Shown here in pieces: positions 1 through 64,000 of a DNA stretch of 64,000 nucleotides. The position numbers and the translations under genes were made by a program. The DNA comes from Bryobacteraceae bacterium. GTDB taxonomy: Bacteria; Acidobacteriota; Terriglobia; Bryobacterales; Bryobacteraceae. Under the pieces are notes generated by a model. It worked only from the letters and a program-made list of their open reading frames with translations, had not been told where the DNA came from and ran no database searches. The stretch lies in NCBI GenBank assembly GCA_026002855.1, contig BPGD01000001.1:2798001-2862000 (forward strand), given 5' to 3'. The stretch's first letter is position 1, and each line of letters begins with the position of its first letter.

Positions 1-754
1 CAGCTTTGTCGAGAAGGCTGCTCCACACATTGGCCGCGACGGGCTGCTGGACCTGTACGGGCTGCCCTATGCTTACCTGGAGACGGTACCGCTGGGGCCG
101 CTTTCCTCGGCGCGGTTCGACAACGCGGCGATGGCGCTCCAGAGCGCGCTGGGGCCTCGGCCGGAGCGGATCGCAGTGCTCAGGGCCGAGGCGGCCGGGC
201 GGTTTGTGCGCGCCGTCCGCGTGCGTCTGGAGGCGGACTGGCCAGGCCTGTGGTCCATCGAGGAGATCAGGCTCGAATGGCGCTCTCGCCGCATCCCGGT
301 CTCCACCCTCTGGCTCCTGAATGCCCGGCCCAACGCGGGCGATGCGTGGCTCGCCCTGGACGGCAACCCGGCCACACGGTGGTTCACCTGGGACGACGCC
401 CGCGCAGGCGCCTGGTGGGAACTGCGTTTCGCGCGGCCGCGCCCGCTGGATGCCATCGTGATCCGCACGCTGGACGCACAGCCACGGCCGCCGGTGTCGC
501 TGCGGGTGCAGACGCTCGACCGCCGATGGGAGGATCTCACGGCGGGACTGGAGAGGACGGCAGTGGAACGCCGCCTCTGGCGGAAGCAAGCCGTGCGCTT
601 CCTCCAGTCGCTCGGGATCCGCTGGATTGCGGTTGCGACGTGGTCGGACGGCTACGGCGCCATCGGGCGCTCCATGATGTCGCTGCCGGCGGCCTGGGGC
701 GTCGAGCCCGTGCTGGTTGAAAAGGGAATCGTGCTGTTCCGAATCCGCGATTAA
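1..754 (+). CDS. C-terminal part of a protein with an F5/8-type (discoidin-like) domain
   Basis: The reading frame is open from the first complete codon at base 2 and ends at TAA 752-754, so the N-terminus lies outside the window; about 250 residues are visible. The central part (NPATRWFTWDDARAGAWW followed by a beta-rich stretch) resembles the discoidin/F5-8C fold, in which a conserved Trp/Arg segment precedes strands that bind carbohydrate or cell-surface ligands. No catalytic motif is visible. It may be the periplasmic tail of a membrane glycosyltransferase, since such tails occur in this phylum, but that is a guess. Its TAA shares the sequence TTAA with the stop of the convergent reductase gene. 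Confidence 0.6.
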   Translation, partial: SFVEKAAPHIGRDGLLDLYGLPYAYLETVPLGPLSSARFDNAAMALQSALGPRPERIAVLRAEAAGRFVRAVRVRLEADWPGLWSIEEIRLEWRSRRIPVSTLWLLNARPNAGDAWLALDGNPATRWFTWDDARAGAWWELRFARPRPLDAIVIRTLDAQPRPPVSLRVQTLDRRWEDLTAGLERTAVERRLWRKQAVRFLQSLGIRWIAVATWSDGYGAIGRSMMSLPAAWGVEPVLVEKGIVLFRIRD

Positions 755-1749
755 CCCGGCCCGGAGGCAAGGCGTGCGGCGATGGCGTCGGCGATCCGCT
801 CCCCGTGGAAGCGCCCGTTTTCGATGAAGATCTCGTTGGTGTGCATGCCGGCGACGATCACCCCGGCCAGGTACACTCCGGGCCGCTCGCTTTCGAGCGT
901 CTCAGGATTCACCCGCGGCCGCTGCGTCTCCGGATCGAAAAGGATGCCGTGGCGCGAAAGAAATTCCGTGTCAGGATGATAGCCCGTCAGGGCAAAAACG
1001 AAATCATTTTTGATCGTTACCGGGCCACCTGGCGTCGATAAAACGACGGAATCAGGCAAAATTTCCTGCACCGTTGTCCGGAAATACGCCCTGATTTCCC
1101 CGTTCTTGATGCGGTTTTCTATGTCCGGGCGGATCCAGTACTTGATGCTGTCGCTGAGACGCTCGCGGCGGTGGACCAGCGTGACCCGCGCGCCGGCCCG
1201 GTACAGCTCCAGGGCGGCAATGGCGGCGGAGTTCTTTCCGCCGACCACGAGGACGTCCTGGTCAAAGCAGGAATAAGGTTCGCGGTAGTAGTGGGTCACC
1301 TTGGGCAGCTCCTCGCCGGGCACGCCGAGCAGATTGGGGCGGTCATAGTAGCCGGTGGCGAGGACGACGAAGCGGCTCAGATACTCGTGCTCGCGCCCGA
1401 AGCGGTCCCGGGTGCGGACAAGGAAGGCTCCTGGGCTTCCCTCGAAGCCGAGCACAGGCTCGTACTGATGAATGTCCAGATCGTAGGACTGCGCCACGCG
1501 CCGGTAGTACTTAAGCGCCTCGATGCGCACCGGCTTCTCGCCCAGGCAGGTCATCGGAATGCCGCCGATCTCGAGCAGCTCGGGCGTCGTAAAGAAGACC
1601 ATGTTGGTCGGATAGTTGACCAGTGAGTTGGTGACGCAGCCCTTGTCATAAAGACGCGCGCGCAGCCCTCGCTTCTTGAGTTCGATGCCGCAGGCGAGCC
1701 CGGTGGGGCCTGCGCCCACGACGATCGCATCGAGCACGTCCGCCTGCAT
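751..1749 (-). CDS. ypdA: YpdA-like FAD/NAD(P)H oxidoreductase (putative bacillithiol disulfide reductase)
   Basis: This 332-residue flavoprotein starts at ATG 1747-1749, 7 bases after the alaS stop, so the two are probably co-transcribed. An N-terminal FAD-binding Rossmann motif (VGAGPTGLACG, residues 11-21) and a second nucleotide-binding motif (VVGGKNSA, about 168-175) are present. There is no CxxC redox pair, which separates it from thioredoxin reductase and fits the YpdA family. YpdA proteins reduce bacillithiol disulfide with NADPH, and bacillithiol synthesis is known from several phyla including Acidobacteria. No bsh genes lie in the window, so the substrate is inferred. Family placement is good; the exact substrate is uncertain. 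Confidence 0.8.
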   Translation of the reverse strand: MQADVLDAIVVGAGPTGLACGIELKKRGLRARLYDKGCVTNSLVNYPTNMVFFTTPELLEIGGIPMTCLGEKPVRIEALKYYRRVAQSYDLDIHQYEPVLGFEGSPGAFLVRTRDRFGREHEYLSRFVVLATGYYDRPNLLGVPGEELPKVTHYYREPYSCFDQDVLVVGGKNSAAIAALELYRAGARVTLVHRRERLSDSIKYWIRPDIENRIKNGEIRAYFRTTVQEILPDSVVLSTPGGPVTIKNDFVFALTGYHPDTEFLSRHGILFDPETQRPRVNPETLESERPGVYLAGVIVAGMHTNEIFIENGRFHGERIADAIAARLASGPG

Positions 1750-1756
1750 TCCTGCC

Positions 1757-4394
<2,638 letters not shown>

Positions 4395-4399
<5 letters not shown>

Positions 4400-4413
4400 A
4401 TTCTTATTGTGAC
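4395..4413 (-). promoter_or_regulatory. inverted repeat over the alaS start codon
   Basis: GTCACA (4395-4400) and TGTGAC (4408-4413) form a perfect 6-base inverted repeat with a 7-base spacer, and the GTG start codon of alaS (4397-4399) lies inside one arm. In the mRNA this could be a hairpin limiting initiation; as DNA it could bind a dimeric regulator. Function is inferred only. Confidence 0.3.
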
Positions 4414-4450
4414 ACAGGGGTTCCGCGCGGCCTTCGCATGCGGACTCCGG

Positions 4451-4488
4451 AAAAACGAAGCGGGCGGGGCCGCTGCGGCCCCGCCCGC
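4451..4488 (-). terminator. intrinsic terminator of TonB receptor 1
   Basis: A 13-bp GC-rich stem (4460-4472 paired with 4476-4488) closes a 3-base loop. Reading on the minus strand, it is followed directly by TTCGTTTTT. It lies between the receptor stop at 4512 and the alaS start at 4399, so it should stop receptor transcripts before alaS. This is the clearest rho-independent terminator in the window. Confidence 0.85.
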
Positions 4489-4511
4489 CGGATGAGGCTC
4501 CGCGCTGCGGA

Positions 4512-7500
4512 TCAGAACTCGTAGCGGAGCGCAAATTGCATGACACGAGGCAGAGTCAGCGTATCGGTATATCGGCCGAAGGAGCCGACATCACCGAGGC
4601 TGATGCTGGCCGAGAGCGGGTCAAAGCGCACGCTATTGGTGACATTGAAGACTTCCCACCGCAATTGAACGCTTTGCCGTTCCGTGACGTGGAATCGTTT
4701 CATCAGTCCGGCGTCGATGTTGAAGTTCCCGTCGCCGCGGATGATGTTGCGGCTGCCGGCCTGGCCGGGCAGCGTGTAATCGAAAGCGAGGACCGCTTTG
4801 GACGGATCCTGGAAGATGTTGACGCCCGGTTTGCCGCCCGGCGGCGCCGGCGCGTTCTTGTTTGTGCCGTCTTCGAACTTGCCGACCGGGGTCGCGTAAC
4901 CAGTGATGTTCCAGTTGGTTGGCCAGAAACGGCCATTGCCGGCCGAGGTGGGCAGGCCGGAAGAGACGCGGAACAGACCGCTGATCTGCCAGCCGCCGAT
5001 CAGAAGATCCAGGGCGCGACTCTGGTTTGCCCAGCGCCTGCCGCGGCCGAAGGGCAGGTTGTAGACCCAGTTGGCGTTGGCCTGATGGCGGCTGTCGTAA
5101 TCGGAAACGGCCCGGAACTGGCGCCGGTTGAAGGCGTTGATGATGACGCCCTGAGTGGCAGTGGAGATCTCCGGCGTCGAAGCCATGTCAATCGACTTCG
5201 ACAGAGTGTAATTGAGCTCCACCTGATCACCGTTGGTCCAGCGCTTCCTGGCCGTGAGCTGAAAGGCGTGGTAATTTCCGAAGCCGATCGAGCGGAGCGT
5301 GCGCAGGTAGCTGTACTGACGATTGAACATCGTGTACGGGCCAGTGCGCGCACAGCCGGGGTAGCAGAAGACGTCGGCCAGGTAGAGGGCGTAAGTGTAG
5401 TCGGGAGCGTTGTCACGATAGTTTTCATACATGGCCTGAGTGGCCGTCAGCCCGCCGCCGGCGGCCTCAGGGAACATGTTTTCCCAGAAAGGAATCCTGG
5501 GCACCTGTGCGGTGGGCGTGTCGGCGCGGGCGAGCAACGCCAGCTGCGTGGCCGCCTCGAAGTAGCGCATGCCCGAGGCCGGGTCGCGCAGGTTGGTCGG
5601 CATTGCGATGTCCTCGCTGGTCAGCGACCGCCGGGAGAGCCGGCCGACGTAAGACGTCTGTACGAAGAACCCTCCGCGGAACTCGCGAGCGACAGCGAAG
5701 TTCATGTTCATGGTGTATGGGAACTTCAGCTGGTCGTCCTGGCTGTTGATGATCGCGAAGGCGTCAGGAGCGCGGGCCGGGAATCCGCCCGGAGGTGCTG
5801 GCAGCAGCAGCCCGGCCGGAATCGTCGTGAAATCAACGAACCGGGGCGCGGTGGCCAGAGACAGACGAGCTGAGGGATTGGTGAGCTGGGTGGTGAGTCC
5901 GAGCGCCGAGTTGTCGTAATTGACCATCAGGCCCGAACCCATTGCGTCATAGTACATCCCAAAGCCTGCGCGGACCGAGGTCTGCTGATCCGGCGACCAG
6001 GCAATGGCCACGCGCGGTGCAAAGTTCCTCTTGTGGAATGGATAGATGTCCCGTCCCCCGGGCTGCTCTTTCAGGATGTACGTGACGGGCCGGACCTCGT
6101 CCTGCGAGCGGCCTTCATCGGCCAGCCGCACACGGTCGTTGAACCACTCGTTGAGAGGCTGCTCGGAGACCGTCTGATAGCCGTCCCGTTCATAGACGGG
6201 CGGCATCAGCGACCAGCGGAGGCCATAGGTGACCGTCAGGTTCGGGAGCACGCGCCAGGTGTCCATGGCGTAGAGTTCGTACTCCTCCGCCTGGAAGTTG
6301 CGGATCACAGGCGTGCCGACGGGAAAAACGCTGCCATCCTTGCCATACACGTAGCGGGCATTGCCCTGGCTGACAACGCCCATTACCGCCATGGCCGCGT
6401 CGCGCCAGGAGATGCGGAACGTGGGAAGCATGTCAGGGAAGGGAGTATTCAGCTGCGCCCCGCTATTGGTAAGCCAGCTGGAATTTGTGCTGGCGTCCGG
6501 GAACGAGTTGGCGTAGTTGACCCGGTTGTTGCGGATCAGGCGGATCTGCGTGCCGAACTTGAACTCATGCCGCCGCTGAGTCCAGCTAAAATCGTTGCTG
6601 AAAGTGTGAACCGGATTGCGGCGGATGAAAGGCCGCTGCGTCCCCCGGATTGTGCTGAGACCCCGGAAGGAAACGAAGGGCTCAAGCAGGATCCCCGTGT
6701 TTTCCAGGCTGACTCGCGTGATGCCGTAGCGGAAGACGTTGACCATGGTGGGCGACAGCACGCTGTTGAGGCCGAAAGCGAGTCCCTTGCTGTTGTTGAG
6801 GTTCGTGTTGTTGGGCGGCAGACCCGGGAACTGGGGCGCGTCCCGGAAAACGTCATCCTGGAAATTGCCGCGGACAAACACCTGATGTTTGTTGGAGCGG
6901 TCCACGTACCAGTCCAGCCGGCTGATCCAGGTGTGGTAGTCAAGCGTGATCGGCGCGTTAAAGCGGAAGCCGGACGTGTTCAGGGAGTCGCCCGCAGTGG
7001 CCTCATTCGGCAGCGGGTACTGACGCAGGATGGCAAGGGCGCCCTGGCTGGGGCCGATGCCGAGAGGATCAACGCGACTGGCCAGTTCCTGTGGCGTCAC
7101 GACCGCGATGCTGCCGTCGCGTCGAACATATTTGAGAATGCCGTTGCGCATGTCGGCCGTCGGCACGGTGCGCAGGATGCTGTCCTCGCGCCGGTCTTTG
7201 CGGCCCTCATAGTTGCCGAACAGGAACAGCCGGTTCTTGATCAGAGGCCCGCCAATGGCGGCGCCGTAAATGTTCCGGTTCAGCTTCTGCAAGGGGATTC
7301 CCTTCGGAAACTGCTCGCTGACCGCGGAGTTGTTGAAGAAGCTGTTGGCGTTTGTGGCCTTGTTGCGAAGGAAGTGGTACAGGGCTCCATGCAGCTCGTT
7401 GGTTCCGCTCTTGGTGACGAGGGCGATCTGCGCCCCGGAGCTGCGGCCCATGTCAGCGTTGGCGTTCGTAGTGACCACGCGAAATTCCTGCACCGAATCC

Positions 7501-8141
7501 AGCGTCACGCGCAGCACGCTCGTAAACGGGTCGCGGTTCTGCTGGTCATTCACGTCCACGCCATCCAGCGTGACATTTGCCTGGTCGCTCTTGCCTCCGT
7601 TGACGTTGCCGCCTCGATAACTGTTCGGCAGATTGTCACCTGCATAGGTAACGCCCGGCTGAAGAGCCAGCAGACCGACCACGTTTCGGGCTTCGAAGGG
7701 AAGCTGAAGGATGGGTTTCGTCCCGAAAGCGTTGCCCACGGTGGCGTCCACCGTATTGATCTGCGTTGCTTCCGCGGAAACCGAGATGGTCTCACTGACG
7801 GAACCGAGCTCCAGCCTCACCGGCACCGTCGTGGGTGTGTTCACCAGCAGCCGGACGCCGTCCACTGTCGCCGCGGCGAAGCCCGCTGCCGAGACGCGCA
7901 GCCGGTAATTGCCAGGCACGATCTGTGGAAAGAGGTAAATGCCGCTTGAATCGGTAACCGTCTCGCGGCTCACGCCGGTATCAAGATTGATCGCCTCGAC
8001 CTTCGCCCCCACAACGACCGCCCCCGTTGGGTCCGTGACCGTCCCCGAGAGTTGGGTCAGGCCCTGGGCGAAAACCGCTGCCAGAGCGAAAGACAAAGCG
8101 ACCACCATTCGCAAAAGTCGTGTCACGCTGTCACCTCTCAT
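4512..8141 (-). CDS. TonB-dependent receptor with carboxypeptidase-regulatory-like domain (Oar-like), receptor 1
   Basis: This 1209-residue outer-membrane protein has a signal peptide (about residues 1-26, ending FAQ). A carboxypeptidase-regulatory-like domain follows (about 30-115; LSGTVTDPTGAVVVGAKV), then a plug region (about 120-260; LDGVDVNDQQNRDPF) and a long beta-barrel ending in the terminal Phe typical of outer-membrane proteins. Such receptors are greatly expanded in Acidobacteria and probably take up oligosaccharides or peptides; the ligand cannot be read from sequence. It is a single-gene unit with its own terminator. ATG 8139-8141 has an AGAGGA-like site; an internal GTG four codons later, preceded by GAGGTG, is an alternative start. 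Confidence 0.92.
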   Translation of the reverse strand: MRGDSVTRLLRMVVALSFALAAVFAQGLTQLSGTVTDPTGAVVVGAKVEAINLDTGVSRETVTDSSGIYLFPQIVPGNYRLRVSAAGFAAATVDGVRLLVNTPTTVPVRLELGSVSETISVSAEATQINTVDATVGNAFGTKPILQLPFEARNVVGLLALQPGVTYAGDNLPNSYRGGNVNGGKSDQANVTLDGVDVNDQQNRDPFTSVLRVTLDSVQEFRVVTTNANADMGRSSGAQIALVTKSGTNELHGALYHFLRNKATNANSFFNNSAVSEQFPKGIPLQKLNRNIYGAAIGGPLIKNRLFLFGNYEGRKDRREDSILRTVPTADMRNGILKYVRRDGSIAVVTPQELASRVDPLGIGPSQGALAILRQYPLPNEATAGDSLNTSGFRFNAPITLDYHTWISRLDWYVDRSNKHQVFVRGNFQDDVFRDAPQFPGLPPNNTNLNNSKGLAFGLNSVLSPTMVNVFRYGITRVSLENTGILLEPFVSFRGLSTIRGTQRPFIRRNPVHTFSNDFSWTQRRHEFKFGTQIRLIRNNRVNYANSFPDASTNSSWLTNSGAQLNTPFPDMLPTFRISWRDAAMAVMGVVSQGNARYVYGKDGSVFPVGTPVIRNFQAEEYELYAMDTWRVLPNLTVTYGLRWSLMPPVYERDGYQTVSEQPLNEWFNDRVRLADEGRSQDEVRPVTYILKEQPGGRDIYPFHKRNFAPRVAIAWSPDQQTSVRAGFGMYYDAMGSGLMVNYDNSALGLTTQLTNPSARLSLATAPRFVDFTTIPAGLLLPAPPGGFPARAPDAFAIINSQDDQLKFPYTMNMNFAVAREFRGGFFVQTSYVGRLSRRSLTSEDIAMPTNLRDPASGMRYFEAATQLALLARADTPTAQVPRIPFWENMFPEAAGGGLTATQAMYENYRDNAPDYTYALYLADVFCYPGCARTGPYTMFNRQYSYLRTLRSIGFGNYHAFQLTARKRWTNGDQVELNYTLSKSIDMASTPEISTATQGVIINAFNRRQFRAVSDYDSRHQANANWVYNLPFGRGRRWANQSRALDLLIGGWQISGLFRVSSGLPTSAGNGRFWPTNWNITGYATPVGKFEDGTNKNAPAPPGGKPGVNIFQDPSKAVLAFDYTLPGQAGSRNIIRGDGNFNIDAGLMKRFHVTERQSVQLRWEVFNVTNSVRFDPLSASISLGDVGSFGRYTDTLTLPRVMQFALRYEF

Positions 8142-8350
8142 TCGGAGTATCCTCTTCGACGGGTTGTAGGACAGCAGCCGTGTCCGCCAAGGTCAGGGCC
8201 TCTGTCCCATGCTGCTCACCCCTGGGCTGGCTCACTCGGCCAGCCTGTATTACAAACGGTACTTTCTTCAATCTGCCCCAAGCTGCGGGAATTTGCAAGA
8301 GGTTCTTGAGTGTGGCTGGGTGGAAGGGAAACCTGGCCGCCCCCGCGGGA

Positions 8351-9052
8351 TCATGCAGCCGTGTTTGTGCTGATGTCCCGCACAATCCTCGCCGCGGCTT
8401 CGCGCGGATCGGCGGCCCGCGTGACCTCCCGGCCCACAACCAGATAATCCGCCCCCGCGGCCAGCGCTTCGGCCGGCGTGGCCACGCGCTTCTGGTCATG
8501 TGCGGCCGCGCCGGCGCTGCGGACGCCCGGCGTCACCAGCAGCCGCTCCGGGCCGGCCAGCGCCCGCATCCGCCGCGCCTCCAGGGGGGAGCAGACGAAC
8601 CCCTGCGCCCCGGCCTCCAGTCCACGGGCTGCGAGCCACAGCGCGTGTTCGCCGGGTGTTCGTCCGGCAATCCCCAGGTCCTCCAAATCGCCCTGGTCGA
8701 AGCTGGTAAGCACCGTGACGGCCAGGATCTTTGTTTCCGATCCCCGCACCCCCTCCACGGCCGCGCGGATCACCTGCGGAACGCAATGCACCGTGAGAAG
8801 CGATACGCCCAGCCCGGCAGCGCGCGCGGCGGCGCGGCGCACCGTCTCGCCGATGTCATACATCTTCAGGTCGAGGAAGACACGCTTGCCCGCTGCCCGA
8901 AGGTCGCGCACGATGGCAGGCCCCTCGGCAGTGAACAGCTCAAGTCCGACCTTGTAGAAGGACACGAGTTCCCCACACTGCTCCACCAGGCGCAAGGCGG
9001 CGGCGCGGTCCTCGACGTCGAGGGCGACAATCAGGGGATTGCGCTGGATCAT
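8351..9052 (-). CDS. pyrF: orotidine 5'-phosphate decarboxylase
   Basis: The 233-residue product decarboxylates OMP to UMP in the last step of de novo pyrimidine synthesis. It is a compact TIM barrel. The catalytic tetrad segment reads LDLKMYDI, giving D61, K63 and D66, and the phosphate-binding arginine appears near the end in VVGREVT. Length matches the bacterial family. Its ATG overlaps the selD stop as ATGA (9049-9052), indicating translational coupling with selD, an unusual partner. About 210 bases without a gene separate it from TonB receptor 1 downstream. Confidence 0.95.
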   Translation of the reverse strand: MIQRNPLIVALDVEDRAAALRLVEQCGELVSFYKVGLELFTAEGPAIVRDLRAAGKRVFLDLKMYDIGETVRRAAARAAGLGVSLLTVHCVPQVIRAAVEGVRGSETKILAVTVLTSFDQGDLEDLGIAGRTPGEHALWLAARGLEAGAQGFVCSPLEARRMRALAGPERLLVTPGVRSAGAAAHDQKRVATPAEALAAGADYLVVGREVTRAADPREAAARIVRDISTNTAA

Positions 9053-10029
9053 ATCACTCTCAGTGGTTTTTCGCGACGTTCGACCACGCGGCCGATCACA
9101 AGGCCCTGGGCCTTTTCCGGCGCCATGGACAGAAGCAGCCCGCCTGAGGTCTGCGGGTCATAGAGCAATGCCTCCACTACCATGGGAAGTTCGCGGCAGA
9201 ATTCGACGGCGCAGGAGATGAACTCACGATTGTTGTTCAGGCCGCCGGGGATGGCGCCCTGGCGGGCGTAGTCGAGCGCGCCGGGAAGGAATTCGAGGCG
9301 GTCCGTTTCGATTTCAAGCGTCACGCCGGAGGCCAGCGCCATTTCGCGGGCGTGCCCTAGCAGGCCGAAGCCGGTGATGTCCGTGCAGCCGTGGGGCTCG
9401 CCCTCGAAGCGGTTCAGACGGCACATGGAAGCCACCGCCGCCTCGACATGCGCCGGGTCGGCGATGCCGCGCTTGAGCGCCGTTCCGATGACGCCGGTGC
9501 CCAGGGGTTTGGTGAGCACGAGCACGTCGCCCGGGCGCGCGCCGGCGTTGGTCCAGATCCTGTCGGGATGCACGATGCCGGTCACCGCGTAGCCGAACTT
9601 CATCTCGTCATCGCTCACGGAGTGGCCGCCGAGGACGGCGCAGCCCGCCTCAATCATCGCCTCGGCGCCGCCCCGGAGGATCTCTTCCAGATCCTCGAGG
9701 TCGCCCTTGGCAGGGTAGGCCAGGATGGAGAGCGCGGTGAGCGGGCGCGCGCCCATGGCGTAGATATCGGACAGGGCGTTGGCGGCGGCGATGCGGCCAA
9801 AGGTGAAAGGGTCATCGACAATGGGCGTGAAGAAATCCACGGTCTGCACGAGGGCGCACTCCGGGCTCAGCCGGTAGACGCCTGCGTCGTCGCAGGTGTC
9901 GAAACCGACCAGCACGTTCGGATCAGAAAGGCGCGGGATGCGCGGCAGAACCGTGTCCAAAACCTTTGGACTCAGCTTGGACGCTCAACCCGCGGCCTTG
10001 ACATGAGCGGTAAGCTTTTTCACTGACAC
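9049..10029 (-). CDS. selD: selenide, water dikinase (selenophosphate synthetase), selenocysteine-containing; TGA at 9985-9987 read as Sec
   Basis: SelD makes selenophosphate from selenide and ATP, the selenium donor for selenocysteine tRNA. The region from TTG 9960 onward is clearly SelD (TTDFF-type VDFFTPIVDDPFTFGRIAA, GGHSVSDDEMKFGYAVTG, GCTDITGFGLLGHA) but lacks the catalytic N-terminus. Reading upstream through an in-frame TGA (9985-9987) restores it: LTAHVKAAG-U-ASKLSPKVL, with the catalytic residue followed three positions later by Lys, as in the family's Cys/Sec-x-x-Lys motif. Starts are GTG 10027-10029 (an AGGAGG lies 12 bases upstream) or GTG 10021-10023; an in-frame TAA at 10033-10035 blocks anything longer. 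With the first start the product is 326 residues with Sec15 and Lys18. It overlaps pyrF by ATGA. Confidence 0.88.
9955..9982 (-). promoter_or_regulatory. candidate bacterial SECIS stem-loop downstream of the selD TGA
   Basis: Starting two bases after the in-frame TGA, the mRNA can pair GUCCAAG (9982-9976) with UUUGGAC (9961-9955), a 7-pair stem with one G-U. Two further inner pairs would leave an 8-9 base apical loop beginning with G and containing GU. Bacterial SECIS elements sit immediately downstream of the UGA and have G/U in the loop. The fit is plausible but not proven; the loop is rather close to the UGA. Confidence 0.4.
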
Positions 10030-10056
10030 CGCTTACACGCGCCTCCTTTCGTGCTG

Positions 10057-10062
10057 TATGAT
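10057..10062 (+). promoter_or_regulatory. -10 element placed for a leaderless arabinofuranosidase mRNA
   Basis: TATGAT ends 7 bases before ATG 10070-10072, so a start site 7 bases downstream would coincide with the initiation codon. A weak -35 (CTTACA, 10032-10037) is 19 bases upstream. No Shine-Dalgarno sequence precedes the ATG, which supports leaderless initiation. Confidence 0.4.
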
Positions 10063-10069
10063 GACGCCC

Positions 10070-11635
10070 ATGAACCGCCGCACGTTCGTTTCCGCAACGG
10101 CCGCGGCCCTGCTGGCGCCGCGCTCCGGCCGCGCGGCCGAAGGCTCGGCCACGGTGCTCCTGAAAGAACAGATTGGCACAATCAGCCCGCTCGTGCATGG
10201 CCACTTCGTCGAACACCTGGGCGGCGTGGTCTATGACGGCATCTGGGTCGGCGAAAAGTCGAAGATCCCGAACATTGCCGGCATCCGCAAGGCGCTCATT
10301 GAAGACCTGCGCCGCATCCGCGCGCCGCTGTTCCGCTGGCCTGGCGGCTGCTTCGCCGACAGCTACGACTGGCGCGACGGCGTGGGTCCGCGCGAAAAGC
10401 GCCCGAAGCGGCTCAATTTCTGGGCCGGCTCGGAGATGCTGCGCCGGCTGGACAGCCATCCGGCGAAATACGAACCCAACGAATTCGGCACCAACGAATT
10501 CATGCGCTTCGTGCAGGAGGTGGGCGCAAAGCCGTACCTGGCCGCCAACGTGCGCGGCATGACGGCGCGCGAGTTCAACGACTGGGTGGACTACTGCAAC
10601 GCGCCGCTCGGCACAACCACCTGGAGCGAGGTCCGCGGCACCCCGCCCTTCAACGTGGAATTCTGGGGCATCGGCAATGAAAGCTGGGGCTGCGGGGGCG
10701 ACTTCCGGCCCGAAGAGTACGCCGTCGAGTTCCGCCGCTTCACCTCCTGGGTGCCGGGCTTTGGCGTGCCGCTGAAATTCATCCCTTCGGGGCCCAACGG
10801 CGGCGACCTGAACTGGACGCGCGGTTTCTTTGAAGCGCTGGTGCGCAAGAATCCCGGCTTGCTGCGCCGCGTCTGGGGCTGGGCGCTGCACTACTATTGC
10901 GGAACCGCGGGCGGTCCGGTGGAGTTCAACACGGACGAATATTACGAGCTGCTGGGCCGTGCGGTGAGGATGGAACAGCTCATCCGCGACCACTGGACCG
11001 TGATGGGCGAATACGACCGCGAGCACCGCGTGAAGTTCGCCATCGACGAATGGGGCGCCTGGCACAAGGCCGGCAGCGAAGTGGCGCCGCACCACCTTTT
11101 CGGCCAGATCGGCACCATGCGCGATGCGATGGTGGCCGGGCTGACGCTCGACATCTTCCACCGCCATGCCGACAAGGTGGCCATGACCTGCGTGGCCCAG
11201 CTCATCAACTGCATCCACTCGCTCTTCATCGCTCACGAAGACAGGATGCTGCGCACGCCGAATTACCACGTGTTCGATCTTTACAGGGAGCATCAGGAAG
11301 GGATGGCCGTGCGCGCCGTCTTCGCCGCACCGTCGGCGCCGAAGGCGCCGCGCCTGGATGGCTCGGCCTCCCTGCACGAAAAGGACAGGAAACTGGTGTT
11401 GACCTGCACACACGCCGACGCGGCCGAACCGCTGGCGGTGGAGGTGCGGCTGGAGGGCGCAGCCGCGCGGGCGGCGCGCGGGCGCGTGTTGTCCGGCAGG
11501 CCGCAGGACCACAACACGTTCGCCGAGCCGGAGCGCGTCAGGCCGCGCGAGCTGGCCGTGGCGGTCCGCAACGGGCGGCTTGTGTTCGAGCTGCCGCCGT
11601 GCGCCGTGGCTTCGATCCAGGTGGAGCTGGGCTGA
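10070..11635 (+). CDS. GH51 family alpha-L-arabinofuranosidase, exported
   Basis: The 521-residue product removes terminal alpha-L-arabinofuranose from plant polysaccharides such as arabinoxylan or arabinan. The N-terminus MNRRTFVSATAAALLA looks like a short Tat-type signal. The (beta/alpha)8 domain contains FRWPGGCFADSYDWRDGVGP. The acid/base is in FWGIGNESWG (N203, E204) and the nucleophile in KFAIDEWGAW (E327), followed by a C-terminal beta domain. Longer starts at 10058 and 10061 exist, but ATG 10070 gives the signal sequence and agrees with the -10 element. It is divergent from selD with about 40 bases between them. The family is clear; the exact glycan is not. Confidence 0.9.
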   Translation: MNRRTFVSATAAALLAPRSGRAAEGSATVLLKEQIGTISPLVHGHFVEHLGGVVYDGIWVGEKSKIPNIAGIRKALIEDLRRIRAPLFRWPGGCFADSYDWRDGVGPREKRPKRLNFWAGSEMLRRLDSHPAKYEPNEFGTNEFMRFVQEVGAKPYLAANVRGMTAREFNDWVDYCNAPLGTTTWSEVRGTPPFNVEFWGIGNESWGCGGDFRPEEYAVEFRRFTSWVPGFGVPLKFIPSGPNGGDLNWTRGFFEALVRKNPGLLRRVWGWALHYYCGTAGGPVEFNTDEYYELLGRAVRMEQLIRDHWTVMGEYDREHRVKFAIDEWGAWHKAGSEVAPHHLFGQIGTMRDAMVAGLTLDIFHRHADKVAMTCVAQLINCIHSLFIAHEDRMLRTPNYHVFDLYREHQEGMAVRAVFAAPSAPKAPRLDGSASLHEKDRKLVLTCTHADAAEPLAVEVRLEGAAARAARGRVLSGRPQDHNTFAEPERVRPRELAVAVRNGRLVFELPPCAVASIQVELG

Positions 11636-11653
11636 CGCAGCCTGATTTTCGGA

Positions 11654-11682
11654 TGGACGCGGCCTCTCGGCGCCTGTATACT
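11654..11682 (+). promoter_or_regulatory. sigma-70-type promoter for the kinase-TPR gene
   Basis: TGGACG (11654-11659) and TATACT (11677-11682) are separated by 17 bases, matching 4/6 and 5/6 of the consensus. The predicted transcript would have a leader of about 55 bases before the kinase ATG at 11747. Confidence 0.5.
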
Positions 11683-11746
11683 TGAGACATTCATTGGCCC
11701 CGCCCGTCGAAACCATTCTTCCCGCTGGGTCCGTGGAACGGCCGGC

Positions 11747-13921
11747 ATGAAACCAGATGATCCGACGTTGATCGACGGCGGGAGCAACAGCGGCGCGGAC
11801 GCCCTGTGCCGCGGCCGGTATCGCATCACCGGCCGGATTGGCGAGGGCGGCATGGGGGTGGTCTTTTGCGCCGTGGACGAAAAACTCGGGCGGAAGGTTG
11901 CGCTGAAATTCCTGCCCGAGGGCGGACGCGACGCCGCAGCCGAGGAACGGTTCCTGCGGGAGGCGCGCGCTGCAAGCGCGCTCGATCACGTCCACATCGG
12001 CACCATTTACGGCATCGAAGAGTCGGATGACGGCCGGCGATTCCTCGTCATGGCCTATTACGAGGGCCACGACCTCGCCGCCTTTGCCCGCGCCGCGGGG
12101 GGACGGCTCGGCGTTGTCGAGGCGTCCAGGATCGTGATGCAGATCGCCGCGGGACTGGCCGAAGCCCACGCGCATGGCATCATCCACCGCGATATCAAGC
12201 CGTCCAACGTGCTCATCACGAGGCAGGGCGTGGTGAAGATTGTCGATTTCGGGCTGGCGCAGATGCAGGGGGCGGGTCAACTTACGCAGGACGGCGCGCG
12301 GCTGGGCACGCCGGCCTACATGTCGCCCGAACAGGCGCTGGGCCAGCCCGTCGATCAGCGCACCGATATCTGGTCCCTCGGCGCCGTGTTCCATGAGCTG
12401 GTGAATGGGGAGCGCCCCTTCGATGCCGAGTCCGTGCCCGGAACGCTGTATCAGGTGGTGCACGAGCCGCCGCGCTCGCTCGACGACGTGCCGGAGCAAT
12501 TGCGGCCGATTCTGGCCAGGATGCTCGCCAAGAACCCGGAGGATCGTTATTCTTCTGCACAGGAGTTGATCCAGGCACTGCGCCGTGTCGTGCCCGAGTC
12601 GGCCGGCGAAGCGCCTCTGGCGGCGCCGGCCAGCCGGAAACTGAGGGCCGGCCGCCGCCTGGCACGACAGGCGGCCGTGGCGGCGCTGCTTGTCGCGCTG
12701 GCGGCCGCGCAGGCCTGGCTCTGGCAGCGCAGCCGCTCTGCCGCTCCGGCGGCGCGCGGAGGAGTGGTCGCGGGCACAGCGTCCGCAAAATATCTGGAAG
12801 CGCTCACGCTGATGAAACGCTGGGATAAGGAGGGACAGCTTGAGCGCGCCATCCGCCTGTTGGAAGAGTCCGTGCGCACGGATCCATCCTTCGCGCTGGG
12901 CCATGCCCGGCTGGCCGAGGCGCACCGCATCCGATACGCGCTCACGCGGGACCGCAAGGAGCTGGACGCCGCTGCCCTCCATGCGGGACTGGCGCTGCGG
13001 CTCGATGCGGAACTGGCGCCCGTTCAGGTGGCGATGGGACGCGTGCAGGCGGCGCTCGGCAACCAGGATCTGGCGACCGCCTCCCTCGAGCGGGCAGTTC
13101 AACTGGATGCCAACGACTCAGAAGCGCGCCAGGCGGTCGCCCGGCAGTACGAACGTCTGGGGAGACTGGCCGAGGCGGAGAAATCCTTCCGCCGCGCCAC
13201 GGAGCTTGATCCCGATGACATTGCCGCACACGATGCCTTCGGAAATTTTTTGTTCCGGCAGAGCCGTTTTCCGGAGGCGATCCGCGAGTGGCAGGCGGTG
13301 ATCCGCATTGCGCCGGACCACACGCCGGCGCTCGTCAACCTGAGCAGCGCCCTGTGCGAGGCGGGGCGCGTGGCCGAGGCCATCGAGACCTCGAACCAGC
13401 TTGTGAAGGTGAAGCCGGGCGTGATGGCGTGGAACAATCTCGGGACCGCCTATTCCCGTGCGGCGCGCTACCGGGAGGCGGCGGAGGCCTACCGCAAGGC
13501 GCTGGAGATCGATGGCAACGATCCGATGGCCTGGGGCAACCTGGGCTTTGTTTACTCCTGGATGGGCGGGGAGGAGATCCGCGCCCGCGAGGCGTTCGCA
13601 CGGGCGATCGAGCTTGGCGAGGCGCGCCGGAAGGAGAATCCGCGGGATGCATTCCTGCACAGCGACCTGGCTCTGTACTACGCGAAGACGGGCAATGCGG
13701 CGCTCGCGCGTGAACGGCTGGCGACGGCCCTGCGCCTGGCCCCGAAAGGGCCGGAAATCCGGGCTGCGGCGGCAGAAGCTTACGAGCTGCTGGGAGAACG
13801 CGACAGGGCGCTCGAACAGGTGCGCGAAGCGGTGAGCCTGGGCTGCTCCAGACAGCGGCTGGAGCGGAACCCCGGTCTGGAGGCGTTGCTGGCCGAGGCG
13901 CGTGCCAGACGGATGTTCTGA
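11747..13921 (+). CDS. Ser/Thr protein kinase with transmembrane segment and C-terminal TPR repeats
   Basis: This 724-residue Hanks-type kinase has all the key residues: glycine loop GEGGMG (32-37), K54 in VALKF, E73 in the C-helix, HRDIKPSN (147-154), DFG (167-169) and the SPE motif of the activation segment. A single membrane helix lies near residues 306-326, after an Arg-rich stretch. The remaining 390 residues are tandem TPRs with repeated A-x-A-x-x-x-L-P/D patterns, probably a periplasmic protein-binding scaffold. Kinase-TPR fusions are common in Acidobacteria and act in signalling. An FHA-GAF-PP2C phosphatase lies about 500 bases downstream on the opposite strand, a possible functional opponent. 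Confidence 0.93.
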   Translation: MKPDDPTLIDGGSNSGADALCRGRYRITGRIGEGGMGVVFCAVDEKLGRKVALKFLPEGGRDAAAEERFLREARAASALDHVHIGTIYGIEESDDGRRFLVMAYYEGHDLAAFARAAGGRLGVVEASRIVMQIAAGLAEAHAHGIIHRDIKPSNVLITRQGVVKIVDFGLAQMQGAGQLTQDGARLGTPAYMSPEQALGQPVDQRTDIWSLGAVFHELVNGERPFDAESVPGTLYQVVHEPPRSLDDVPEQLRPILARMLAKNPEDRYSSAQELIQALRRVVPESAGEAPLAAPASRKLRAGRRLARQAAVAALLVALAAAQAWLWQRSRSAAPAARGGVVAGTASAKYLEALTLMKRWDKEGQLERAIRLLEESVRTDPSFALGHARLAEAHRIRYALTRDRKELDAAALHAGLALRLDAELAPVQVAMGRVQAALGNQDLATASLERAVQLDANDSEARQAVARQYERLGRLAEAEKSFRRATELDPDDIAAHDAFGNFLFRQSRFPEAIREWQAVIRIAPDHTPALVNLSSALCEAGRVAEAIETSNQLVKVKPGVMAWNNLGTAYSRAARYREAAEAYRKALEIDGNDPMAWGNLGFVYSWMGGEEIRAREAFARAIELGEARRKENPRDAFLHSDLALYYAKTGNAALARERLATALRLAPKGPEIRAAAAEAYELLGERDRALEQVREAVSLGCSRQRLERNPGLEALLAEARARRMF

Positions 13922-14025
13922 AACCGGCGCGCGGCCATGCCCAGGGGACCGAAAATCGCGCTGGAATTTTCCTGCCCGCCACGCAAATTCTATGACAATT
14001 CTGCTGCCTTTTCCGAAAATTCGGC

Positions 14026-14031
14026 TATACT
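14026..14031 (+). promoter_or_regulatory. -10 element upstream of the 95-residue gene
   Basis: TATACT lies about 95 bases before the gene at 14127. It sits just after a small inverted repeat (CCGAA/TTCGG, 14013-14024). No convincing -35 is seen at 16-18 bases, so a regulated promoter is possible. Confidence 0.3.
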
Positions 14032-14126
14032 GAGCGCTACGAGGGGCGCAGGATCTGGCAATCCCGGACAGGGAGGGTCATCGCCTGTGCATTCATTCAG
14101 GTCCGAACCGCACGAAGGAGACCGCG

Positions 14127-14414
14127 ATGGCCGACCACAACATTTCCATTGACAGTTCCGGCAATCCGCAGCCGGAAACGCTGAACTGCAAGGCCGGGGA
14201 CCAGATCACCTGGACGAACAACTACGCGCAGGCGCTGGACAGTTTCACGTTGCCCACATGCGTGGCGCCGCCGCAGTCTCCGGCTCCGGTCGCCGCCGGC
14301 GCCACGACGCGGGCGTTTACGGTGAACCAGGGAGCCAAGGGACGGTTCGGTTACAGCTTCGGCTGGCCGGTGATCACGCTTGACACGCGCAGCGGAACCA
14401 TCGACGTGAGCTGA
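14127..14414 (+). CDS. small cupredoxin-like protein of unknown function
   Basis: The 95-residue protein begins at ATG 14127 with a strong AAGGAG (14115-14120) at ideal spacing. There is no signal peptide or membrane segment, so it is probably cytoplasmic. Its pattern (GDQITWTNNYAQALDSFTL in the middle, GKFGYS-type GRFGYSFGWP and a closing beta-strand) resembles a compact beta-sandwich of the cupredoxin type. The His and Met copper ligands are absent, so metal binding is unlikely; two cysteines remain. It sits between a Ser/Thr kinase and a PP2C phosphatase, and it could be a substrate or adaptor. That role is only a guess from context. Confidence 0.75.
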   Translation: MADHNISIDSSGNPQPETLNCKAGDQITWTNNYAQALDSFTLPTCVAPPQSPAPVAAGATTRAFTVNQGAKGRFGYSFGWPVITLDTRSGTIDVS

Positions 14415-14435
14415 ACGCTGACCGGTGGAAAACCC

Positions 14436-16076
14436 TCACGCAGCGGCCGTCCGGCGAACGATGACGAGCGTGAAGTCGTCGCCGGCGGAGATGCTGCCGG
14501 CGTGCCGCCCGACGGCCGCGCGCACGCACTCGAGGATTTCTGCGGCGCTCTGCGACGCCGCCGCCAGGACCGTTTCGACAAGTCGGTCCTCGCCAAACTC
14601 GTCTTCTGTGTCCGGCCTGGCGGCTTCCGTCACGCCATCGCTGTACAGGGCGAGCACGTCGCCCGGCTCCAGCTGGCCCAGGCCCGCCTGGTAGTGCGAA
14701 TCGGGGAACACGCCGAGTGGCAGGCCGCCCGTCTCCAGACGCTCTGCCTTGCCGAGGCGGCGCAGAATGAGCGGGGGGTTGTGTCCCGCGTTCACATGAT
14801 GGATCCCGCCGCTGACGGGATCGATGAGGCAATAAAACAGCGTGATGAAACGGTTCCCGGGACAGCAGGTGGAGGTGACGCGGTTCAGCTTCTCCACGAG
14901 CTGCGCGGGGTTCGGCTCGGCTTCAATCAGAACCTGGAAGCGCGCCTGGAGGCTGGCCATCAGCAGCGCCGCGGGCATCCCCTTGCCGGCGACGTCTCCG
15001 ACGACCACCGCAAGACGCCCGCCGGCGAGACGGAAGAAATCGTAGTAATCCCCGCCTGCGTGACGGCAGGGCTGTGTGAAAGCGGCGATGTCGAGTCCGT
15101 CGATGGATGGTGGCGCGCCGGGCAGAAGCAGCCGCTGGACGGCCGCAGCCTGCTCCATTTCGATGGACACGCGGCGCTCGCGTTCCTCCACTTCGGCCAG
15201 CCGCGTGTTTTCGATGGACGCGGCCGCCATGTTCGCCATCACCGTGAGCAGGTTCAGGTCTTCGCGGAGGAAGGGCCGGGCCTGGCCTGCCGAGTCCAGA
15301 TACAGCAGCCCGAGGACCCGCTCGTTTGTCTGTAACGGGACGGCGATCATGCTGCGGATGCCCTGCGCCACGATGCTGGCCTGAATCCGCATCTCCCCTT
15401 CGTTCTCCATGTCCTGGATCAGCAGGCTCTCCCGGCCGAGCAGCACGCGCTCCCGTACGCTGGTGCTCAGCGGGAACGATCCGCCGCGCGCAGCCTTTTC
15501 GCTCAGCGTGCCATTTTCTTCAAGAAGGAGCGCGCCGCGCGGCGCGTCCACAGCGTCGGCAGCGAGGTCGAGGATCAGCGGCAGGAGCTGGCTGAGCGGG
15601 AGACGTCCGGTCAGCTCCACCCCGGCATGCAGCAGGGCGTGCAGATGCCGCGCCGAGGTGAGCGGCATCGGAGACGGCGCCGCATCGCCCGTGGTGGTGC
15701 TGAGCAGGCGGTCGAGCCGCACGGCGATGGTCGAATCGGCGGGCGCATGGGCTCGAGCCCCGGCAGGCGCCGGGCGCGGCTGCCGGAACTCGATCTGGAG
15801 CATGCCAGCGCGGAGAACGTCACCGGAGCGAAGTGATGAGGGCTCGCGCAACACCGCCCCGTTCAGAAACGTCCCGTTGCGGCTGCCGAGATCGCGCACG
15901 CTCCAGCCGTCCGGGCCTGCCTCGAAGACGAGGTGATGGCGTGAAAGCTCCTGCTGCTCCGGGAACGCCAAGTCGTTGTCCGTGGCGCGCCCGATGCGGC
16001 AGGGCGCGTCCGAAAGCGGCACGGCGCGAACGCCGCCCTGTGGTGTTCTCACGACCAACTCCGCGGGATCGTTCAC
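14436..16076 (-). CDS. FHA-GAF-PP2C (SpoIIE-type) serine phosphatase
   Basis: The start GTG 16074-16076 is preceded by GGGAGGAGG at close spacing; the frame remains open upstream but shows no domain. The 546-residue product has an FHA domain (about 5-100) with the phosphothreonine-binding residues of GR (29-30), SRHH (45-48) and NG (67-68). A GAF sensor domain follows (about 155-315). The C-terminal PP2C/RsbU-type phosphatase has the motifs GGDYYDFF, GDVAGKGMPAALLMA, NAGHNPPL and YSDGVTEA, whose Asp residues bind two Mn/Mg ions. It probably reads phosphothreonine marks and dephosphorylates serine on a partner-switch or kinase substrate. It is convergent with the small cupredoxin-like gene. 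Confidence 0.92.
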   Translation of the reverse strand: MNDPAELVVRTPQGGVRAVPLSDAPCRIGRATDNDLAFPEQQELSRHHLVFEAGPDGWSVRDLGSRNGTFLNGAVLREPSSLRSGDVLRAGMLQIEFRQPRPAPAGARAHAPADSTIAVRLDRLLSTTTGDAAPSPMPLTSARHLHALLHAGVELTGRLPLSQLLPLILDLAADAVDAPRGALLLEENGTLSEKAARGGSFPLSTSVRERVLLGRESLLIQDMENEGEMRIQASIVAQGIRSMIAVPLQTNERVLGLLYLDSAGQARPFLREDLNLLTVMANMAAASIENTRLAEVEERERRVSIEMEQAAAVQRLLLPGAPPSIDGLDIAAFTQPCRHAGGDYYDFFRLAGGRLAVVVGDVAGKGMPAALLMASLQARFQVLIEAEPNPAQLVEKLNRVTSTCCPGNRFITLFYCLIDPVSGGIHHVNAGHNPPLILRRLGKAERLETGGLPLGVFPDSHYQAGLGQLEPGDVLALYSDGVTEAARPDTEDEFGEDRLVETVLAAASQSAAEILECVRAAVGRHAGSISAGDDFTLVIVRRTAAA

Positions 16077-16261
16077 GGCCCTCCTCCCGGCCTTTTCCGC
16101 GGCAGTGACTGCTGCGGAGTCCTCCTCTTGCCCTATGCAATGCGCGCGGGCCGGGCGTCGGGAAATGGCGGAAACCCAGTGGGCGCGCAGGCGGCACCCG
16201 CCTTCTCTGACTGGTTGAAGGATAGCACACTGCCGGCTGAGAGGGAAGCCGGCCGAAAGGG

Positions 16262-17011
16262 TCAACTCTTCGGGCGCGGCTTCATGCGCCAGCGGCCGCC
16301 GTTCGGCGGAAAGGCGAGCTTCAGCAGCTCTTCCAGTGCATAACGGATGTGGGCGCGGATGGCCGAGTCAGCGCGGAGCGGGTCGCCCGAGCAGAGTTCC
16401 TCGGCAAGCCCGGAATGGTAGCGCGGCGGCAGCGGATGAACCTGGGCGGCGGTGTCGGAAAGCCAACTGAACAGCAGGTCCTGTTCGCGCTCGATCGCCT
16501 GGCGCAGCAGTGGGCTGCCGCCGATTTCGGCGATCCGGAGATGGAAGCGCACATGGTAGCGGCGAACGGCCAGGCGGAATTCGCTGTCTTGCTGGAGCCG
16601 CTCCCAGTGCGTGTAATACTCGTCGAGTTTCCTGGCCATGCGGAGGATCTCCGCCTTCTGCGCTCGCGTGGCGCGCTCGGCGAACAGACGGGCGGCCTGG
16701 CTTTCCAGCGCCTCGCGCAGCGTGTACCGGTCACGGATCTCCTCACGGTCCGGCTGCCGGACGCGCGTGCCGACGCGGGGGCGGCTTTCGAGCAGCCCCT
16801 CGTTGACCAGCCGCTGGAGCGCCTCGGCCACCGGCAGCAGGCTCATGCCCAGTTCGCTGGCCAGCCGGCGCCGGGACAGGGCCGCCCCAGGCGGATAAAT
16901 TCCCTTGAGGATTCGTTCCCGGACGAGGCGGTAGGCGCGCTGGGCCAGAGTGTCGTCCGCGTGCCGGGCGGCGGGCAGGGCGGAGCGCCCCTCAGGTTCC
17001 GCAGACATCAT
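16262..17011 (-). CDS. GntR/FadR-type transcriptional regulator with FCD domain
   Basis: The 249-residue protein has an N-terminal winged helix (LAQRAYRLVRERILKGIYPP and SRRRLASELGMSLLPVAEAL) and a C-terminal all-helical FCD ligand domain. The usual metal-binding histidines are partly visible (FHLRIAEIGG, RYHSGLAEEL, IRAHIRYAL). FCD regulators sense small organic acids or sugars. The gene starts about 20 bases after the tatC stop and may be the distal gene of the tat operon; no ligand can be assigned. ATG 17009-17011 is used here; TTG 17021-17023 or ATG 17006-17008 are alternatives, and none has a strong ribosome site. Confidence 0.85.
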   Translation of the reverse strand: MMSAEPEGRSALPAARHADDTLAQRAYRLVRERILKGIYPPGAALSRRRLASELGMSLLPVAEALQRLVNEGLLESRPRVGTRVRQPDREEIRDRYTLREALESQAARLFAERATRAQKAEILRMARKLDEYYTHWERLQQDSEFRLAVRRYHVRFHLRIAEIGGSPLLRQAIEREQDLLFSWLSDTAAQVHPLPPRYHSGLAEELCSGDPLRADSAIRAHIRYALEELLKLAFPPNGGRWRMKPRPKS

Positions 17012-17032
17012 GAGTTCAGTCAAGGCAATAGT

Positions 17033-18097
17033 CTACTTGACCAGAAACGGCCACTTCCACACCCAGTGGTATCCAAAGCGCAGCAGGTAGACCGCGGCGG
17101 TGGCGGCAGCCAGGGCCGCCAGCCCCCCAAGGACATAGAAGACACGGCGCCACGGGAACCTCTCGCCTTCGCGGTGCAGCACCAGCAGATAGCTGGCGAA
17201 GACGCCGACGAAATAGAGCAGGATCATCGGCGCGGCAAAAATCGTAAGGTTGATCGCGTCCGGCGTGGGCGTAATGATCGCCGCCAGGATCACGATGATG
17301 AGGATGGCGTAGCGGGAGTGCCGCAGCAGGAAGCGGGGCGAGGCGATCCGCAGCAGCGTGAGGAAGAAAATGAGCACCGGCAGCTCGAAAACGAGCGCCA
17401 CGCCGAGAATGACGTTGACGAAGAGGTCGAAGTACTCAGTGAGTGAAATGTAGGGACGGACCCCCAGATTGCTGCCGATGCCGAGAAGGAAGACAAGGCC
17501 GAAGCGGAAGGCGACGAAGTAGGCGAACAGGCCGCCGAGGATGAAGAGGCCCGCAGTGCAGAAGATGAACGGCACGGCGAGCCGGCGCTCCCGCCGGTAC
17601 AGGCCTGGCGAGATGAACGCCCACGCCTGATACACGATCCACGGCGAGGAAAGAAACAGCGCAGCGAGAATCGGCAGCTTCACCCAGATGATGGTGAACG
17701 CCTCGGTCGGGGTGAGCTGCGCGAGCTCGGGCGGATAGCCGAGCTGGGTGAGCGCCGCCACGGCCGGCCCGCGGACGGCGTCCCAAAGTCTGTCTGTGAA
17801 GAGAATGCAGAGGATGAAGGCGATGCCCAGACCCATGAGCGCCCGGATGATGCGCATGCGGAGCTCCTCGAGGTGTTCGAGGAACGACATGCGGAGCAGC
17901 TCTTCTTCCTCGTCCTCCGGCTCGTGGCCGGCGGGCGCCTTTGGCGTCTCCGGCGGTGCAGGGGGGGACGCCTGGACAAGGGGAGCGGCCGCGGTGTCCG
18001 CAGCCGGGGACGAGGTAGCGCTTTCGGGCGTCGTTCGGCCCTCCTGCTCCGGATCCCCATCCGGGCGCGGCTGCTGCGTGTCGTTGTTTTCCGGCAT
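17033..18097 (-). CDS. tatC: twin-arginine translocase subunit TatC with acidic/Pro-rich N-terminal extension
   Basis: TatC is the polytopic receptor of the Tat pathway, which exports folded proteins with RR signal peptides. The canonical protein starts near residue 70 (MSFLEHLEELRMRIIRAL) and shows six hydrophobic segments, including the conserved YQAWAFISPGLYRRERR loop. Ahead of it lies an unusual tail of about 70 residues rich in Pro, Ala, Glu and Asp; ATG 18095-18097 is the upstream start, so a later start that removes the tail cannot be excluded. The gene follows tatA/B by 45 bases. Possible Tat substrates are encoded nearby (10070, 18716, 52460). Confidence 0.93.
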   Translation of the reverse strand: MPENNDTQQPRPDGDPEQEGRTTPESATSSPAADTAAAPLVQASPPAPPETPKAPAGHEPEDEEEELLRMSFLEHLEELRMRIIRALMGLGIAFILCILFTDRLWDAVRGPAVAALTQLGYPPELAQLTPTEAFTIIWVKLPILAALFLSSPWIVYQAWAFISPGLYRRERRLAVPFIFCTAGLFILGGLFAYFVAFRFGLVFLLGIGSNLGVRPYISLTEYFDLFVNVILGVALVFELPVLIFFLTLLRIASPRFLLRHSRYAILIIVILAAIITPTPDAINLTIFAAPMILLYFVGVFASYLLVLHREGERFPWRRVFYVLGGLAALAAATAAVYLLRFGYHWVWKWPFLVK

Positions 18098-18142
18098 CTG
18101 CGATTGAGCGGTCCGTCTCGCGTCGCTGCGGTTGCCCGGTGC

Positions 18143-18643
18143 CTAACGCACCGCCGGTTCGCCGCTTGGGTGTTCTGGCGGCGGCGCGGCAGCGTCCGCG
18201 CCGGGGACTTCCGGCGGCGCGGCGGCTTCGGCAACTTCCGGCGCGGCAGCCGCAGTGGCGGCCTGGCCGGTCCTGTCAGCGTCCTGGGTTGCGGAATCGC
18301 TTACCGGATGGGCATCCGTCGTGGAAGGAGTGTCGTAAGACTCGGGATATCCGTAGGAGCCGTAGTCGTACGAGGAATCGTAGCTGTAATCGTAGCTCGT
18401 CGAGTAGGTGTAGTCGCTGGTGACCTGGGCCAGCGATTCGGCTTCCTTCTTGATGTCGGCCGTCTCGCGCTCCAGGTTGGCCATCTCGCGCTGCCAGGTG
18501 TCGCGAAGCTCGTTCGAAGCGCGGCGGAACTCATTGATCGCCTTGGCGATATTGCGTCCGACCTCGGGGAGCTTCTTGGGCCCGAACAGCAGCAGCACCA
18601 GCACGAAGATGACGAGGGTCTCTTGCCAGCCTAGCGGACCCAT
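18143..18643 (-). CDS. TatA/TatB family translocase subunit with tyrosine-rich C-terminal tail
   Basis: The 166-residue protein has the family pattern: a short N-terminal membrane helix (ETLVIFVLVLLLFGPKKLPE), the hinge FGPKKLP, and an amphipathic helix (to about residue 50). A charged helix follows to about 75. Residues 78-103 then contain ten tyrosines, mixed with Ser and Asp, before an Ala/Pro/Glu-rich end. TatA forms the pore and TatB the receptor with TatC; sequence alone does not separate them here. The ATG has a GGAGT site 8 bases upstream and a good promoter lies just before it. The tyrosine block is not a normal Tat feature. Confidence 0.9.
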   Translation of the reverse strand: MGPLGWQETLVIFVLVLLLFGPKKLPEVGRNIAKAINEFRRASNELRDTWQREMANLERETADIKKEAESLAQVTSDYTYSTSYDYSYDSSYDYGSYGYPESYDTPSTTDAHPVSDSATQDADRTGQAATAAAAPEVAEAAAPPEVPGADAAAPPPEHPSGEPAVR

Positions 18644-18675
18644 CCAGGGGACTCCTTTACTTTTAGCCTACACCG

Positions 18676-18705
18676 ATGATAGCGGAGGCGGCGCAAAGGG
18701 CTCAA
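18676..18705 (-). promoter_or_regulatory. sigma-70-type promoter of the tat operon
   Basis: On the minus strand TTGAGC (18700-18705) is followed after 18 bases by TATCAT (18676-18681), 4/6 and 5/6 matches. It lies about 33 bases before the tatA/B ATG and about 10 bases past the stop of the gene at 18716. Confidence 0.6.
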
Positions 18706-18715
18706 CCGCGGCCGG

Positions 18716-19897
18716 TCACAGGGGCAGAACCTCATGGCGTTCCGGATCGAAGCGGAGGCGGCGCTTTTCGAGGTAGCTCTGCACCGCGAGCAGGGGCGGA
18801 AGAATGGAGATGGCCGCGATGCCCACGTCGGCGTTCGGCAGGCGGCGCGAGCGGCAGCAGTCGAGGAAGTTGCGCACATGATCGACGGTGATGTCGCCGG
18901 GAATCTGGCGGCTTTCCGGCGCCGCGCCTTTTGCGGCCGGGGTGAACACGTAGCGGTTGCGGTCGACGAACAGCCTGCCTTTGTCGCCGTGGAAGGTGAT
19001 GCCGTAGTCGCCGGGCAGGCCATACGCGTTGGACTGGAACAGAACGGTGAAGCCGTCGTATTCGAACAGCGCGTTGCAGGTGTCCGGCGCCGTGCGCCCG
19101 TCGTGGAAGTCATAAAAGATGCCGCCGGCGAAGACGACCGAATGCGGGGGCCGCTCGCCCATGTACATGTGGACGACGTCCAGCCAATGATGGCCAAAAT
19201 CGGTCATCTTGCCACCGTTGTAGTCGAGAAACGCGCGGAAATTCCAATATTGGGCAGGATCCCATTCGCGGTATTTCACCGGGCCGAGGAAGCGGATCCA
19301 GTCGAGGTTGGAAGGTTTCTGGGCCGGCTCGCGGCGCAGCGGGCGCGGCGGGCCGCTGTTCCAGACGGCATCGATATGCGTGATGCGGCCGAGCGCGCCG
19401 GAACGGACGTATTTTTCGAGCGGCTCCAGATAAATGGGCCCGGAGCGCTGTTGCAGCCCCACCTGGCAGATGCGGTTGTTGACGCGCGCCGCCTTCACCA
19501 TCCGGGGCGGCTCTTCGCGCGTGCGGCAGAGCGGCTTTTCAACGTAGACGTCCTTGCCGGCGTTCATCGCGTCGATGGCGATCTGCGCGTGCCAGTGGTC
19601 GGGCGTGCCGATGAGCACCGCGTCCACCTCTTTCAGGGCGAGCAGCTCCTCGTGATGCGGAAAGGTCCTTGCGCCGGGCGCCTTCGAGAGCGCCTCGTCA
19701 AGCCGCGCGGCGTAGACGTCGCACAGGGCGCGCACCTCGCAGTCATGGAAGAGCTGGAACTTTGTCATTACATGGATGCCGCGCCCGCCGGTGCCAATGA
19801 CGCCGAGGCCGATGCGGTCATTGGCGCCGAGGACGCGGGACCAGGACAGTGCCGTCCATGTGGCGGCGCGGGCGGCCCTGCGGCGGCTGATCGTCAT
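18716..19897 (-). CDS. Gfo/Idh/MocA family oxidoreductase, probably exported
   Basis: The 393-residue protein starts at ATG 19895-19897 with GGAAGGAT upstream. Its N-terminus MTISRRRAARAATWTALSWS carries an RRR cluster like a Tat signal. The NAD(P)-binding fold follows (GLGVIGTGGRGIHV) with the family motif VYVEKPLC, whose Lys is catalytic in many members. The second domain has the GGKMTDFGHHWLDVVHMYMG segment. These enzymes oxidise, epimerise or cleave sugars and inositols; exported copies are very numerous in Acidobacteria and Planctomycetes and their substrates are mostly unknown. It faces away from the gene at 20012. Confidence 0.88.
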   Translation of the reverse strand: MTISRRRAARAATWTALSWSRVLGANDRIGLGVIGTGGRGIHVMTKFQLFHDCEVRALCDVYAARLDEALSKAPGARTFPHHEELLALKEVDAVLIGTPDHWHAQIAIDAMNAGKDVYVEKPLCRTREEPPRMVKAARVNNRICQVGLQQRSGPIYLEPLEKYVRSGALGRITHIDAVWNSGPPRPLRREPAQKPSNLDWIRFLGPVKYREWDPAQYWNFRAFLDYNGGKMTDFGHHWLDVVHMYMGERPPHSVVFAGGIFYDFHDGRTAPDTCNALFEYDGFTVLFQSNAYGLPGDYGITFHGDKGRLFVDRNRYVFTPAAKGAAPESRQIPGDITVDHVRNFLDCCRSRRLPNADVGIAAISILPPLLAVQSYLEKRRLRFDPERHEVLPL

Positions 19898-19994
19898 GAG
19901 CGAATCCTTCCCACTGCCCCGTTGGCCTGACGCACGGGGCAAGGTGCCATTCTACATCCGGCCGGGACAGCGCTCCTGCCATGCAGGAATCCCG

Positions 19995-20000
19995 TACAAT
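19995..20000 (+). promoter_or_regulatory. -10 element close to the start of the fused spermidine-synthase-like gene
   Basis: TACAAT lies 11 bases before ATG 20012, which would leave a leader of only about 4-5 bases. No clear ribosome-binding site is present in this interval. Confidence 0.35.
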
Positions 20001-20011
20001 CAGAGACCGGC

Positions 20012-22054
20012 ATGTGGTTGTACGCCATTACAGTCTTCCTCAGCGCGTTTCTGCTGTTTCAGGTGCAGCCGATGATCGCGCGAATGATCCTGCCCTGGTT
20101 TGGCGGGACGGCGGCGGTCTGGGCCACATGCCTGCTTTTTTTTCAGGCGGTGCTGCTGGCCGGATACGGTTACACGCACGGGGTGGTGCAGCGCCTGCGC
20201 GCGCACCGGCAGTGGATGCTGCATGTGGCGCTGCTGGCGCTGGCGCTGGCGGCGCTGCCTATCGTGCCGGATCCGAAATGGAAGCCGCCCACGCCGGAGA
20301 TGCCGGCGGCACGCATTCTGACGCTGCTGGCGGTGACGGTGGGGCTGCCGTACTTTCTGCTTTCAACCACTGCGCCGCTGGTGCAGGCGTGGTTTGCGCG
20401 AGCCTTCCCCGGCCGCTCCCCCTACCGCCTCTATGCCCTGTCCAACCTGGGCTCCATGCTCGCGCTGCTGAGCTACCCGACGCTGGTGGAGCCGGCGCTG
20501 ACGTTGCGGCAGCAGGCATGGGTCTGGAGCGGGGCTTTCGCGCTGTTTGCCCTGCTGTGCGCCGCCACCGGGTGGCAGAGCCTGCGGCGCGCGGCGGCCC
20601 CGGTGGCGGCAACCGAAGAAGAGCCGCCGCCTGCGCCGAAATTGGCCGCCCATCTGCTGTGGGCGGCGCTGGCGATGGGCCCCTCCATGTTGCTGCTGGC
20701 CCTCACCACGCACATGACGACGGATCTGGCGCCCATCCCGTTTCTGTGGGTGCTGCCGCTGGCCCTCTACCTGCTGTCCTTCATTCTCTGTTTTGACGCG
20801 CCTCGCTGGTACCGGCGGCGGTGGTTCCTCGGAGCGATGCCGATCGCCCTGGGGGCGCTGTTGTGGCTGGTGAAGATGGGGCCGGAGGCCCGCCCGGACC
20901 TGCGGCTGCTGATCACGGGTTATGCGGTCTGCTACTTCATCGCGTGCATGGTGTGCCACGGAGAACTGGCGCGGCTGCGGCCGCACCCGAGCCATCTGAC
21001 GGGCTTCTATCTCATGATCAGCGTGGGCGGCGCCCTGGGCGGACTGTTCGTCGCCGTGCTGGCTCCGGCGCTGTTCCGGGCGATGTACGAGCTGCCGCTT
21101 GCCATCGCGCTCTGCGGCGCGCTGGCGGCGCTGGTGCTGCTGCTCGATGCGGAGCTGCCTTTCCGGAAAGATTTGCTGGGGTGGCCGTCCATCCTGCTGC
21201 TGACCGGCGTGGCCGTGCTGTGGGGGTTCGCCGGCCGCGAGATCCGCGAGATGACGCGCGGCGCGCTGGTGGTGCGGCGCAATTTCTACGGCGAACTGCG
21301 TGTGCGCCAGTACAACGGCGTCTACGACTGGGAAGGCTACCGCACCCTCGTGCACGGAACCATCAACCACGGCGAGCAGTACACGCATCCGGCGCGGAGA
21401 CGCGAAATCGCAACCTACTACTGCGAAGACACCGGGCTGGGGCTGTGGATGCAGACCCGCCCGCAGTCGAGCTTCCAGCGCGTGGGCGTGCTTGGCCTGG
21501 GCGCCGGGACCATTGCCGCGTATTCGCGTTTCGGAGACGTTTACCGGTTCTATGAATTGAACCCGGAAATCGAGAAAATCGCCCGGAATTATTTCTGGTA
21601 TCTGCAAAATGCCGAAGGCACGATCGAAGTGGTGCTGGGCGACGGGCGGCTTTCGATGGAACGCGAAACGCCGCAGAACTACGATCTGCTGGTGATGGAC
21701 GCTTTCAGCAGCGACTCGATCCCGGTCCATCTGCTCACGCGGGAGGCGATCCAGCTCTATTTCCGCCACCTGAAGCCGGACGGCGTGCTGGCGGTGCACA
21801 TCTCGAACCGTTACGTGGATCTGAAGCCCGTGCTGGAACGCGAGGCGGCGCTGCTTGGCAAGGCGGCCCTGCTTGTCGAGACCGAGGACAGCGACGACGG
21901 CCGCTGCTTCGGCACCACGTGGGTGCTGATGGCGAACCACGCCGGCGTGTTTGCGCGCGAGCCCTATCAAAAACACGGTCTGCCGCTCGAAAAAGCGGCA
22001 TGGTTGCGGCCGTGGACCGACGATTATTCGAACCTGTTCCGGGTCCTGAAATGA
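20012..22054 (+). CDS. polytopic membrane protein fused to a spermidine-synthase-like domain
   Basis: The 680-residue product has about ten to twelve membrane helices in the first 420 residues, opening with LSAFLLFQVQPMIARMILPWFGG, a signature of the fused spermidine synthase family. The C-terminal 240 residues form a Rossmann domain like polyamine aminopropyltransferases: VGVLGLGAGTIAAYSRFGD binds the decarboxy-SAM or SAM adenosyl group, and LVMDAFSSDSIPVHLLTREAI matches the DAFSSDSIPxHLLT motif. Most such fusions have no proven activity, and a role in polyamine or other small-molecule transfer at the membrane is inferred only. It is convergent with the methyltransferase gene at 22068. Confidence 0.85.
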   Translation: MWLYAITVFLSAFLLFQVQPMIARMILPWFGGTAAVWATCLLFFQAVLLAGYGYTHGVVQRLRAHRQWMLHVALLALALAALPIVPDPKWKPPTPEMPAARILTLLAVTVGLPYFLLSTTAPLVQAWFARAFPGRSPYRLYALSNLGSMLALLSYPTLVEPALTLRQQAWVWSGAFALFALLCAATGWQSLRRAAAPVAATEEEPPPAPKLAAHLLWAALAMGPSMLLLALTTHMTTDLAPIPFLWVLPLALYLLSFILCFDAPRWYRRRWFLGAMPIALGALLWLVKMGPEARPDLRLLITGYAVCYFIACMVCHGELARLRPHPSHLTGFYLMISVGGALGGLFVAVLAPALFRAMYELPLAIALCGALAALVLLLDAELPFRKDLLGWPSILLLTGVAVLWGFAGREIREMTRGALVVRRNFYGELRVRQYNGVYDWEGYRTLVHGTINHGEQYTHPARRREIATYYCEDTGLGLWMQTRPQSSFQRVGVLGLGAGTIAAYSRFGDVYRFYELNPEIEKIARNYFWYLQNAEGTIEVVLGDGRLSMERETPQNYDLLVMDAFSSDSIPVHLLTREAIQLYFRHLKPDGVLAVHISNRYVDLKPVLEREAALLGKAALLVETEDSDDGRCFGTTWVLMANHAGVFAREPYQKHGLPLEKAAWLRPWTDDYSNLFRVLK

Positions 22055-22060
22055 GCCGGG

Positions 22061-22078
22061 AGGCGCATTAAAGCGCCT
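22061..22078. terminator. shared hairpin between two convergent genes
   Basis: AGGCGC (22061-22066) and GCGCCT (22073-22078) form a perfect 6-bp stem around ATTAAA. The hairpin covers the TAA stop of the minus-strand gene (22068-22070) and starts 6 bases past the plus-strand stop. There is no T-run on either side, so it may stabilise the 3' ends rather than terminate. Confidence 0.4.
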
Positions 22079-23228
22079 GTAGGATCAGGCACTTCAGATA
22101 GTGCGTCTCCGGCACGGTGAGCAGGATGGGATGGTCGGCGGCCTGCGTGCGCCGCTCGAGCACCCGTAGAGTGCGGCGCGTATCGACCGCGGCCGAGGCG
22201 ATGAGCTGGAGCAGATCCGCCTCCGAGACGTGATGCGAGCAGGAACAGGTGACCAACACGCCCCCCGGTGCGAGCACCTTCAGCGCCTTGTGGTTCAGCT
22301 CCCGGTAGCCGCGAAGGGCCGCTTCCAGGTTGGCGCGCGACCTGGCGAAAGCGGGCGGATCGAGCACGATCCATTCGAACTGGCGCCGCGCGGCGGCGAG
22401 CCCGGAGAGGTAGTCGAAGGCGTTGGCCTCGCGCCACAGGATGTTCTCGATCCCGTTGCGGCGCGCGTTTTCGGCGGCGATTTCCAGCGCCGGGGCCGAC
22501 GAGTCGACGGCTTCGATCGATTCGCAGCGGCCGGCGGCGTGGAGCGCAAAGCCGCCCTGGCAGGTGAACAGATCCAGGCCGCGGCCGCGGGCCCAGCGGG
22601 CCGCAGCGGTGTAGTTTTCGCGCTGGTCGAGAAACGCGCCGGTCTTCTGACCGTGAAGGACGTCCACGGCGAACCACAGGCCATTCATGCGGATTTCAGC
22701 GCGCGCCGGCGGCTCGCCGAAGAGGGGTACCGAATCGAGCGGCAGTTGTTCGAGCCGGCGCACGGCCAAGTCGTTGCGGGCGAGGATCGAGGCCGGTGCG
22801 GCGAGTTCACGGAGGCAGTCGGCGATGACGGCGGCCGCGCGGTCCATGCCCTGATCAAGAAACTGGGCCACGAGATGCGCGCCATATTGATCGACGATGA
22901 GCGCCGGCAGCAGGTCGGCCTCGGCGTGGACGAGCCGGCAGGCGTCGGAGTCGGCGACGACGGCGCGGCGAAAATCAATGGCCGCGCGAAGCCGTTCGAG
23001 GAAGAAGGCGCGGTCGATGGGGCGATCTTCGCGGGTCAGCAGCCGCAGCCGGATCTGCGAAGCGGAGCTGGAATGGGCGATGCCGAGAAAGCGGCCCTTT
23101 TCGTTGACGACGCGGACGGCATCGCCCGGCCCGGCGTCGCCCGGGTCCAACACATCGGTTGAGTAGATCCAGGGGTGACCCGCATCGAGCCGATGTTCGG
23201 CCTTGCGGTTGACGCGGACCTGGTTCAC
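22068..23228 (-). CDS. class I rRNA methyltransferase of the RlmI type (PUA plus SAM domain)
   Basis: The 386-residue enzyme has an N-terminal PUA-like RNA-binding domain (HPWIYSTDVLD and GDAVRVVNEKGRFLG), a central domain, and a Rossmann methyltransferase domain. The SAM region reads LDLFTCQGGFALHAA, and the catalytic-type motif is DPPAFARS, followed by CSCSHHVSEADL. RlmI methylates a cytosine C5 of 23S rRNA; the paralogue RlmK has other specificity, so I leave the symbol blank. Its GTG start overlaps the stop of htpX as GTGA (23225-23228), so translation is probably coupled. Confidence 0.87.
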   Translation of the reverse strand: MNQVRVNRKAEHRLDAGHPWIYSTDVLDPGDAGPGDAVRVVNEKGRFLGIAHSSSASQIRLRLLTREDRPIDRAFFLERLRAAIDFRRAVVADSDACRLVHAEADLLPALIVDQYGAHLVAQFLDQGMDRAAAVIADCLRELAAPASILARNDLAVRRLEQLPLDSVPLFGEPPARAEIRMNGLWFAVDVLHGQKTGAFLDQRENYTAAARWARGRGLDLFTCQGGFALHAAGRCESIEAVDSSAPALEIAAENARRNGIENILWREANAFDYLSGLAAARRQFEWIVLDPPAFARSRANLEAALRGYRELNHKALKVLAPGGVLVTCSCSHHVSEADLLQLIASAAVDTRRTLRVLERRTQAADHPILLTVPETHYLKCLILQAL

Positions 23229-24067
23229 GCCATCCTTTCCAGCCGCGCGATGCGCTCGGCCGTGGGCGGGTGCGTGGAGAACAGCCGCATCAGGGTCTCG
23301 CCGGAGAATGGCTTGATGATGAACATGTGCGACATGGCCGGGTTGGCATCCAGCGGGATGCGCTTCGACCAGGCTTCCAGCTTGCGCAGCGCATTGGCGA
23401 GGCCGCGGCCCGTGCCGACGGTGCGCGCCGCCTCGGCGTCGGCGGCAAACTCGCGGGTGCGCGAGATCGCCATCTGGATGAGCAGGGCGGCGATAGGCGC
23501 CAGCAGGAGAAGGGCGAGGCTGGCCAGGGGATTGGGCGCGTCGTCGTCCTGATGGCGGCCGCCGCCAAAGAAGATGAACATGCGCGCGGCGAAAGTGATG
23601 GCCGCGGCAATGGTGGCGGCGATGGAGCTGATGAGGATGTCCCGGTGCCGCACGTGGCCGAGCTCGTGCGCGATGACGCCCTCGAGCTCGTCATCGTCGA
23701 GCAGTTCCAGCAATCCAGCGGTAACGGCGACGGAGGCATGCTGCGGGTTGCGCCCGGTCGCAAAGGCATTGGGAGATCGCTCCGGGATCACCCACAGCCT
23801 GGGCACCGGGATGCCCATGCGCTGGCAGAGCCGCTCGACGATGGGCGCGAGGCGGTAATAAATGCCCGGGTTCTGTGTCGGCGTCACCGGGATGGCGCCG
23901 CTCGACATCAGCGCGATCCGGTCTGAAAAGAAGTAGCTGAAGAAGTTCATCGCGACGGCGATGACCAGCGCCGTCTGAAGGCCCGAGGCGCCGCCGAGCG
24001 CCTGGCCGAGAGCGAGCAGGATGCCGCTGAGCAGACCCAGCAACAGAACCGTTTTGACCGCGTTCAT
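23225..24067 (-). CDS. htpX: membrane zinc metalloprotease HtpX (M48 family)
   Basis: The 280-residue protein degrades misfolded membrane proteins. Two membrane helices come first (TVLLLGLLSGILLALG and LVIAVAMNFFSYFF). The zinc motif is HELGH (in VIAHELGHVRHRD), and the third ligand Glu lies in TREFAADAEAA. Two more hydrophobic segments lie between them. ATG 24065-24067 has AGGAAG just upstream; a start six codons earlier (24085) lacks one. The length equals that of E. coli HtpX. The rlmI-like gene overlaps its end, and the microcompartment gene diverges from it 141 bases away. Confidence 0.94.
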   Translation of the reverse strand: MNAVKTVLLLGLLSGILLALGQALGGASGLQTALVIAVAMNFFSYFFSDRIALMSSGAIPVTPTQNPGIYYRLAPIVERLCQRMGIPVPRLWVIPERSPNAFATGRNPQHASVAVTAGLLELLDDDELEGVIAHELGHVRHRDILISSIAATIAAAITFAARMFIFFGGGRHQDDDAPNPLASLALLLLAPIAALLIQMAISRTREFAADAEAARTVGTGRGLANALRKLEAWSKRIPLDANPAMSHMFIIKPFSGETLMRLFSTHPPTAERIARLERMA

Positions 24068-24208
24068 CGTTCTTCCTGACTTCATTTTCTCAGATGCAGA
24101 TCCTTTGCCGCAGGTTCCGCGCCATCCGCCGGGCGCAACCGCGGCCTGATTGTGATAGCGTGAAAGTTTTACCGCAAGAATTCTCTCCAAAGGGAGGCAA
24201 GATCCGGC

Positions 24209-24490
24209 ATGGAAGCCCTTGGGATGATCGAGACGAAGGGATTGATCGGCGCCATCGAGGCCGCCGACGCGATGGTGAAGACGGCCAACGTGGTGCTGAC
24301 CGGCAAGGAGTACGTGGGAGCGGCCTACGTGGTCGTGACCGTGCGCGGCGACGTGGGCGCAGTGAAGGCGGCCACCGACGCCGGCGCGGCGGCGGCGCGG
24401 CGCGTGGGCGAGCTGATCGCCGTCCACGTGATCCCCAACCCGCACGAAGAGACCGAAAAAGTCCTGCCCGGCTCGAACGCGAAGAAGTGA
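24209..24490 (+). CDS. bacterial microcompartment hexameric shell protein (BMC-H, EutM/PduA-like)
   Basis: The 93-residue protein is a single BMC domain: [20 protein letters not shown] opens the fold, and [19 protein letters not shown] followed by [11 protein letters not shown] closes it. These proteins assemble as hexamers that tile the shell of catabolic microcompartments, with a central pore for metabolites. GGGAGG lies about 10 bases before the ATG. The aldehyde dehydrogenase follows after 28 bases and is the only other microcompartment gene in the window; no pentamer (BMC-P), phosphotransacylase or signature enzyme is present, so the rest of the organelle must be encoded elsewhere. Confidence 0.95.
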
Positions 24491-24518
24491 ACGTGCCTTC
24501 TGAAGGCGGGGAGGCGCG

Positions 24519-26378
24519 ATGCCGCACGAGCCAGACCCATTGTCGCTCGAGGAAGTCCGTGCGAAGGTAGAGCAGGCGCACGCGGCCTGGCTCGAATACC
24601 GTGATTCCAGCCAGGAACAGGCCGACGCCATTGTGGAAGCAGTGGCCGCGGCCGGCCGCGCCGAGGCGCGCCGGCTGGCGGCGATGGCGGTGGACGAGAC
24701 GGGCATGGGCAACGTCGAGGACAAGACCGCCAAGAACCTGCTCTGTACGGATATCCTCCCCAGATCGATGCGCGGAATGCGGCTGCTCGGCCTGCTGCGC
24801 GAGCTGCCCGCGGAGCGGGTGACGGAAATCGGCGTACCTGTCGGCGTGGTGGCGGCCATCTGCCCGACGACGAACCCCACATCGACGGCGTTCTTCAAGA
24901 TCCTGATTTCCCTGAAGGCGGGCAACGCCGTGGTGCTGAGCCCGCATCCGCGCGCGAAAGAATGCACGTGCGCGGCGGCCGGCATCGCGATGGAAGCCGC
25001 CGAAAAGGCGGGCGCGCCGCGGGGGCTCATCCAGTGCCTGGAGCGGCCGACGCTGGAGGCGACCCAGGAGCTGATGAAGCATCCGAAGACGGCGCTGATT
25101 CTGGCCACCGGCGGCGCGGGCATGGTGCGCGCGGCGTACTCCTCCGGCAAGCCGGCCTACGGGGTGGGCCCCGGCAACGTGCCCATCTGGCTGGATCCCT
25201 CGGCCGACGCGGCCGAAGCGGTGCGGCTCGTGGTGGAGGGCAAGAAGTTCGACTACGGCACGGTCTGCTCAAGCGAACAGACCCTGGTGGCGGAGCGGAG
25301 GATGCGCGATGCGGTGATCGATGCGCTCCGCGCGAACGGCGCTTACCTGATGAGCGACGCCGAACGCGCGGCGGTGGAAAAGATCCTGTTTGCCGGCGGA
25401 ACGCGCGTGCGCGGCGAATGCGTGGGCAAATCGCCGCAAAAAATCGCCGAAATGGCTGGTTTTTCCGTGCCAGCGGGAACGACAATTCTTGCCGGGGAAA
25501 TTGCCGGAATCGGCAAAGAATTTCCGCTTTCCGCCGAGAAACTGTCGCCGGTGCTGGCGCTTTACTGGGTGGACGATTTCGAGGCCGGCGTCCGGGCCTG
25601 CGAGGCGATCCTGCACTTCGGCGGGATCGGCCACACGGCGGTGATTCATGCCCGCGATGAGGCGCGGGTGAGCGAGTTTGCCCGGCGTGTGTCCGCGTTC
25701 CGGGTGCTGGTGAACACCTCGGCGCCGCAGGGCTCGGTGGGCATCACGACAAGTCTTCAGCCTTCGATGACGCTCGGCTGCGGCGCCATCGGGGGCAACG
25801 TGACCTCGGACAACGTGGGGCCGCAGCACCTTGTGAACATCAAACGGGTCGCCTGGGCGGTGAGAACCCCGGAAGAAGCGATGAGCCGCGCCGACAGCGG
25901 CATGAAAGCCATTGACCGCGCCGTGTTGGCGGCAGCGGTGGCGAGAATTCTGGCCGAGCGCGGCGTGACGGTGAAACCGGCGGGGGCCGAAGACGCCGTG
26001 CGCGCGGCCATGCCCGCCGGCGCCGCATCGGCCACGGGACTGGCGGCGGCGGGGAAAGAGGTCTCCCGCGAGGCGGTGGCGGCGGCAGTAGAGCGCTACC
26101 TGGGGCGGGATGGAGCGGCGCCCGCATGTGCGTGTTCCCATGGAGCGGGAAAGCGGGAAGAGGCCGCGGCCGCCAGCGCCGGGCAGGCGCCGCCGCCCGA
26201 AAAGCCGCCGGAGCCGCCGGCGCCGAAAATCGAGATCGTGGATTTCGTCTGTGAGGCCGATGTCCGCGAAGCGATTGCGAAAAAGAAGAAGATTTTCATT
26301 GGCAAAAAGACCATCGTGACGCCCGCCGCCCGGGACGCAGCCTCGGGCGAGGAAGTGCTCATCATGGCCGAGCGCTGA
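24519..26378 (+). CDS. CoA-acylating aldehyde dehydrogenase of a microcompartment (EutE/PduP-like) with C-terminal targeting extension
   Basis: The 619-residue enzyme converts an aldehyde to its acyl-CoA with NAD+. The catalytic Cys is C250 in YGTVCSSEQ, and the cofactor segment CPTTNPTSTAFFK (115-127) matches the acylating family. The catalytic core is about 460-480 residues. After it comes a short amphipathic helix (VSREAVAAAVERYLGR, about 515-530) that looks like an encapsulation peptide, then a Pro/Ala linker. The last 49 residues (about 571-619) form a separate segment with DVREAIAKKKKIFIGKK and TIVTPAARD. The start has GGCGGGGAGG upstream. The likely substrate in related loci is lactaldehyde, propionaldehyde or acetaldehyde; which one is not visible. 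Confidence 0.9.
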   Translation: MPHEPDPLSLEEVRAKVEQAHAAWLEYRDSSQEQADAIVEAVAAAGRAEARRLAAMAVDETGMGNVEDKTAKNLLCTDILPRSMRGMRLLGLLRELPAERVTEIGVPVGVVAAICPTTNPTSTAFFKILISLKAGNAVVLSPHPRAKECTCAAAGIAMEAAEKAGAPRGLIQCLERPTLEATQELMKHPKTALILATGGAGMVRAAYSSGKPAYGVGPGNVPIWLDPSADAAEAVRLVVEGKKFDYGTVCSSEQTLVAERRMRDAVIDALRANGAYLMSDAERAAVEKILFAGGTRVRGECVGKSPQKIAEMAGFSVPAGTTILAGEIAGIGKEFPLSAEKLSPVLALYWVDDFEAGVRACEAILHFGGIGHTAVIHARDEARVSEFARRVSAFRVLVNTSAPQGSVGITTSLQPSMTLGCGAIGGNVTSDNVGPQHLVNIKRVAWAVRTPEEAMSRADSGMKAIDRAVLAAAVARILAERGVTVKPAGAEDAVRAAMPAGAASATGLAAAGKEVSREAVAAAVERYLGRDGAAPACACSHGAGKREEAAAASAGQAPPPEKPPEPPAPKIEIVDFVCEADVREAIAKKKKIFIGKKTIVTPAARDAASGEEVLIMAER

Positions 26379-26398
26379 GCGGGCGGAACTCAGAAAAC

Positions 26399-26884
26399 AT
26401 GGAACAGAATCTGGAAAAGCTGGCGTCGGAAATAGAGCGTTTTTTGCAGGCGGAGTCGTTCATCGTCTTTCACTCGATGAGCCGCATGCACGAGGACCGG
26501 CGCATCGTGTTCTGGGACAACCGCCGCGTGCCGGATTTTCAGCGGTTTCTTGAGTGCGCCCAGCAGGTGGGGGTCCGGCTGGTGCACCTGCATGAGCGGA
26601 CGTTCGACGCCGAGCAGAGGGAAACGGCCCTTGAGATTCTGGAAGATGCCGACCTGACCCGCGAGGAGCGCCGCGACATTCAGCGGCGCATTGAGTCGAT
26701 GTCCCGCTACGAAGGGAAGCTCTGCGCGCTGGAGCTCAGCTTCGACTTCGAAGGCCGCATCTACATGTACGCGGTGGAGACGGAATGGTTCGCCGAATGG
26801 GAGGCGATCCTCGACGACCTGGAGGCGGCGGGACCAGAGCAGGAAGACGAAGACAGCTACGGCGGATTCTATTCGAACAACTAG
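26399..26884 (+). CDS. conserved acidic protein of unknown function
   Basis: I do not recognise this 161-residue protein. It is soluble, acidic and mostly helical in the first 110 residues (EQNLEKLASEIERFLQAESF; TREERRDIQRRIESMSRYEG), then has a beta-like stretch (CALELSFDFEGRIYMYAVETEW) and ends in an acidic tail (EQEDEDSYGGFYSNN). No catalytic motif or membrane segment is seen. It starts 20 bases after the aldehyde dehydrogenase stop and ends 4 bases before recJ, so it is co-transcribed with one or both. Codon use and length support a real gene. Confidence 0.75.
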   Translation: MEQNLEKLASEIERFLQAESFIVFHSMSRMHEDRRIVFWDNRRVPDFQRFLECAQQVGVRLVHLHERTFDAEQRETALEILEDADLTREERRDIQRRIESMSRYEGKLCALELSFDFEGRIYMYAVETEWFAEWEAILDDLEAAGPEQEDEDSYGGFYSNN

Positions 26885-26888
26885 GACG

Positions 26889-28631
26889 ATGCCTTCCCGC
26901 GCACGGTGGATCCTGCCGGAGCTCGACGAACGGGAGGCGGAACGGCTTCGCCGCCAGTGCGGGCTGGAGCCGCCGGCCGCGCGCGTGCTGGCGGCCCGCG
27001 GCCTGAAGACGCCGCAGGAGGTGGAGCGGTTTCTGCACCCGAAGCTGACTCACCTCGAGGACCCCTTCCGGATGCTCGGCATGGAAGCAGCCGTGACGCG
27101 CCTGCTCGATGCGGTGCGGCGCGGCGAGCGCGTGCTGCTGTACGGCGACTACGACGTGGATGGCGTGGCGGGCGTCGTGATCCTGCTCCACATGCTGGAA
27201 GTGCTCGGGCTGCGGGCGGACTATCACGTGCCGGACCGGCTGCGCGAGGGTTACGGGATGCAGGCGGAAGTGGTGGAGCGCGCCGCGCGTGAAGGCTATA
27301 CGCTGATCCTCAGCGTGGACACCGGCATCCGCGCGTTTGAGGCCGTGGAAGCAGCCCGCCGGGCCGGCATCGACGTGATCCTCACCGATCACCATCTGCC
27401 GGACGCGGAGCTGCCGGCGGCAGCGGCGATCCTGAACCCGAACCAGCCGGGTTGTCCGTACCCGAACAAGAACCTGTGTGGCGCGGGCGTGGCGTTCAAG
27501 CTGGCCCAGGCGCTGATGGAGCGCGACGGCTGGCCGCCGGAACGGATCGTCCGCTTTACAGATTCTTTCCTGATTATGGCGGCCGTGGCCACGGTGGCCG
27601 ATGTAGTGCCGCTGACGGGCGAAAACCGCGTGATCGTGAAACGCGGCCTGGAGGGCATCGCGAAGACGCGCAACCCGGGCCTGCGGGCGCTGCTCGAGTC
27701 GAGCGGTCTCGGGCCGGGACAGCCGCTGACTTCGTTCGACCTTGGTTTTCGCGTCGCGCCGCGCATCAACGCCGCCGGGCGCATGGATCACGCGCGCGCG
27801 GTGATCGAACTGTTTCTGACGCGCGATGAGGAACGGGCGCGCGCCATTGCGGCGCGGCTGGAGGAACTGAATGCCGAGCGGCAGCGGACAGGAGAAGCGA
27901 TCGTGCGGGAGATCGTGGACCGCTATGGAGACGAGGGGCCGCCGCCCGGGAAAGCGGGATTGGTGTTCTACTCGCCGGACTGGCACCGCGGCGTGGTGGG
28001 CATCGTCGCCAACCGTGTGGCCGAGCTTTATCACCGTCCGGTGATCGTGCTCGGACGCGATGACCGCACCGGCATGGCGCAGGGCTCCGGGCGCTCGATC
28101 CCCGGCTTTCACCTGCTTTCCGCGCTCGAGCAGATGGCCGACGTATTTGCAAAGTTCGGCGGACACAGGCAGGCCGTCGGCCTCACGCTGGAGGAGTGCC
28201 GTGTGGCGGAGCTCGAAGCGCGGTTCAATGAGGTGGCGCTTGCCTGGCTCACCGAAGACGACCTGACGCCCGAACTGCATCTGGACGCCGAGCTGCGGCT
28301 GGAAGAGCTGAACGACAAGGCCGCCGGCGAAGTGCTTGCGCTGGCCCCGTATGGCTGCGGCAACCGCCAGCCGGTGTTTCTGGTGCGGGCCGCCGAGGTG
28401 CGGCAGGCCGAGGGCTTCGGCAAGAGCGGGGAACATGTGCGGGCGCGGTTGTGGCAGGCGGGCCGCGTGCTGTTCGTGCGCGCCTGGCGGTGCTCTTCGC
28501 GGCTGGAAGAGTTGCGAGAGGGAGCGCGGATCGATGCGGCCATCACGATCGAGGATGACGCCTGGAGCGCTCAGCGGGGCTTTGCGCCGTGGTCGGCCAC
28601 GATGCGGGATTTCCGGCCCGCGGAGCCCTGA
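26889..28631 (+). CDS. recJ: single-stranded-DNA-specific exonuclease RecJ
   Basis: The 580-residue nuclease degrades ssDNA 5' to 3' in recombinational and mismatch repair. It belongs to the DHH superfamily: motif I is LLYGDYDVDGVAG, motif III is ILTDHHLPD, and the DHHA1 domain contains SGRSIPGFHLLSAL and FGGHRQAVGLTL. The final domain (OB-like) includes LAPYGCGNRQPVFLV. ATG 26889 follows the preceding stop by 4 bases; the longer open frame upstream lies inside that gene and has no homology. The TGA (28629-28631) directly abuts the stop of the convergent sulfur-carrier gene. Confidence 0.96.
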   Translation: MPSRARWILPELDEREAERLRRQCGLEPPAARVLAARGLKTPQEVERFLHPKLTHLEDPFRMLGMEAAVTRLLDAVRRGERVLLYGDYDVDGVAGVVILLHMLEVLGLRADYHVPDRLREGYGMQAEVVERAAREGYTLILSVDTGIRAFEAVEAARRAGIDVILTDHHLPDAELPAAAAILNPNQPGCPYPNKNLCGAGVAFKLAQALMERDGWPPERIVRFTDSFLIMAAVATVADVVPLTGENRVIVKRGLEGIAKTRNPGLRALLESSGLGPGQPLTSFDLGFRVAPRINAAGRMDHARAVIELFLTRDEERARAIAARLEELNAERQRTGEAIVREIVDRYGDEGPPPGKAGLVFYSPDWHRGVVGIVANRVAELYHRPVIVLGRDDRTGMAQGSGRSIPGFHLLSALEQMADVFAKFGGHRQAVGLTLEECRVAELEARFNEVALAWLTEDDLTPELHLDAELRLEELNDKAAGEVLALAPYGCGNRQPVFLVRAAEVRQAEGFGKSGEHVRARLWQAGRVLFVRAWRCSSRLEELREGARIDAAITIEDDAWSAQRGFAPWSATMRDFRPAEP

Positions 28632-28928
28632 TCAGCCGCCGGCGACGGCGCCGACGATCAGCAGGGGCTCCTCTCCGCGTACAACAGCATCGGGCAGAAT
28701 TGTTTCCATCGGTTCTGCCGAAAAATCGCGCCGGCAGGCGTAGAAGCGCACCAGCGGCCGCCGCGCGCCGTCGCGCGGGCTGCGAATCGTGCCGCGCAGT
28801 TGGGGGAAGGCGGCTTCCAACGCATCGAGCACGGCGGCGAGGGTGACGGGCGGCGTCACATCGAGCGACACCTGCTCGCCGGAGTGCGCCAGCACCCGCA
28901 GTTGATACGGCAGCACCACGCGGATCAT
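28632..28928 (-). CDS. MoaD/ThiS-like ubiquitin-fold sulfur carrier
   Basis: The 98-residue protein has the beta-grasp pattern ([20 protein letters not shown] at the start and [10 protein letters not shown] at the end). The C-terminal Gly-Gly is the group that E1-like enzymes adenylate and thiocarboxylate in MoaD, ThiS and related carriers. No MoaE, ThiF or MoeB partner lies nearby. It is translationally coupled by ATGA to a BNR/sialidase-fold protein, which is an unexpected partner. Molybdopterin synthesis is therefore not the obvious role; the thiocarboxylate may serve another pathway or the protein may modify other proteins. Confidence 0.82.
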
Positions 28929-30040
28929 GGCAACGTCTGGACTTCCAACGAAAGCACTGGAGGCAAATGACTGGCGATCTCCGTCCAGTGGGCGCCTTCA
29001 TCCGCAGAGGCGTAGATCTGCCCGCCGGTGGTTCCGAAGTAAATGCCGCAGGGATCCAGCGTGTCCACTGACATCGCCTCACGAAGAACGTTCACGTAGC
29101 AGTCGCGCTGCGGCAGCCCGTCGGAGAGAGGTTCCCATTCATTGCCGCCGGTGCGGCTTCTCCAGACGCGGAGCCGGCCGCCGGGCGGATAGTGTTCCGA
29201 GTCGCTCTGGATGGGGACAACGTACACGGTGTCGGGCTGGTGAGCGTGGATGGCAATCACGAATCCAAAATCCGACGGCAGGTTTCCGCTCACCTCGTAC
29301 CAGGCATCGCCCGCATTGTCGCTGCGCATCACGTCCCAATGCTTCTGCATGAACAGGACATTCGGGCGCGCCGGGTGCTGCGCGATGCGGTGGACGCAGT
29401 GGCCCGTTTCCGCTTCCGGGTCAGGAATGTATTCGGAGCGCAGCCCGCGGTTGATGGCCTTCCAGGAGGTGAAGCCATCATCGCTGCGGAATGCGCCTGC
29501 GGCAGAGATGGCGACGAAAGCTCGATTCTCGTTCAACGGGTCCAGCAGAATTGTGTGCAGGCAGAGGCCGCCGGCGCCCGGCGTCCAGCTCGGCCCCGAC
29601 CCGTGATGACGCAGCCCGGGCAGCTCTGCCCACGTTCTGCCGCCGTCGGTGGAGCGGAACAGGGCCGCGTCCTCCACGCCGGCGTAGACCGTGTCCGGCT
29701 CCGTCAGCGAAGGCTCAATATGCCAGACGCGCTTGAACTCCCACGGCCGTTGCGAGCCATCATAGAACTGGTGTGTGCCGGCCTCGCCCTCGTAAACGAA
29801 ATCCTTGCCCACGCATTCCCATGTTTGGCCGCCGTCATCGGACCGCTGCACCACCTGCCCGAACCAACTGCTTGTCTGAGACGCGTAAATACGATTGGGA
29901 TCGGCGGGCGAACCCTTCATGTGATAGATCTCCCAGCCGCCGAAAAACGGTCCGCGAATCTGCCACTGGCGCCGCGCGCCATCGGATGTCAGAATGAACG
30001 CTCCTTTGCGCGTTCCCACAAGCACTCGGACACGGCTCAT
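28925..30040 (-). CDS. BNR/sialidase-type beta-propeller protein (VPS10/exo-sialidase-like fold)
   Basis: The 371-residue protein contains repeated Asp-box motifs (SxDxGxTW): [56 protein letters not shown] and [13 protein letters not shown], which give a six- or seven-bladed propeller. No signal peptide is present, so it is predicted cytoplasmic. Catalytic residues of true sialidases are not evident. ATG 30038-30040 has GGAGG 7 bases upstream; an upstream TTG/GTG start would add unlike sequence. The MoaD-like gene overlaps its end by ATGA, suggesting that the two proteins act together. The biochemical role is unknown. Confidence 0.85.
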
Positions 30041-30529
30041 CGAAAACCTCCCCTCTGGCCGGGCCGGAAGGCGCGGCGGATTCCTCTGGTTTACCACAGC
30101 GGGAGTCATTTGAGAATTTCCGTTTGCGGCCCGAGGAGCCGGCGCTCACGGTTCCGTGCGGCGACTTTGCAAATGGCGCGCGGCCGGTTTCTGCGATCCC
30201 CGCGCCACAGCCCAGGCACACCCGGACGGGTGGTTCCTCCAGCCGGAGGAAAACAGGGCCGTGATTTCTCACTCCCGCTCGCATGCATGGCCACTTGGTC
30301 GTGCGCGCCGTAGACCGGGTAGAACGGCGGCTGGGGTGGTGGCGGAGTCAACACGAAAAACGCGCCGCCGCGGAACGGCTCCGCGGCCGCCAGCACATTT
30401 CCTTTTTAGAGTCACTGTCGTGGCGCTGAAAGTGGCCGTCCCGGAGTGGAATTCGGGAACTCGTTTCTCGGCGTTCACGCCCGGTGCGCCTCCAGGGGCT
30501 GCAACGGAGCAAACCGTTTGCGGACAGTG
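30041..30529. other. 489-base stretch without a gene, with several inverted repeats
   Basis: No open frame here looks protein-like. Three perfect hairpins are visible: TTCCTCC/GGAGGAA with a 4-base loop (30234-30251), GCCGCGG/CCGCGGC around AACGGCT (30367-30387, 7 pairs), and GACAGT/ACTGTC around GTCATG (30523-30540) covering the stop of the MFS gene. It could hold the 3' region of the MFS transcript or a structured RNA; nothing identifies a known RNA family. Confidence 0.4.
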
Positions 30530-31753
30530 TCATGACTGTCTCCTGTCGGCGGACGGGGCCCTCGCCAGAAAAACGTACACGGCGGATCCAATCCAGAGAA
30601 TCGCGGCCGAGGTCAGCACCGGCGCAAAAAATCGCCCCGTTTTTTCCACCATGAGACCGGTCAGCGCCGGGGCGAGGACGCCGCCAAGATTGGCGAAGGC
30701 GTTCTGCATTCCCGTCCACCGGCCCGCTGCGGGACCGGCCAGCGTCTGAGTGAACGCCCAGCAGTTGCTCACATAAATGCCAATGCCGGTGAAGGCGACA
30801 ATCAGGGAAATCGCCGAAACCCATGGCCAAGGGGCCACCGTGAACGGCATCGCCGCGCCCGTCACCAGCAGGCCGGCGATGAGGAATGCCCGGCGCAGGC
30901 GTGTCACGCGGACGGTACGCGCCGCGAGCCGGTCAGAATACCATCCGGCGGCCAGCGTTGCCAGAGCGGTGATCGCCAAAAGGGACGCGTTCCAGGCGCC
31001 CATGCCGAGCAGCGTAAATTTCCGCTCCCGAACCAGAATCGTGGGCAGCCACGTCAGCAGAAGGTACCAGTTGTAGTTGTGGCAGAACAGGCCGATGAAG
31101 GTGGCCCACACGGTGCGGCTGGACAGCAGCTCGCGCCAGCCGGGGCCCGCATCGGCGGGGTTTTCCGCCTCCTTCCCCGGCGAGCCGAGCCGCGCGGGCG
31201 CGTATCGCAACCAGAAGGGAAGCCAGGCCAGCGCGCCAAAACCGGTGACCAGAAAAAAGCTGCGCCAGCCGGTTTCGCTCATCATCCAGGCAGCAAAATA
31301 GAGGCCCGCGGCAGGCCCGATTTTTGTGCAGGCGTCGATGATGGAATTCGCCATTCCGCGCTGATTTTCGCCAAATGCGTGAACCAGAATTTTCGAGTAG
31401 GCGGGGAATGCCACGCTTTCTCCCGCCCCGAGGGCCAGCCGGAGAACGAGCAACGTCCCGAAGCCTTGCGCGAGGCCGATGGCGCCCGTGGCCAGCGACC
31501 AGAGCAGGAACCCCGCGGCGTAGACGTATACCACGCGGAAGCGATCCACCAGCCAGCCGGCCAACACCTGGCAGGAAGCATACGTCCAGAAGAAGGCCGA
31601 AAGCAGCAGGCCAAGCCGGGAATCCGGGAGGTTCATCTCCCGCGCCAGCAGCGGTGCAGCCGCGCCCAGGTTGCTGCGGTCCAGGTAATTGATGAGGACG
31701 GAAACCGAGAGCAATGCCAGCAGCGGCCAGGGCGATGCGGCGTGGCGGGTCAT
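30530..31753 (-). CDS. MFS transporter of the anion:cation symporter type
   Basis: The 407-residue protein has about 12 membrane helices. The first loop carries the sequence LINYLDRSNLGAAAPLL, typical of the ACS subfamily (hexuronate, tartrate, phthalate and related organic anions). The motif-A-type loop GWLVDRFRVVYVYAAG follows, and LRLALGAGESVAFPAYSKI is the conserved helix-5 segment. The uptake of a sugar acid or other carboxylate is likely; the ligand is not visible. It starts 21 bases after the stop of the metalloprotease gene and may be in the same operon. A hairpin overlaps its stop codon. Confidence 0.9.
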   Translation of the reverse strand: MTRHAASPWPLLALLSVSVLINYLDRSNLGAAAPLLAREMNLPDSRLGLLLSAFFWTYASCQVLAGWLVDRFRVVYVYAAGFLLWSLATGAIGLAQGFGTLLVLRLALGAGESVAFPAYSKILVHAFGENQRGMANSIIDACTKIGPAAGLYFAAWMMSETGWRSFFLVTGFGALAWLPFWLRYAPARLGSPGKEAENPADAGPGWRELLSSRTVWATFIGLFCHNYNWYLLLTWLPTILVRERKFTLLGMGAWNASLLAITALATLAAGWYSDRLAARTVRVTRLRRAFLIAGLLVTGAAMPFTVAPWPWVSAISLIVAFTGIGIYVSNCWAFTQTLAGPAAGRWTGMQNAFANLGGVLAPALTGLMVEKTGRFFAPVLTSAAILWIGSAVYVFLARAPSADRRQS

Positions 31754-31774
31754 CGAGGATTGCCGCGCAGTCTA

Positions 31775-32923
31775 TCAGCGAATGGCCGGTTCGGGCAACG
31801 CCGCGGGCGTGCGCAGCAGTTCGCGCACGCCTGCCTCGCCGCGTGTGGCGAACAGATGCTCGACGGCCAGCCAGGCCCATGCGTAGAAGAGGCGGATTTT
31901 TTCCGGCCTGGTTTCGTCCCACTCCGGCATCCGGTCCAGCCGCTGGGCCTCGCGGATCCATTCTGCGGGCGGACGCTCGCCGGAGAGCCGCATGGCGAGC
32001 CCCTCCTGAAGCCAGCGCTCACGCACGCCGCGGCGGGCAAGGCAGGCGTGAACGAGCTCGTGGGCGAGCGTCTGCCGCAGGTCTGGCGGACGCGTGTCGG
32101 CGCTCATCGGAACGCGCACGCGGCCGTCAAAGAGTCCGCCGTTCCATTCGCCGAGGCCAGTGGCGGCGCGGTAGGTCTCGCGCGTCTGGACAATGACCGG
32201 AACGGGCTCGGCCATGGGACATCCGATGGCGTCCTGGATCCGTCTGAGTTCGGCGTCGAGCACATCCAGCAGGGCCTCGGCGGCGCGGCCGGAAAGAGCG
32301 CGTCCTTCGTAGCGCAGGACGAAGCGCGATGCGGCCGTGCGCTCATGGCCGGCGTCAGTGGCGCGCTCAGCGCGAACCCGGGCAAGCAGTGTGGCGATCT
32401 GGGGATTCGGCCGCAGTGCCAGGGAGCGGGCCCAATACGTCTCGGCCTTGCGCGTGTCGTCAGACTGGAAGGCCGCCAGCCCGGCCAGGGCCAGCAGATC
32501 GGGTTCGTCGGGAGCACCGGGCATCAGCGCGGATTCGATGCGGCGCAGCGCTTCGGCCGGACGTCCGGATTCGAGCGCCTCCAGCACCGGCGCGAGCCAT
32601 GCTTCACGTGGCGCTTCCTCGCGAACCCGGCGGATTTCAGCCTTCAGGATCACTGGCAGGTCACTGGCGGAAGCGTCCGCACGCGCCCTTTCGTATTCTT
32701 CGACCGCAGTCAGGGCGCCCGAAAACAGATACCCCTGCAAGGCGCCCGCCGTCACATGGAAACACCGGCCGTGCTCGCCCGCGATCGAGTAGCCCAGCTT
32801 CACGGGTGTCCCCGCTTCCAGGCGGGCGATGACCTCCGAGGATGGGTCGCAGCGCGAATACAGTGGCGCGCCTCCGGCGGCGACAGCCGGCGGCGCGGCG
32901 AGGGCGACCCAGAGGACGAACAT
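31775..32923 (-). CDS. exported peptidase MA-like metalloprotease with TPR-like middle
   Basis: ATG 32921-32923 is preceded by GGAGGAAG and begins a signal-like sequence (MFVLWVALAAPPAVAAGGAP). The 382-residue product has an SH3-like N-terminal stretch (PSSEVIARLEAGTPVKLGYS), a helical TPR-like part (EPDLLALAGLAAFQSDDTRKA), and a C-terminal metalloprotease domain. The zinc motif is HELVH in LRQTLAHELVHACLARRG, followed by WLQEGLAMRLSG, the usual third-ligand region of MA-like peptidases. Substrates are unknown. The MFS gene follows after 21 bases. Confidence 0.85.
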   Translation of the reverse strand: MFVLWVALAAPPAVAAGGAPLYSRCDPSSEVIARLEAGTPVKLGYSIAGEHGRCFHVTAGALQGYLFSGALTAVEEYERARADASASDLPVILKAEIRRVREEAPREAWLAPVLEALESGRPAEALRRIESALMPGAPDEPDLLALAGLAAFQSDDTRKAETYWARSLALRPNPQIATLLARVRAERATDAGHERTAASRFVLRYEGRALSGRAAEALLDVLDAELRRIQDAIGCPMAEPVPVIVQTRETYRAATGLGEWNGGLFDGRVRVPMSADTRPPDLRQTLAHELVHACLARRGVRERWLQEGLAMRLSGERPPAEWIREAQRLDRMPEWDETRPEKIRLFYAWAWLAVEHLFATRGEAGVRELLRTPAALPEPAIR

Positions 32924-33006
32924 GGGCTTCCTCCATCTATCGTCTGATTCCCTTTGCCGCTTCAGCCGGCGCCGCCGCGGGCGCGCCGTGATACGCTTGG
33001 GTTGCC

Positions 33007-34551
33007 ATGAGGACGGGCTGCATTCGATTCCTGTTGACGGTGCTGGCCATCGCGGCTGCGGCGCAGCCGGCGCCGCGCACGCTGACGCTCGAGGCACTGC
33101 GGGACAGGATCCGCGGCGGCTGGGCCGGACAAATGATCGGCGTCAGCTTTGGCGCTCCGACCGAGTTCCGGTGGCTGGAGCGCATCATTCCGGAAGACCA
33201 GCTCCCACAGTGGCGCCCGGAGATGGTCTCCAACGCCCTGAACCAGGACGACCTCTACGTGGACATGACGCTCGCAAAGGTCCTGGACGAGAAGGGGCTG
33301 GATGCCTCCACCGAGGACTTTGCCGCCATGTTTCGGGAGTCGAGGTACGCGTTGTGGCACGCGAACCTGGCGGCGCGCCGCGCCCTGCGCCGCGGCGTGC
33401 CGGCAGGGCTGAGCGGGACGCCGCGCTACAACGTGCACGCCAATGACATTGATTTTCAGATCGAGTCCGACTTTATCGGCCTGATGACGCCCGGGCTGCC
33501 GCGGCTGGCCGCGGACATCGCCCTGCGCGCCGGGCGCGTGATGAATGCGGGTGACGGCATTCTCGGCGGGGTGTTTGTCTCCTGCATGTACGCGGCGGCC
33601 TTTTTTGAAAGCGATCCGCGCCGCGTGGTGGAGGCCGGGCTGGCCTGCCTTCCGCCCCGGAGCCCATACGCGCGGCTGATTGCCGACGTGCTGGCATGGC
33701 ACCGCCAATATCCCGATGACTGGACGAAAAACTGGGCGGAGATCGAAAGGAAATGGAACGGCCGCGAGCCCTGCCCGGCCGGTGCGCTGCGGCCTTTCAA
33801 CATTGACGCCAAAGTCAACGGTGCTTACGTCGCACTGGGCCTGCTTTACGGCGGCGGTGACATGGGGCGCACAATCCGCATCTCGACGCGAGCCGGGCAG
33901 GACTCCGACTGCAACCCTTCAACCGCCGTCGGCATTCTCGGGGTCATGCTCGGGTGGGAGAAAATTCCTGATGAATGGAAAAGAGGAATTCCTGCCCTCG
34001 CGGACAAAAAGTTCGCCTATACGGATTTCAGTTTCAATGAGATTGTAGAGAACACTTTCCAGCGGGCTTTGAAGGCGGCAGCGCGCTCGGGCGGGCAGGT
34101 GACGGACACTGCGGTGCGCGTGCCGCCGCAGACGCCCCGGCCGGTGAAAGTGGCCCTGTGGGACGACTATGGAGCGCCCGCCGAGCGGGTTCCGCACACG
34201 GACCCGCGGTGGCGGTTCACCGGGACGTGGTCGGCGGACGAACGGCTGCGATCCCGGGTCACGGAAGAGAAAGGGGCCACCGCGGAGATCGAATTTGAAG
34301 GCACGGGCTTCATCGTTGCTGGCCCATATCTGCCGGACGGTGGATTTGTCGAGGCGTATCTCGACGGAAAGCGCATTGACAATTACGACGTTTATTCGGA
34401 CGAAAAGAGCGTGAAAGGCGACGAGAGCGTCTTTCACCGGTTCGGGCTGAAGCGCGGGCGGCACACGGTGCGGCTGGTTGTGCTGGGGGTGCGGCATACG
34501 GAGTCAGCGGGCGCGCGCGTGGCCATTTCGGACCTGATTGTGTTCCGATAG
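33007..34551 (+). CDS. secreted ADP-ribosylglycohydrolase-family protein with C-terminal beta domain
   Basis: The 514-residue protein begins with a signal peptide (MRTGCIRFLLTVLAIAAAAQ). The helical ARH fold follows: LRDRIRGGWAGQMIGVSFGA at the start, NQDDLYVDMT matching the first metal motif and RAGQDSDCNPSTAVGILG the second, where Asp residues bind two Mg ions in DraG and ARH3. The final 150 residues form a separate beta-rich domain (ATAEIEFEGTGFIVAGPYLP) like those that bind carbohydrates. Export makes reversal of intracellular ADP-ribosylation unlikely, so the family fold may act as a different glycoside hydrolase here. ATG 33007 has a -10-like TACGCT 9 bases before it. Confidence 0.85.
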   Translation: MRTGCIRFLLTVLAIAAAAQPAPRTLTLEALRDRIRGGWAGQMIGVSFGAPTEFRWLERIIPEDQLPQWRPEMVSNALNQDDLYVDMTLAKVLDEKGLDASTEDFAAMFRESRYALWHANLAARRALRRGVPAGLSGTPRYNVHANDIDFQIESDFIGLMTPGLPRLAADIALRAGRVMNAGDGILGGVFVSCMYAAAFFESDPRRVVEAGLACLPPRSPYARLIADVLAWHRQYPDDWTKNWAEIERKWNGREPCPAGALRPFNIDAKVNGAYVALGLLYGGGDMGRTIRISTRAGQDSDCNPSTAVGILGVMLGWEKIPDEWKRGIPALADKKFAYTDFSFNEIVENTFQRALKAAARSGGQVTDTAVRVPPQTPRPVKVALWDDYGAPAERVPHTDPRWRFTGTWSADERLRSRVTEEKGATAEIEFEGTGFIVAGPYLPDGGFVEAYLDGKRIDNYDVYSDEKSVKGDESVFHRFGLKRGRHTVRLVVLGVRHTESAGARVAISDLIVFR

Positions 34552-34567
34552 GGGCGCGGGCAGGCCC

Positions 34568-34596
34568 TTCTCACCGCGAAACAGGAGTCCTACAAT
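34568..34596 (+). promoter_or_regulatory. promoter of hutU, positioned for a leaderless mRNA
   Basis: TTCTCA (34568-34573) and TACAAT (34591-34596) are 17 bases apart. The -10 ends 6 bases before the hutU ATG at 34603, so transcription would begin at or within one base of the start codon. Confidence 0.55.
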
Positions 34597-34602
34597 CGGG
34601 GC

Positions 34603-36259
<1,657 letters not shown>

Positions 36260-36279
<20 letters not shown>

Positions 36280-37420
36280 CCGGGCGGGCTTGGTCGGAGC
36301 CGATCTCGAGCAGGAGTACCATTCTGGAGGATTCCCAGCCTCGCGGCGCGGTCTGCAACACTGTGGCCAGACGAACAGGGGAAACGAGGAGCCGCACAAC
36401 CATCTCGGAGGACCTGGCGTTCAGTCCCGCAATCAGGAGAATAAACGGATGCCCATCTCCCGCCGGAATCCTGTAAATGGCAGCCAAACTGTTTTGCTTT
36501 ACTGCCGTATTGGATGGCCATAAATCTCCGTTGTCGGACGTAAAGCGTGGTGGAGTGTCATCCCACAGGAGGCGAATGGGGCAGCCTTTTAGCCAGGAAT
36601 GCGGCCCGCGAAAGGCCGAGCCTCCGAGAATGATTAGGGCCTTGCCGGGGATATTCTGGTCCCGCAACTGGCGGTAATCCCCGATTTCGGCCCGCACGTT
36701 ACGGCTCCGGAGATAATGAAGGATTTCGGCAGCCGCGGAGGCCTGTGACACCCTGGCAGACCTGGGCTGGGCCGGCGCAGGGACTCCGGTCGCGCCGGAT
36801 TCGGTGGCGGCGTTCCCAGGAGCAGACTCCCCCAGCGGGGCGGCAATCAGGATCTCCACGCCGTCCGGGGCGCGCATGGCAGGACCCCAGAAGCGATCCG
36901 GTGGGCCGGAGATGCCGCGATATGCTGTGAGCAGAAGCGCTCCGGCGGCCAGGATGGGAACAGCACCCGCGATCACAGGGCGCCACGCACGGCGCCGGCG
37001 GGTGGGCAGAACCGCCACGGAAGGGCCTGCCACAGGTGCGGTGCCGTCTCGTGCCTCTCGATTGTCTCCGGTGTCCCGCAGAAAGACAGGAACGTATCCT
37101 CCCACGGGAAGCTCAATGCGGAAGGGGCCCGTGATTTCCGTGGTCCTGTAATAGTCAGCCAGCCGCTTCCGCGTCTCGCGGGCGCAGACCCTGACGGAAC
37201 TGTCCCGCTCGAGATCCGCATCATGGTGTTTCCGGAAGAGCTCTACCGCGATCGTGCGTTCCTTGAGCGAGTGCGCTTCGCCCTCGAGGGCCTTCTCCAC
37301 AACGAACCTCAGAAACTCGCGGCATCGCCTCGTGGATTGGAAGAAGTCGCTTTTGAGAATGCGGCTGAGCTCTTCACGAATGGCTTGTTTCTCGTCTGCT
37401 GACAACCCTTCGTGAGCCAA
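36260..37420 (-). CDS. membrane-anchored protein with an Acidobacteria-type N-terminal DNA-binding-like domain
   Basis: The 386-residue product begins with a domain of about 110 residues ([37 protein letters not shown] in short pieces, [20 protein letters not shown], then [10 protein letters not shown]). This pattern occurs at the start of many large Acidobacteria signalling proteins and looks like a helical DNA- or protein-binding module. One membrane helix follows ([19 protein letters not shown], about 150-168), then a 210-residue part without recognisable motifs that may sense a ligand. Start TTG 37418-37420 is supported by AGGAGG nine bases before. Lying between hutU and hutI on the opposite strand, it may regulate them; this is inferred. 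Confidence 0.7.
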
Positions 37421-37638
37421 GAATCCGCGCCTCCTGCCGTCAGTGAATGGTCATAGTTTAACGAAAAAAGCAGGCACGTGCGAAGGCTGAAAGGCAGGAA
37501 TTTCTGACTCATTCCGGCAGGCAGCCAGGCTGGCAATCCCGAACCGAGAAGGATTCGTGCGGCACCGGCCGGATTTTCTCCGCGTTCATGGTATTTCTCG
37601 CCGGGGATTGGGAACGGTACGATGTGAAGAGTCCAGTG

Positions 37639-38925
37639 ATGCCGAACCGGTTGCTTGTCCGGGGAGCCCGGCAATTGTTAACTCTCCGTGGAAGCGGGAC
37701 GCCGCGCCGCGGCGCAGAGCTCGGCGACCTGTCCATCATCGAGAACGGGGCGATGCTGGTGGAGAACGGGCGAGTCACCGCCGTCGGCCCGGCCAGCCGG
37801 ATAGAGAACCTGACGGCAGCGCGCCGCGCCGAAGAGTTGCACGTCCGGGGCCGGGTTGTGATGCCCGGCTTTATCGATGGCCACACGCACCTTCTGTATG
37901 CCGCTCCGCGGCTGGACGACTTCGCCATGCGCATTTCCGGGCGGAGTTACGAGGAGATTGCCGCGGCTGGCGGCGGCATCGCGTCCACGGTGAGAAAAGT
38001 CCGGCGTGCCAGTCAGTCCACGCTGCGAGGGCAGGCGCTGCGCGAGCTGTGGCGGATGGCATCCTGTGGCACGACCACCGTGGAAGCGAAGAGCGGTTAT
38101 GCCCTGGATGCCGCCGGCGAACTGCGCTGCCTGCGGGTTCTGGCCAGCCTGGAGGGCGAGCCGCTGGAAATCGTCCCGACGTTCCTCGGTGCCCACGCCG
38201 TGCCGCCGGAGTTTGAGGGACGCCCGGACGCTTACATCGACTACCTGATTGCGGAAGTAATGCCCGCGGTGGCCGCAAGGAAGCTGGCCCGCTTCGCAGA
38301 CGTCTATTGCGACCGCAACGCCTTCAGCCTGCCGCAGGCGCGCCGCTACCTGGAGGCGGCCCGGCGCTTCGGGTTCGAACTGCGCCTCCATGCGGCGCAG
38401 TTTGCCGACATCGGCGCGGTGGCGCTGGCGGTGGAGCTGGGCGCGCGGAGCGTGGATCATCTGGAGCGGATCGACCCGGCGGTGATTCCCGTCCTCGCCC
38501 GTTCCAACACGGTGGCGACCCTGCTGCCCGGCTCGGTGCTGTTCCTGGGCGGCTCGCACTACGCCCCGGCCCGCGCGCTGATCGAAGCCGGCGCGGCCGT
38601 CGCGCTGGCCACGGACTACAATCCTGGCACGAGCCCCATGTGGAACATGCAGATGGCGGTGGCGCTGGCCTGCACGCAGCTCCGGATGACACCGGCCGAG
38701 GCGATCACCGCCGCCACCGTGAACGCGGCGCATTCGCTCGGCATCGCCGACCGGACCGGGACGCTGGAGGCAGGCAAGCAGGCGGATTTTGTCGTCATGG
38801 ACGTGACCGATTACCGCGAAATTGGCTACTATTTCGGAGCGAATCTCGCGGTCACCACCGTCAAAAATGGGCGGATCCTGAATCCGCCGGATGAGGTTGT
38901 CATCAATGGAAAAGAAGCTGGTTGA
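37639..38925 (+). CDS. hutI: imidazolonepropionase
   Basis: The 428-residue amidohydrolase opens the imidazolone ring to formiminoglutamate, the third step of histidine degradation. The metal site reads GFIDGHTHLLYAA (the two His), followed by ELRLHAAQFAD and the late ATDYNPGTSP Asp. A flanking beta-domain precedes and follows the barrel, ending KQADFVVMDVTDYREIGYYF as in the family. I chose ATG 37639 because the family begins near here (RLLVRGARQLLTL); an upstream ATG at 37588 would add 17 unlike residues. Its end overlaps the ftcD start by 20 bases. Confidence 0.95.
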   Translation: MPNRLLVRGARQLLTLRGSGTPRRGAELGDLSIIENGAMLVENGRVTAVGPASRIENLTAARRAEELHVRGRVVMPGFIDGHTHLLYAAPRLDDFAMRISGRSYEEIAAAGGGIASTVRKVRRASQSTLRGQALRELWRMASCGTTTVEAKSGYALDAAGELRCLRVLASLEGEPLEIVPTFLGAHAVPPEFEGRPDAYIDYLIAEVMPAVAARKLARFADVYCDRNAFSLPQARRYLEAARRFGFELRLHAAQFADIGAVALAVELGARSVDHLERIDPAVIPVLARSNTVATLLPGSVLFLGGSHYAPARALIEAGAAVALATDYNPGTSPMWNMQMAVALACTQLRMTPAEAITAATVNAAHSLGIADRTGTLEAGKQADFVVMDVTDYREIGYYFGANLAVTTVKNGRILNPPDEVVINGKEAG

Positions 38926-40339
38926 GTGCGTGCCCAATTTCAGCGAGGGGCGGGACGAAAGCAGGGTCCGCGCCATCGCCGCCGCGATTGCGGCCGTGCC
39001 GGGCGTGACGCTGCTGGACACGGAGATGGACGCCGATCATCACCGCAGCGTGATCACCTTCGTGGCCCCTCCGGAGGCGGCCCTCGAGGCTGCGCTCGCC
39101 GGCGCGGCCAAGGCCGTGGAGCTGATCGACCTGAACAACCACCAGGGGGCGCACCCGCGCATCGGGGCGCTCGACGTTCTCCCCTTCGTCCCGCTGGAAG
39201 GGGTGACGATGGAGGAGTGCGTGAAGCTGGCTGAACGCGCGGCGGCGGAACTATGGAAACGACTGCGGATCCCCTGCTACCTCTATGAGGCCGCAGCGAA
39301 AAGACCTGAGCGCGCGCCACTCGAAAACATCCGGCGCGGGCAGTTCGAGGCGCTTCGGGAAGAGATGGGGCGGAATCCGGAGCGCGATCCCGACGTCGGC
39401 GAGCCGGTGCTGCATCCGACGGCGGGCGCGACCGCTGTGGGAGCGCGGAAATTCCTGATCGCTTACAACATCCTGCTGCGCACGCCGGACGTGGAAGTGG
39501 CAAAGCAGATTGCCCGTGCCGTGCGGTTTTCCTCGGGCGGCTTCCGCTATGTGAAGGCGATGGGTGTCGCGCTCGCCTCCCGCGGAATGACTCAGGTGTC
39601 CATGAACCTCACCGATTTTGAATCCACGCCGGTGCACCGCGTCTTTGAGACGGTGAAGCGGGAAGCGGAGCGCTACGGCGTGGCGGTGGCTGCCAGTGAA
39701 ATTGTCGGTCTCATTCCGAAAAAAGCGGTTGAAATGACGTCAGAATACTATCTCCAGATCGAGAATTTCCAGCCGTCCGTGATTCTCGAAAACCGCCTGG
39801 CCGAAGCGATGGCCTCCCGCGGGGGCCTGAGGGAATTTCTGGACGCGCTGGCTGCGCCCACGGCGACTCCCGGTGGAGGAAGCGCTGCGGCGGCGGCCGC
39901 GGCGATGGCAGCGGCGCTTGGAGCCATGGTGGCGCGGCTGGCGAAGCTCGATGCCGGGGAATTCGAGCAGATGCGCGCGTTCTTCACCGAGGCGGTGGAC
40001 CGTGATGCGGCCGCCTTCCGCGAGGTCATGGCCGCCTACCGCCGCCCGAAGGAAGAGCGCGGCCCCCATGTCGAGCAGGCGCTGCGGCTGGCCGCTGAGG
40101 TTCCTCTCGAAGTGTTTCTCAGGGGCGGAGAGCTGAAGGCGCGCCTTGAGTTGCTGAAGCAGTCTGCGCCGCCGAAATTTGCCTCCGACGTCGCTACCGG
40201 GATTGCGCTGGCGGAAGCGGCCCGCGCCGGGGCGCGGGAGAACGTCGAAATCAACCTGCAAGACCTGCCGGATTCCGACTTCAAGGCCCGCGCGCTTGCT
40301 GCCATCTCGGGTCCGGCGCCTTCCGGGCCGCTATCATAG
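38906..40339 (+). CDS. ftcD: bifunctional glutamate formimidoyltransferase / formimidotetrahydrofolate cyclodeaminase
   Basis: The 477-residue protein joins two enzymes. Residues 1 to about 300 are the transferase, moving the formimino group of formiminoglutamate to tetrahydrofolate ([39 protein letters not shown]). From about 305 the cyclodeaminase forms methenyl-THF and ammonia ([20 protein letters not shown]). This gives glutamate plus a one-carbon unit from histidine. The ATG at 38906 lies 20 bases inside the hutI end, with GAGG nine bases upstream; an earlier ATG at 38891 is less likely. Fusion of both activities is known in vertebrates and some bacteria. lipA follows after 5 bases. Confidence 0.95.
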
Positions 40340-40344
40340 GAAGC

Positions 40345-41220
40345 GTGCTGGTTTCCATCGACACAAGGCCCCGGCGTCCGGCGTGGCTGAAGGCGCCTGC
40401 GCCGGTCGGGGACAATTACATGGCACTCAAGCGGCTGGTGCGTCGGCTGGAGCTGCACACAGTGTGCGAGTCGGCCGCCTGCCCCAACATCGGTGAATGC
40501 TGGAACCACCGCACGGCGACCTTCATGATTCTGGGGAACTTCTGCACGCGCCGCTGCGGCTTTTGCGCGGTTCAGAAGGGGCAGCCGCTGCCAGTCGATC
40601 CCGATGAGCCGCGCCGCGTGGCTGAAGCCTGCAAGCACCTCGGGCTCAGGCACGCCGTGATCACCAGTGTGAACCGCGACGACCTGAAAGACGGCGGCGC
40701 GGGCCATTTCGCGGCGGTGATTCGCGCCATCCGCGAACGGATCCCCGGCTGCCGCGTGGAAGTGCTGGTGCCGGACTTCCAGGGCTCGTGGGAAGCCATG
40801 AAGACGGTGATGGACGCCGCGCCCGACGTGCTGAACCACAACATTGAAACGGTGCCGCGCCTGTACCGCGAGGTCCGGTTCGGCGCCCGCTATGAACGGT
40901 CGCTGGAAATGCTGGCCTATGCCGCTGAACTGCGCCCGGACATTCCGACCAAGTCGGGCCTGATGGTCGGGCTGGGCGAGAGCGACGAGGAAGTGATCGC
41001 GGTGCTCGGCGACCTGCGCCGGCACGGGGTCCGGATCGTGACCATCGGACAGTATCTGCGGCCCACGCTGAAGCACCTCCCGGTCCTGCGCTACGTGACG
41101 CCGGAGCAGTTCGCCGAATACCGCCGGTCTGCCTTGGAAATGGGATTCGAGCACGTCGAATCGGGTCCATTCGTGCGATCTTCGTATCACGCCGCAGAAG
41201 CGCTCGACGGCGGGCGGTGA
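40345..41220 (+). CDS. lipA: lipoyl synthase
   Basis: The 291-residue radical SAM enzyme inserts two sulfur atoms into protein-bound octanoate. It carries the auxiliary cluster motif [13 protein letters not shown], the radical SAM motif CTRRCGFC, and the late Ser ligand in [10 protein letters not shown]. The auxiliary cluster is consumed as sulfur source. The start is GTG 40345; TATCAT (40332-40337) is 7 bases before it and AGGAAG lies immediately next to it, so initiation could be leaderless. It lies 5 bases after ftcD, so it may also be read from the hut transcript. No lipB is in the window. Confidence 0.97.
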
Positions 41221-41223
41221 CCC

Positions 41224-41243
41224 GCACCCTCCGAGCCGGGTGC
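41224..41243 (+). terminator. hairpin following lipA
   Basis: GCACCC (41224-41229) and GGGTGC (41238-41243) form a perfect 6-bp stem with an 8-base loop, 3 bases after the lipA stop. No T-run follows, so it is a terminator-like or 3'-stabilising element at best. Confidence 0.35.
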
Positions 41244-41301
41244 AATGGGTGGAACAAAAGCGGGCGGTTGTTCGTATCCGTTGGACGAGGAGGGTTCGCC
41301 G

Positions 41302-41496
41302 ATGGCAGGCTTCCTGCTTTTCTGCATTCTGGCCGTGCTCTGCTGGCCGCTGGCCCTGCTGGCGCTGGTGCTTTACCCCATCATCTGGCTGCTTCTGCTG
41401 CCTTTCCGTCTGGTGGGTCTGGCAGTGAGAGGCGTTTTTGAACTGATCGGCGCGCTGTTCCTGCTGCCGGCGAAGATCGTCCGGGCGATCGTGTGA
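41302..41496 (+). CDS. small hydrophobic membrane protein
   Basis: The 64-residue protein starts at ATG 41302 with GAGGAGG 8 bases upstream. It is almost wholly hydrophobic: one long stretch (FLLFCILAVLCWPLALLALV continuing to about residue 36) and a second (FELIGALFLLPAKIVRAIV), linked by PFRLVGLAVRG. This suggests two membrane segments or a hairpin insertion. No family is recognised. It is convergent with the beta-barrel gene 12 bases away and follows lipA by 81 bases. A link to lipA is not suggested by sequence. Confidence 0.7.
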   Translation: MAGFLLFCILAVLCWPLALLALVLYPIIWLLLLPFRLVGLAVRGVFELIGALFLLPAKIVRAIV

Positions 41497-41508
41497 AAAC
41501 GACGGCCT

Positions 41509-42330
41509 TCAGAACGTAATCGAAAACAGAACCTCGTACTGGTTCCGCCGGGACTGGGCGGCGCGGTCGTTAAAAATGCCGCCAAACCAGCGCGTGTAGC
41601 GGAACTCAGGAATCAGCTTGATGCCGAAGTCGTCGCGCAGAACCAGGCCGATGCCTGCCACCGCGCCGAAGATGTTGTTGTGCGCGGGCGTGGCGGGCGT
41701 CTCATCGCAACATGTTTTGGTGCCGCGAAACTCCTTTTCGGTGGCGCTGCGGATGCCGGTCACATGGCGCATCACGGGGCCGGCTTCGTAAAACCACTTC
41801 CAGCGCTCCTCATACCGGCTTTCGTTGTAGCGGCGGAGCAGCACCGGAAGATCCCAGTAGCGGGCGCGCGTGTCCTGCGTGTAGAAAGTGACGGTGCGAT
41901 CATCGCCGGGCGTGTTCGGGTTGTCGACGCCTTCGTACCACGTGGTCGTCAGCCGGTAGCGCGGGCGGCGCAACTGAAGGTCGGCGTTGATGGCAAAGCG
42001 CTCGGTGAGGAAGAACTGGACCGTGGGTCCGCCGCCGAAGATTGTCCCTTTTGATTCATTCTTGCTGTCGATCTGTACGGGCGGGGTGGTCAGAGTCTCG
42101 CTCTGATCGCCGCCAAGCATCAGACCCAGGATCAGAAAACTGGCGTTGCCGCCAACAGTGAAGCGGCGGATGTAGGGCTTGTCTGTGAAAAATGGCGCCG
42201 GCTGCGACGATTCCGCCTTCGGCCTGGCGGGAGCCGGCGGCTGCGGCGCGGACTGCGCGGAAACGCCCGTCTGGGCGCCGGCCTGGGCGCCCAGAAGGCA
42301 CAGAAACAGGAAGCTGAGAGCGGTACGCAT
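41509..42330 (-). CDS. outer-membrane beta-barrel protein
   Basis: The 273-residue protein starts with a signal peptide (MRTALSFLFLCLLGAQAGAQ); an earlier in-frame ATG at 42351 would add seven residues and is also possible. A Pro/Ala-rich linker is followed by alternating hydrophobic strands (FTVGGNASFLILGLMLGG, FGGGPTVQFFLTERFAINAD, LQLRRPRYRLTTTWY). The C-terminus EVLFSITF ends in Phe, as in barrel proteins. Size suggests an 8-10 strand barrel of the OmpA/OmpW type. It follows TonB receptor 2 by 44 bases and is likely co-transcribed with it. Function is unknown. Confidence 0.8.
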   Translation of the reverse strand: MRTALSFLFLCLLGAQAGAQTGVSAQSAPQPPAPARPKAESSQPAPFFTDKPYIRRFTVGGNASFLILGLMLGGDQSETLTTPPVQIDSKNESKGTIFGGGPTVQFFLTERFAINADLQLRRPRYRLTTTWYEGVDNPNTPGDDRTVTFYTQDTRARYWDLPVLLRRYNESRYEERWKWFYEAGPVMRHVTGIRSATEKEFRGTKTCCDETPATPAHNNIFGAVAGIGLVLRDDFGIKLIPEFRYTRWFGGIFNDRAAQSRRNQYEVLFSITF

Positions 42331-42374
42331 GGGTTTCACAAGTCCGATCATCGGGGTTCGGGGCGGGAACATGG

Positions 42375-45300
42375 TCAGAACTGGAGCCGGAAGGCGAACT
42401 GGAGGGAGCGCGGTCCGCCGGGCGCGAAGAATGACGTCGGATTCGGCGCGAAAGAGGCATTCAGGGAACGCACCGGGAAGCCGAACACCGGGCTGCCGAG
42501 GAAGCCGCCTTCATTGCGGTTCGGATTGGCGAAGGCGGGCGTGTTCGTCACGTTGAAGGCCTGCACCGCCAGGTTGAGGCGCAGTCCTTCGGTGAATGGA
42601 ATCTCGCGGCGCAGCGCCAGATCGAGCTGCGCCATCGGTCGACCATAAAGGATGTTGCGGCCAAGATCGCCCGTCTTGTTCGTGGCCGGTGCCGCAAATG
42701 CGGCCGGGTTGAGCCGCTTGCCGCCCGCGACGTTGCTGTCCTGGACCCACACCTCGGCGCCATTGTAGTTGGGGCGCACGAAACCGTACAGTCCGCGGAT
42801 CACGGGCGTCTGAACGGCGCCCGCGTCGGCGCTGGGCGTCGAGTTCAGCATCAGCACGTCGAACGGCAGTCCGGAGCGGGCCGTGGCGATCCATTCCAGA
42901 TGCCAGTCCCGCAGCGCGGCATTCAGGCCGGCAATCTGAGGGGCGGGCACCAGGTAGGTTCCCGAGACATTGAGCAGGTGGCGCACGTCATAATCGGCGT
43001 TGCCGCGCTCGTTGCCGAAGATCGTGGCAAAGCCGATGCCGCCGTAGATCGCATCGTCGTCGATGGCGTGAGCCCAGGTGTAGGTGGCCTGCATCTGGAG
43101 GCGGCGCGACAGCGGGCGGCGGTATTCGGCCTGCAATGCGTGATACGAGGTGTCCACCACGCTGATGATCTTGTGCAGGTCGATATAGTCGGCCGTGCTG
43201 CTGCGCTCGGCCGCGTTGCGCAGCAGGCGGCGCCCGGAGGTGCCGAGATAGGAGACCCTTGCCATCTGCCCCGCGCCGAGGTGTTTCTCGATGCCGAGGT
43301 TCCGGTGGCGGATGATCGGCGTCTGCAATGCGCGGTCCGGCGCCACCACCAGCCCGAAGCGTTTCTCCGGAGGCATTGCAGGCGCGGCGAGATCCGTGCC
43401 GACCAGCGGGAACGGCGGCAGCGACATGGAACGCACGTTCGAATACGGCGCGCCTTCGAACAGCGTCAGCAGGTTGCTGGCCCCGAATGCGTGAAAGCCC
43501 CCCACGCCGAAGCGGGCGATCAGCTCGTGGCCCGGCGTGGCGCGGATCACCTGCGTGTAGCTGAACCGCGGCGCCACGTCGGACCAGCTCGTGTCAAACA
43601 CCGGCTCGTTCTGCACCACCCGGTTGGAGAAAGCGGTGGAAAGCGCCGCCGGCCGGGGCCCGCGGCGGACGCCGGGCGCAATGTTGATGTCCCACCGCAC
43701 GCCAAAGCCGAGCGTGATGCGGGAGCCGATCTTCGCGGTGTTCTGGAGGAAGAAGGAAAGGTTCTGAAATTCCGGGTAAATGGCGTCGGAATTTGAGCTC
43801 ACCACGGAAGAAACAGAGCGGGATGAGAGAAAAGCGCCCGGCGCCTGGGTCCCGTCCGCCTGGAGCTCGGAGAGCCCGCGGAAATAGGACACGCTCGAAT
43901 AGGCAGGCTTGCGGATGGTGGGGGCGATGTAGCGGTAGTCGAAGCCCGCCACGTAGGAGTGTGCGCCAGCCACCATGGTCACGGTGTCTGACGCGTTGAT
44001 CTGCCACTGGCGGTTGCCGGACGCGGGCCCGAAGGCGTAGCCGGCGAGGCCGAGCACGTGGAAACCATTTTCGGACAGCGCCGCATTCACGGTCGGCGGA
44101 AAAATGCGCGAAAATTCCGGCTGGGCGGCGCCGTTCAGCGGGTCAAAACGGTTCTGCATATCCAGCGAAACGTTTGTGTAATTGATCCGGAATTCATTGG
44201 TGGCGCCGGGCCGGAGCTCGGACGTGACGCCTGCCGTGCCGGAGCGGAACTCATCCTTCCAGGCGCGGATCACGCTCGGTGCAAGAAACATCGATCCGCG
44301 CGCGTCCGCATCGGTCTTCGAATGGTTGAAGCGGCCGAACACGTGGTGCGAGGCGGCCACCCGCTGATCGAGCCGCAAAGAGACATTGTCGCGGTCCAGC
44401 GGATAGGTCTGCACGGCCGCATACAGACCCGCGCCATTGCCTGGCGCCGGGCGGTTGGGCAGCGGATAGGGGGCCAGAAAGGGCCGCAGCGACACAGGCG
44501 TGGACTGGCGGAACTGCGCGTCTGGGACCACGGAAAACAGCGTCTGCGGCGCATCCAGGCGCAGGCCCTCATACGAGGCGAAGAAGTGGGTGCGCTCCGG
44601 GATGATCGGCCCGCCGGCGGCGGCGCCAAACTGGTGCTGACGAAGCCGTCCGCGCGCCAGGCCCAGGGAATTGGCGAACCAGTCGTTGGCGGCGAAACGG
44701 TCCGTGCGGAAATATTCGTAGACCGAGCCGTGGAAAGAGCGTTCGCCGTGGCGGGAAACCATCGCGAGCTGGAGTCCCGGCGTGCGCGCGAGCTGCGGGA
44801 TAAAGTCCTGGGCCTGAAGCCGCACCTCGGTGAGCGAGTCCAGGCTGACGGCGCCGGCCGGGGCCGACTGCGGATAGGCCAGCGCCTGACGCGAAAGCGG
44901 CTCGCGGACCGTGTCGGAAGGATGAAGGAAACGCGTTAGCGGCTCGAAGAGGTTGAGCCCGTCCAGCGTCACGTAATTCAGATGATGAGGCACGCCCATC
45001 GTGTTCGGCTGGGCTTCGGGCGCCGCGCCGATGACCGATGCCGGCGCGGCCATGGTCAACGACAGGGCGTTGCGGCCGTTGACCGGCAGGTGAGGCAGAA
45101 GGCGCAGGTCCGCTGAGGCGGCCGTTGAAACCGCGGCCGCAAGTCCGGCGCGCGGCTCGTCCACGGTCACTGTCTTTGCGGGCTCGCCCGCGCTGAGCGT
45201 CACGATCAGGTTCTGCCGCTCACGGGCCCGCAGGACGATGCGTTCCAGCTTCAGCGTGTGAAAGCCGTCGTGCGTCACGGTGAGGGAATACTCGCCCGGT

Positions 45301-45497
45301 TCGAGTAAGTCAAAGGCGAAATCGCCGCCCTGGTTGGCGGTTTTCTTCACATCGAAGGAGGACGTGCGGGACGCGAGTCGAACCTCGGCCTTCGCCACCG
45401 GAGCGCCGGATGAGTCGAGGACGGAACCGGAAAGCAGCGCCGTGTCCTGGCCCCAGAGTGCGGACACGCAAAGAGCGAGCACTGGCAGGAATCGCAT
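42375..45497 (-). CDS. TonB-dependent receptor with carboxypeptidase-regulatory-like domain, receptor 2
   Basis: The 1040-residue protein starts at ATG 45495-45497, giving a signal peptide (MRFLPVLALCVSALWGQ). The regulatory-like domain follows (LLSGSVLDSSGAPVAKAEV, about 25-100), then the plug (LPVNGRNALSLTMAAPASVI and NYVTLDGLNLFEP) and a long barrel ending in LQFAFRLQF with a C-terminal Phe. Upstream codons to 45545 lack a signal and are not used. It belongs to the same family as the receptors at 4512 and 61504 but is clearly diverged from both. A beta-barrel gene follows directly. Ligand unknown. Confidence 0.92.
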   Translation of the reverse strand: MRFLPVLALCVSALWGQDTALLSGSVLDSSGAPVAKAEVRLASRTSSFDVKKTANQGGDFAFDLLEPGEYSLTVTHDGFHTLKLERIVLRARERQNLIVTLSAGEPAKTVTVDEPRAGLAAAVSTAASADLRLLPHLPVNGRNALSLTMAAPASVIGAAPEAQPNTMGVPHHLNYVTLDGLNLFEPLTRFLHPSDTVREPLSRQALAYPQSAPAGAVSLDSLTEVRLQAQDFIPQLARTPGLQLAMVSRHGERSFHGSVYEYFRTDRFAANDWFANSLGLARGRLRQHQFGAAAGGPIIPERTHFFASYEGLRLDAPQTLFSVVPDAQFRQSTPVSLRPFLAPYPLPNRPAPGNGAGLYAAVQTYPLDRDNVSLRLDQRVAASHHVFGRFNHSKTDADARGSMFLAPSVIRAWKDEFRSGTAGVTSELRPGATNEFRINYTNVSLDMQNRFDPLNGAAQPEFSRIFPPTVNAALSENGFHVLGLAGYAFGPASGNRQWQINASDTVTMVAGAHSYVAGFDYRYIAPTIRKPAYSSVSYFRGLSELQADGTQAPGAFLSSRSVSSVVSSNSDAIYPEFQNLSFFLQNTAKIGSRITLGFGVRWDINIAPGVRRGPRPAALSTAFSNRVVQNEPVFDTSWSDVAPRFSYTQVIRATPGHELIARFGVGGFHAFGASNLLTLFEGAPYSNVRSMSLPPFPLVGTDLAAPAMPPEKRFGLVVAPDRALQTPIIRHRNLGIEKHLGAGQMARVSYLGTSGRRLLRNAAERSSTADYIDLHKIISVVDTSYHALQAEYRRPLSRRLQMQATYTWAHAIDDDAIYGGIGFATIFGNERGNADYDVRHLLNVSGTYLVPAPQIAGLNAALRDWHLEWIATARSGLPFDVLMLNSTPSADAGAVQTPVIRGLYGFVRPNYNGAEVWVQDSNVAGGKRLNPAAFAAPATNKTGDLGRNILYGRPMAQLDLALRREIPFTEGLRLNLAVQAFNVTNTPAFANPNRNEGGFLGSPVFGFPVRSLNASFAPNPTSFFAPGGPRSLQFAFRLQF

Positions 45498-45726
45498 AAG
45501 CAACTGTAAGTGGACGGCTTCGAGATGAGGCCGGGGTACGGCCAAACTTTCATTCTAGCCCGAACCGCATGAGCGCCCGTTGGAAGTCTGGCGAAGGAAC
45601 GGCGCAGGGCAGAGGCCAGTTCGATGCCAGACCTGATTTTTCCGGCAGTTTACAAATCTTGACACCCTTCGATGCAAACCAGGATGCGGGCGGACTCGTT
45701 CAGGAACGTGAGGAGGCGAGATAATC

Positions 45727-46185
45727 ATGCCCCGTTGGTTTTCGCTGTGCGCCCTGTTCGTCGCCGGAACCCTGATGGGCCAGGCACAGATGCGCGGCCT
45801 CGGTGCTGCCGGGATGGATCCGGAAAAGCGGGTTCAGGCACGTGTGGATCGGCTGGCACAGGTGCTGTCACTCACGGAGGACCAGAAGGCTCAGGCGCTG
45901 AAAATCTTCACGGACGCGCAGACGGCGGCGGAACGCTACCGGCAGGAGATGCAGACGGCCCGACAGTCGCTGCTGGCGGCGGTCAAAGCCAACAACCTGG
46001 CCGCCATCGAAAGCGCCGCGCGGGACATCGGCTCGGCAACGGCAGAGCTCACGTCCATTGAAGCCCGCGCGGAAGCGGCGTTCTACGAGATGCTCACACC
46101 CGAGCAGAGGCAGAAGTATGACCAGATGCCGGGCCGCGGCCGGATGCCCGGCATGACGGGCGCGGGCGGCCCCGCCAAACGGTAG
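45727..46185 (+). CDS. Spy/CpxP-like periplasmic protein (LTxxQ family)
   Basis: The 152-residue protein has a signal peptide (MPRWFSLCALFVAGTLMGQAQ) and a helical body. The LTxxQ motifs appear as LSLTEDQKAQALKIFTDAQT and MLTPEQRQKYDQM. A Met/Gly/Arg-rich tail (PGRGRMPGMTGAG) ends the protein. Spy and CpxP are periplasmic chaperones or stress sensors induced by envelope damage, and the related CnrR-type proteins sense metals. The start has GGAGGCGAG upstream. It is divergent from TonB receptor 2, so envelope stress control of both is possible but not shown. Confidence 0.82.
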   Translation: MPRWFSLCALFVAGTLMGQAQMRGLGAAGMDPEKRVQARVDRLAQVLSLTEDQKAQALKIFTDAQTAAERYRQEMQTARQSLLAAVKANNLAAIESAARDIGSATAELTSIEARAEAAFYEMLTPEQRQKYDQMPGRGRMPGMTGAGGPAKR

Positions 46186-46241
46186 CGCAACCGGTCGGCG
46201 GCGCCTGAGCCAGCTTTCCGGCCGATGGAGGTACTACCCTC

Positions 46242-47369
46242 GTGAGCAGCGGCATGTGGGGCGCGGCAATCCCTGCCTGGGTTCCGGCACGCGGGGAGGA
46301 AGGGCGGAGCGCGGGGGCAGCCCTTGGCCGCGATGTCGCGTGGGAGCGGCTGGCGGCGGCGGGCCTCGTCTGGCGTCCGCGGGAATCTGCTGACATGGAT
46401 GCCAAAACATCCCACGACTGCGGACCGCTGGTTCTCTCCTGGCCCGAGGAATGGACGGCCGAGCACTGGCTGGACGCTGCCCGGCATGTGCTCGATGTGG
46501 AAGAAGCTCTGCGCCGCCAGGGTTGGACGCTGCGCGCCGTGCGGGCCCATTTTGTGCAGTTCAGGCGCTGTCGCCCGGTGTGGATCAGCCAGACCGCGCT
46601 GGCGCCGTTCGACGGGCGGCACTGGCCGGGACTTTCGTCCTTTGTGCACGAGCTGCTGGTTGGGCTGGAGCGCGCCTCTGGCGCTGGCCATGCCGGGTTG
46701 CTGGACCGGCTCGAACGGTGGCGGAATTGTCGCAAAATCGCCGGTCTCCTTTCCCGTAGGCTCATGGCTGCCACGGGCGAGGATCTGCGAGTCCTGCGTG
46801 ACTTTCTGGAGCGTTGTGTGCCCCGGCGGCGCTGGTCGCCATGCCTGATGCACCAGGAGGCCGCAGAGCCTGCCGGCCTGGCGGGCATCGTCGCAAACGA
46901 AGAGGCACGCAAGCGCCGCGCCCGCCTCATCTACGAGTGGCGGCGGCCAGAGGCCCGTGCCGCCAGGCTTTCACCGCTGCCGGAAACCGCCTGGGTGCGT
47001 TTTCATCCAGCGGCCGATCACGCAGCCGCCGATTACCTGGAAGAGCGAGCCGCGCATGGGGCCGCCCTTCCCCTGGTGGATGCCGGCCTGCCCGGCGCGC
47101 ATCCAAGGAGCTGGCTGGAGGCCGACCTCGGCCTTGCGGTGGGCAGGGACAATGTTGCCGGGGACCGGGCCGGCCTCGAACGGCTGGCCTGGAAACTGAG
47201 TTTGACGTCCCGGGCGGCCGTGGTGGAATTCATCCCGGAAAAAAGCCAGCGTTGGGACGGATTTCTCGCGGCATTTTCGCCGTATTTCCGGTTGTCGTCA
47301 GTTGTAGAGGGCGGCGCCGGGCGAAGGATCTGCGTCATGGAACGCATCCGGCCGGCCGCAGCATGCTAG
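46242..47369 (+). CDS. divergent NoeA-like class I methyltransferase homologue, SAM motif not visible
   Basis: The 375-residue protein is not immediately recognisable. The pattern from about residue 60 (LVLSWPEEWTAEHWLDAARH, GWTLRAVRAHFVQFRRCRPV, WPGLSSFVHELLVGLERA) follows the order seen in NoeA-like SAM-dependent methyltransferases (the typical 'SYPYEWPF...KDA.PYNVQF...RPVFID' architecture). Near the end VVEFIPEKSQRWDGFLAAFSPYF matches their 'IEFVPK...F...F' motif. However, the catalytic aspartates and the glycine-rich SAM motif (DxGxNxG) are absent; the middle (WVRFHPAADHAAADYLEERA) replaces it. It may be a degenerate or re-purposed copy. Start GTG 46242 has GGAGG 10 bases upstream. Confidence 0.5.
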   Translation: MSSGMWGAAIPAWVPARGEEGRSAGAALGRDVAWERLAAAGLVWRPRESADMDAKTSHDCGPLVLSWPEEWTAEHWLDAARHVLDVEEALRRQGWTLRAVRAHFVQFRRCRPVWISQTALAPFDGRHWPGLSSFVHELLVGLERASGAGHAGLLDRLERWRNCRKIAGLLSRRLMAATGEDLRVLRDFLERCVPRRRWSPCLMHQEAAEPAGLAGIVANEEARKRRARLIYEWRRPEARAARLSPLPETAWVRFHPAADHAAADYLEERAAHGAALPLVDAGLPGAHPRSWLEADLGLAVGRDNVAGDRAGLERLAWKLSLTSRAAVVEFIPEKSQRWDGFLAAFSPYFRLSSVVEGGAGRRICVMERIRPAAAC

Positions 47370-47379
47370 CTTGAGTTGC

Positions 47380-48411
47380 ATGAAGGCTCGCCATGCTGCC
47401 GCGCGGCTTGCGCTCCTCTGCACGGCCTGGCTGTCCCTGACGGGCCAGACGCCTCCCCCTCAGGCCTTTATCAAGAATCGCTCCCTGACGGCGCGAATAT
47501 ACCTGCCGGATCCGGTGCACGGCTATTATCGCGGGACCCGGTTCGACTGGTCCGGGCAGATCTTCAGCCTCAGGACGCTGCGTCACGAATATTTCGGCCA
47601 GTGGTTCGAACGTTACGACCCGCTGAACCACGACTCGATCATGGGCCCGGTCGAGGAGTTCCGCACCGGAAATTCGGCGCCTGGCTACGATGAAGCGCCC
47701 GCCGGCGGCGAATTCGTGCGCATCGGCGTGGGCATCCTCCGCAAGCCCGCCAATGAGCCGTTCCAGACGTTTCGCACCTACGAGATCGTCGACCCCGGCG
47801 TCTGGCGGGTGCGGCAGGGCAAAACATGGGTGGATTTCCAGCACTCCATCCGCCCCGCCAACGGTTACGCCTACGTCTACCGCAAGACGGTGCGGCTGGT
47901 GAAGCAGCAGCCGAAAATGGAAATCGAACATACGCTGCTGAATACGGGGATGAAAACGATCGAAACGCTGCAATATAACCACAATTTCTTTGTCATCGAC
48001 GGACTTCCGGCCGGTCCGGGAGTCCATGTCGAATTCCCTTTTGATCTGGAGCCTGTCCGGCCATTTTCGGCGGATTTTGTCAGAAATGCGGGGAAAAGGA
48101 TCGAAATTGTCGGGGAGATTCCGGAAGGCGCCAGCGCCATTGGCGAATTCCGCGGCTTTTCGGCCGATCCACGCGACTACGACATCCGCGTGGAGCATGC
48201 CGCCGCCGGCGCGGGCGTCCGCATCCGCGGCTCCCTGCCGCTGGAACGTCTCGTCTTCTGGTGCATGCGCCGCACCTTCTGTCCAGAGCCCTATGTGAAA
48301 CTCACCGTGCCGCCCGGGCGCCGCGTTTCCTGGAAGCTGACCTATGAGTTCTACGACCTTCAGCCTCCGGCCGGCAAGGACGGCAAGCGCGGCGGGGGCG
48401 GAACGCGATAG
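47380..48411 (+). CDS. exported mutarotase-like protein
   Basis: The 343-residue protein begins with a signal peptide (MKARHAAARLALLCTAWLSL). The remainder is beta-rich with segments like those of aldose 1-epimerase folds (NRSLTARIYLPDPVHGYYRG, MEIEHTLLNTGMKTIETLQY, NHNFFVIDG). The His of NHNFF and conserved Asp/Glu residues could form a sugar-binding site, but the canonical catalytic His/Glu pair is not certain. ATG 47380 has no Shine-Dalgarno; TAGCTT (47367-47372) is 7 bases upstream, suggesting leaderless initiation. The downstream genes form a sugar-uptake and phosphorylation group, so a role in sugar handling fits. Confidence 0.7.
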   Translation: MKARHAAARLALLCTAWLSLTGQTPPPQAFIKNRSLTARIYLPDPVHGYYRGTRFDWSGQIFSLRTLRHEYFGQWFERYDPLNHDSIMGPVEEFRTGNSAPGYDEAPAGGEFVRIGVGILRKPANEPFQTFRTYEIVDPGVWRVRQGKTWVDFQHSIRPANGYAYVYRKTVRLVKQQPKMEIEHTLLNTGMKTIETLQYNHNFFVIDGLPAGPGVHVEFPFDLEPVRPFSADFVRNAGKRIEIVGEIPEGASAIGEFRGFSADPRDYDIRVEHAAAGAGVRIRGSLPLERLVFWCMRRTFCPEPYVKLTVPPGRRVSWKLTYEFYDLQPPAGKDGKRGGGGTR

Positions 48412-48457
48412 TCTGACAGGATCCGGGCCGCCCTGCCGGCGCCCGGCCCGCACGGCC

Positions 48458-48547
48458 ATGTTTCGCGCCATTCTGACCGATGTCCAGTTCTGGATTCCGG
48501 TGGCGGTGCTCGCTCTCGGCGCCGCCCTGCTCATGGGGATGAGGTGA
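48458..48547 (+). CDS. 29-residue single-pass membrane peptide coupled to the sugar transporter
   Basis: ATG 48458 starts a short frame (MFRAILTDVQFWIPVAVLAL then GAALLMGMR) that ends at TGA 48545-48547, overlapping the GTG start of the transporter (48544-48546) as GTGA. The sequence has a charged N-terminus and one clear membrane helix, like small regulatory subunits such as KdpF. A GC-rich stretch precedes the ATG and no strong ribosome site is seen. The tight overlap and helix pattern make a real gene likely, but it is short. Confidence 0.6.
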   Translation: MFRAILTDVQFWIPVAVLALGAALLMGMR

Positions 48548-49833
48548 AGCGGGTGCACGAAGCCAGGCGCACCGGAACGTCTCTCCACCTCGTAGGCGTG
48601 GTCTGCGGCCTCACCGCAGGCGCCTGGCTGGGTGCGGCGGAGGCCCCGACAAAGCTCGTGGCCACGGGCATTTCGCCGTTTCTGATCTCGCTGGGGATGG
48701 TGGCGGGCGTGTTTGTCGCACGCTGGACGCTGCCGGTGGCCATCAAGGGCGCGTCTTATGTGTGGCTCGACCTGCGGGAGAAGCCGCATCTGGCGGTCTG
48801 GGCGGTGCTGGCGGGCATGCTCTGGGCCGTCGCCAACACGCTCACCGTCTTCGCCATCCGCAACGTTGGCCTTTCGGTGGCCTTTCCGCTTTGGAACACG
48901 AACAGCCTGGTCGGGCTTTTCTGGGGTTGGCTCCTGTTTGGCGAGCTGCGGGATGCGGGGCGCGGACAGTGGCTGAAAGTGCTGGGCGGGAGCGCTGCCA
49001 TTGTGACCGGCGCGATGCTGCTCGCGTGGGCCACGTCCCACCAGCCGCCCAACCCGCAGCATTCCGCCGCCATGGGCGTGGCGGCGGCGCTGGCGGCGGG
49101 CCTGCTGTGGGGCACCATGTACATCCCTTACCGCAAGGCCTACATCAGCGGCATGAACCCGCTGTCGTTTGTGACGGTGTTCACGTTCGGCGAACTGGCC
49201 ACCTGCATCGTGCTGGCTGCCGTTTTCCACGGCGGAGTGTCACCGATGATAGGCGAGCTGGCCCGGATCCGGCCGGCGCTGTTCTGGCTGTTTTTGGGCG
49301 GCTTCTGCTGGGTTTTGGGTGACCTTTTTCAGCAATATGCAGCAAAATACATCGGCATTGGCCGGGGAATTCCGCTCTCCAATACGAACCAGCTTTGGGG
49401 GCTGGCGTGGGGGGCGCTTGTCTTCGGGGAATTCGCCTTTCTCGACAGCGCCGCCCAGGGCCTCATCATCGCAGGCTCGCTGATCATGGCCGGGGGCGCG
49501 GCCTCCATCAGCCTCGCCGCAGCGCCGGAGGCGGAGCGCTCCTCGTGGCGCAGGGCCATGCGCCGCGAATGCGAACGCTATGGGCTGGATCCATCGCGTG
49601 TGGAGCATGCGCTCGGCGGCGGCGATCCGCTGGCGGCAATTGCGCCGGGGCGTCGGTGGTGGGAGCTGGCGGTCGTGGCCGTCGCCATTGGCGTCTTCGT
49701 GTGGCTCGGAATGCAGGCGCAGCGCCAGCCGATTGCCGTGGACCCGTTCTGGCTTGCCGTCCTGTCGGGCGCATCGCTCGCGGCCCTTTTCGGCGGCGGC
49801 TGGCTGCTCTGGAAGAAGACGGGTTTTTCCTGA
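48544..49833 (+). CDS. sugar transporter of the GRP/RhaT-like (DMT) superfamily
   Basis: The 429-residue protein has about ten membrane helices and duplicated halves typical of the drug/metabolite superfamily. Segments such as VFAIRNVGLSVAFPLWNTNS and IGIGRGIPLSNTNQLWGLAW match glucose/ribose porter and rhamnose transporter proteins; both halves carry the N-T/L-N-x-L/W motif. A cytoplasmic loop (SSWRRAMRRECERYGLDPSR) separates the last helices, which is longer than in typical members. Rhamnulokinase lies two genes downstream, so L-rhamnose or a related deoxysugar is the likely substrate. Its GTG overlaps a 29-residue membrane peptide. Confidence 0.82.
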   Translation: MKRVHEARRTGTSLHLVGVVCGLTAGAWLGAAEAPTKLVATGISPFLISLGMVAGVFVARWTLPVAIKGASYVWLDLREKPHLAVWAVLAGMLWAVANTLTVFAIRNVGLSVAFPLWNTNSLVGLFWGWLLFGELRDAGRGQWLKVLGGSAAIVTGAMLLAWATSHQPPNPQHSAAMGVAAALAAGLLWGTMYIPYRKAYISGMNPLSFVTVFTFGELATCIVLAAVFHGGVSPMIGELARIRPALFWLFLGGFCWVLGDLFQQYAAKYIGIGRGIPLSNTNQLWGLAWGALVFGEFAFLDSAAQGLIIAGSLIMAGGAASISLAAAPEAERSSWRRAMRRECERYGLDPSRVEHALGGGDPLAAIAPGRRWWELAVVAVAIGVFVWLGMQAQRQPIAVDPFWLAVLSGASLAALFGGGWLLWKKTGFS

Positions 49834-49896
49834 TCCGCAGCCCGCAGGGCCACAGGCCGCCTGTGCGGGTCCGCGTTGAGATATTCTGTTCCCTTC

Positions 49897-50940
49897 ATGA
49901 GAAGCGTTCCCCTGGTGGCGCCGCGCCGCCTTGAACTTGTGGAAGCGCCCATGCCGGAGGGGCCGCGGGCCGGCGAGCTCCTTCTGCGGATGCGCGCCGT
50001 CGGACTCTGCGGTTCCGACCTCCATTGGTGGGCTGAGGGCCGCATCCACTCCACGCCGGCGAGATATCCGCAGATTCTCGGTCATGAACCGGTGGGCGAG
50101 GTCGTTGAAGCAGGCCCCGGCGTCCGGGAATTCCGCGCCGGAGACATCGTCTCGGTGGAGCCGTCGCTCACCTGCGGCCACTGCGAGTTCTGCATTGCGG
50201 GGCGTCACAACCTCTGCGTGCACGCCCGTTTCCAGGGCGGGCCGGAAGCGCCCGGCTTTTTCCGCGATTATGCCGTGATTCCCGTGCACAACGCCGATCG
50301 CGTGCCTGCCGGGCTGAGTCTTCATCAGGCGGTGCTGATCGAGCCGCTCGCCGTGTGGGTGCATGTGTTTGAGCTCGAGCCGGTGCGCCTTGGCGACAGC
50401 GTGGCCGTGCTCGGCGCGGGCTCCATCGGGCTGCTCGGCATCGCCATGGCGAAGCAGGCGGGCGCGGAACTGGTTCTGGCCTGCGACCGCGTACCGCACC
50501 GGCTGGAGCTGGCCCGCCGCATGGGCGCGGATGAAGCCGTCCTCGTGCGCGACAGGGATTTCCGCGAGCTGGTCATGGACCGGACACGCGGCCGCGGCGT
50601 GGACCTCGTCTACGACGCCGCCGGCTCGCCGGAAACCATCCAGCTTGGCCTGCGATGCCTCCGCCCGGGAGGCACGCTCGTGCTGATCGGCATCCCGGAC
50701 GCGCTCGACTTCCCCGTCGACGTCCATGCCGCGCTGGCCCGGGAGCTGCGCATCCAGGCGGTGCGGCGCTCCAACCACAGGGGCGCCCAGGCGGCCGCAC
50801 TGCTCGCCGCCGGGCGCGTTCCCACGGATCTGATCACCCACGTCCTGCCGCTGGAACGCGCGCAGGAGGGCTTTGAAATCCTCCACTCGTACGCGGATGG
50901 GGTGGGCAAACTGATTTTCGATCTGGACCTGAAAGGCTGA
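49897..50940 (+). CDS. zinc-dependent medium-chain dehydrogenase (sorbitol-dehydrogenase-like)
   Basis: The 347-residue enzyme has the MDR pattern. The catalytic zinc site includes GLCGSDLHWW and GHEPVGEVVEAG, the structural zinc site has four cysteines in CGHCEFCIAGRHNLC, and the NAD(P)-binding segment is VAVLGAGSIGLLGIAMAK. It likely oxidises a sugar alcohol or sugar with NAD+. Start ATG 49897 is preceded by TATTCT (49882-49887) 9 bases away and no Shine-Dalgarno. It lies 5 bases before rhamnulokinase, so it probably belongs to deoxysugar catabolism; the exact substrate cannot be read. Confidence 0.88.
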   Translation: MRSVPLVAPRRLELVEAPMPEGPRAGELLLRMRAVGLCGSDLHWWAEGRIHSTPARYPQILGHEPVGEVVEAGPGVREFRAGDIVSVEPSLTCGHCEFCIAGRHNLCVHARFQGGPEAPGFFRDYAVIPVHNADRVPAGLSLHQAVLIEPLAVWVHVFELEPVRLGDSVAVLGAGSIGLLGIAMAKQAGAELVLACDRVPHRLELARRMGADEAVLVRDRDFRELVMDRTRGRGVDLVYDAAGSPETIQLGLRCLRPGGTLVLIGIPDALDFPVDVHAALARELRIQAVRRSNHRGAQAAALLAAGRVPTDLITHVLPLERAQEGFEILHSYADGVGKLIFDLDLKG

Positions 50941-50945
50941 CCGGC

Positions 50946-52415
50946 ATGTCCCGTTATCTCGCCTTTGATCTTGGGGCCGAAAGCGGCCGCGCCATTCTGG
51001 GCACAATCGAAAATGGACGGCTTCAGCTCGAAGAGCTGCACCGTTTTCTCAATGAGCCGGTCCGATTGCCGGACGGATTTTATTGGGACACGTTCCGTCT
51101 TTTCCACGATATCCGGGAGGGCCTGCGGATCGCCGGCCGGGAGCGCAGGCTGAAGCTGGACGGAGTCGCCGTGGATACCTGGGGCGTCGACTTCGGCCTT
51201 CTCGATTCCAACGGCGAATTATGCCTGAATCCCCGCCACTACCGTGACCCACGCAATCAGCCCGCTTATGAAGAGGCGCTTCAGAAGGCCGGACGCGAAC
51301 GCATCTTCGCCGAGACCGGCATCCAGTTCATGGCGCTGAACTCCCTCTACCAGCTTTACGCAGCCCGCCGCTCCGCCTCGCCCGGGCTGTGGTCCGCCTC
51401 CCGGCTCCTCTTCATGCCGGACCTGTTCAATTACTGGCTCAGCGGCGAGCAGGCCAATGAACTGACCATCGCCTCCACATCCCAGTTTTTCAATCCGGCC
51501 ACGAAGCAGTGGGCCTTTGGACTGTTCGACGTGCTGGGGCTTCCCAAGGCCATTCTCGGCCGGGTGCTGCCGCCCGGACAGCGCCTGGGCACGCTGCTTG
51601 ATGAGATCTGCGCGACGTGCGCCCTCGACCCCGTGCCCGTGTTCACCACCGCCAGCCATGACACGGCCTCGGCCGTCGCCGCGGTTCCGGCGTCCGGAGA
51701 CCGGCCGTGGTGCTACATCAGCTCCGGAACCTGGTCGTTGATGGGCGTCGAAGCGAAGCATCCGGTCATCAACCAGCAGTGCCTTGAGATGAACCTGACG
51801 AACGAGATCGGCGTCGAGGGACGGATCCGCCTTCTGAAGAACATCGCCGGCCTCTGGATCGTCCAGGAATGCCGCCGACAGTGGCTGCTCGAAGGGCGCG
51901 AATATTCTTACGCGGAATTGACGGAAATGGCTGCCGGGGCGCCGCCATTTCTTGCGGTAATCGATCCGGACCAGTTCATTGAACCTGGAGATATGCCCCG
52001 GCGCATTGCCGATTTCTGCCGGAAAACCGGGCAGTCCATTCCGGAATCCCACGCCCAGTTCATTCGCATTTCGCTGGAAAGCCTCGCTCTCCGTTACCGC
52101 CAGGTGCTGGAAATGATCGAGAAACTCACCGGCATCCGGGCGGAGGTCATTCACATTGTCGGCGGAGGGTCGCGCAACGGACTGCTCAACCAGTTCGTGG
52201 CCGCCGCCACGGGCCGCACCGTCGTCGCCGGGCCGGCGGAAGCCACGGCGGCGGGCAACATTCTCGTGCAGGCGATGGGCGCGGGAGAGATCGAAGACCT
52301 GCGCGCCCTGCGCCGCGTGGTGCGCGAATCGTTCTATCTGGAGACGGTGGAGCCGCGTCCGGACCCTGCCTGGGACCGCGCCTACGAGCGCTTTCTGAAG
52401 CTCAACGCTTCGTGA
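50946..52415 (+). CDS. rhaB: rhamnulokinase (FGGY family carbohydrate kinase)
   Basis: The 489-residue kinase phosphorylates L-rhamnulose to rhamnulose-1-phosphate. The FGGY family features are the phosphate-1 loop (YLAFDLGAESGRAILG), VDTWGVDFGLLD, the ASHDTASAVAAVP segment with the catalytic Asp, WCYISSGTWSLMGVE, and the adenosine motif VIHIVGGGSRNGLLNQF. These match rhamnulokinase better than xylulokinase. The ATG follows the dehydrogenase by 5 bases. Rhamnulose-1-phosphate aldolase, isomerase and mutarotase are not in the window. The aldolase would give lactaldehyde, a known substrate for microcompartment aldehyde dehydrogenases like that at 24519. Confidence 0.9.
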   Translation: MSRYLAFDLGAESGRAILGTIENGRLQLEELHRFLNEPVRLPDGFYWDTFRLFHDIREGLRIAGRERRLKLDGVAVDTWGVDFGLLDSNGELCLNPRHYRDPRNQPAYEEALQKAGRERIFAETGIQFMALNSLYQLYAARRSASPGLWSASRLLFMPDLFNYWLSGEQANELTIASTSQFFNPATKQWAFGLFDVLGLPKAILGRVLPPGQRLGTLLDEICATCALDPVPVFTTASHDTASAVAAVPASGDRPWCYISSGTWSLMGVEAKHPVINQQCLEMNLTNEIGVEGRIRLLKNIAGLWIVQECRRQWLLEGREYSYAELTEMAAGAPPFLAVIDPDQFIEPGDMPRRIADFCRKTGQSIPESHAQFIRISLESLALRYRQVLEMIEKLTGIRAEVIHIVGGGSRNGLLNQFVAAATGRTVVAGPAEATAAGNILVQAMGAGEIEDLRALRRVVRESFYLETVEPRPDPAWDRAYERFLKLNAS

Positions 52416-52459
52416 AAAGCCTGGCGCTTCCCGTTCCGGGTTGCCACCGTGCGGGCCAT

Positions 52460-53554
52460 TTATCCGGCGGCGAGCCGGATCCGGCGGAGGTCGATCTTTG
52501 ACTCGTCGGCCTCGCCAAGCCCGAGCATGCCGGCGATCTCGACATGTTCCGGCTGCATGCGGATGAAGTTGCTGTCCTGGTCGTCGGGCGCAAGCGCGAT
52601 CGGCTGCATCCCCATCTGGCCGCGTTTCATGTCCAGCACGTTCCAGCCGATTCGGTCCAGCGCCACGGGGTCGGTGCCGAAGTACAGCGTCTTGTGCTCC
52701 CAGAGATATTTCGCCGTGCGCCGCGCCGGGCCGCCATGGTAGGCGCCCTTGATGCCGTCAATGATGTTGAGCACCACCTTCTCCCGGAAAATGCGGTGGT
52801 CGACCACAGCCGGGATGAACATGCCGCAGGCATTGTTGGTGCGGCTGACGTGACTGCGGGCGACGTTGTTGACGAAACCGTGGCTGAGGTTCTTCAGTGC
52901 AATCGTAACGCCCGCGCTCTGGTGGTGTTTCAGCACGCCCAGGTTGATCACCTTGTTGGCGGTCTGCGACAGCAGCCGGGCGACATAGGAGCGCCGGTGA
53001 TGCGGGTCGCGCGGGTCATGCCCCTGGCCCACCAGCGGCAGCTCGATGTACTGGTCGCGGTCGTAGCCCTCCATATCGAGTTGAAGTCTGTCGTACTTCA
53101 CCGTGGCGCAGCTCCAGCGGACGCCCTCGGGAAGCCATTTGTCGAAGCCGCCGCTGAGGAATTCGGTCTGGTAGCGGTCGTAGGCGAAGATGTCGCCGCG
53201 CCGCACGCCGGCGGCCTCCAGTCCGGCGACGATCTCCTGAAAGACCTCCGGCGCGGAGATGATATAGGGCTGGCCAACGGGGTTCACCTTGATGATGACC
53301 ACGTCGCCGGGCTCGAAGAAAAAGCGCCAGGCTTCCTGCCACGAAGGGGCTCCCGTGAGCTCCATCATCCCGCGGCGCATCATCTCGCGGACGGGCTCGC
53401 GCTGGTAGACGCCCTGGACGATGCTGGCCGGGTGCTCGACGGCGACGGCGCGGCCGCGGAACGGGCCGGGAATGCCAAGCTTGCGTGGCTGCGCCTGTGC
53501 GCGGGCCGCCATCGCGGTCACCGTGCTCAGGAACACTCTGCGGTCGAAATGCAT
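52460..53554 (-). CDS. exported DUF362-family protein
   Basis: ATG 53552-53554 (GGAGG upstream) begins MHFDRRVFLSTVTAMAARAQ, a Tat-like signal. The 364-residue protein contains the DUF362 pattern: FFEPGDVVIIKVNPVGQP, VVAGLEAAGVRRGDIFAYDR-type segment, NKVINLGVLKHHQSAGVTIA with NLSHGFVNN, and a C-terminal TDPVALDRIGWNVLD. Some DUF362 proteins carry Fe-S clusters; no Cys ligand cluster is visible here. The family is common in Acidobacteria and Planctomycetes. Function is unknown; the conserved Asp/Asn/His residues suggest an enzyme. Confidence 0.82.
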   Translation of the reverse strand: MHFDRRVFLSTVTAMAARAQAQPRKLGIPGPFRGRAVAVEHPASIVQGVYQREPVREMMRRGMMELTGAPSWQEAWRFFFEPGDVVIIKVNPVGQPYIISAPEVFQEIVAGLEAAGVRRGDIFAYDRYQTEFLSGGFDKWLPEGVRWSCATVKYDRLQLDMEGYDRDQYIELPLVGQGHDPRDPHHRRSYVARLLSQTANKVINLGVLKHHQSAGVTIALKNLSHGFVNNVARSHVSRTNNACGMFIPAVVDHRIFREKVVLNIIDGIKGAYHGGPARRTAKYLWEHKTLYFGTDPVALDRIGWNVLDMKRGQMGMQPIALAPDDQDSNFIRMQPEHVEIAGMLGLGEADESKIDLRRIRLAAG

Positions 53555-53620
53555 GAGGAACCTCCGCTCGGGAACTGCCACCAGACTACACGAATCCGGA
53601 CGGAAACGTCTCGGGGATGG

Positions 53621-54733
53621 TTACTGGGGCGCCAGCCGACACAGCGGGTCGCCGAGCAGCACGTTCATCCAGCTGATGGCCGGGATCGACGCGTAGAAGC
53701 TCTCCGCCAGGGTCCGGCCGGCCAGGTATTGCGGCAGCAGGATTTGCGGCCGCGGGGAGAATTGCAGGTACGGCTCGTAAACGTGGCCCGTGGCGGCGGT
53801 GGCGCCGTAGCGGATCCAGTCCGCCGCCAGCGCCTGCGGTGAGCCGGCGAAGTGCGTCTCCGGACGCTTCCAGTCGCCATAGTCCCAGCCGGGCGGCGGT
53901 TCGCGCATCGTGCGGGCGTCGGTGGAGACGAACTCCGTCACCAGCGCGCCGGGCAGAAATCGAAAACCCGGATGGCGCCGGCGGCGCGCTGGATCATTGG
54001 ATCCGAAGCTGGCCCAGGCGATGACGTCGCGGGCGCCCGAAGCCGCAATCCGGCTCTCCTCCAGCCAGACCCGCTGCCCCGGCAGGCGCGCCGCGGCCGA
54101 GCGGAGCCAGTCTTCGCCTTCGTCCGGCCAGCCTCCGCGCAGGTCAATGACCGCAATGCCGCGATTGCGCGCCTCCGACGCCCGGTCGATCATGGCGCGG
54201 ACGTCGGCGAACGTGTAGGCGGCCAGGCGCGCCACCAGATACAGGGGAAAGTCCGGGTGGCGGAACGGGACTTCCCTCTGGAAATACGGGTTCGACCACG
54301 GGCCGGCCAGCGGGTGTCGCGCTCCGTGGAGGAACGCATACATCGCCGCCAGCTCGCTGTCCACGGCGGCGCGGTCGCCCTGCATGCCCTCGCTGCCGCG
54401 GATCTTCAGCGGCACGCCCAGGGTGGTGACGATCACGAGGATCCGCTCCGCGGCGCGGTTTCGGATCAACCAGTCCTCGATGGGCGCCGCCACCAGCCGG
54501 TCGAATTCCTCGCGGCTGATCTCCTCGCTTTCGGGCATCGGGAAGGCGACCACCTGCGCACGCGGCACGCCGCGGCGCCGCGCGTAGTACTCGGCGATGG
54601 ACATCGAGACCGGCACGCGCCGGTTGGCGACCACCAGCACGTCGGCGGGCGTCAGCGCCGGCAGCGGCGTCCGCACAAACAGCGCTGCCAGTGCCGCCAG
54701 CGCCAGACGCGGGCCAATTCCCGATCCAGGCAG
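53621..54733 (-). CDS. TIGR03790-like exported protein of unknown function
   Basis: The family pattern is ADVLVVANRRVPVSMSIAEYYARRRGVPRAQVV in pieces, then a helical middle, FASFGSNDP-type (WASFGSNDPARRRRHPGF), and a conserved end GHVYEPYLQFSPRPQILLPQ...SWMNVLLGDPLC. No good start codon is available near the signal-like segment (RLALAALAALFVRTPLPAL). I used CTG 54731-54733, which has AGGGGA 6 bases upstream; the frame is open to an ATG at 54851-54853 that overlaps the LysR gene and gives a poor signal peptide. The end is 66 bases before the DUF362 gene start. Function unknown. Confidence 0.7.
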   Translation of the reverse strand: MPGSGIGPRLALAALAALFVRTPLPALTPADVLVVANRRVPVSMSIAEYYARRRGVPRAQVVAFPMPESEEISREEFDRLVAAPIEDWLIRNRAAERILVIVTTLGVPLKIRGSEGMQGDRAAVDSELAAMYAFLHGARHPLAGPWSNPYFQREVPFRHPDFPLYLVARLAAYTFADVRAMIDRASEARNRGIAVIDLRGGWPDEGEDWLRSAAARLPGQRVWLEESRIAASGARDVIAWASFGSNDPARRRRHPGFRFLPGALVTEFVSTDARTMREPPPGWDYGDWKRPETHFAGSPQALAADWIRYGATAATGHVYEPYLQFSPRPQILLPQYLAGRTLAESFYASIPAISWMNVLLGDPLCRLAPQ

Positions 54734-54766
54734 TGCTTTTCCCCTCAGGGGCGCGTTTCGACCGAT

Positions 54767-54785
54767 GATAGTATTTGAGAATATC
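54767..54785 (+). promoter_or_regulatory. candidate LysR operator between divergent genes
   Basis: GATA (54767-54770) and TATC (54782-54785) are separated by 11 bases, a partly symmetric AT-rich dyad of the kind LysR regulators bind (ATA-N11-TAT). It sits between the TIGR03790-like gene and the LysR gene about 45 bases before the LysR ATG, so autoregulation is possible. Confidence 0.35.
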
Positions 54786-54830
54786 TTTCCCTGGGGTCGG
54801 GCCGCCCGGCCGGCGGGAACATCAAACCGG

Positions 54831-55754
54831 ATGGATCTGGACCAGCTCCACACGTTTCTGGAAATCGTGCGGCTGAAGAGTTTTTCGAAGGCCGCGCAGA
54901 CCTGCTATCGGACGCAGCCGGCCATCAGTGCGCAGATCCGGCAGCTCGAGCATGAACTGAACACGAGCCTGTTCGAACGGCTGGGCACGCGCATCCAGCT
55001 GACGCCCGCCGGCCGCGTCTTTGCCGACTACGCCCAGAAGATTCTCGACCTCCGGCGTCAGGCGCAGGACGCCATCAACGAACTCGAGCGCACGCCGCGA
55101 GGCGAGCTGGTCATCGCCGCCAACGAAGCCACCTGCATCTACGTGCTGCCAACGGTCTTCAGCTCGTTCAAGAAACGCTTCCCGAACGTGCAGCTCCTGG
55201 TGGACCGTAGCTATGGAAGACATGTGGTCGAATCGGTGGTGGACAACCTGGCCGACTTCGGATTCACGCAACTGCCGGTGCAGGAAAAGCGATTGCAGGT
55301 CGTCCATGTCTATACGGACGAGATCAAACTGCTCGCCCCAGCCTCGCATCCGCTCGCCGGGCGGCCTTCGGTGACGGCGCGCGACGTCGTGCCCTACCCG
55401 TTACTGCTGCCAAAAGGCGGGGCCACGCGGACGCGGCTGAACCAGTGGCTGGAGCCGGTGGAAGACGAGATTCAGATTTCGATGGAGCTTGACTCGACCG
55501 AGATGATCAAACGATTCGTGTTGGCTGGGATGGGCATCTCGTTCATGGCGGCCTCGCACTTCCGCGAGGGCGTGGAGGCGGGCCAGTTCGCGGCGGTGAG
55601 CCTCGGGCCGGAGCCTTTGATGCGGCGTCTGGGGCTGGTGTACCGGAAGGACAAGGCGCTGTCCAAGGCGGCGCTCGGATTCATTGAAAGCGTAATGGAG
55701 CTGGCCGCGAAGAACGTTCCACAGGCGGCCTCCACGCAAGGGGGCGGGAAATGA
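54831..55754 (+). CDS. LysR-family transcriptional regulator
   Basis: The 307-residue regulator has the N-terminal winged helix of LysR (MDLDQLHTFLEIVRLKSFSK, AAQTCYRTQPAISAQIRQLE) and a C-terminal periplasmic-binding-protein-like sensor domain (from about 90, ELVIAANEATCIYVLPTVFS). ATG 54831 was chosen because the family begins right there; the long open frame upstream to 54597 does not match. Its TGA overlaps the next gene as ATGA. The sensor ligand is not visible. The closest relatives by pattern are CysB/CbbR-type regulators. Confidence 0.92.
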   Translation: MDLDQLHTFLEIVRLKSFSKAAQTCYRTQPAISAQIRQLEHELNTSLFERLGTRIQLTPAGRVFADYAQKILDLRRQAQDAINELERTPRGELVIAANEATCIYVLPTVFSSFKKRFPNVQLLVDRSYGRHVVESVVDNLADFGFTQLPVQEKRLQVVHVYTDEIKLLAPASHPLAGRPSVTARDVVPYPLLLPKGGATRTRLNQWLEPVEDEIQISMELDSTEMIKRFVLAGMGISFMAASHFREGVEAGQFAAVSLGPEPLMRRLGLVYRKDKALSKAALGFIESVMELAAKNVPQAASTQGGGK

Positions 55755-56083
55755 TCGTTCGCATCCGCCCCGGCTGCTTCCGCCTGACTTCGATTCTTGC
55801 CGGCACAAAGGAGGGCTGGACGCGTTACAACCGGCTCGACGAGATGCCTCCGGCACTGCGGATCCGGTGTCTGAAGGCGATCGAGGGCCACAACAGCGGC
55901 AAAGTGTGCATCGCCGGCCGCAGCCGCCCGGACGGGCCGGAGGCCGCTCCCGCGCCAGCGGCATCTTCCGCCGCGAACACACGCGACGCGCATGTCATCC
56001 AGGCGATGGGGCTGGCTGCGGCGCTCTTCCACCTGGTGACGGGAGTCATCGCCCTGGCCTGGTATTTTCGCGTTCTGCCCTGA
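55751..56083 (+). CDS. hypothetical protein with C-terminal membrane segment
   Basis: The 110-residue protein starts at ATG 55751, overlapping the LysR stop as ATGA. It has a soluble N-terminal half (IVRIRPGCFRLTSILAGTKE and RYNRLDEMPPALRIRCLKAI), an Ala/Pro linker, and a C-terminal membrane helix (AMGLAAALFHLVTGVIALAWYF). No family is recognised. The tight coupling suggests it works with or is controlled by the LysR protein. Confidence 0.6.
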   Translation: MIVRIRPGCFRLTSILAGTKEGWTRYNRLDEMPPALRIRCLKAIEGHNSGKVCIAGRSRPDGPEAAPAPAASSAANTRDAHVIQAMGLAAALFHLVTGVIALAWYFRVLP

Positions 56084-56123
56084 GCAGCGCTCAAGCTGCG
56101 GCCGTCCTGCCGATAAGAGGGGC

Positions 56124-56636
56124 ATGGAACGCCGCACGACGCGACGGCTGGCCGTGGAAATTCCCGCCGTTCTCAATACCCTGCATGAGGAAAGGGGCGA
56201 GAGCCGCAAGGGCCCGCCCATCCGGGTGATTGTTGAAGAACTCTCGGGCCGCGGCGCACGCGTGCGCCTGCCGCTGCCTCTGCGCGCCGGCACTCTGGTG
56301 CAAATGGAAACGGACGAGGATCTGTTCCTCGGAGAAGTCTGCCATTGCCGGCGCGAAGGGAATTCCTTCGTGGCCGGCATGGAACTCGATTGCGTCCTGC
56401 GCGCCGCCGGCAGCGTGCGCGCACTGATGCGCGCGCTCCTGGAGGAAGATGGCGCCCGCACCTCAGGCGGCGATGCCCCTCAGCCCCACATAGAGCGACA
56501 CGATGAGCACAACCGCCAGCGTGGCCAGGAGAACCCAACTCAAGGCCTCGGCCCGGCGGCTCCGGATGAACGAGCGATGGAGAACTCGTTTCACGGCCGT
56601 GCCACTCCCATCGAACTAGACGTATCTGAAGTGTAG
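56124..56636 (+). CDS. PilZ-domain-like protein
   Basis: The 170-residue frame opens MERRTTRRLAVEIPAVLNTL, and EELSGRGARVRLPLPLRAGT resembles the c-di-GMP-binding core of PilZ (RxxxR and D/NxSxxG; here the Asp is replaced by Glu-Leu). The domain ends near residue 105. The remaining 60 residues (SGGDAPQPHIERHDEHNRQR onward) are polar, and third-position GC content falls, which suggests read-through with little constraint. That part overlaps an opposite-strand membrane ORF. c-di-GMP binding is plausible but the second motif is imperfect. Confidence 0.65.
   Translation: MERRTTRRLAVEIPAVLNTLHEERGESRKGPPIRVIVEELSGRGARVRLPLPLRAGTLVQMETDEDLFLGEVCHCRREGNSFVAGMELDCVLRAAGSVRALMRALLEEDGARTSGGDAPQPHIERHDEHNRQRGQENPTQGLGPAAPDERAMENSFHGRATPIELDVSEV
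56463..56594 (-). CDS. 43-residue single-pass membrane peptide antisense to the PilZ gene
   Basis: GTG 56592-56594 starts a frame (MKRVLHRSFIRSRRAEALSW then VLLATLAVVLIVSLYVGL and RGIAA) ending at TGA 56463-56465. A positively charged N-terminus is followed by one membrane helix, in the style of Flp-pilin-like or small regulatory peptides. GGGAG lies about 10 bases before the start. About 80 percent of its codons end in G or C, higher than the overlapping PilZ tail, which supports real coding on this strand. Function unknown. Confidence 0.5.
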   Translation of the reverse strand: MKRVLHRSFIRSRRAEALSWVLLATLAVVLIVSLYVGLRGIAA

Positions 56637-56996
56637 CAAAGTTGCCAAATTTCTCCTAGTTCTTTCCCTACTATCGGCATCACACCCGGGATCTTGAGTG
56701 CGCTTCTCAACATTCGGACGAGCGCGACAGCCTGACCCGGCACCTTTGGGCTGGCTCTGGCGAAATGGCCGCACCGGATCCGAGCCGTTGAAAATGACTC
56801 CCATCAAAGCCGCGAGCGAGGCAGCGCGAAGCGCGACGAAAACGAGCGGCCATCGGCCCGGCCGGAACCCGCGCGGCGGCTGGCCGAAACCGCTCATTCC
56901 TCTCACCCCTTGCGCGAGCTCCACTCGCGGCCCACAAGCCAACCTACTTCCACGCGGAACAGCGGCCGCCGCAAAGCCCGCGCTATAGTACGAAAC
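56637..56996. other. 360-base stretch without a gene
   Basis: No protein-like frame is seen on either strand. On the minus strand it is upstream of the 43-residue ORF; on the plus strand it leads to rfbD. A TATAGT (56984-56989) close to rfbD is the only convincing signal. No known RNA family is recognised. Confidence 0.4.
56984..56989 (+). promoter_or_regulatory. -10 element of rfbD, positioned for leaderless mRNA
   Basis: TATAGT ends 7 bases before ATG 56997, and no ribosome-binding site is present in the short gap. No good -35 is seen. Confidence 0.4.
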
Positions 56997-57872
56997 ATGA
57001 AGCGGGCGATTGTGTTTGGCTGCGCGGGTCAACTGGGCGTAGAACTGGTGAGGGAATTCCGCTCTCGCGGTTATGAAGTGGCCGCCTGGGAGCGCGCCCA
57101 GGTGGACATTACGGACGCCGCGGCCGTGGAAGCAGCCATCGCCCGGTTCAATCCGGACGTTGTGCTCAACGCTGCCGCATATAACCAGGTGGATGTGGCC
57201 GAAAGCGAACCTGCCGCGGCGTTCCAGGTCAACGCGCTCGCCGTGCGCAATATTGCCCTGGCCTGCCGACAGTCCGGCGCTCGGCTGGTGCATTATTCCA
57301 CCGACTACGTCTTCGATGGCGCCGCGGGCCGGCCCTATGTTGAAACAGATCCGCCCCACCCGCTGGGCGCTTATGCGGTATCAAAACTGGCCGGCGAGTT
57401 TTATGCTCGCGCCTATCTCGATGACGTGTTGATCGTCCGCACTTCAGGGGTCTTCGGACCGGGCGGACTTCAGACGGCGCGGGGCAACTTCATCGAGCTG
57501 ATGCTCCGGCTGGCGCGCGAGGGCAAGACAATCCGCGTGGTGGAAGATCACGTGGGCAGCCCGACTTACGCGCCCGCGCTGGCAGGCCGGACGGCGGACC
57601 TGGTGGAGCGCGGCGTCACCGGCATCATTCACGTCGGCGGGGGCACGGCGATCTCGTGGTTCGATTTCGCGCGGATGATCTTCGCCGAAGCCGGCCTTGA
57701 GCCCGACCTGCGGCCCACGACGGAGCGCGAATACCGGACTCCGGCGAGACGGCCGAAGTACAGCGCCCTGTCGAACGCGCGGATGGAATCTCTGGGCATC
57801 GCTCCGATGCCGCCACTCGAAGCGGCCGTGCGCAGCTACCTGCAATTGCGGAGCCGCATGCTGGCCAGTTAA
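56997..57872 (+). CDS. rfbD: dTDP-4-dehydrorhamnose reductase
   Basis: The 291-residue short-chain reductase makes dTDP-L-rhamnose, the donor for rhamnose in cell-surface polysaccharide. The NADPH motif is AIVFGCAGQLGVELVREF, the catalytic Tyr/Lys pair is in PLGAYAVSKLAGE, and HYSTDYVFDGAAGRPYVETD is the family's signature segment. The usual rfbA-C genes are absent here. It ends in TTAA shared with the convergent glycosyltransferase stop. Start ATG 56997 matches the family N-terminus. Confidence 0.93.
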   Translation: MKRAIVFGCAGQLGVELVREFRSRGYEVAAWERAQVDITDAAAVEAAIARFNPDVVLNAAAYNQVDVAESEPAAAFQVNALAVRNIALACRQSGARLVHYSTDYVFDGAAGRPYVETDPPHPLGAYAVSKLAGEFYARAYLDDVLIVRTSGVFGPGGLQTARGNFIELMLRLAREGKTIRVVEDHVGSPTYAPALAGRTADLVERGVTGIIHVGGGTAISWFDFARMIFAEAGLEPDLRPTTEREYRTPARRPKYSALSNARMESLGIAPMPPLEAAVRSYLQLRSRMLAS

Positions 57873-59131
57873 GGCCGCGCCCGCGCGCGCAGCAGGCCGG
57901 CCAGCCAGGCGGCCTGGCGGGCGCCATCGAACGTCTCCAGAAACCAGGGTGAAGGCGAGGCGGGCGCCGGCGGATCGTCCAGCCATGCGGCGAGCCGCGC
58001 GGCCACGTTTTCGGCAGATTCTTCCGGCGCGAACAGGATCGAGGGAACGCCGGCGCGCTCCAGCACCTGCCGCGTCGGCGAGCCGGCTGGAGTCCAGGCC
58101 ACGATCGGCAGGCCGCTGCGGATGGAGTCAAAGAGCTTCGCCGGCACCTGCACGGAGCGCTCGTCCCCGGTAATGTCCAGCAGGAGGAGGAGGGACGCCC
58201 GGCCCATGGCCTGCTCCAGTTCACTTTTGGGACGCAGGCCGGCGCGGATCTCCACCATCCCGGCTGCCAGGAGCATTTCCAATTCAGCCTGGCATTCGGT
58301 GAATGTGTCCGGCTCGTGCGGTCCCACGAACTCCACCTTCCAGCGGGCCGCGTCCACGCGGCGCTCGCGCGCGAGCAGCGCCATCGCGCGCAACAGCGCG
58401 CACGGCCGCCGCGGGCCGTAGAGCGAGCCCGCATGAACCAGCCGCCGCGGGGCCAGCGCTGGCGCGGGCACAACGGGCGGCTCCCCGGGGTCAAACCCGT
58501 TCCACAGGACGTGGACCCGCTTTGCCGCTGCGGGATGGCGCGCCCGCAGGATTTCGGCCGCGCTGTCGTTGGTTGCCAGGATCGCCGCGGCGTGCTTCAC
58601 GATCTTTTTCTCGATCCAGAGGTCGTAGCCGCGCGCCCAACGCCGGTTCCGGAAGGGGTTGCCCGCGAGCGGATCCCGGAAATCGGCGATCCAGGGCACG
58701 CCAAAGCGCAGATGAAACAGCAGTCCCGCCAGATGCGCCGCCAGCGGCGGGTATGTGGAGAACACCGCGTCCGCCGGCGCGGCGCGTTGCTCCGCGAAGG
58801 CATGCTGCAAGGCCGCTGGCAGCCACGGAAGCTCCTCGTTGTATGGAGCAATCCGGTGCAGTGCGCGCGCCACGGCGAGCGCCACGCGCCACCGCCCGCG
58901 TGCGTCGGACGGACTCACATAGGAGACTCCCGGCCAAGCAGCGGCTCGGGCCTGACCATGCGCCGTGACCCGGCACTGAATCCCGTGCTCAGGCAGGTAT
59001 CTTGCCAGTCTTGCGGGCCGCGCCGCGCCAGAGGCATTCGACGGCGGGAAGTGGAACGCGAACACCTGAAGCAGCAATCTGGGAGCTCCGCCTTCGTCTC
59101 TGCCGGATCGATTCTGCAATGTACCTACCAT
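57869..59131 (-). CDS. glycosyltransferase family 4-like protein
   Basis: The 420-residue enzyme has a GT-B fold with two Rossmann domains. The donor-site region includes RLVHAGSLYGPRRPCALLRA, and the family E-x7-E type segment reads AMGRASLLLLLDITGDERS ... PAKLFDSIRSGLPIVAWTP, in which the conserved acidic residue is D/S-substituted. The N-terminal part has FHFPPSNASGAARPARLARYL, like many sugar-adding enzymes of capsule or O-antigen loci. It probably builds rhamnose-containing surface polysaccharide with rfbD. Start ATG 59129-59131 was chosen; frames upstream to 59296 cross the divergent gene. Confidence 0.82.
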   Translation of the reverse strand: MVGTLQNRSGRDEGGAPRLLLQVFAFHFPPSNASGAARPARLARYLPEHGIQCRVTAHGQARAAAWPGVSYVSPSDARGRWRVALAVARALHRIAPYNEELPWLPAALQHAFAEQRAAPADAVFSTYPPLAAHLAGLLFHLRFGVPWIADFRDPLAGNPFRNRRWARGYDLWIEKKIVKHAAAILATNDSAAEILRARHPAAAKRVHVLWNGFDPGEPPVVPAPALAPRRLVHAGSLYGPRRPCALLRAMALLARERRVDAARWKVEFVGPHEPDTFTECQAELEMLLAAGMVEIRAGLRPKSELEQAMGRASLLLLLDITGDERSVQVPAKLFDSIRSGLPIVAWTPAGSPTRQVLERAGVPSILFAPEESAENVAARLAAWLDDPPAPASPSPWFLETFDGARQAAWLAGLLRARARP

Positions 59132-59192
59132 GGAAGCACAGCAGGCACGGACCGCGGAATCCGGGCTCGGCCCCGTGAGACAATCGGCTTCC

Positions 59193-60443
59193 ATGTGGCG
59201 CTTTCTTGCCCTGCCCGCCGTGGCGATGTCGCTGGGCTGGGGGCTGCGAGGTTTCATTGGAGGCGGCCCGCTGGGCGCGATGATCCCCGGGGCCATGATT
59301 GGGCTCGTGCTGGCCGTGCTGCTCCGGCAGGAGCGGCCGGCGGCCTGGCTGGCGGCGTGCGCCGCCGCCGGCGTCGGCCTTGGCGGTCAGATGACCTACG
59401 GCCAGACGGTGGGCCTGTCGCTGAAGCCGGAGTGGTTCTGGTGGGCGATGCTCGGCTTCGCCGTCAAAGGCGGCGCCTGGGGACTGGCCGGAGGCGCCGT
59501 GTTGGGGGCCGGATTGATCCGGGGCCGCGATGGCTGGAAGGACGGTCGTTTCCTCTGCGCTCTCGCCGCGATGGTCGCCGCCACCTGGGCGGGCTGGCGG
59601 CTGGTGAACGCGCCGAAGCTCGTGTACTTCTCGGATCCCCTCAACAGGCCGCGCGAGGAAGTCTGGGCCGGGCTGCTGGCCGGCGCCGTAACTTTCCTGC
59701 TCTGCGCCGCGCGTGGCCGGATGAAGCATCTGCCCTGGCGATTCGCGCTGTGGGCAAGCGCTGGGGGTGCGCTCGGATTCCCGCTGGGCGCGGCGCTTCA
59801 GGCCTGGGGCCGCGCCTTCAGCGTGGCGCCGTGGCTCGACTGGTGGAAGGGGATGGAGTTCACCTTCGGCGCGCTGCTCGGCGTGGGATTCGGCCTGGCC
59901 GCGTGGACGGTTCGAAAACACCTTCCGCCCGGACCCGCCGAGAAACCGGCTGCTGTTGCGCCTCAGGCGGCCAGCCTGGTACTGGCTGCCGCGGCCGTGG
60001 CGGCCGTCGTGGGCATCGACTACCGGTTGGAGCTGCGTTTCAACTACAGTGTGGCCGCGGCGCTGGCCCTGGCCGCGTCCCTGCGGTCCGACCTCATTGC
60101 GAGACATGTCGCCATTACGGTCACGGCTACCGCGTTTGTCCTGGATCTGGCCGAAAACACTCCCGTGCTGGCGGGGGCCTCAGGCTGGCTGGCAGTGGCC
60201 GCCGCGGGCGCAGCCGTTGCGTGGCGGGTCTCGGGACAATTCGCGCCGCGGGACATGTTGTCCCTGCTTGTGTGGGCCGCTGTTGCCGTGTCAGTGGTGA
60301 AAACTTTCGCCGCGCCGGGGCTCGTTAGCACCGGGCATCTGTTGACGGAGTGTATGTTCGTCCTGATGGCGTGGCTTTGCATCCACTGGGTGCGGACGGA
60401 GGTGACGACCACGGAAGCCGGCCCCGCCACAGTGGCATCCTGA
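59193..60443 (+). CDS. polytopic membrane protein of unknown function
   Basis: The 416-residue protein contains about 11-12 membrane segments with glycine-rich helices (MSLGWGLRGFIGGGPLGAMI, GLAGGAVLGAGLIRG, LGVGFGLAAWTVRKH). It starts at ATG 59193 without a clear ribosome site; GACAAT lies 8 bases before. No transporter signature is recognised. It is divergent from the glycosyltransferase and 5 bases before ctaA, so it may be part of the same operon as ctaA or of polysaccharide export. The first is the simpler reading. Confidence 0.65.
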   Translation: MWRFLALPAVAMSLGWGLRGFIGGGPLGAMIPGAMIGLVLAVLLRQERPAAWLAACAAAGVGLGGQMTYGQTVGLSLKPEWFWWAMLGFAVKGGAWGLAGGAVLGAGLIRGRDGWKDGRFLCALAAMVAATWAGWRLVNAPKLVYFSDPLNRPREEVWAGLLAGAVTFLLCAARGRMKHLPWRFALWASAGGALGFPLGAALQAWGRAFSVAPWLDWWKGMEFTFGALLGVGFGLAAWTVRKHLPPGPAEKPAAVAPQAASLVLAAAAVAAVVGIDYRLELRFNYSVAAALALAASLRSDLIARHVAITVTATAFVLDLAENTPVLAGASGWLAVAAAGAAVAWRVSGQFAPRDMLSLLVWAAVAVSVVKTFAAPGLVSTGHLLTECMFVLMAWLCIHWVRTEVTTTEAGPATVAS

Positions 60444-60448
60444 AGGAC

Positions 60449-61351
60449 ATGGACGCACGCGGCCGCTTTGTGCGCTTCGCCTGGGCGGTGCTCGGGTGGA
60501 ATTTTCTCGTGGTTCTGTGGGGCGCATTCGTCCGCGCCACCGGTTCCGGAGCGGGCTGCGGCAGCCACTGGCCCTTGTGCAATGGCGAAGTGATCCCCCC
60601 ATCGCCCACGGTGCAGACGATGATCGAGTTCACGCACCGGCTGACAAGCGGGCTGGCGCTGGCCGGCGTGGCAGCGCTTGTCTGGCTGGCGCGGCGGCTG
60701 TTCCCGCGCGGTCATGCGGTGCGCGCCTGGGCCTGGGCGTCGCTGGCTTTCATCCTGATCGAGGCCCTGCTGGGCGCGGGGCTGGTGCTGCTGGAATACG
60801 TCGAGCGAAATGCCTCGGCCGGCCGGGCCCTGTATCTGTGCGCCCATCTGACGAACACGTTCCTGTTGTTGGCTGCCTTGCTCGGCGTGGCCTGGCATGC
60901 CGCACAGGGCGCGGGGCGCTGGCGCTGGCGGACCGTCACGGCCTGGCACCGGGCCGCGCTGGCGGCCGTTCTGCTGGCCAGCCTGACGGGCGCCATCGCC
61001 GCGCTGGGCGACACGGTCTATCCTGCGGTCTCGATGCTCGAAGGCATCCGGCAGGAGCTGGCCCCGGACAGCCCCGCCCTGCTCCGCCTGCGCCTGCTCC
61101 ACCCGGTGGTTTCCGTGGCCGCCGCTGTGGTCGCGCTGACGGCAGCATTCCAGATCATGCGGGGGCGGTTCCAGCGCCTCATTGTCCTGTGGGTGGCCAT
61201 CCAGCTCGCCGCCGGGGCCGTCAATGTGCTTCTTCTGGCTCCGGTGTGGATGCAGATTTTGCACCTCGCGCTGGGGGCGTCCCTCTGGCTGCTGGTCTTT
61301 GCGGCCACAATGCCCGGTAAAGACACCTGGGCCGACGAATCCGCACGTTAA
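60449..61351 (+). CDS. ctaA: heme A synthase (CtaA/Cox15)
   Basis: The 300-residue protein oxidises heme O to heme A for aa3-type cytochrome oxidase. It has about eight helices, the extracellular cysteine pair in GAGCGSHWPLCNGE, and the histidines that bind heme in MIEFTHRLTSGLAL, LYLCAHLTNTFLLL, WHRAALAAVLL and LLHPVVSVAAA. ATG 60449 has AAGGAC immediately before it. No heme O synthase (ctaB) or oxidase subunits lie in the window. Family assignment is firm. Confidence 0.9.
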   Translation: MDARGRFVRFAWAVLGWNFLVVLWGAFVRATGSGAGCGSHWPLCNGEVIPPSPTVQTMIEFTHRLTSGLALAGVAALVWLARRLFPRGHAVRAWAWASLAFILIEALLGAGLVLLEYVERNASAGRALYLCAHLTNTFLLLAALLGVAWHAAQGAGRWRWRTVTAWHRAALAAVLLASLTGAIAALGDTVYPAVSMLEGIRQELAPDSPALLRLRLLHPVVSVAAAVVALTAAFQIMRGRFQRLIVLWVAIQLAAGAVNVLLLAPVWMQILHLALGASLWLLVFAATMPGKDTWADESAR

Positions 61352-61404
61352 GCGCAAATTTACTTTTTCGACGTCCCCCGGAAACGGAAGTTTTGATAGA
61401 CTGT

Positions 61405-61442
61405 GGCCATGCTAGGGGTACGCATGGCCGTTTCACAAACGG
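61405..61442 (+). promoter_or_regulatory. two overlapping inverted repeats in the leader of TonB receptor 3
   Basis: GGCCAT (61405-61410) pairs with ATGGCC (61424-61429), and CCGTTT (61428-61433) pairs with AAACGG (61437-61442). The shared bases 61428-61429 make the two hairpins mutually exclusive. They lie 60-100 bases before the receptor ATG. This could be a regulatory switch or a protein-binding site; no terminator T-run follows. Confidence 0.3.
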
Positions 61443-61503
61443 TTCTGTGCGTTCACTTTGGTTAGTTTGATCATTAAAAAAGCGAAACGAAGGAGATCCA
61501 CGG

Positions 61504-64000
61504 ATGATAGAGACTCTGCGGAGAGTCACCGCCGTCGCGGCGGTTCTGCTGCTGTCCGGGGCGCTGGCCCTGGCGCAGTCGGACAACGCCAGCATCTCGG
61601 GCATTGTCCGCGACCCGTCGGGCGCGGTCGTTGCCAACGCGAAAGTCATCGTAAAGAATGAAGCGACCGGGTTCGAGCGCGTGGCCACGACGAACGAGTC
61701 GGGCCTGTACAACGTGCCGAACCTGCCGCCGGGCTACTACGAAGTGCGCGTGGAGGCGCCCGGTTTCAAGACGTTCGTCAAGACGCGCAACAAGCTGGAT
61801 GCGGCCGTACCGATCCAGGTCAACGCGGACCTCCAGGTGGGCCAGTTGACCGAGTCGATCACGGTGGAGGCCAACGCCGCCATTCTGAACACGGAGTCGG
61901 CGACGGTGGGCAAGACGGTCGAGCAGACGCAGATCCAGAACCTCGCGCTCAACGGGCGCAACCCGCTCTTTCTGGCGATGCTGAAGCCCGGCGTGCGGCG
62001 CGGCTCGCCGATGAATAACCTGAGCTTCGCCATGGACTCGGGCGGATTCACCATCAATGGCAGCCGCTCTCAGGACAGTGTCATCACCTTTGACGGGGCC
62101 GTTGCCATCCGCACGCGCGCCAACGGCACCTCGATCGGCAGCGTCGACCTGGATGCGATCCAGGAGGTTCAGGTGCTGACGGCGACCTACTCGGCCGAAT
62201 ACGGCCGATCCGGCGGCGGCCAGATCCGTATGGTCACCAAGTCCGGCGGGAAAGAATTCCACGGGACCTTCTACGAGTACTTCCGCAACAACAACCTGGA
62301 CGCCAATAGCTGGGCGCGCAACCGCAACCCGGCCACCGCGTTCACGCCGCCGCTCAAGTACAACCAGTTCGGTTACAACTTCAACGGCCCGGTGATGATT
62401 CCGAAAGTGTTCAACACCGAGCGCGAGAAGCTGTTCTTCCTCTGGAGCCAGGAATGGGTGCGCCGCCGCGTGGAGGACACAAGCTTCCAGCGCGTGCCCA
62501 CGGAAAAGATGCGCCAGGGCGACTTCAGCGAGCTGCTCCAGCCGAGCATCTTTTACGGCTCAGCGCGCATTCTCCGTGATCCGGAGACGGGCCAGCCATT
62601 CCCGGGCAATATTATTCCGCCCTCGAGGCAGAGCCCGAACGGCATGGCGTTCCTGCGCGCCTACCCGTTGCCCAATGGCGCTTTCCAGGGCAACACGAAC
62701 TGGTTCAAGGTTCGTCCTTCGTGGCAGAACCAGCGCAAGGACACGATCTCGATCGACTACAACCCGGCGTCGAACCACTTCATCAAATTCCGCCACAACA
62801 ACTACGCCTACACGGCGCTGGACAGCTTCCGGTCGGGTTTTGACTACGCCATTACCGACTGGTCGCGTCCGAACAAGACGGCAAGCCTCGGCTATACCTG
62901 GACGCTGTCGCCGACCATGATCAACGAGCTGCTCGTGACCGCTTCCGTCGACCGTGTCTACATCGGCGTCGACCGCACGGGCGAGCGCTACCGCCGCAGC
63001 CAGTTCGGGATCAATTACCCGTACATCTTCCCGGAGAGGAAAGAGATTTTCGACAAGGTTCCGACCATTCAGATCCCCAACGTCGGCACCATTGACGGCG
63101 GTCCGTACCCAGCGCAATCCAGCGGCCCGATCTATCAGATCTCGAACAACTTCACCAAGATCGTCGGCAACCACACCTGGAAGTTCGGCGTGCTGTTTGA
63201 GCGCAGCGGACAAAACGATTTTGACCAGATCAACGTCACCGGCGTGCCCGGCGGGACCAACAACCAGAACGGCCGATTTGTCTTCGATGACACGCGTCCC
63301 GGCGGCGCGCCTGGCACCGGCACCGGCCTCGGCAATGCCGCTCTCGGCCTGTTCTCGACGTACGCCGAAATCGGTCCGCGCAGCTACACGCCCTATCGCG
63401 GCCACATGTTCGAGTTCTTCGGGCAGGACTCGTGGCGTGTGAATGCAAAGCTGAAGCTTGAGCTCGGCGCCCGCGGCACCTGGCAGAACGGCTATTACAA
63501 GTCGCTGTGGGGCAACATGAGCGTGTTCCTTCCGGACAAGTACGACCCTGCCAGGGCGGCGGTGCTCGACCGCGCCACCGGCAACGTGCTCTCCGGCGAC
63601 CGATTCAACGGCGTGGTCATCCCGGGCAAGAAGTTCCCCGATGCGGGCCGCGGCCGCGTGCCGGCCATCGACAGCGGCGAGTTTGACCGTCTGCTGAGCG
63701 GCGGAAGTCCGTATCCCGCGCCCAGCCGCTTCTACCTGGTGCCCCGCCTTGGCCTCGCCTACCAGGCGACGTCCAAAGACGTGCTGCGCGCCGGCTTTGG
63801 CGGTTTTGTCTCAAGGCCTGGCGTTTACGACAGCGTCTTCCTCGGCGGCAACCCACCGTGGCAGCCGATGGTCTCGGTCACCAACGGCGTCGCCGACAAC
63901 CCGGGCGCCGGCCCGCGCGTGGCCTTCCCGCAGTTCTTCATGACCATCGATCCCGTCTATCGCATCCCGCGCAGCTACAACTGGAACGTAAGCTACCAGC
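61504..64000 (+). CDS. TonB-dependent receptor with carboxypeptidase-regulatory-like domain, receptor 3 (3' end outside the window)
   Basis: ATG 61504 is preceded by AGGAG at 61491-61495. The first 832 codons have no stop and the gene runs off the window. A signal peptide (TLRRVTAVAAVLLLSGALAL, ending AQ) is followed by the regulatory-like domain (ASISGIVRDPSGAVVANAKV) and the plug (LALNGRNPLFLAMLKPGV; SQDSVITFDGAVAIRTRANG). Barrel strands follow, with SAEYGRSGGGQIRMVTKSGG typical of the family. Family length is about 1050-1250 residues, so a quarter or more is missing. The ligand is unknown. Confidence 0.93.
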   Translation, partial: MIETLRRVTAVAAVLLLSGALALAQSDNASISGIVRDPSGAVVANAKVIVKNEATGFERVATTNESGLYNVPNLPPGYYEVRVEAPGFKTFVKTRNKLDAAVPIQVNADLQVGQLTESITVEANAAILNTESATVGKTVEQTQIQNLALNGRNPLFLAMLKPGVRRGSPMNNLSFAMDSGGFTINGSRSQDSVITFDGAVAIRTRANGTSIGSVDLDAIQEVQVLTATYSAEYGRSGGGQIRMVTKSGGKEFHGTFYEYFRNNNLDANSWARNRNPATAFTPPLKYNQFGYNFNGPVMIPKVFNTEREKLFFLWSQEWVRRRVEDTSFQRVPTEKMRQGDFSELLQPSIFYGSARILRDPETGQPFPGNIIPPSRQSPNGMAFLRAYPLPNGAFQGNTNWFKVRPSWQNQRKDTISIDYNPASNHFIKFRHNNYAYTALDSFRSGFDYAITDWSRPNKTASLGYTWTLSPTMINELLVTASVDRVYIGVDRTGERYRRSQFGINYPYIFPERKEIFDKVPTIQIPNVGTIDGGPYPAQSSGPIYQISNNFTKIVGNHTWKFGVLFERSGQNDFDQINVTGVPGGTNNQNGRFVFDDTRPGGAPGTGTGLGNAALGLFSTYAEIGPRSYTPYRGHMFEFFGQDSWRVNAKLKLELGARGTWQNGYYKSLWGNMSVFLPDKYDPARAAVLDRATGNVLSGDRFNGVVIPGKKFPDAGRGRVPAIDSGEFDRLLSGGSPYPAPSRFYLVPRLGLAYQATSKDVLRAGFGGFVSRPGVYDSVFLGGNPPWQPMVSVTNGVADNPGAGPRVAFPQFFMTIDPVYRIPRSYNWNVSYQ

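Follow-up and report, generated by a model that had tools for sequence, protein, structure and literature searches.

The gene at positions 9049–10029 of the window, the 64,000-nucleotide stretch of DNA analysed here, most probably encodes an ordinary bacterial selenoprotein form of selenophosphate synthetase (SelD), in which selenocysteine (Sec) would be placed at the active site from an in-frame UGA. We put the probability of this reading at about 97%. The UGA, its conservation, a hairpin directly downstream of it and the genes of the Sec machinery are all seen in the DNA itself. The features of the gene and its start are as follows.

9049–10029, minus strand: selD, encoding a selenophosphate synthetase (selenide, water dikinase) of 326 residues, Sec15 among them; GTG 10029–10027 is the start and TGA 9051–9049 the stop; assigned from TIGR00476 and a comparison of starts.
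9985–9987, minus strand: in-frame TGA, codon 15, interpreted as selenocysteine; assigned from alignment with the N-terminal cysteine of PDB entries 3u0o and 2yye and from codon counts over 108 loci.
10042–10049, minus strand: Shine–Dalgarno-like AAAGGAGG, 12 nt before GTG 10029; assigned from the sequence, with a purine-rich AGGAG run in four congeners too.

Scanned from codon 2, the SelD protein matches TIGR00476 with 362.5 bits (cut-off 125) and covers positions 1–310 of the 311 in the profile; elsewhere in the genome the only selD-type match reaches 27.4 bits, with 31% identity. The conventional open reading frame runs from TTG 9960 to 9049 on the minus strand and encodes 303 residues. As the sequence-only reading had pointed out, a gene called from this TTG misses the catalytic residue; 23 residues are lost with it, and reading the TGA as Sec mends the gene model. 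The frame then extends upstream through TGA 9987–9985 until it is closed by TAA 10035–10033, and from GTG 10029 it begins VSVKKLTAHVKAAG-U-ASKLSPKVL, with the valine read as methionine.

There are two candidate starts on this strand, GTG 10029–10027 and GTG 10023–10021; both had been named beforehand by their last bases, 10027 and 10021, together with the closing TAA, and all three codons are present. GTG-TCA is found at 10029 in our genome and in all four congeners, and the codon at 10023 is GTG in none of the four. Outside the genus, the codon matching 10029 is ATG or GTG followed by serine in four of ten loci (two of them identical in sequence), and each of the remaining six offers a possible start no more than four codons away from this position. 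From these comparisons, GTG 10029 is the better candidate for the selD start.

A search of PDB sequences aligned Sec15 with the N-terminal cysteine of both 3u0o (E-value 4.6e-77) and 2yye (E-value 2.2e-53), a residue which we take to be catalytic. The Cys/Sec-x-x-Lys motif near the N-terminus of SelD has a catalytic role, and it is present here as U15-A-S-K18, with the lysine three residues on in all three sequences. The upstream reading LTAHVKAAG-U-ASKLSPKVL proposed from the DNA alone is therefore borne out by alignment with solved SelD structures. For the codon at this position we assembled 110 SelD loci, consisting of the best 30 of the 35 strong matches in our genome and its relatives (below) and the top 80 from a scan of named genomes that gave at least 590 matches. 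All but two of these (L101 and L109, which do not reach the position) could be counted, our own included. The codon is TGA in 89, TGC in 17 and TGT in two of the 108 loci, with no other codon found; some loci come from the same organism, and the set holds 103 distinct 90-nt stretches (84 TGA and 19 Cys). Among our genome and those of 60 relatives, 35 of 61 have a SelD match with E < 1e-100, of which 30 contain one TGA and five are free of stops. The TGA is kept in our genome and in all four congeners, and the protein frame preceding it is conserved among the loci as LTAHVKAAG or a sequence near it.

Directly downstream of the UGA, within the interval 9940–9990 in which a SECIS element had been suspected, we found a SECIS-like hairpin that is conserved with the TGA.

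9955–9971, minus strand: predicted apical hairpin of a bacterial SECIS, GUCCAAA-GGU-UUUGGAC; assigned from the fold and from pairing across loci.

Bacterial SECIS elements follow rules on a G in the loop and on the distance from the UGA. In this hairpin 13 nt separate the UGA from the stem and 20 nt separate it from the loop, which starts with G. Folded as a single sequence it has only a mild advantage in stability over its shuffles (z of -1.72, with 9 of 200 shuffles as good; in a second fold z of -1.26, with 21 of 200), so it is the comparison across loci that counts. This comparison used loci L019–L098 without L096, which are relatives or Acidobacteriota-named except for L094 ('uncultured bacterium', placed in the tree among other phyla), and comprised 67 TGA loci (59 distinct sequences) and 12 Cys loci. 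In the 59 TGA sequences pairs 1–4 are formed in every case, pairs 5 and 6 in 58 each and pair 7 in 40. The first six pairs occur together in 58 of the 59, compared with one of the 12 Cys sequences. Changes on both sides of the stem are seen at pair 6 (A-U in 43, G-C in 14) and at pair 7 (A-U in 23, C-G in 11). Overall, 94.9% of hairpin cells are paired in the TGA sequences and 53.6% in the Cys sequences, the latter being close to the mean of their own shuffles (53.7%). Column shuffles of the TGA set (n = 1000) averaged 89.3% and never exceeded 92.3%, although this control is weak because the lower stem is nearly invariant, and relatedness is uncontrolled in it. Sliding the 3' side of the hairpin by one to three positions reduced pairing in the TGA set to 15.5–59.6%. 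Nine codons on from the UGA, leucine is encoded by TTG or CTG in all 59 TGA sequences and in three of the 12 Cys sequences; in the register used here, six of the 59 have no G at loop positions 1–2. Beyond the Acidobacteriota range, and in this same register alone, the 22 TGA loci (which include L110, acidobacterial by title) are 77.3% paired with the first six pairs in ten of them, and the seven Cys loci are 49.0% paired with the first six pairs in none. By these comparisons, the predicted hairpin at 9971–9955 behaves as a bacterial SECIS that is kept with UGA and has mostly decayed with Cys.

The genome, a single contig of 4,437,915 bases with a completeness of 100, contains matches to selA (494.6 bits, cut-off 267.9) and selB (356.1 bits, cut-off 242.25) and a tRNA-Sec gene, selC (72.8 bits, gathering score 47), which ARAGORN reports as tRNA-SeC with anticodon tca (UCA). 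A second RF01852 hit over the cut-off is a tRNA-Ser according to ARAGORN. The sequence-only reading had predicted all three genes and had taken their absence as grounds against a selenoprotein; with all three found, that objection does not apply. By coordinates they lie far from selD and from one another, no adjacent selenoprotein gene stood out when the neighbourhoods of selC, selA and selB were inspected by eye, and within the window itself an Rfam scan gave no match and ARAGORN no tRNA.

Two other readings of the TGA were weighed against selenocysteine. If the codon truly ended translation, or were a sequencing error, a functional protein without the active-site loop might start at TTG 9960, or the gene might be decaying, and it is true that the downstream 303-residue frame is open on its own. 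Against this stand the TGA in our genome, in all four congeners and in 89 of the 108 loci, cysteine as its sole replacement, the conserved protein frame before it and the codons after it that keep the hairpin. The earlier caution that related strains might carry a Cys codon here, pointing to an error in the assembly, does not apply to the congeners; a TGA shared by them and by most loci, with TGC or TGT in the others, excludes a sequencing error, and we regard the whole account as extremely improbable. Alternatively, the UGA could be read as another amino acid, tryptophan or cysteine, by near-cognate suppression. No protein evidence speaks directly against this, but the genome has Sec machinery with a UCA tRNA-Sec, and the hairpin, which accompanies UGA, has mostly gone from the Cys genes. 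Furthermore, the terminator codon of selD in the 67 TGA loci of the L019–L098 range is TGA in 53, TAA in six and TAG in five, with three off the contig. Since selD ends in TGA here as well, UGA is evidently a normal stop that is not generally reassigned, and only the first of the two is recoded; near-cognate reading is thus very improbable. In our view, the conserved TGA/Cys position, the machinery genes and the hairpin are most consistent with the proposal that SelD is itself a selenoprotein through TGA 9985–9987.

Among relatives of the same family, five genomes (G006, G012, G018, G024 and G034) have a SelD with TGC or TGT at this position. These genes resemble ours in being 61.9–67.8% identical (tblastn) and in having a pyrF match next to them on the same strand in all five, and differ in the Cys codon that replaces TGA and in a hairpin that has mostly decayed. 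ARAGORN finds tRNA-Sec in each of the five, which rules out, for the genomes tested, that Cys-SelD arose because the Sec machinery was lost, and selA is over the cut-off in four, the exception being G034, which is listed at 10% contamination. A TGA lies within a formate dehydrogenase match in G012, G018 and G034 and within an AhpC-TSA match in G012 and G034; among the matches listed, G006 and G024 have none in any Fdh-alpha or AhpC-TSA match. The relatives therefore form a clear comparative set, in which Cys genes with mostly decayed SECIS elements occur in genomes that retain tRNA-Sec. On a quick tree (position 15 masked, SH-aLRT as the only support measure, 37 of its 101 inner branches drawn open) at least 12 changes between Sec and Cys are needed over the 108 rows and at least nine within the L019–L098 range, a count that does not give their direction.

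More widely, selA is over the cut-off in 32 of the 35 genomes with a SelD match at E < 1e-100. The exceptions are G034, G010 and G021, the last two of which are fragmented drafts: G010 has selA in two pieces and no tRNA-Sec, and in G021, where SelD has the TGA, selA is not over the cut-off and the best tRNA-Sec hit is a tRNA-Ser. The reverse pattern was also noted. SelD is not over the cut-off in G015 and G058, which have selA over the cut-off and tRNA-Sec, nor in G007 and G025, which have selA over the cut-off. These genomes are draft assemblies with 360 to 610 contigs each, and a gap is the likely cause of the missing SelD; were the absence in G015 and G058 true, these would have Sec machinery without SelD. 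G028 (completeness 99) lacks a selA match as well as a SelD over the cut-off, and its top tRNA-Sec hit is a tRNA-Ser; this is the pattern to be expected had the whole Sec trait been lost.

What is known of these families suggests how the gene would be expressed, with Sec insertion, SelB binding and enzyme activity all expected by analogy. A ribosome starting at GTG 10029 would reach the UGA at codon 15, where SelB, attached to the predicted SECIS at 9971–9955, would bring in Sec-tRNA-Sec, which SelA would produce from Ser-tRNA-Sec with selenophosphate. Sec would thus occupy the position of the Cys in E. coli SelD. The resulting enzyme would make selenophosphate from selenide and ATP, and this would feed the synthesis of SelD itself and of at least two predicted UGA peroxiredoxins.

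1104165–1104539 of the genome: AhpC-TSA peroxiredoxin-like gene (L141/L142 pair); FFPAAFTGG-U-TKEM with in-frame TGA.
81632–81988 of the genome: AhpC-TSA peroxiredoxin-like gene (L141/L142 pair); FYPADNSPG-U-TEQL with in-frame TGA.

In both genes the position of the UGA fits what we take to be the peroxidatic cysteine motif. UGA counterparts of the FFPAAFTGG gene are found in G001 and G004, and one of the FYPADNSPG gene in G001. The search for selenoproteins covered Fdh-alpha and AhpC-TSA in 12 genomes; in our genome two of the 12 AhpC-TSA matches listed, of 20, contain a TGA. The expectation of further UGA-containing genes has thus been realized: the genome appears to have at least two besides selD, both peroxiredoxins, which rules out SelD as its only selenoprotein. 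Formate dehydrogenase was rejected as a partner selenoprotein, as none of the 13 Fdh-alpha profile matches in our genome has an internal stop; a TGA-bearing Fdh-alpha match occurs in G005, G012, G018 and G034. Selenouridine was likewise rejected as an outlet for selenophosphate. The selenouridine synthase profile (SelU/MnmH, TIGR03167) has no match in our genome and none over the cut-off in any of the 61 genomes, and among controls it was positive in seven of 14 genomes, including E. coli, with one further genome over the cut-off. The organism is therefore a selenocysteine user without a detected selenouridine pathway.

Compared with known enzymes, this SelD shares its family, the position of Sec, a SECIS directly downstream and dependence on SelA, SelB and SelC with bacterial Sec-SelD/SPS2 (PDB entries 2yye, 2zod and 2zau, with Cys in the crystal and, presumably, Sec as the native residue), and differs from it only in sequence divergence and lineage, relatives being titled Bryobacterales, Solibacter and so on. 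The Cys-SelD of PDB entry 3u0o, which we take to be the E. coli protein, belongs to the same family and has the same active-site position, as indicated by the E-value given above, but has Cys for Sec and does not need a SECIS.

Sec-SelD has long been known as a common selenoprotein family (PMC1794560, PMC4561486, PMC13188914). PMC1794560 names SelD and FdhA as the bacterial selenoproteins with the widest distribution, and in it two thirds of Sec-to-Cys conversions fall in these two families, some with a remnant SECIS. PMC4561486 gives 19% of SelD genes in reference prokaryotes as having Sec, always at the same position, with a bacterial SECIS in Sec-SelD. Zhang et al. (PMC1794560) describe the Acidobacteria then sequenced as being without the selenouridine trait and count four selenoproteins of three families in the phylum; PMC12013277 records an Acidobacteriota genome in which three known selenoprotein genes occur. 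Sec-SelD, switching between Sec and Cys, and acidobacterial selenoproteins without selenouridine have thus already been published (PMC1794560, PMC4561486). Our genome, with its putative Sec-SelD, Fdh matches without UGA, UGA peroxiredoxins and no selenouridine synthase match, fits the picture of Zhang et al. Among the literature matches listed no title concerned SelD of Acidobacteriota, which is not to deny that one exists. The assignment of a Sec-SelD here appears correct and is well supported, and its kind is already known from many other bacteria.

The selD leader contains a further element, found between the Shine–Dalgarno run and the start.

10033–10038, minus strand: GTG-TAA, a start codon followed at once by a stop, in the selD frame.

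The order in our genome and four congeners (L020–L023) is Shine–Dalgarno run, NTG, TAA, GCG, GTG start and TCA. The NTG, nine bases before the GTG start, is GTG, GTG, TTG, ATG and ATG in the five, and a 14-base block, TGTAAGCGGTGTCA, is identical in all of them and found in exactly those five among 167 loci. The pattern AGGAGG-N3-DTG-TAA, built after seeing the site, occurs once in the window, in this leader, and in none of 100 shuffles. None of the ten loci from outside the genus has the pair at this position, L025 having CTG-TAA further upstream, and with a mean identity of 93% in the aligned region among the five species the conservation is partly plain relatedness. SelD would need Sec that only its own product can supply, and we note as a speculative and rather unlikely idea that a conserved start–stop mini-ORF might retain ribosomes or make them re-initiate, and thereby throttle this self-feeding loop.

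Downstream, selD is followed by a gene whose ATG overlaps its stop codon (ATGA).

8351–9052, minus strand: pyrF, orotidine 5'-phosphate decarboxylase; PRK00230, 256.9 bits, cut-off 193.

Among the 30 loci L019–L048, 25 likewise have a pyrF match after selD. Upstream, a divergent gene with an alpha-L-arabinofuranosidase C-terminal domain (PF06964) lies at 10058–11635 on the plus strand, and the approximately 30 to 40 bases between it and selD leave little room for two separate promoters; a scan of 9800–10300 for promoters and terminators found nothing.

A possibly different form of the gene was noted in 16 genomes of the same order, family f3 (G038, G040–G052, G055 and G056). Their SelD homologues are free of stops, are 38–43% identical and sit in open frames of 749–832 residues, which suggests a fused SelD.
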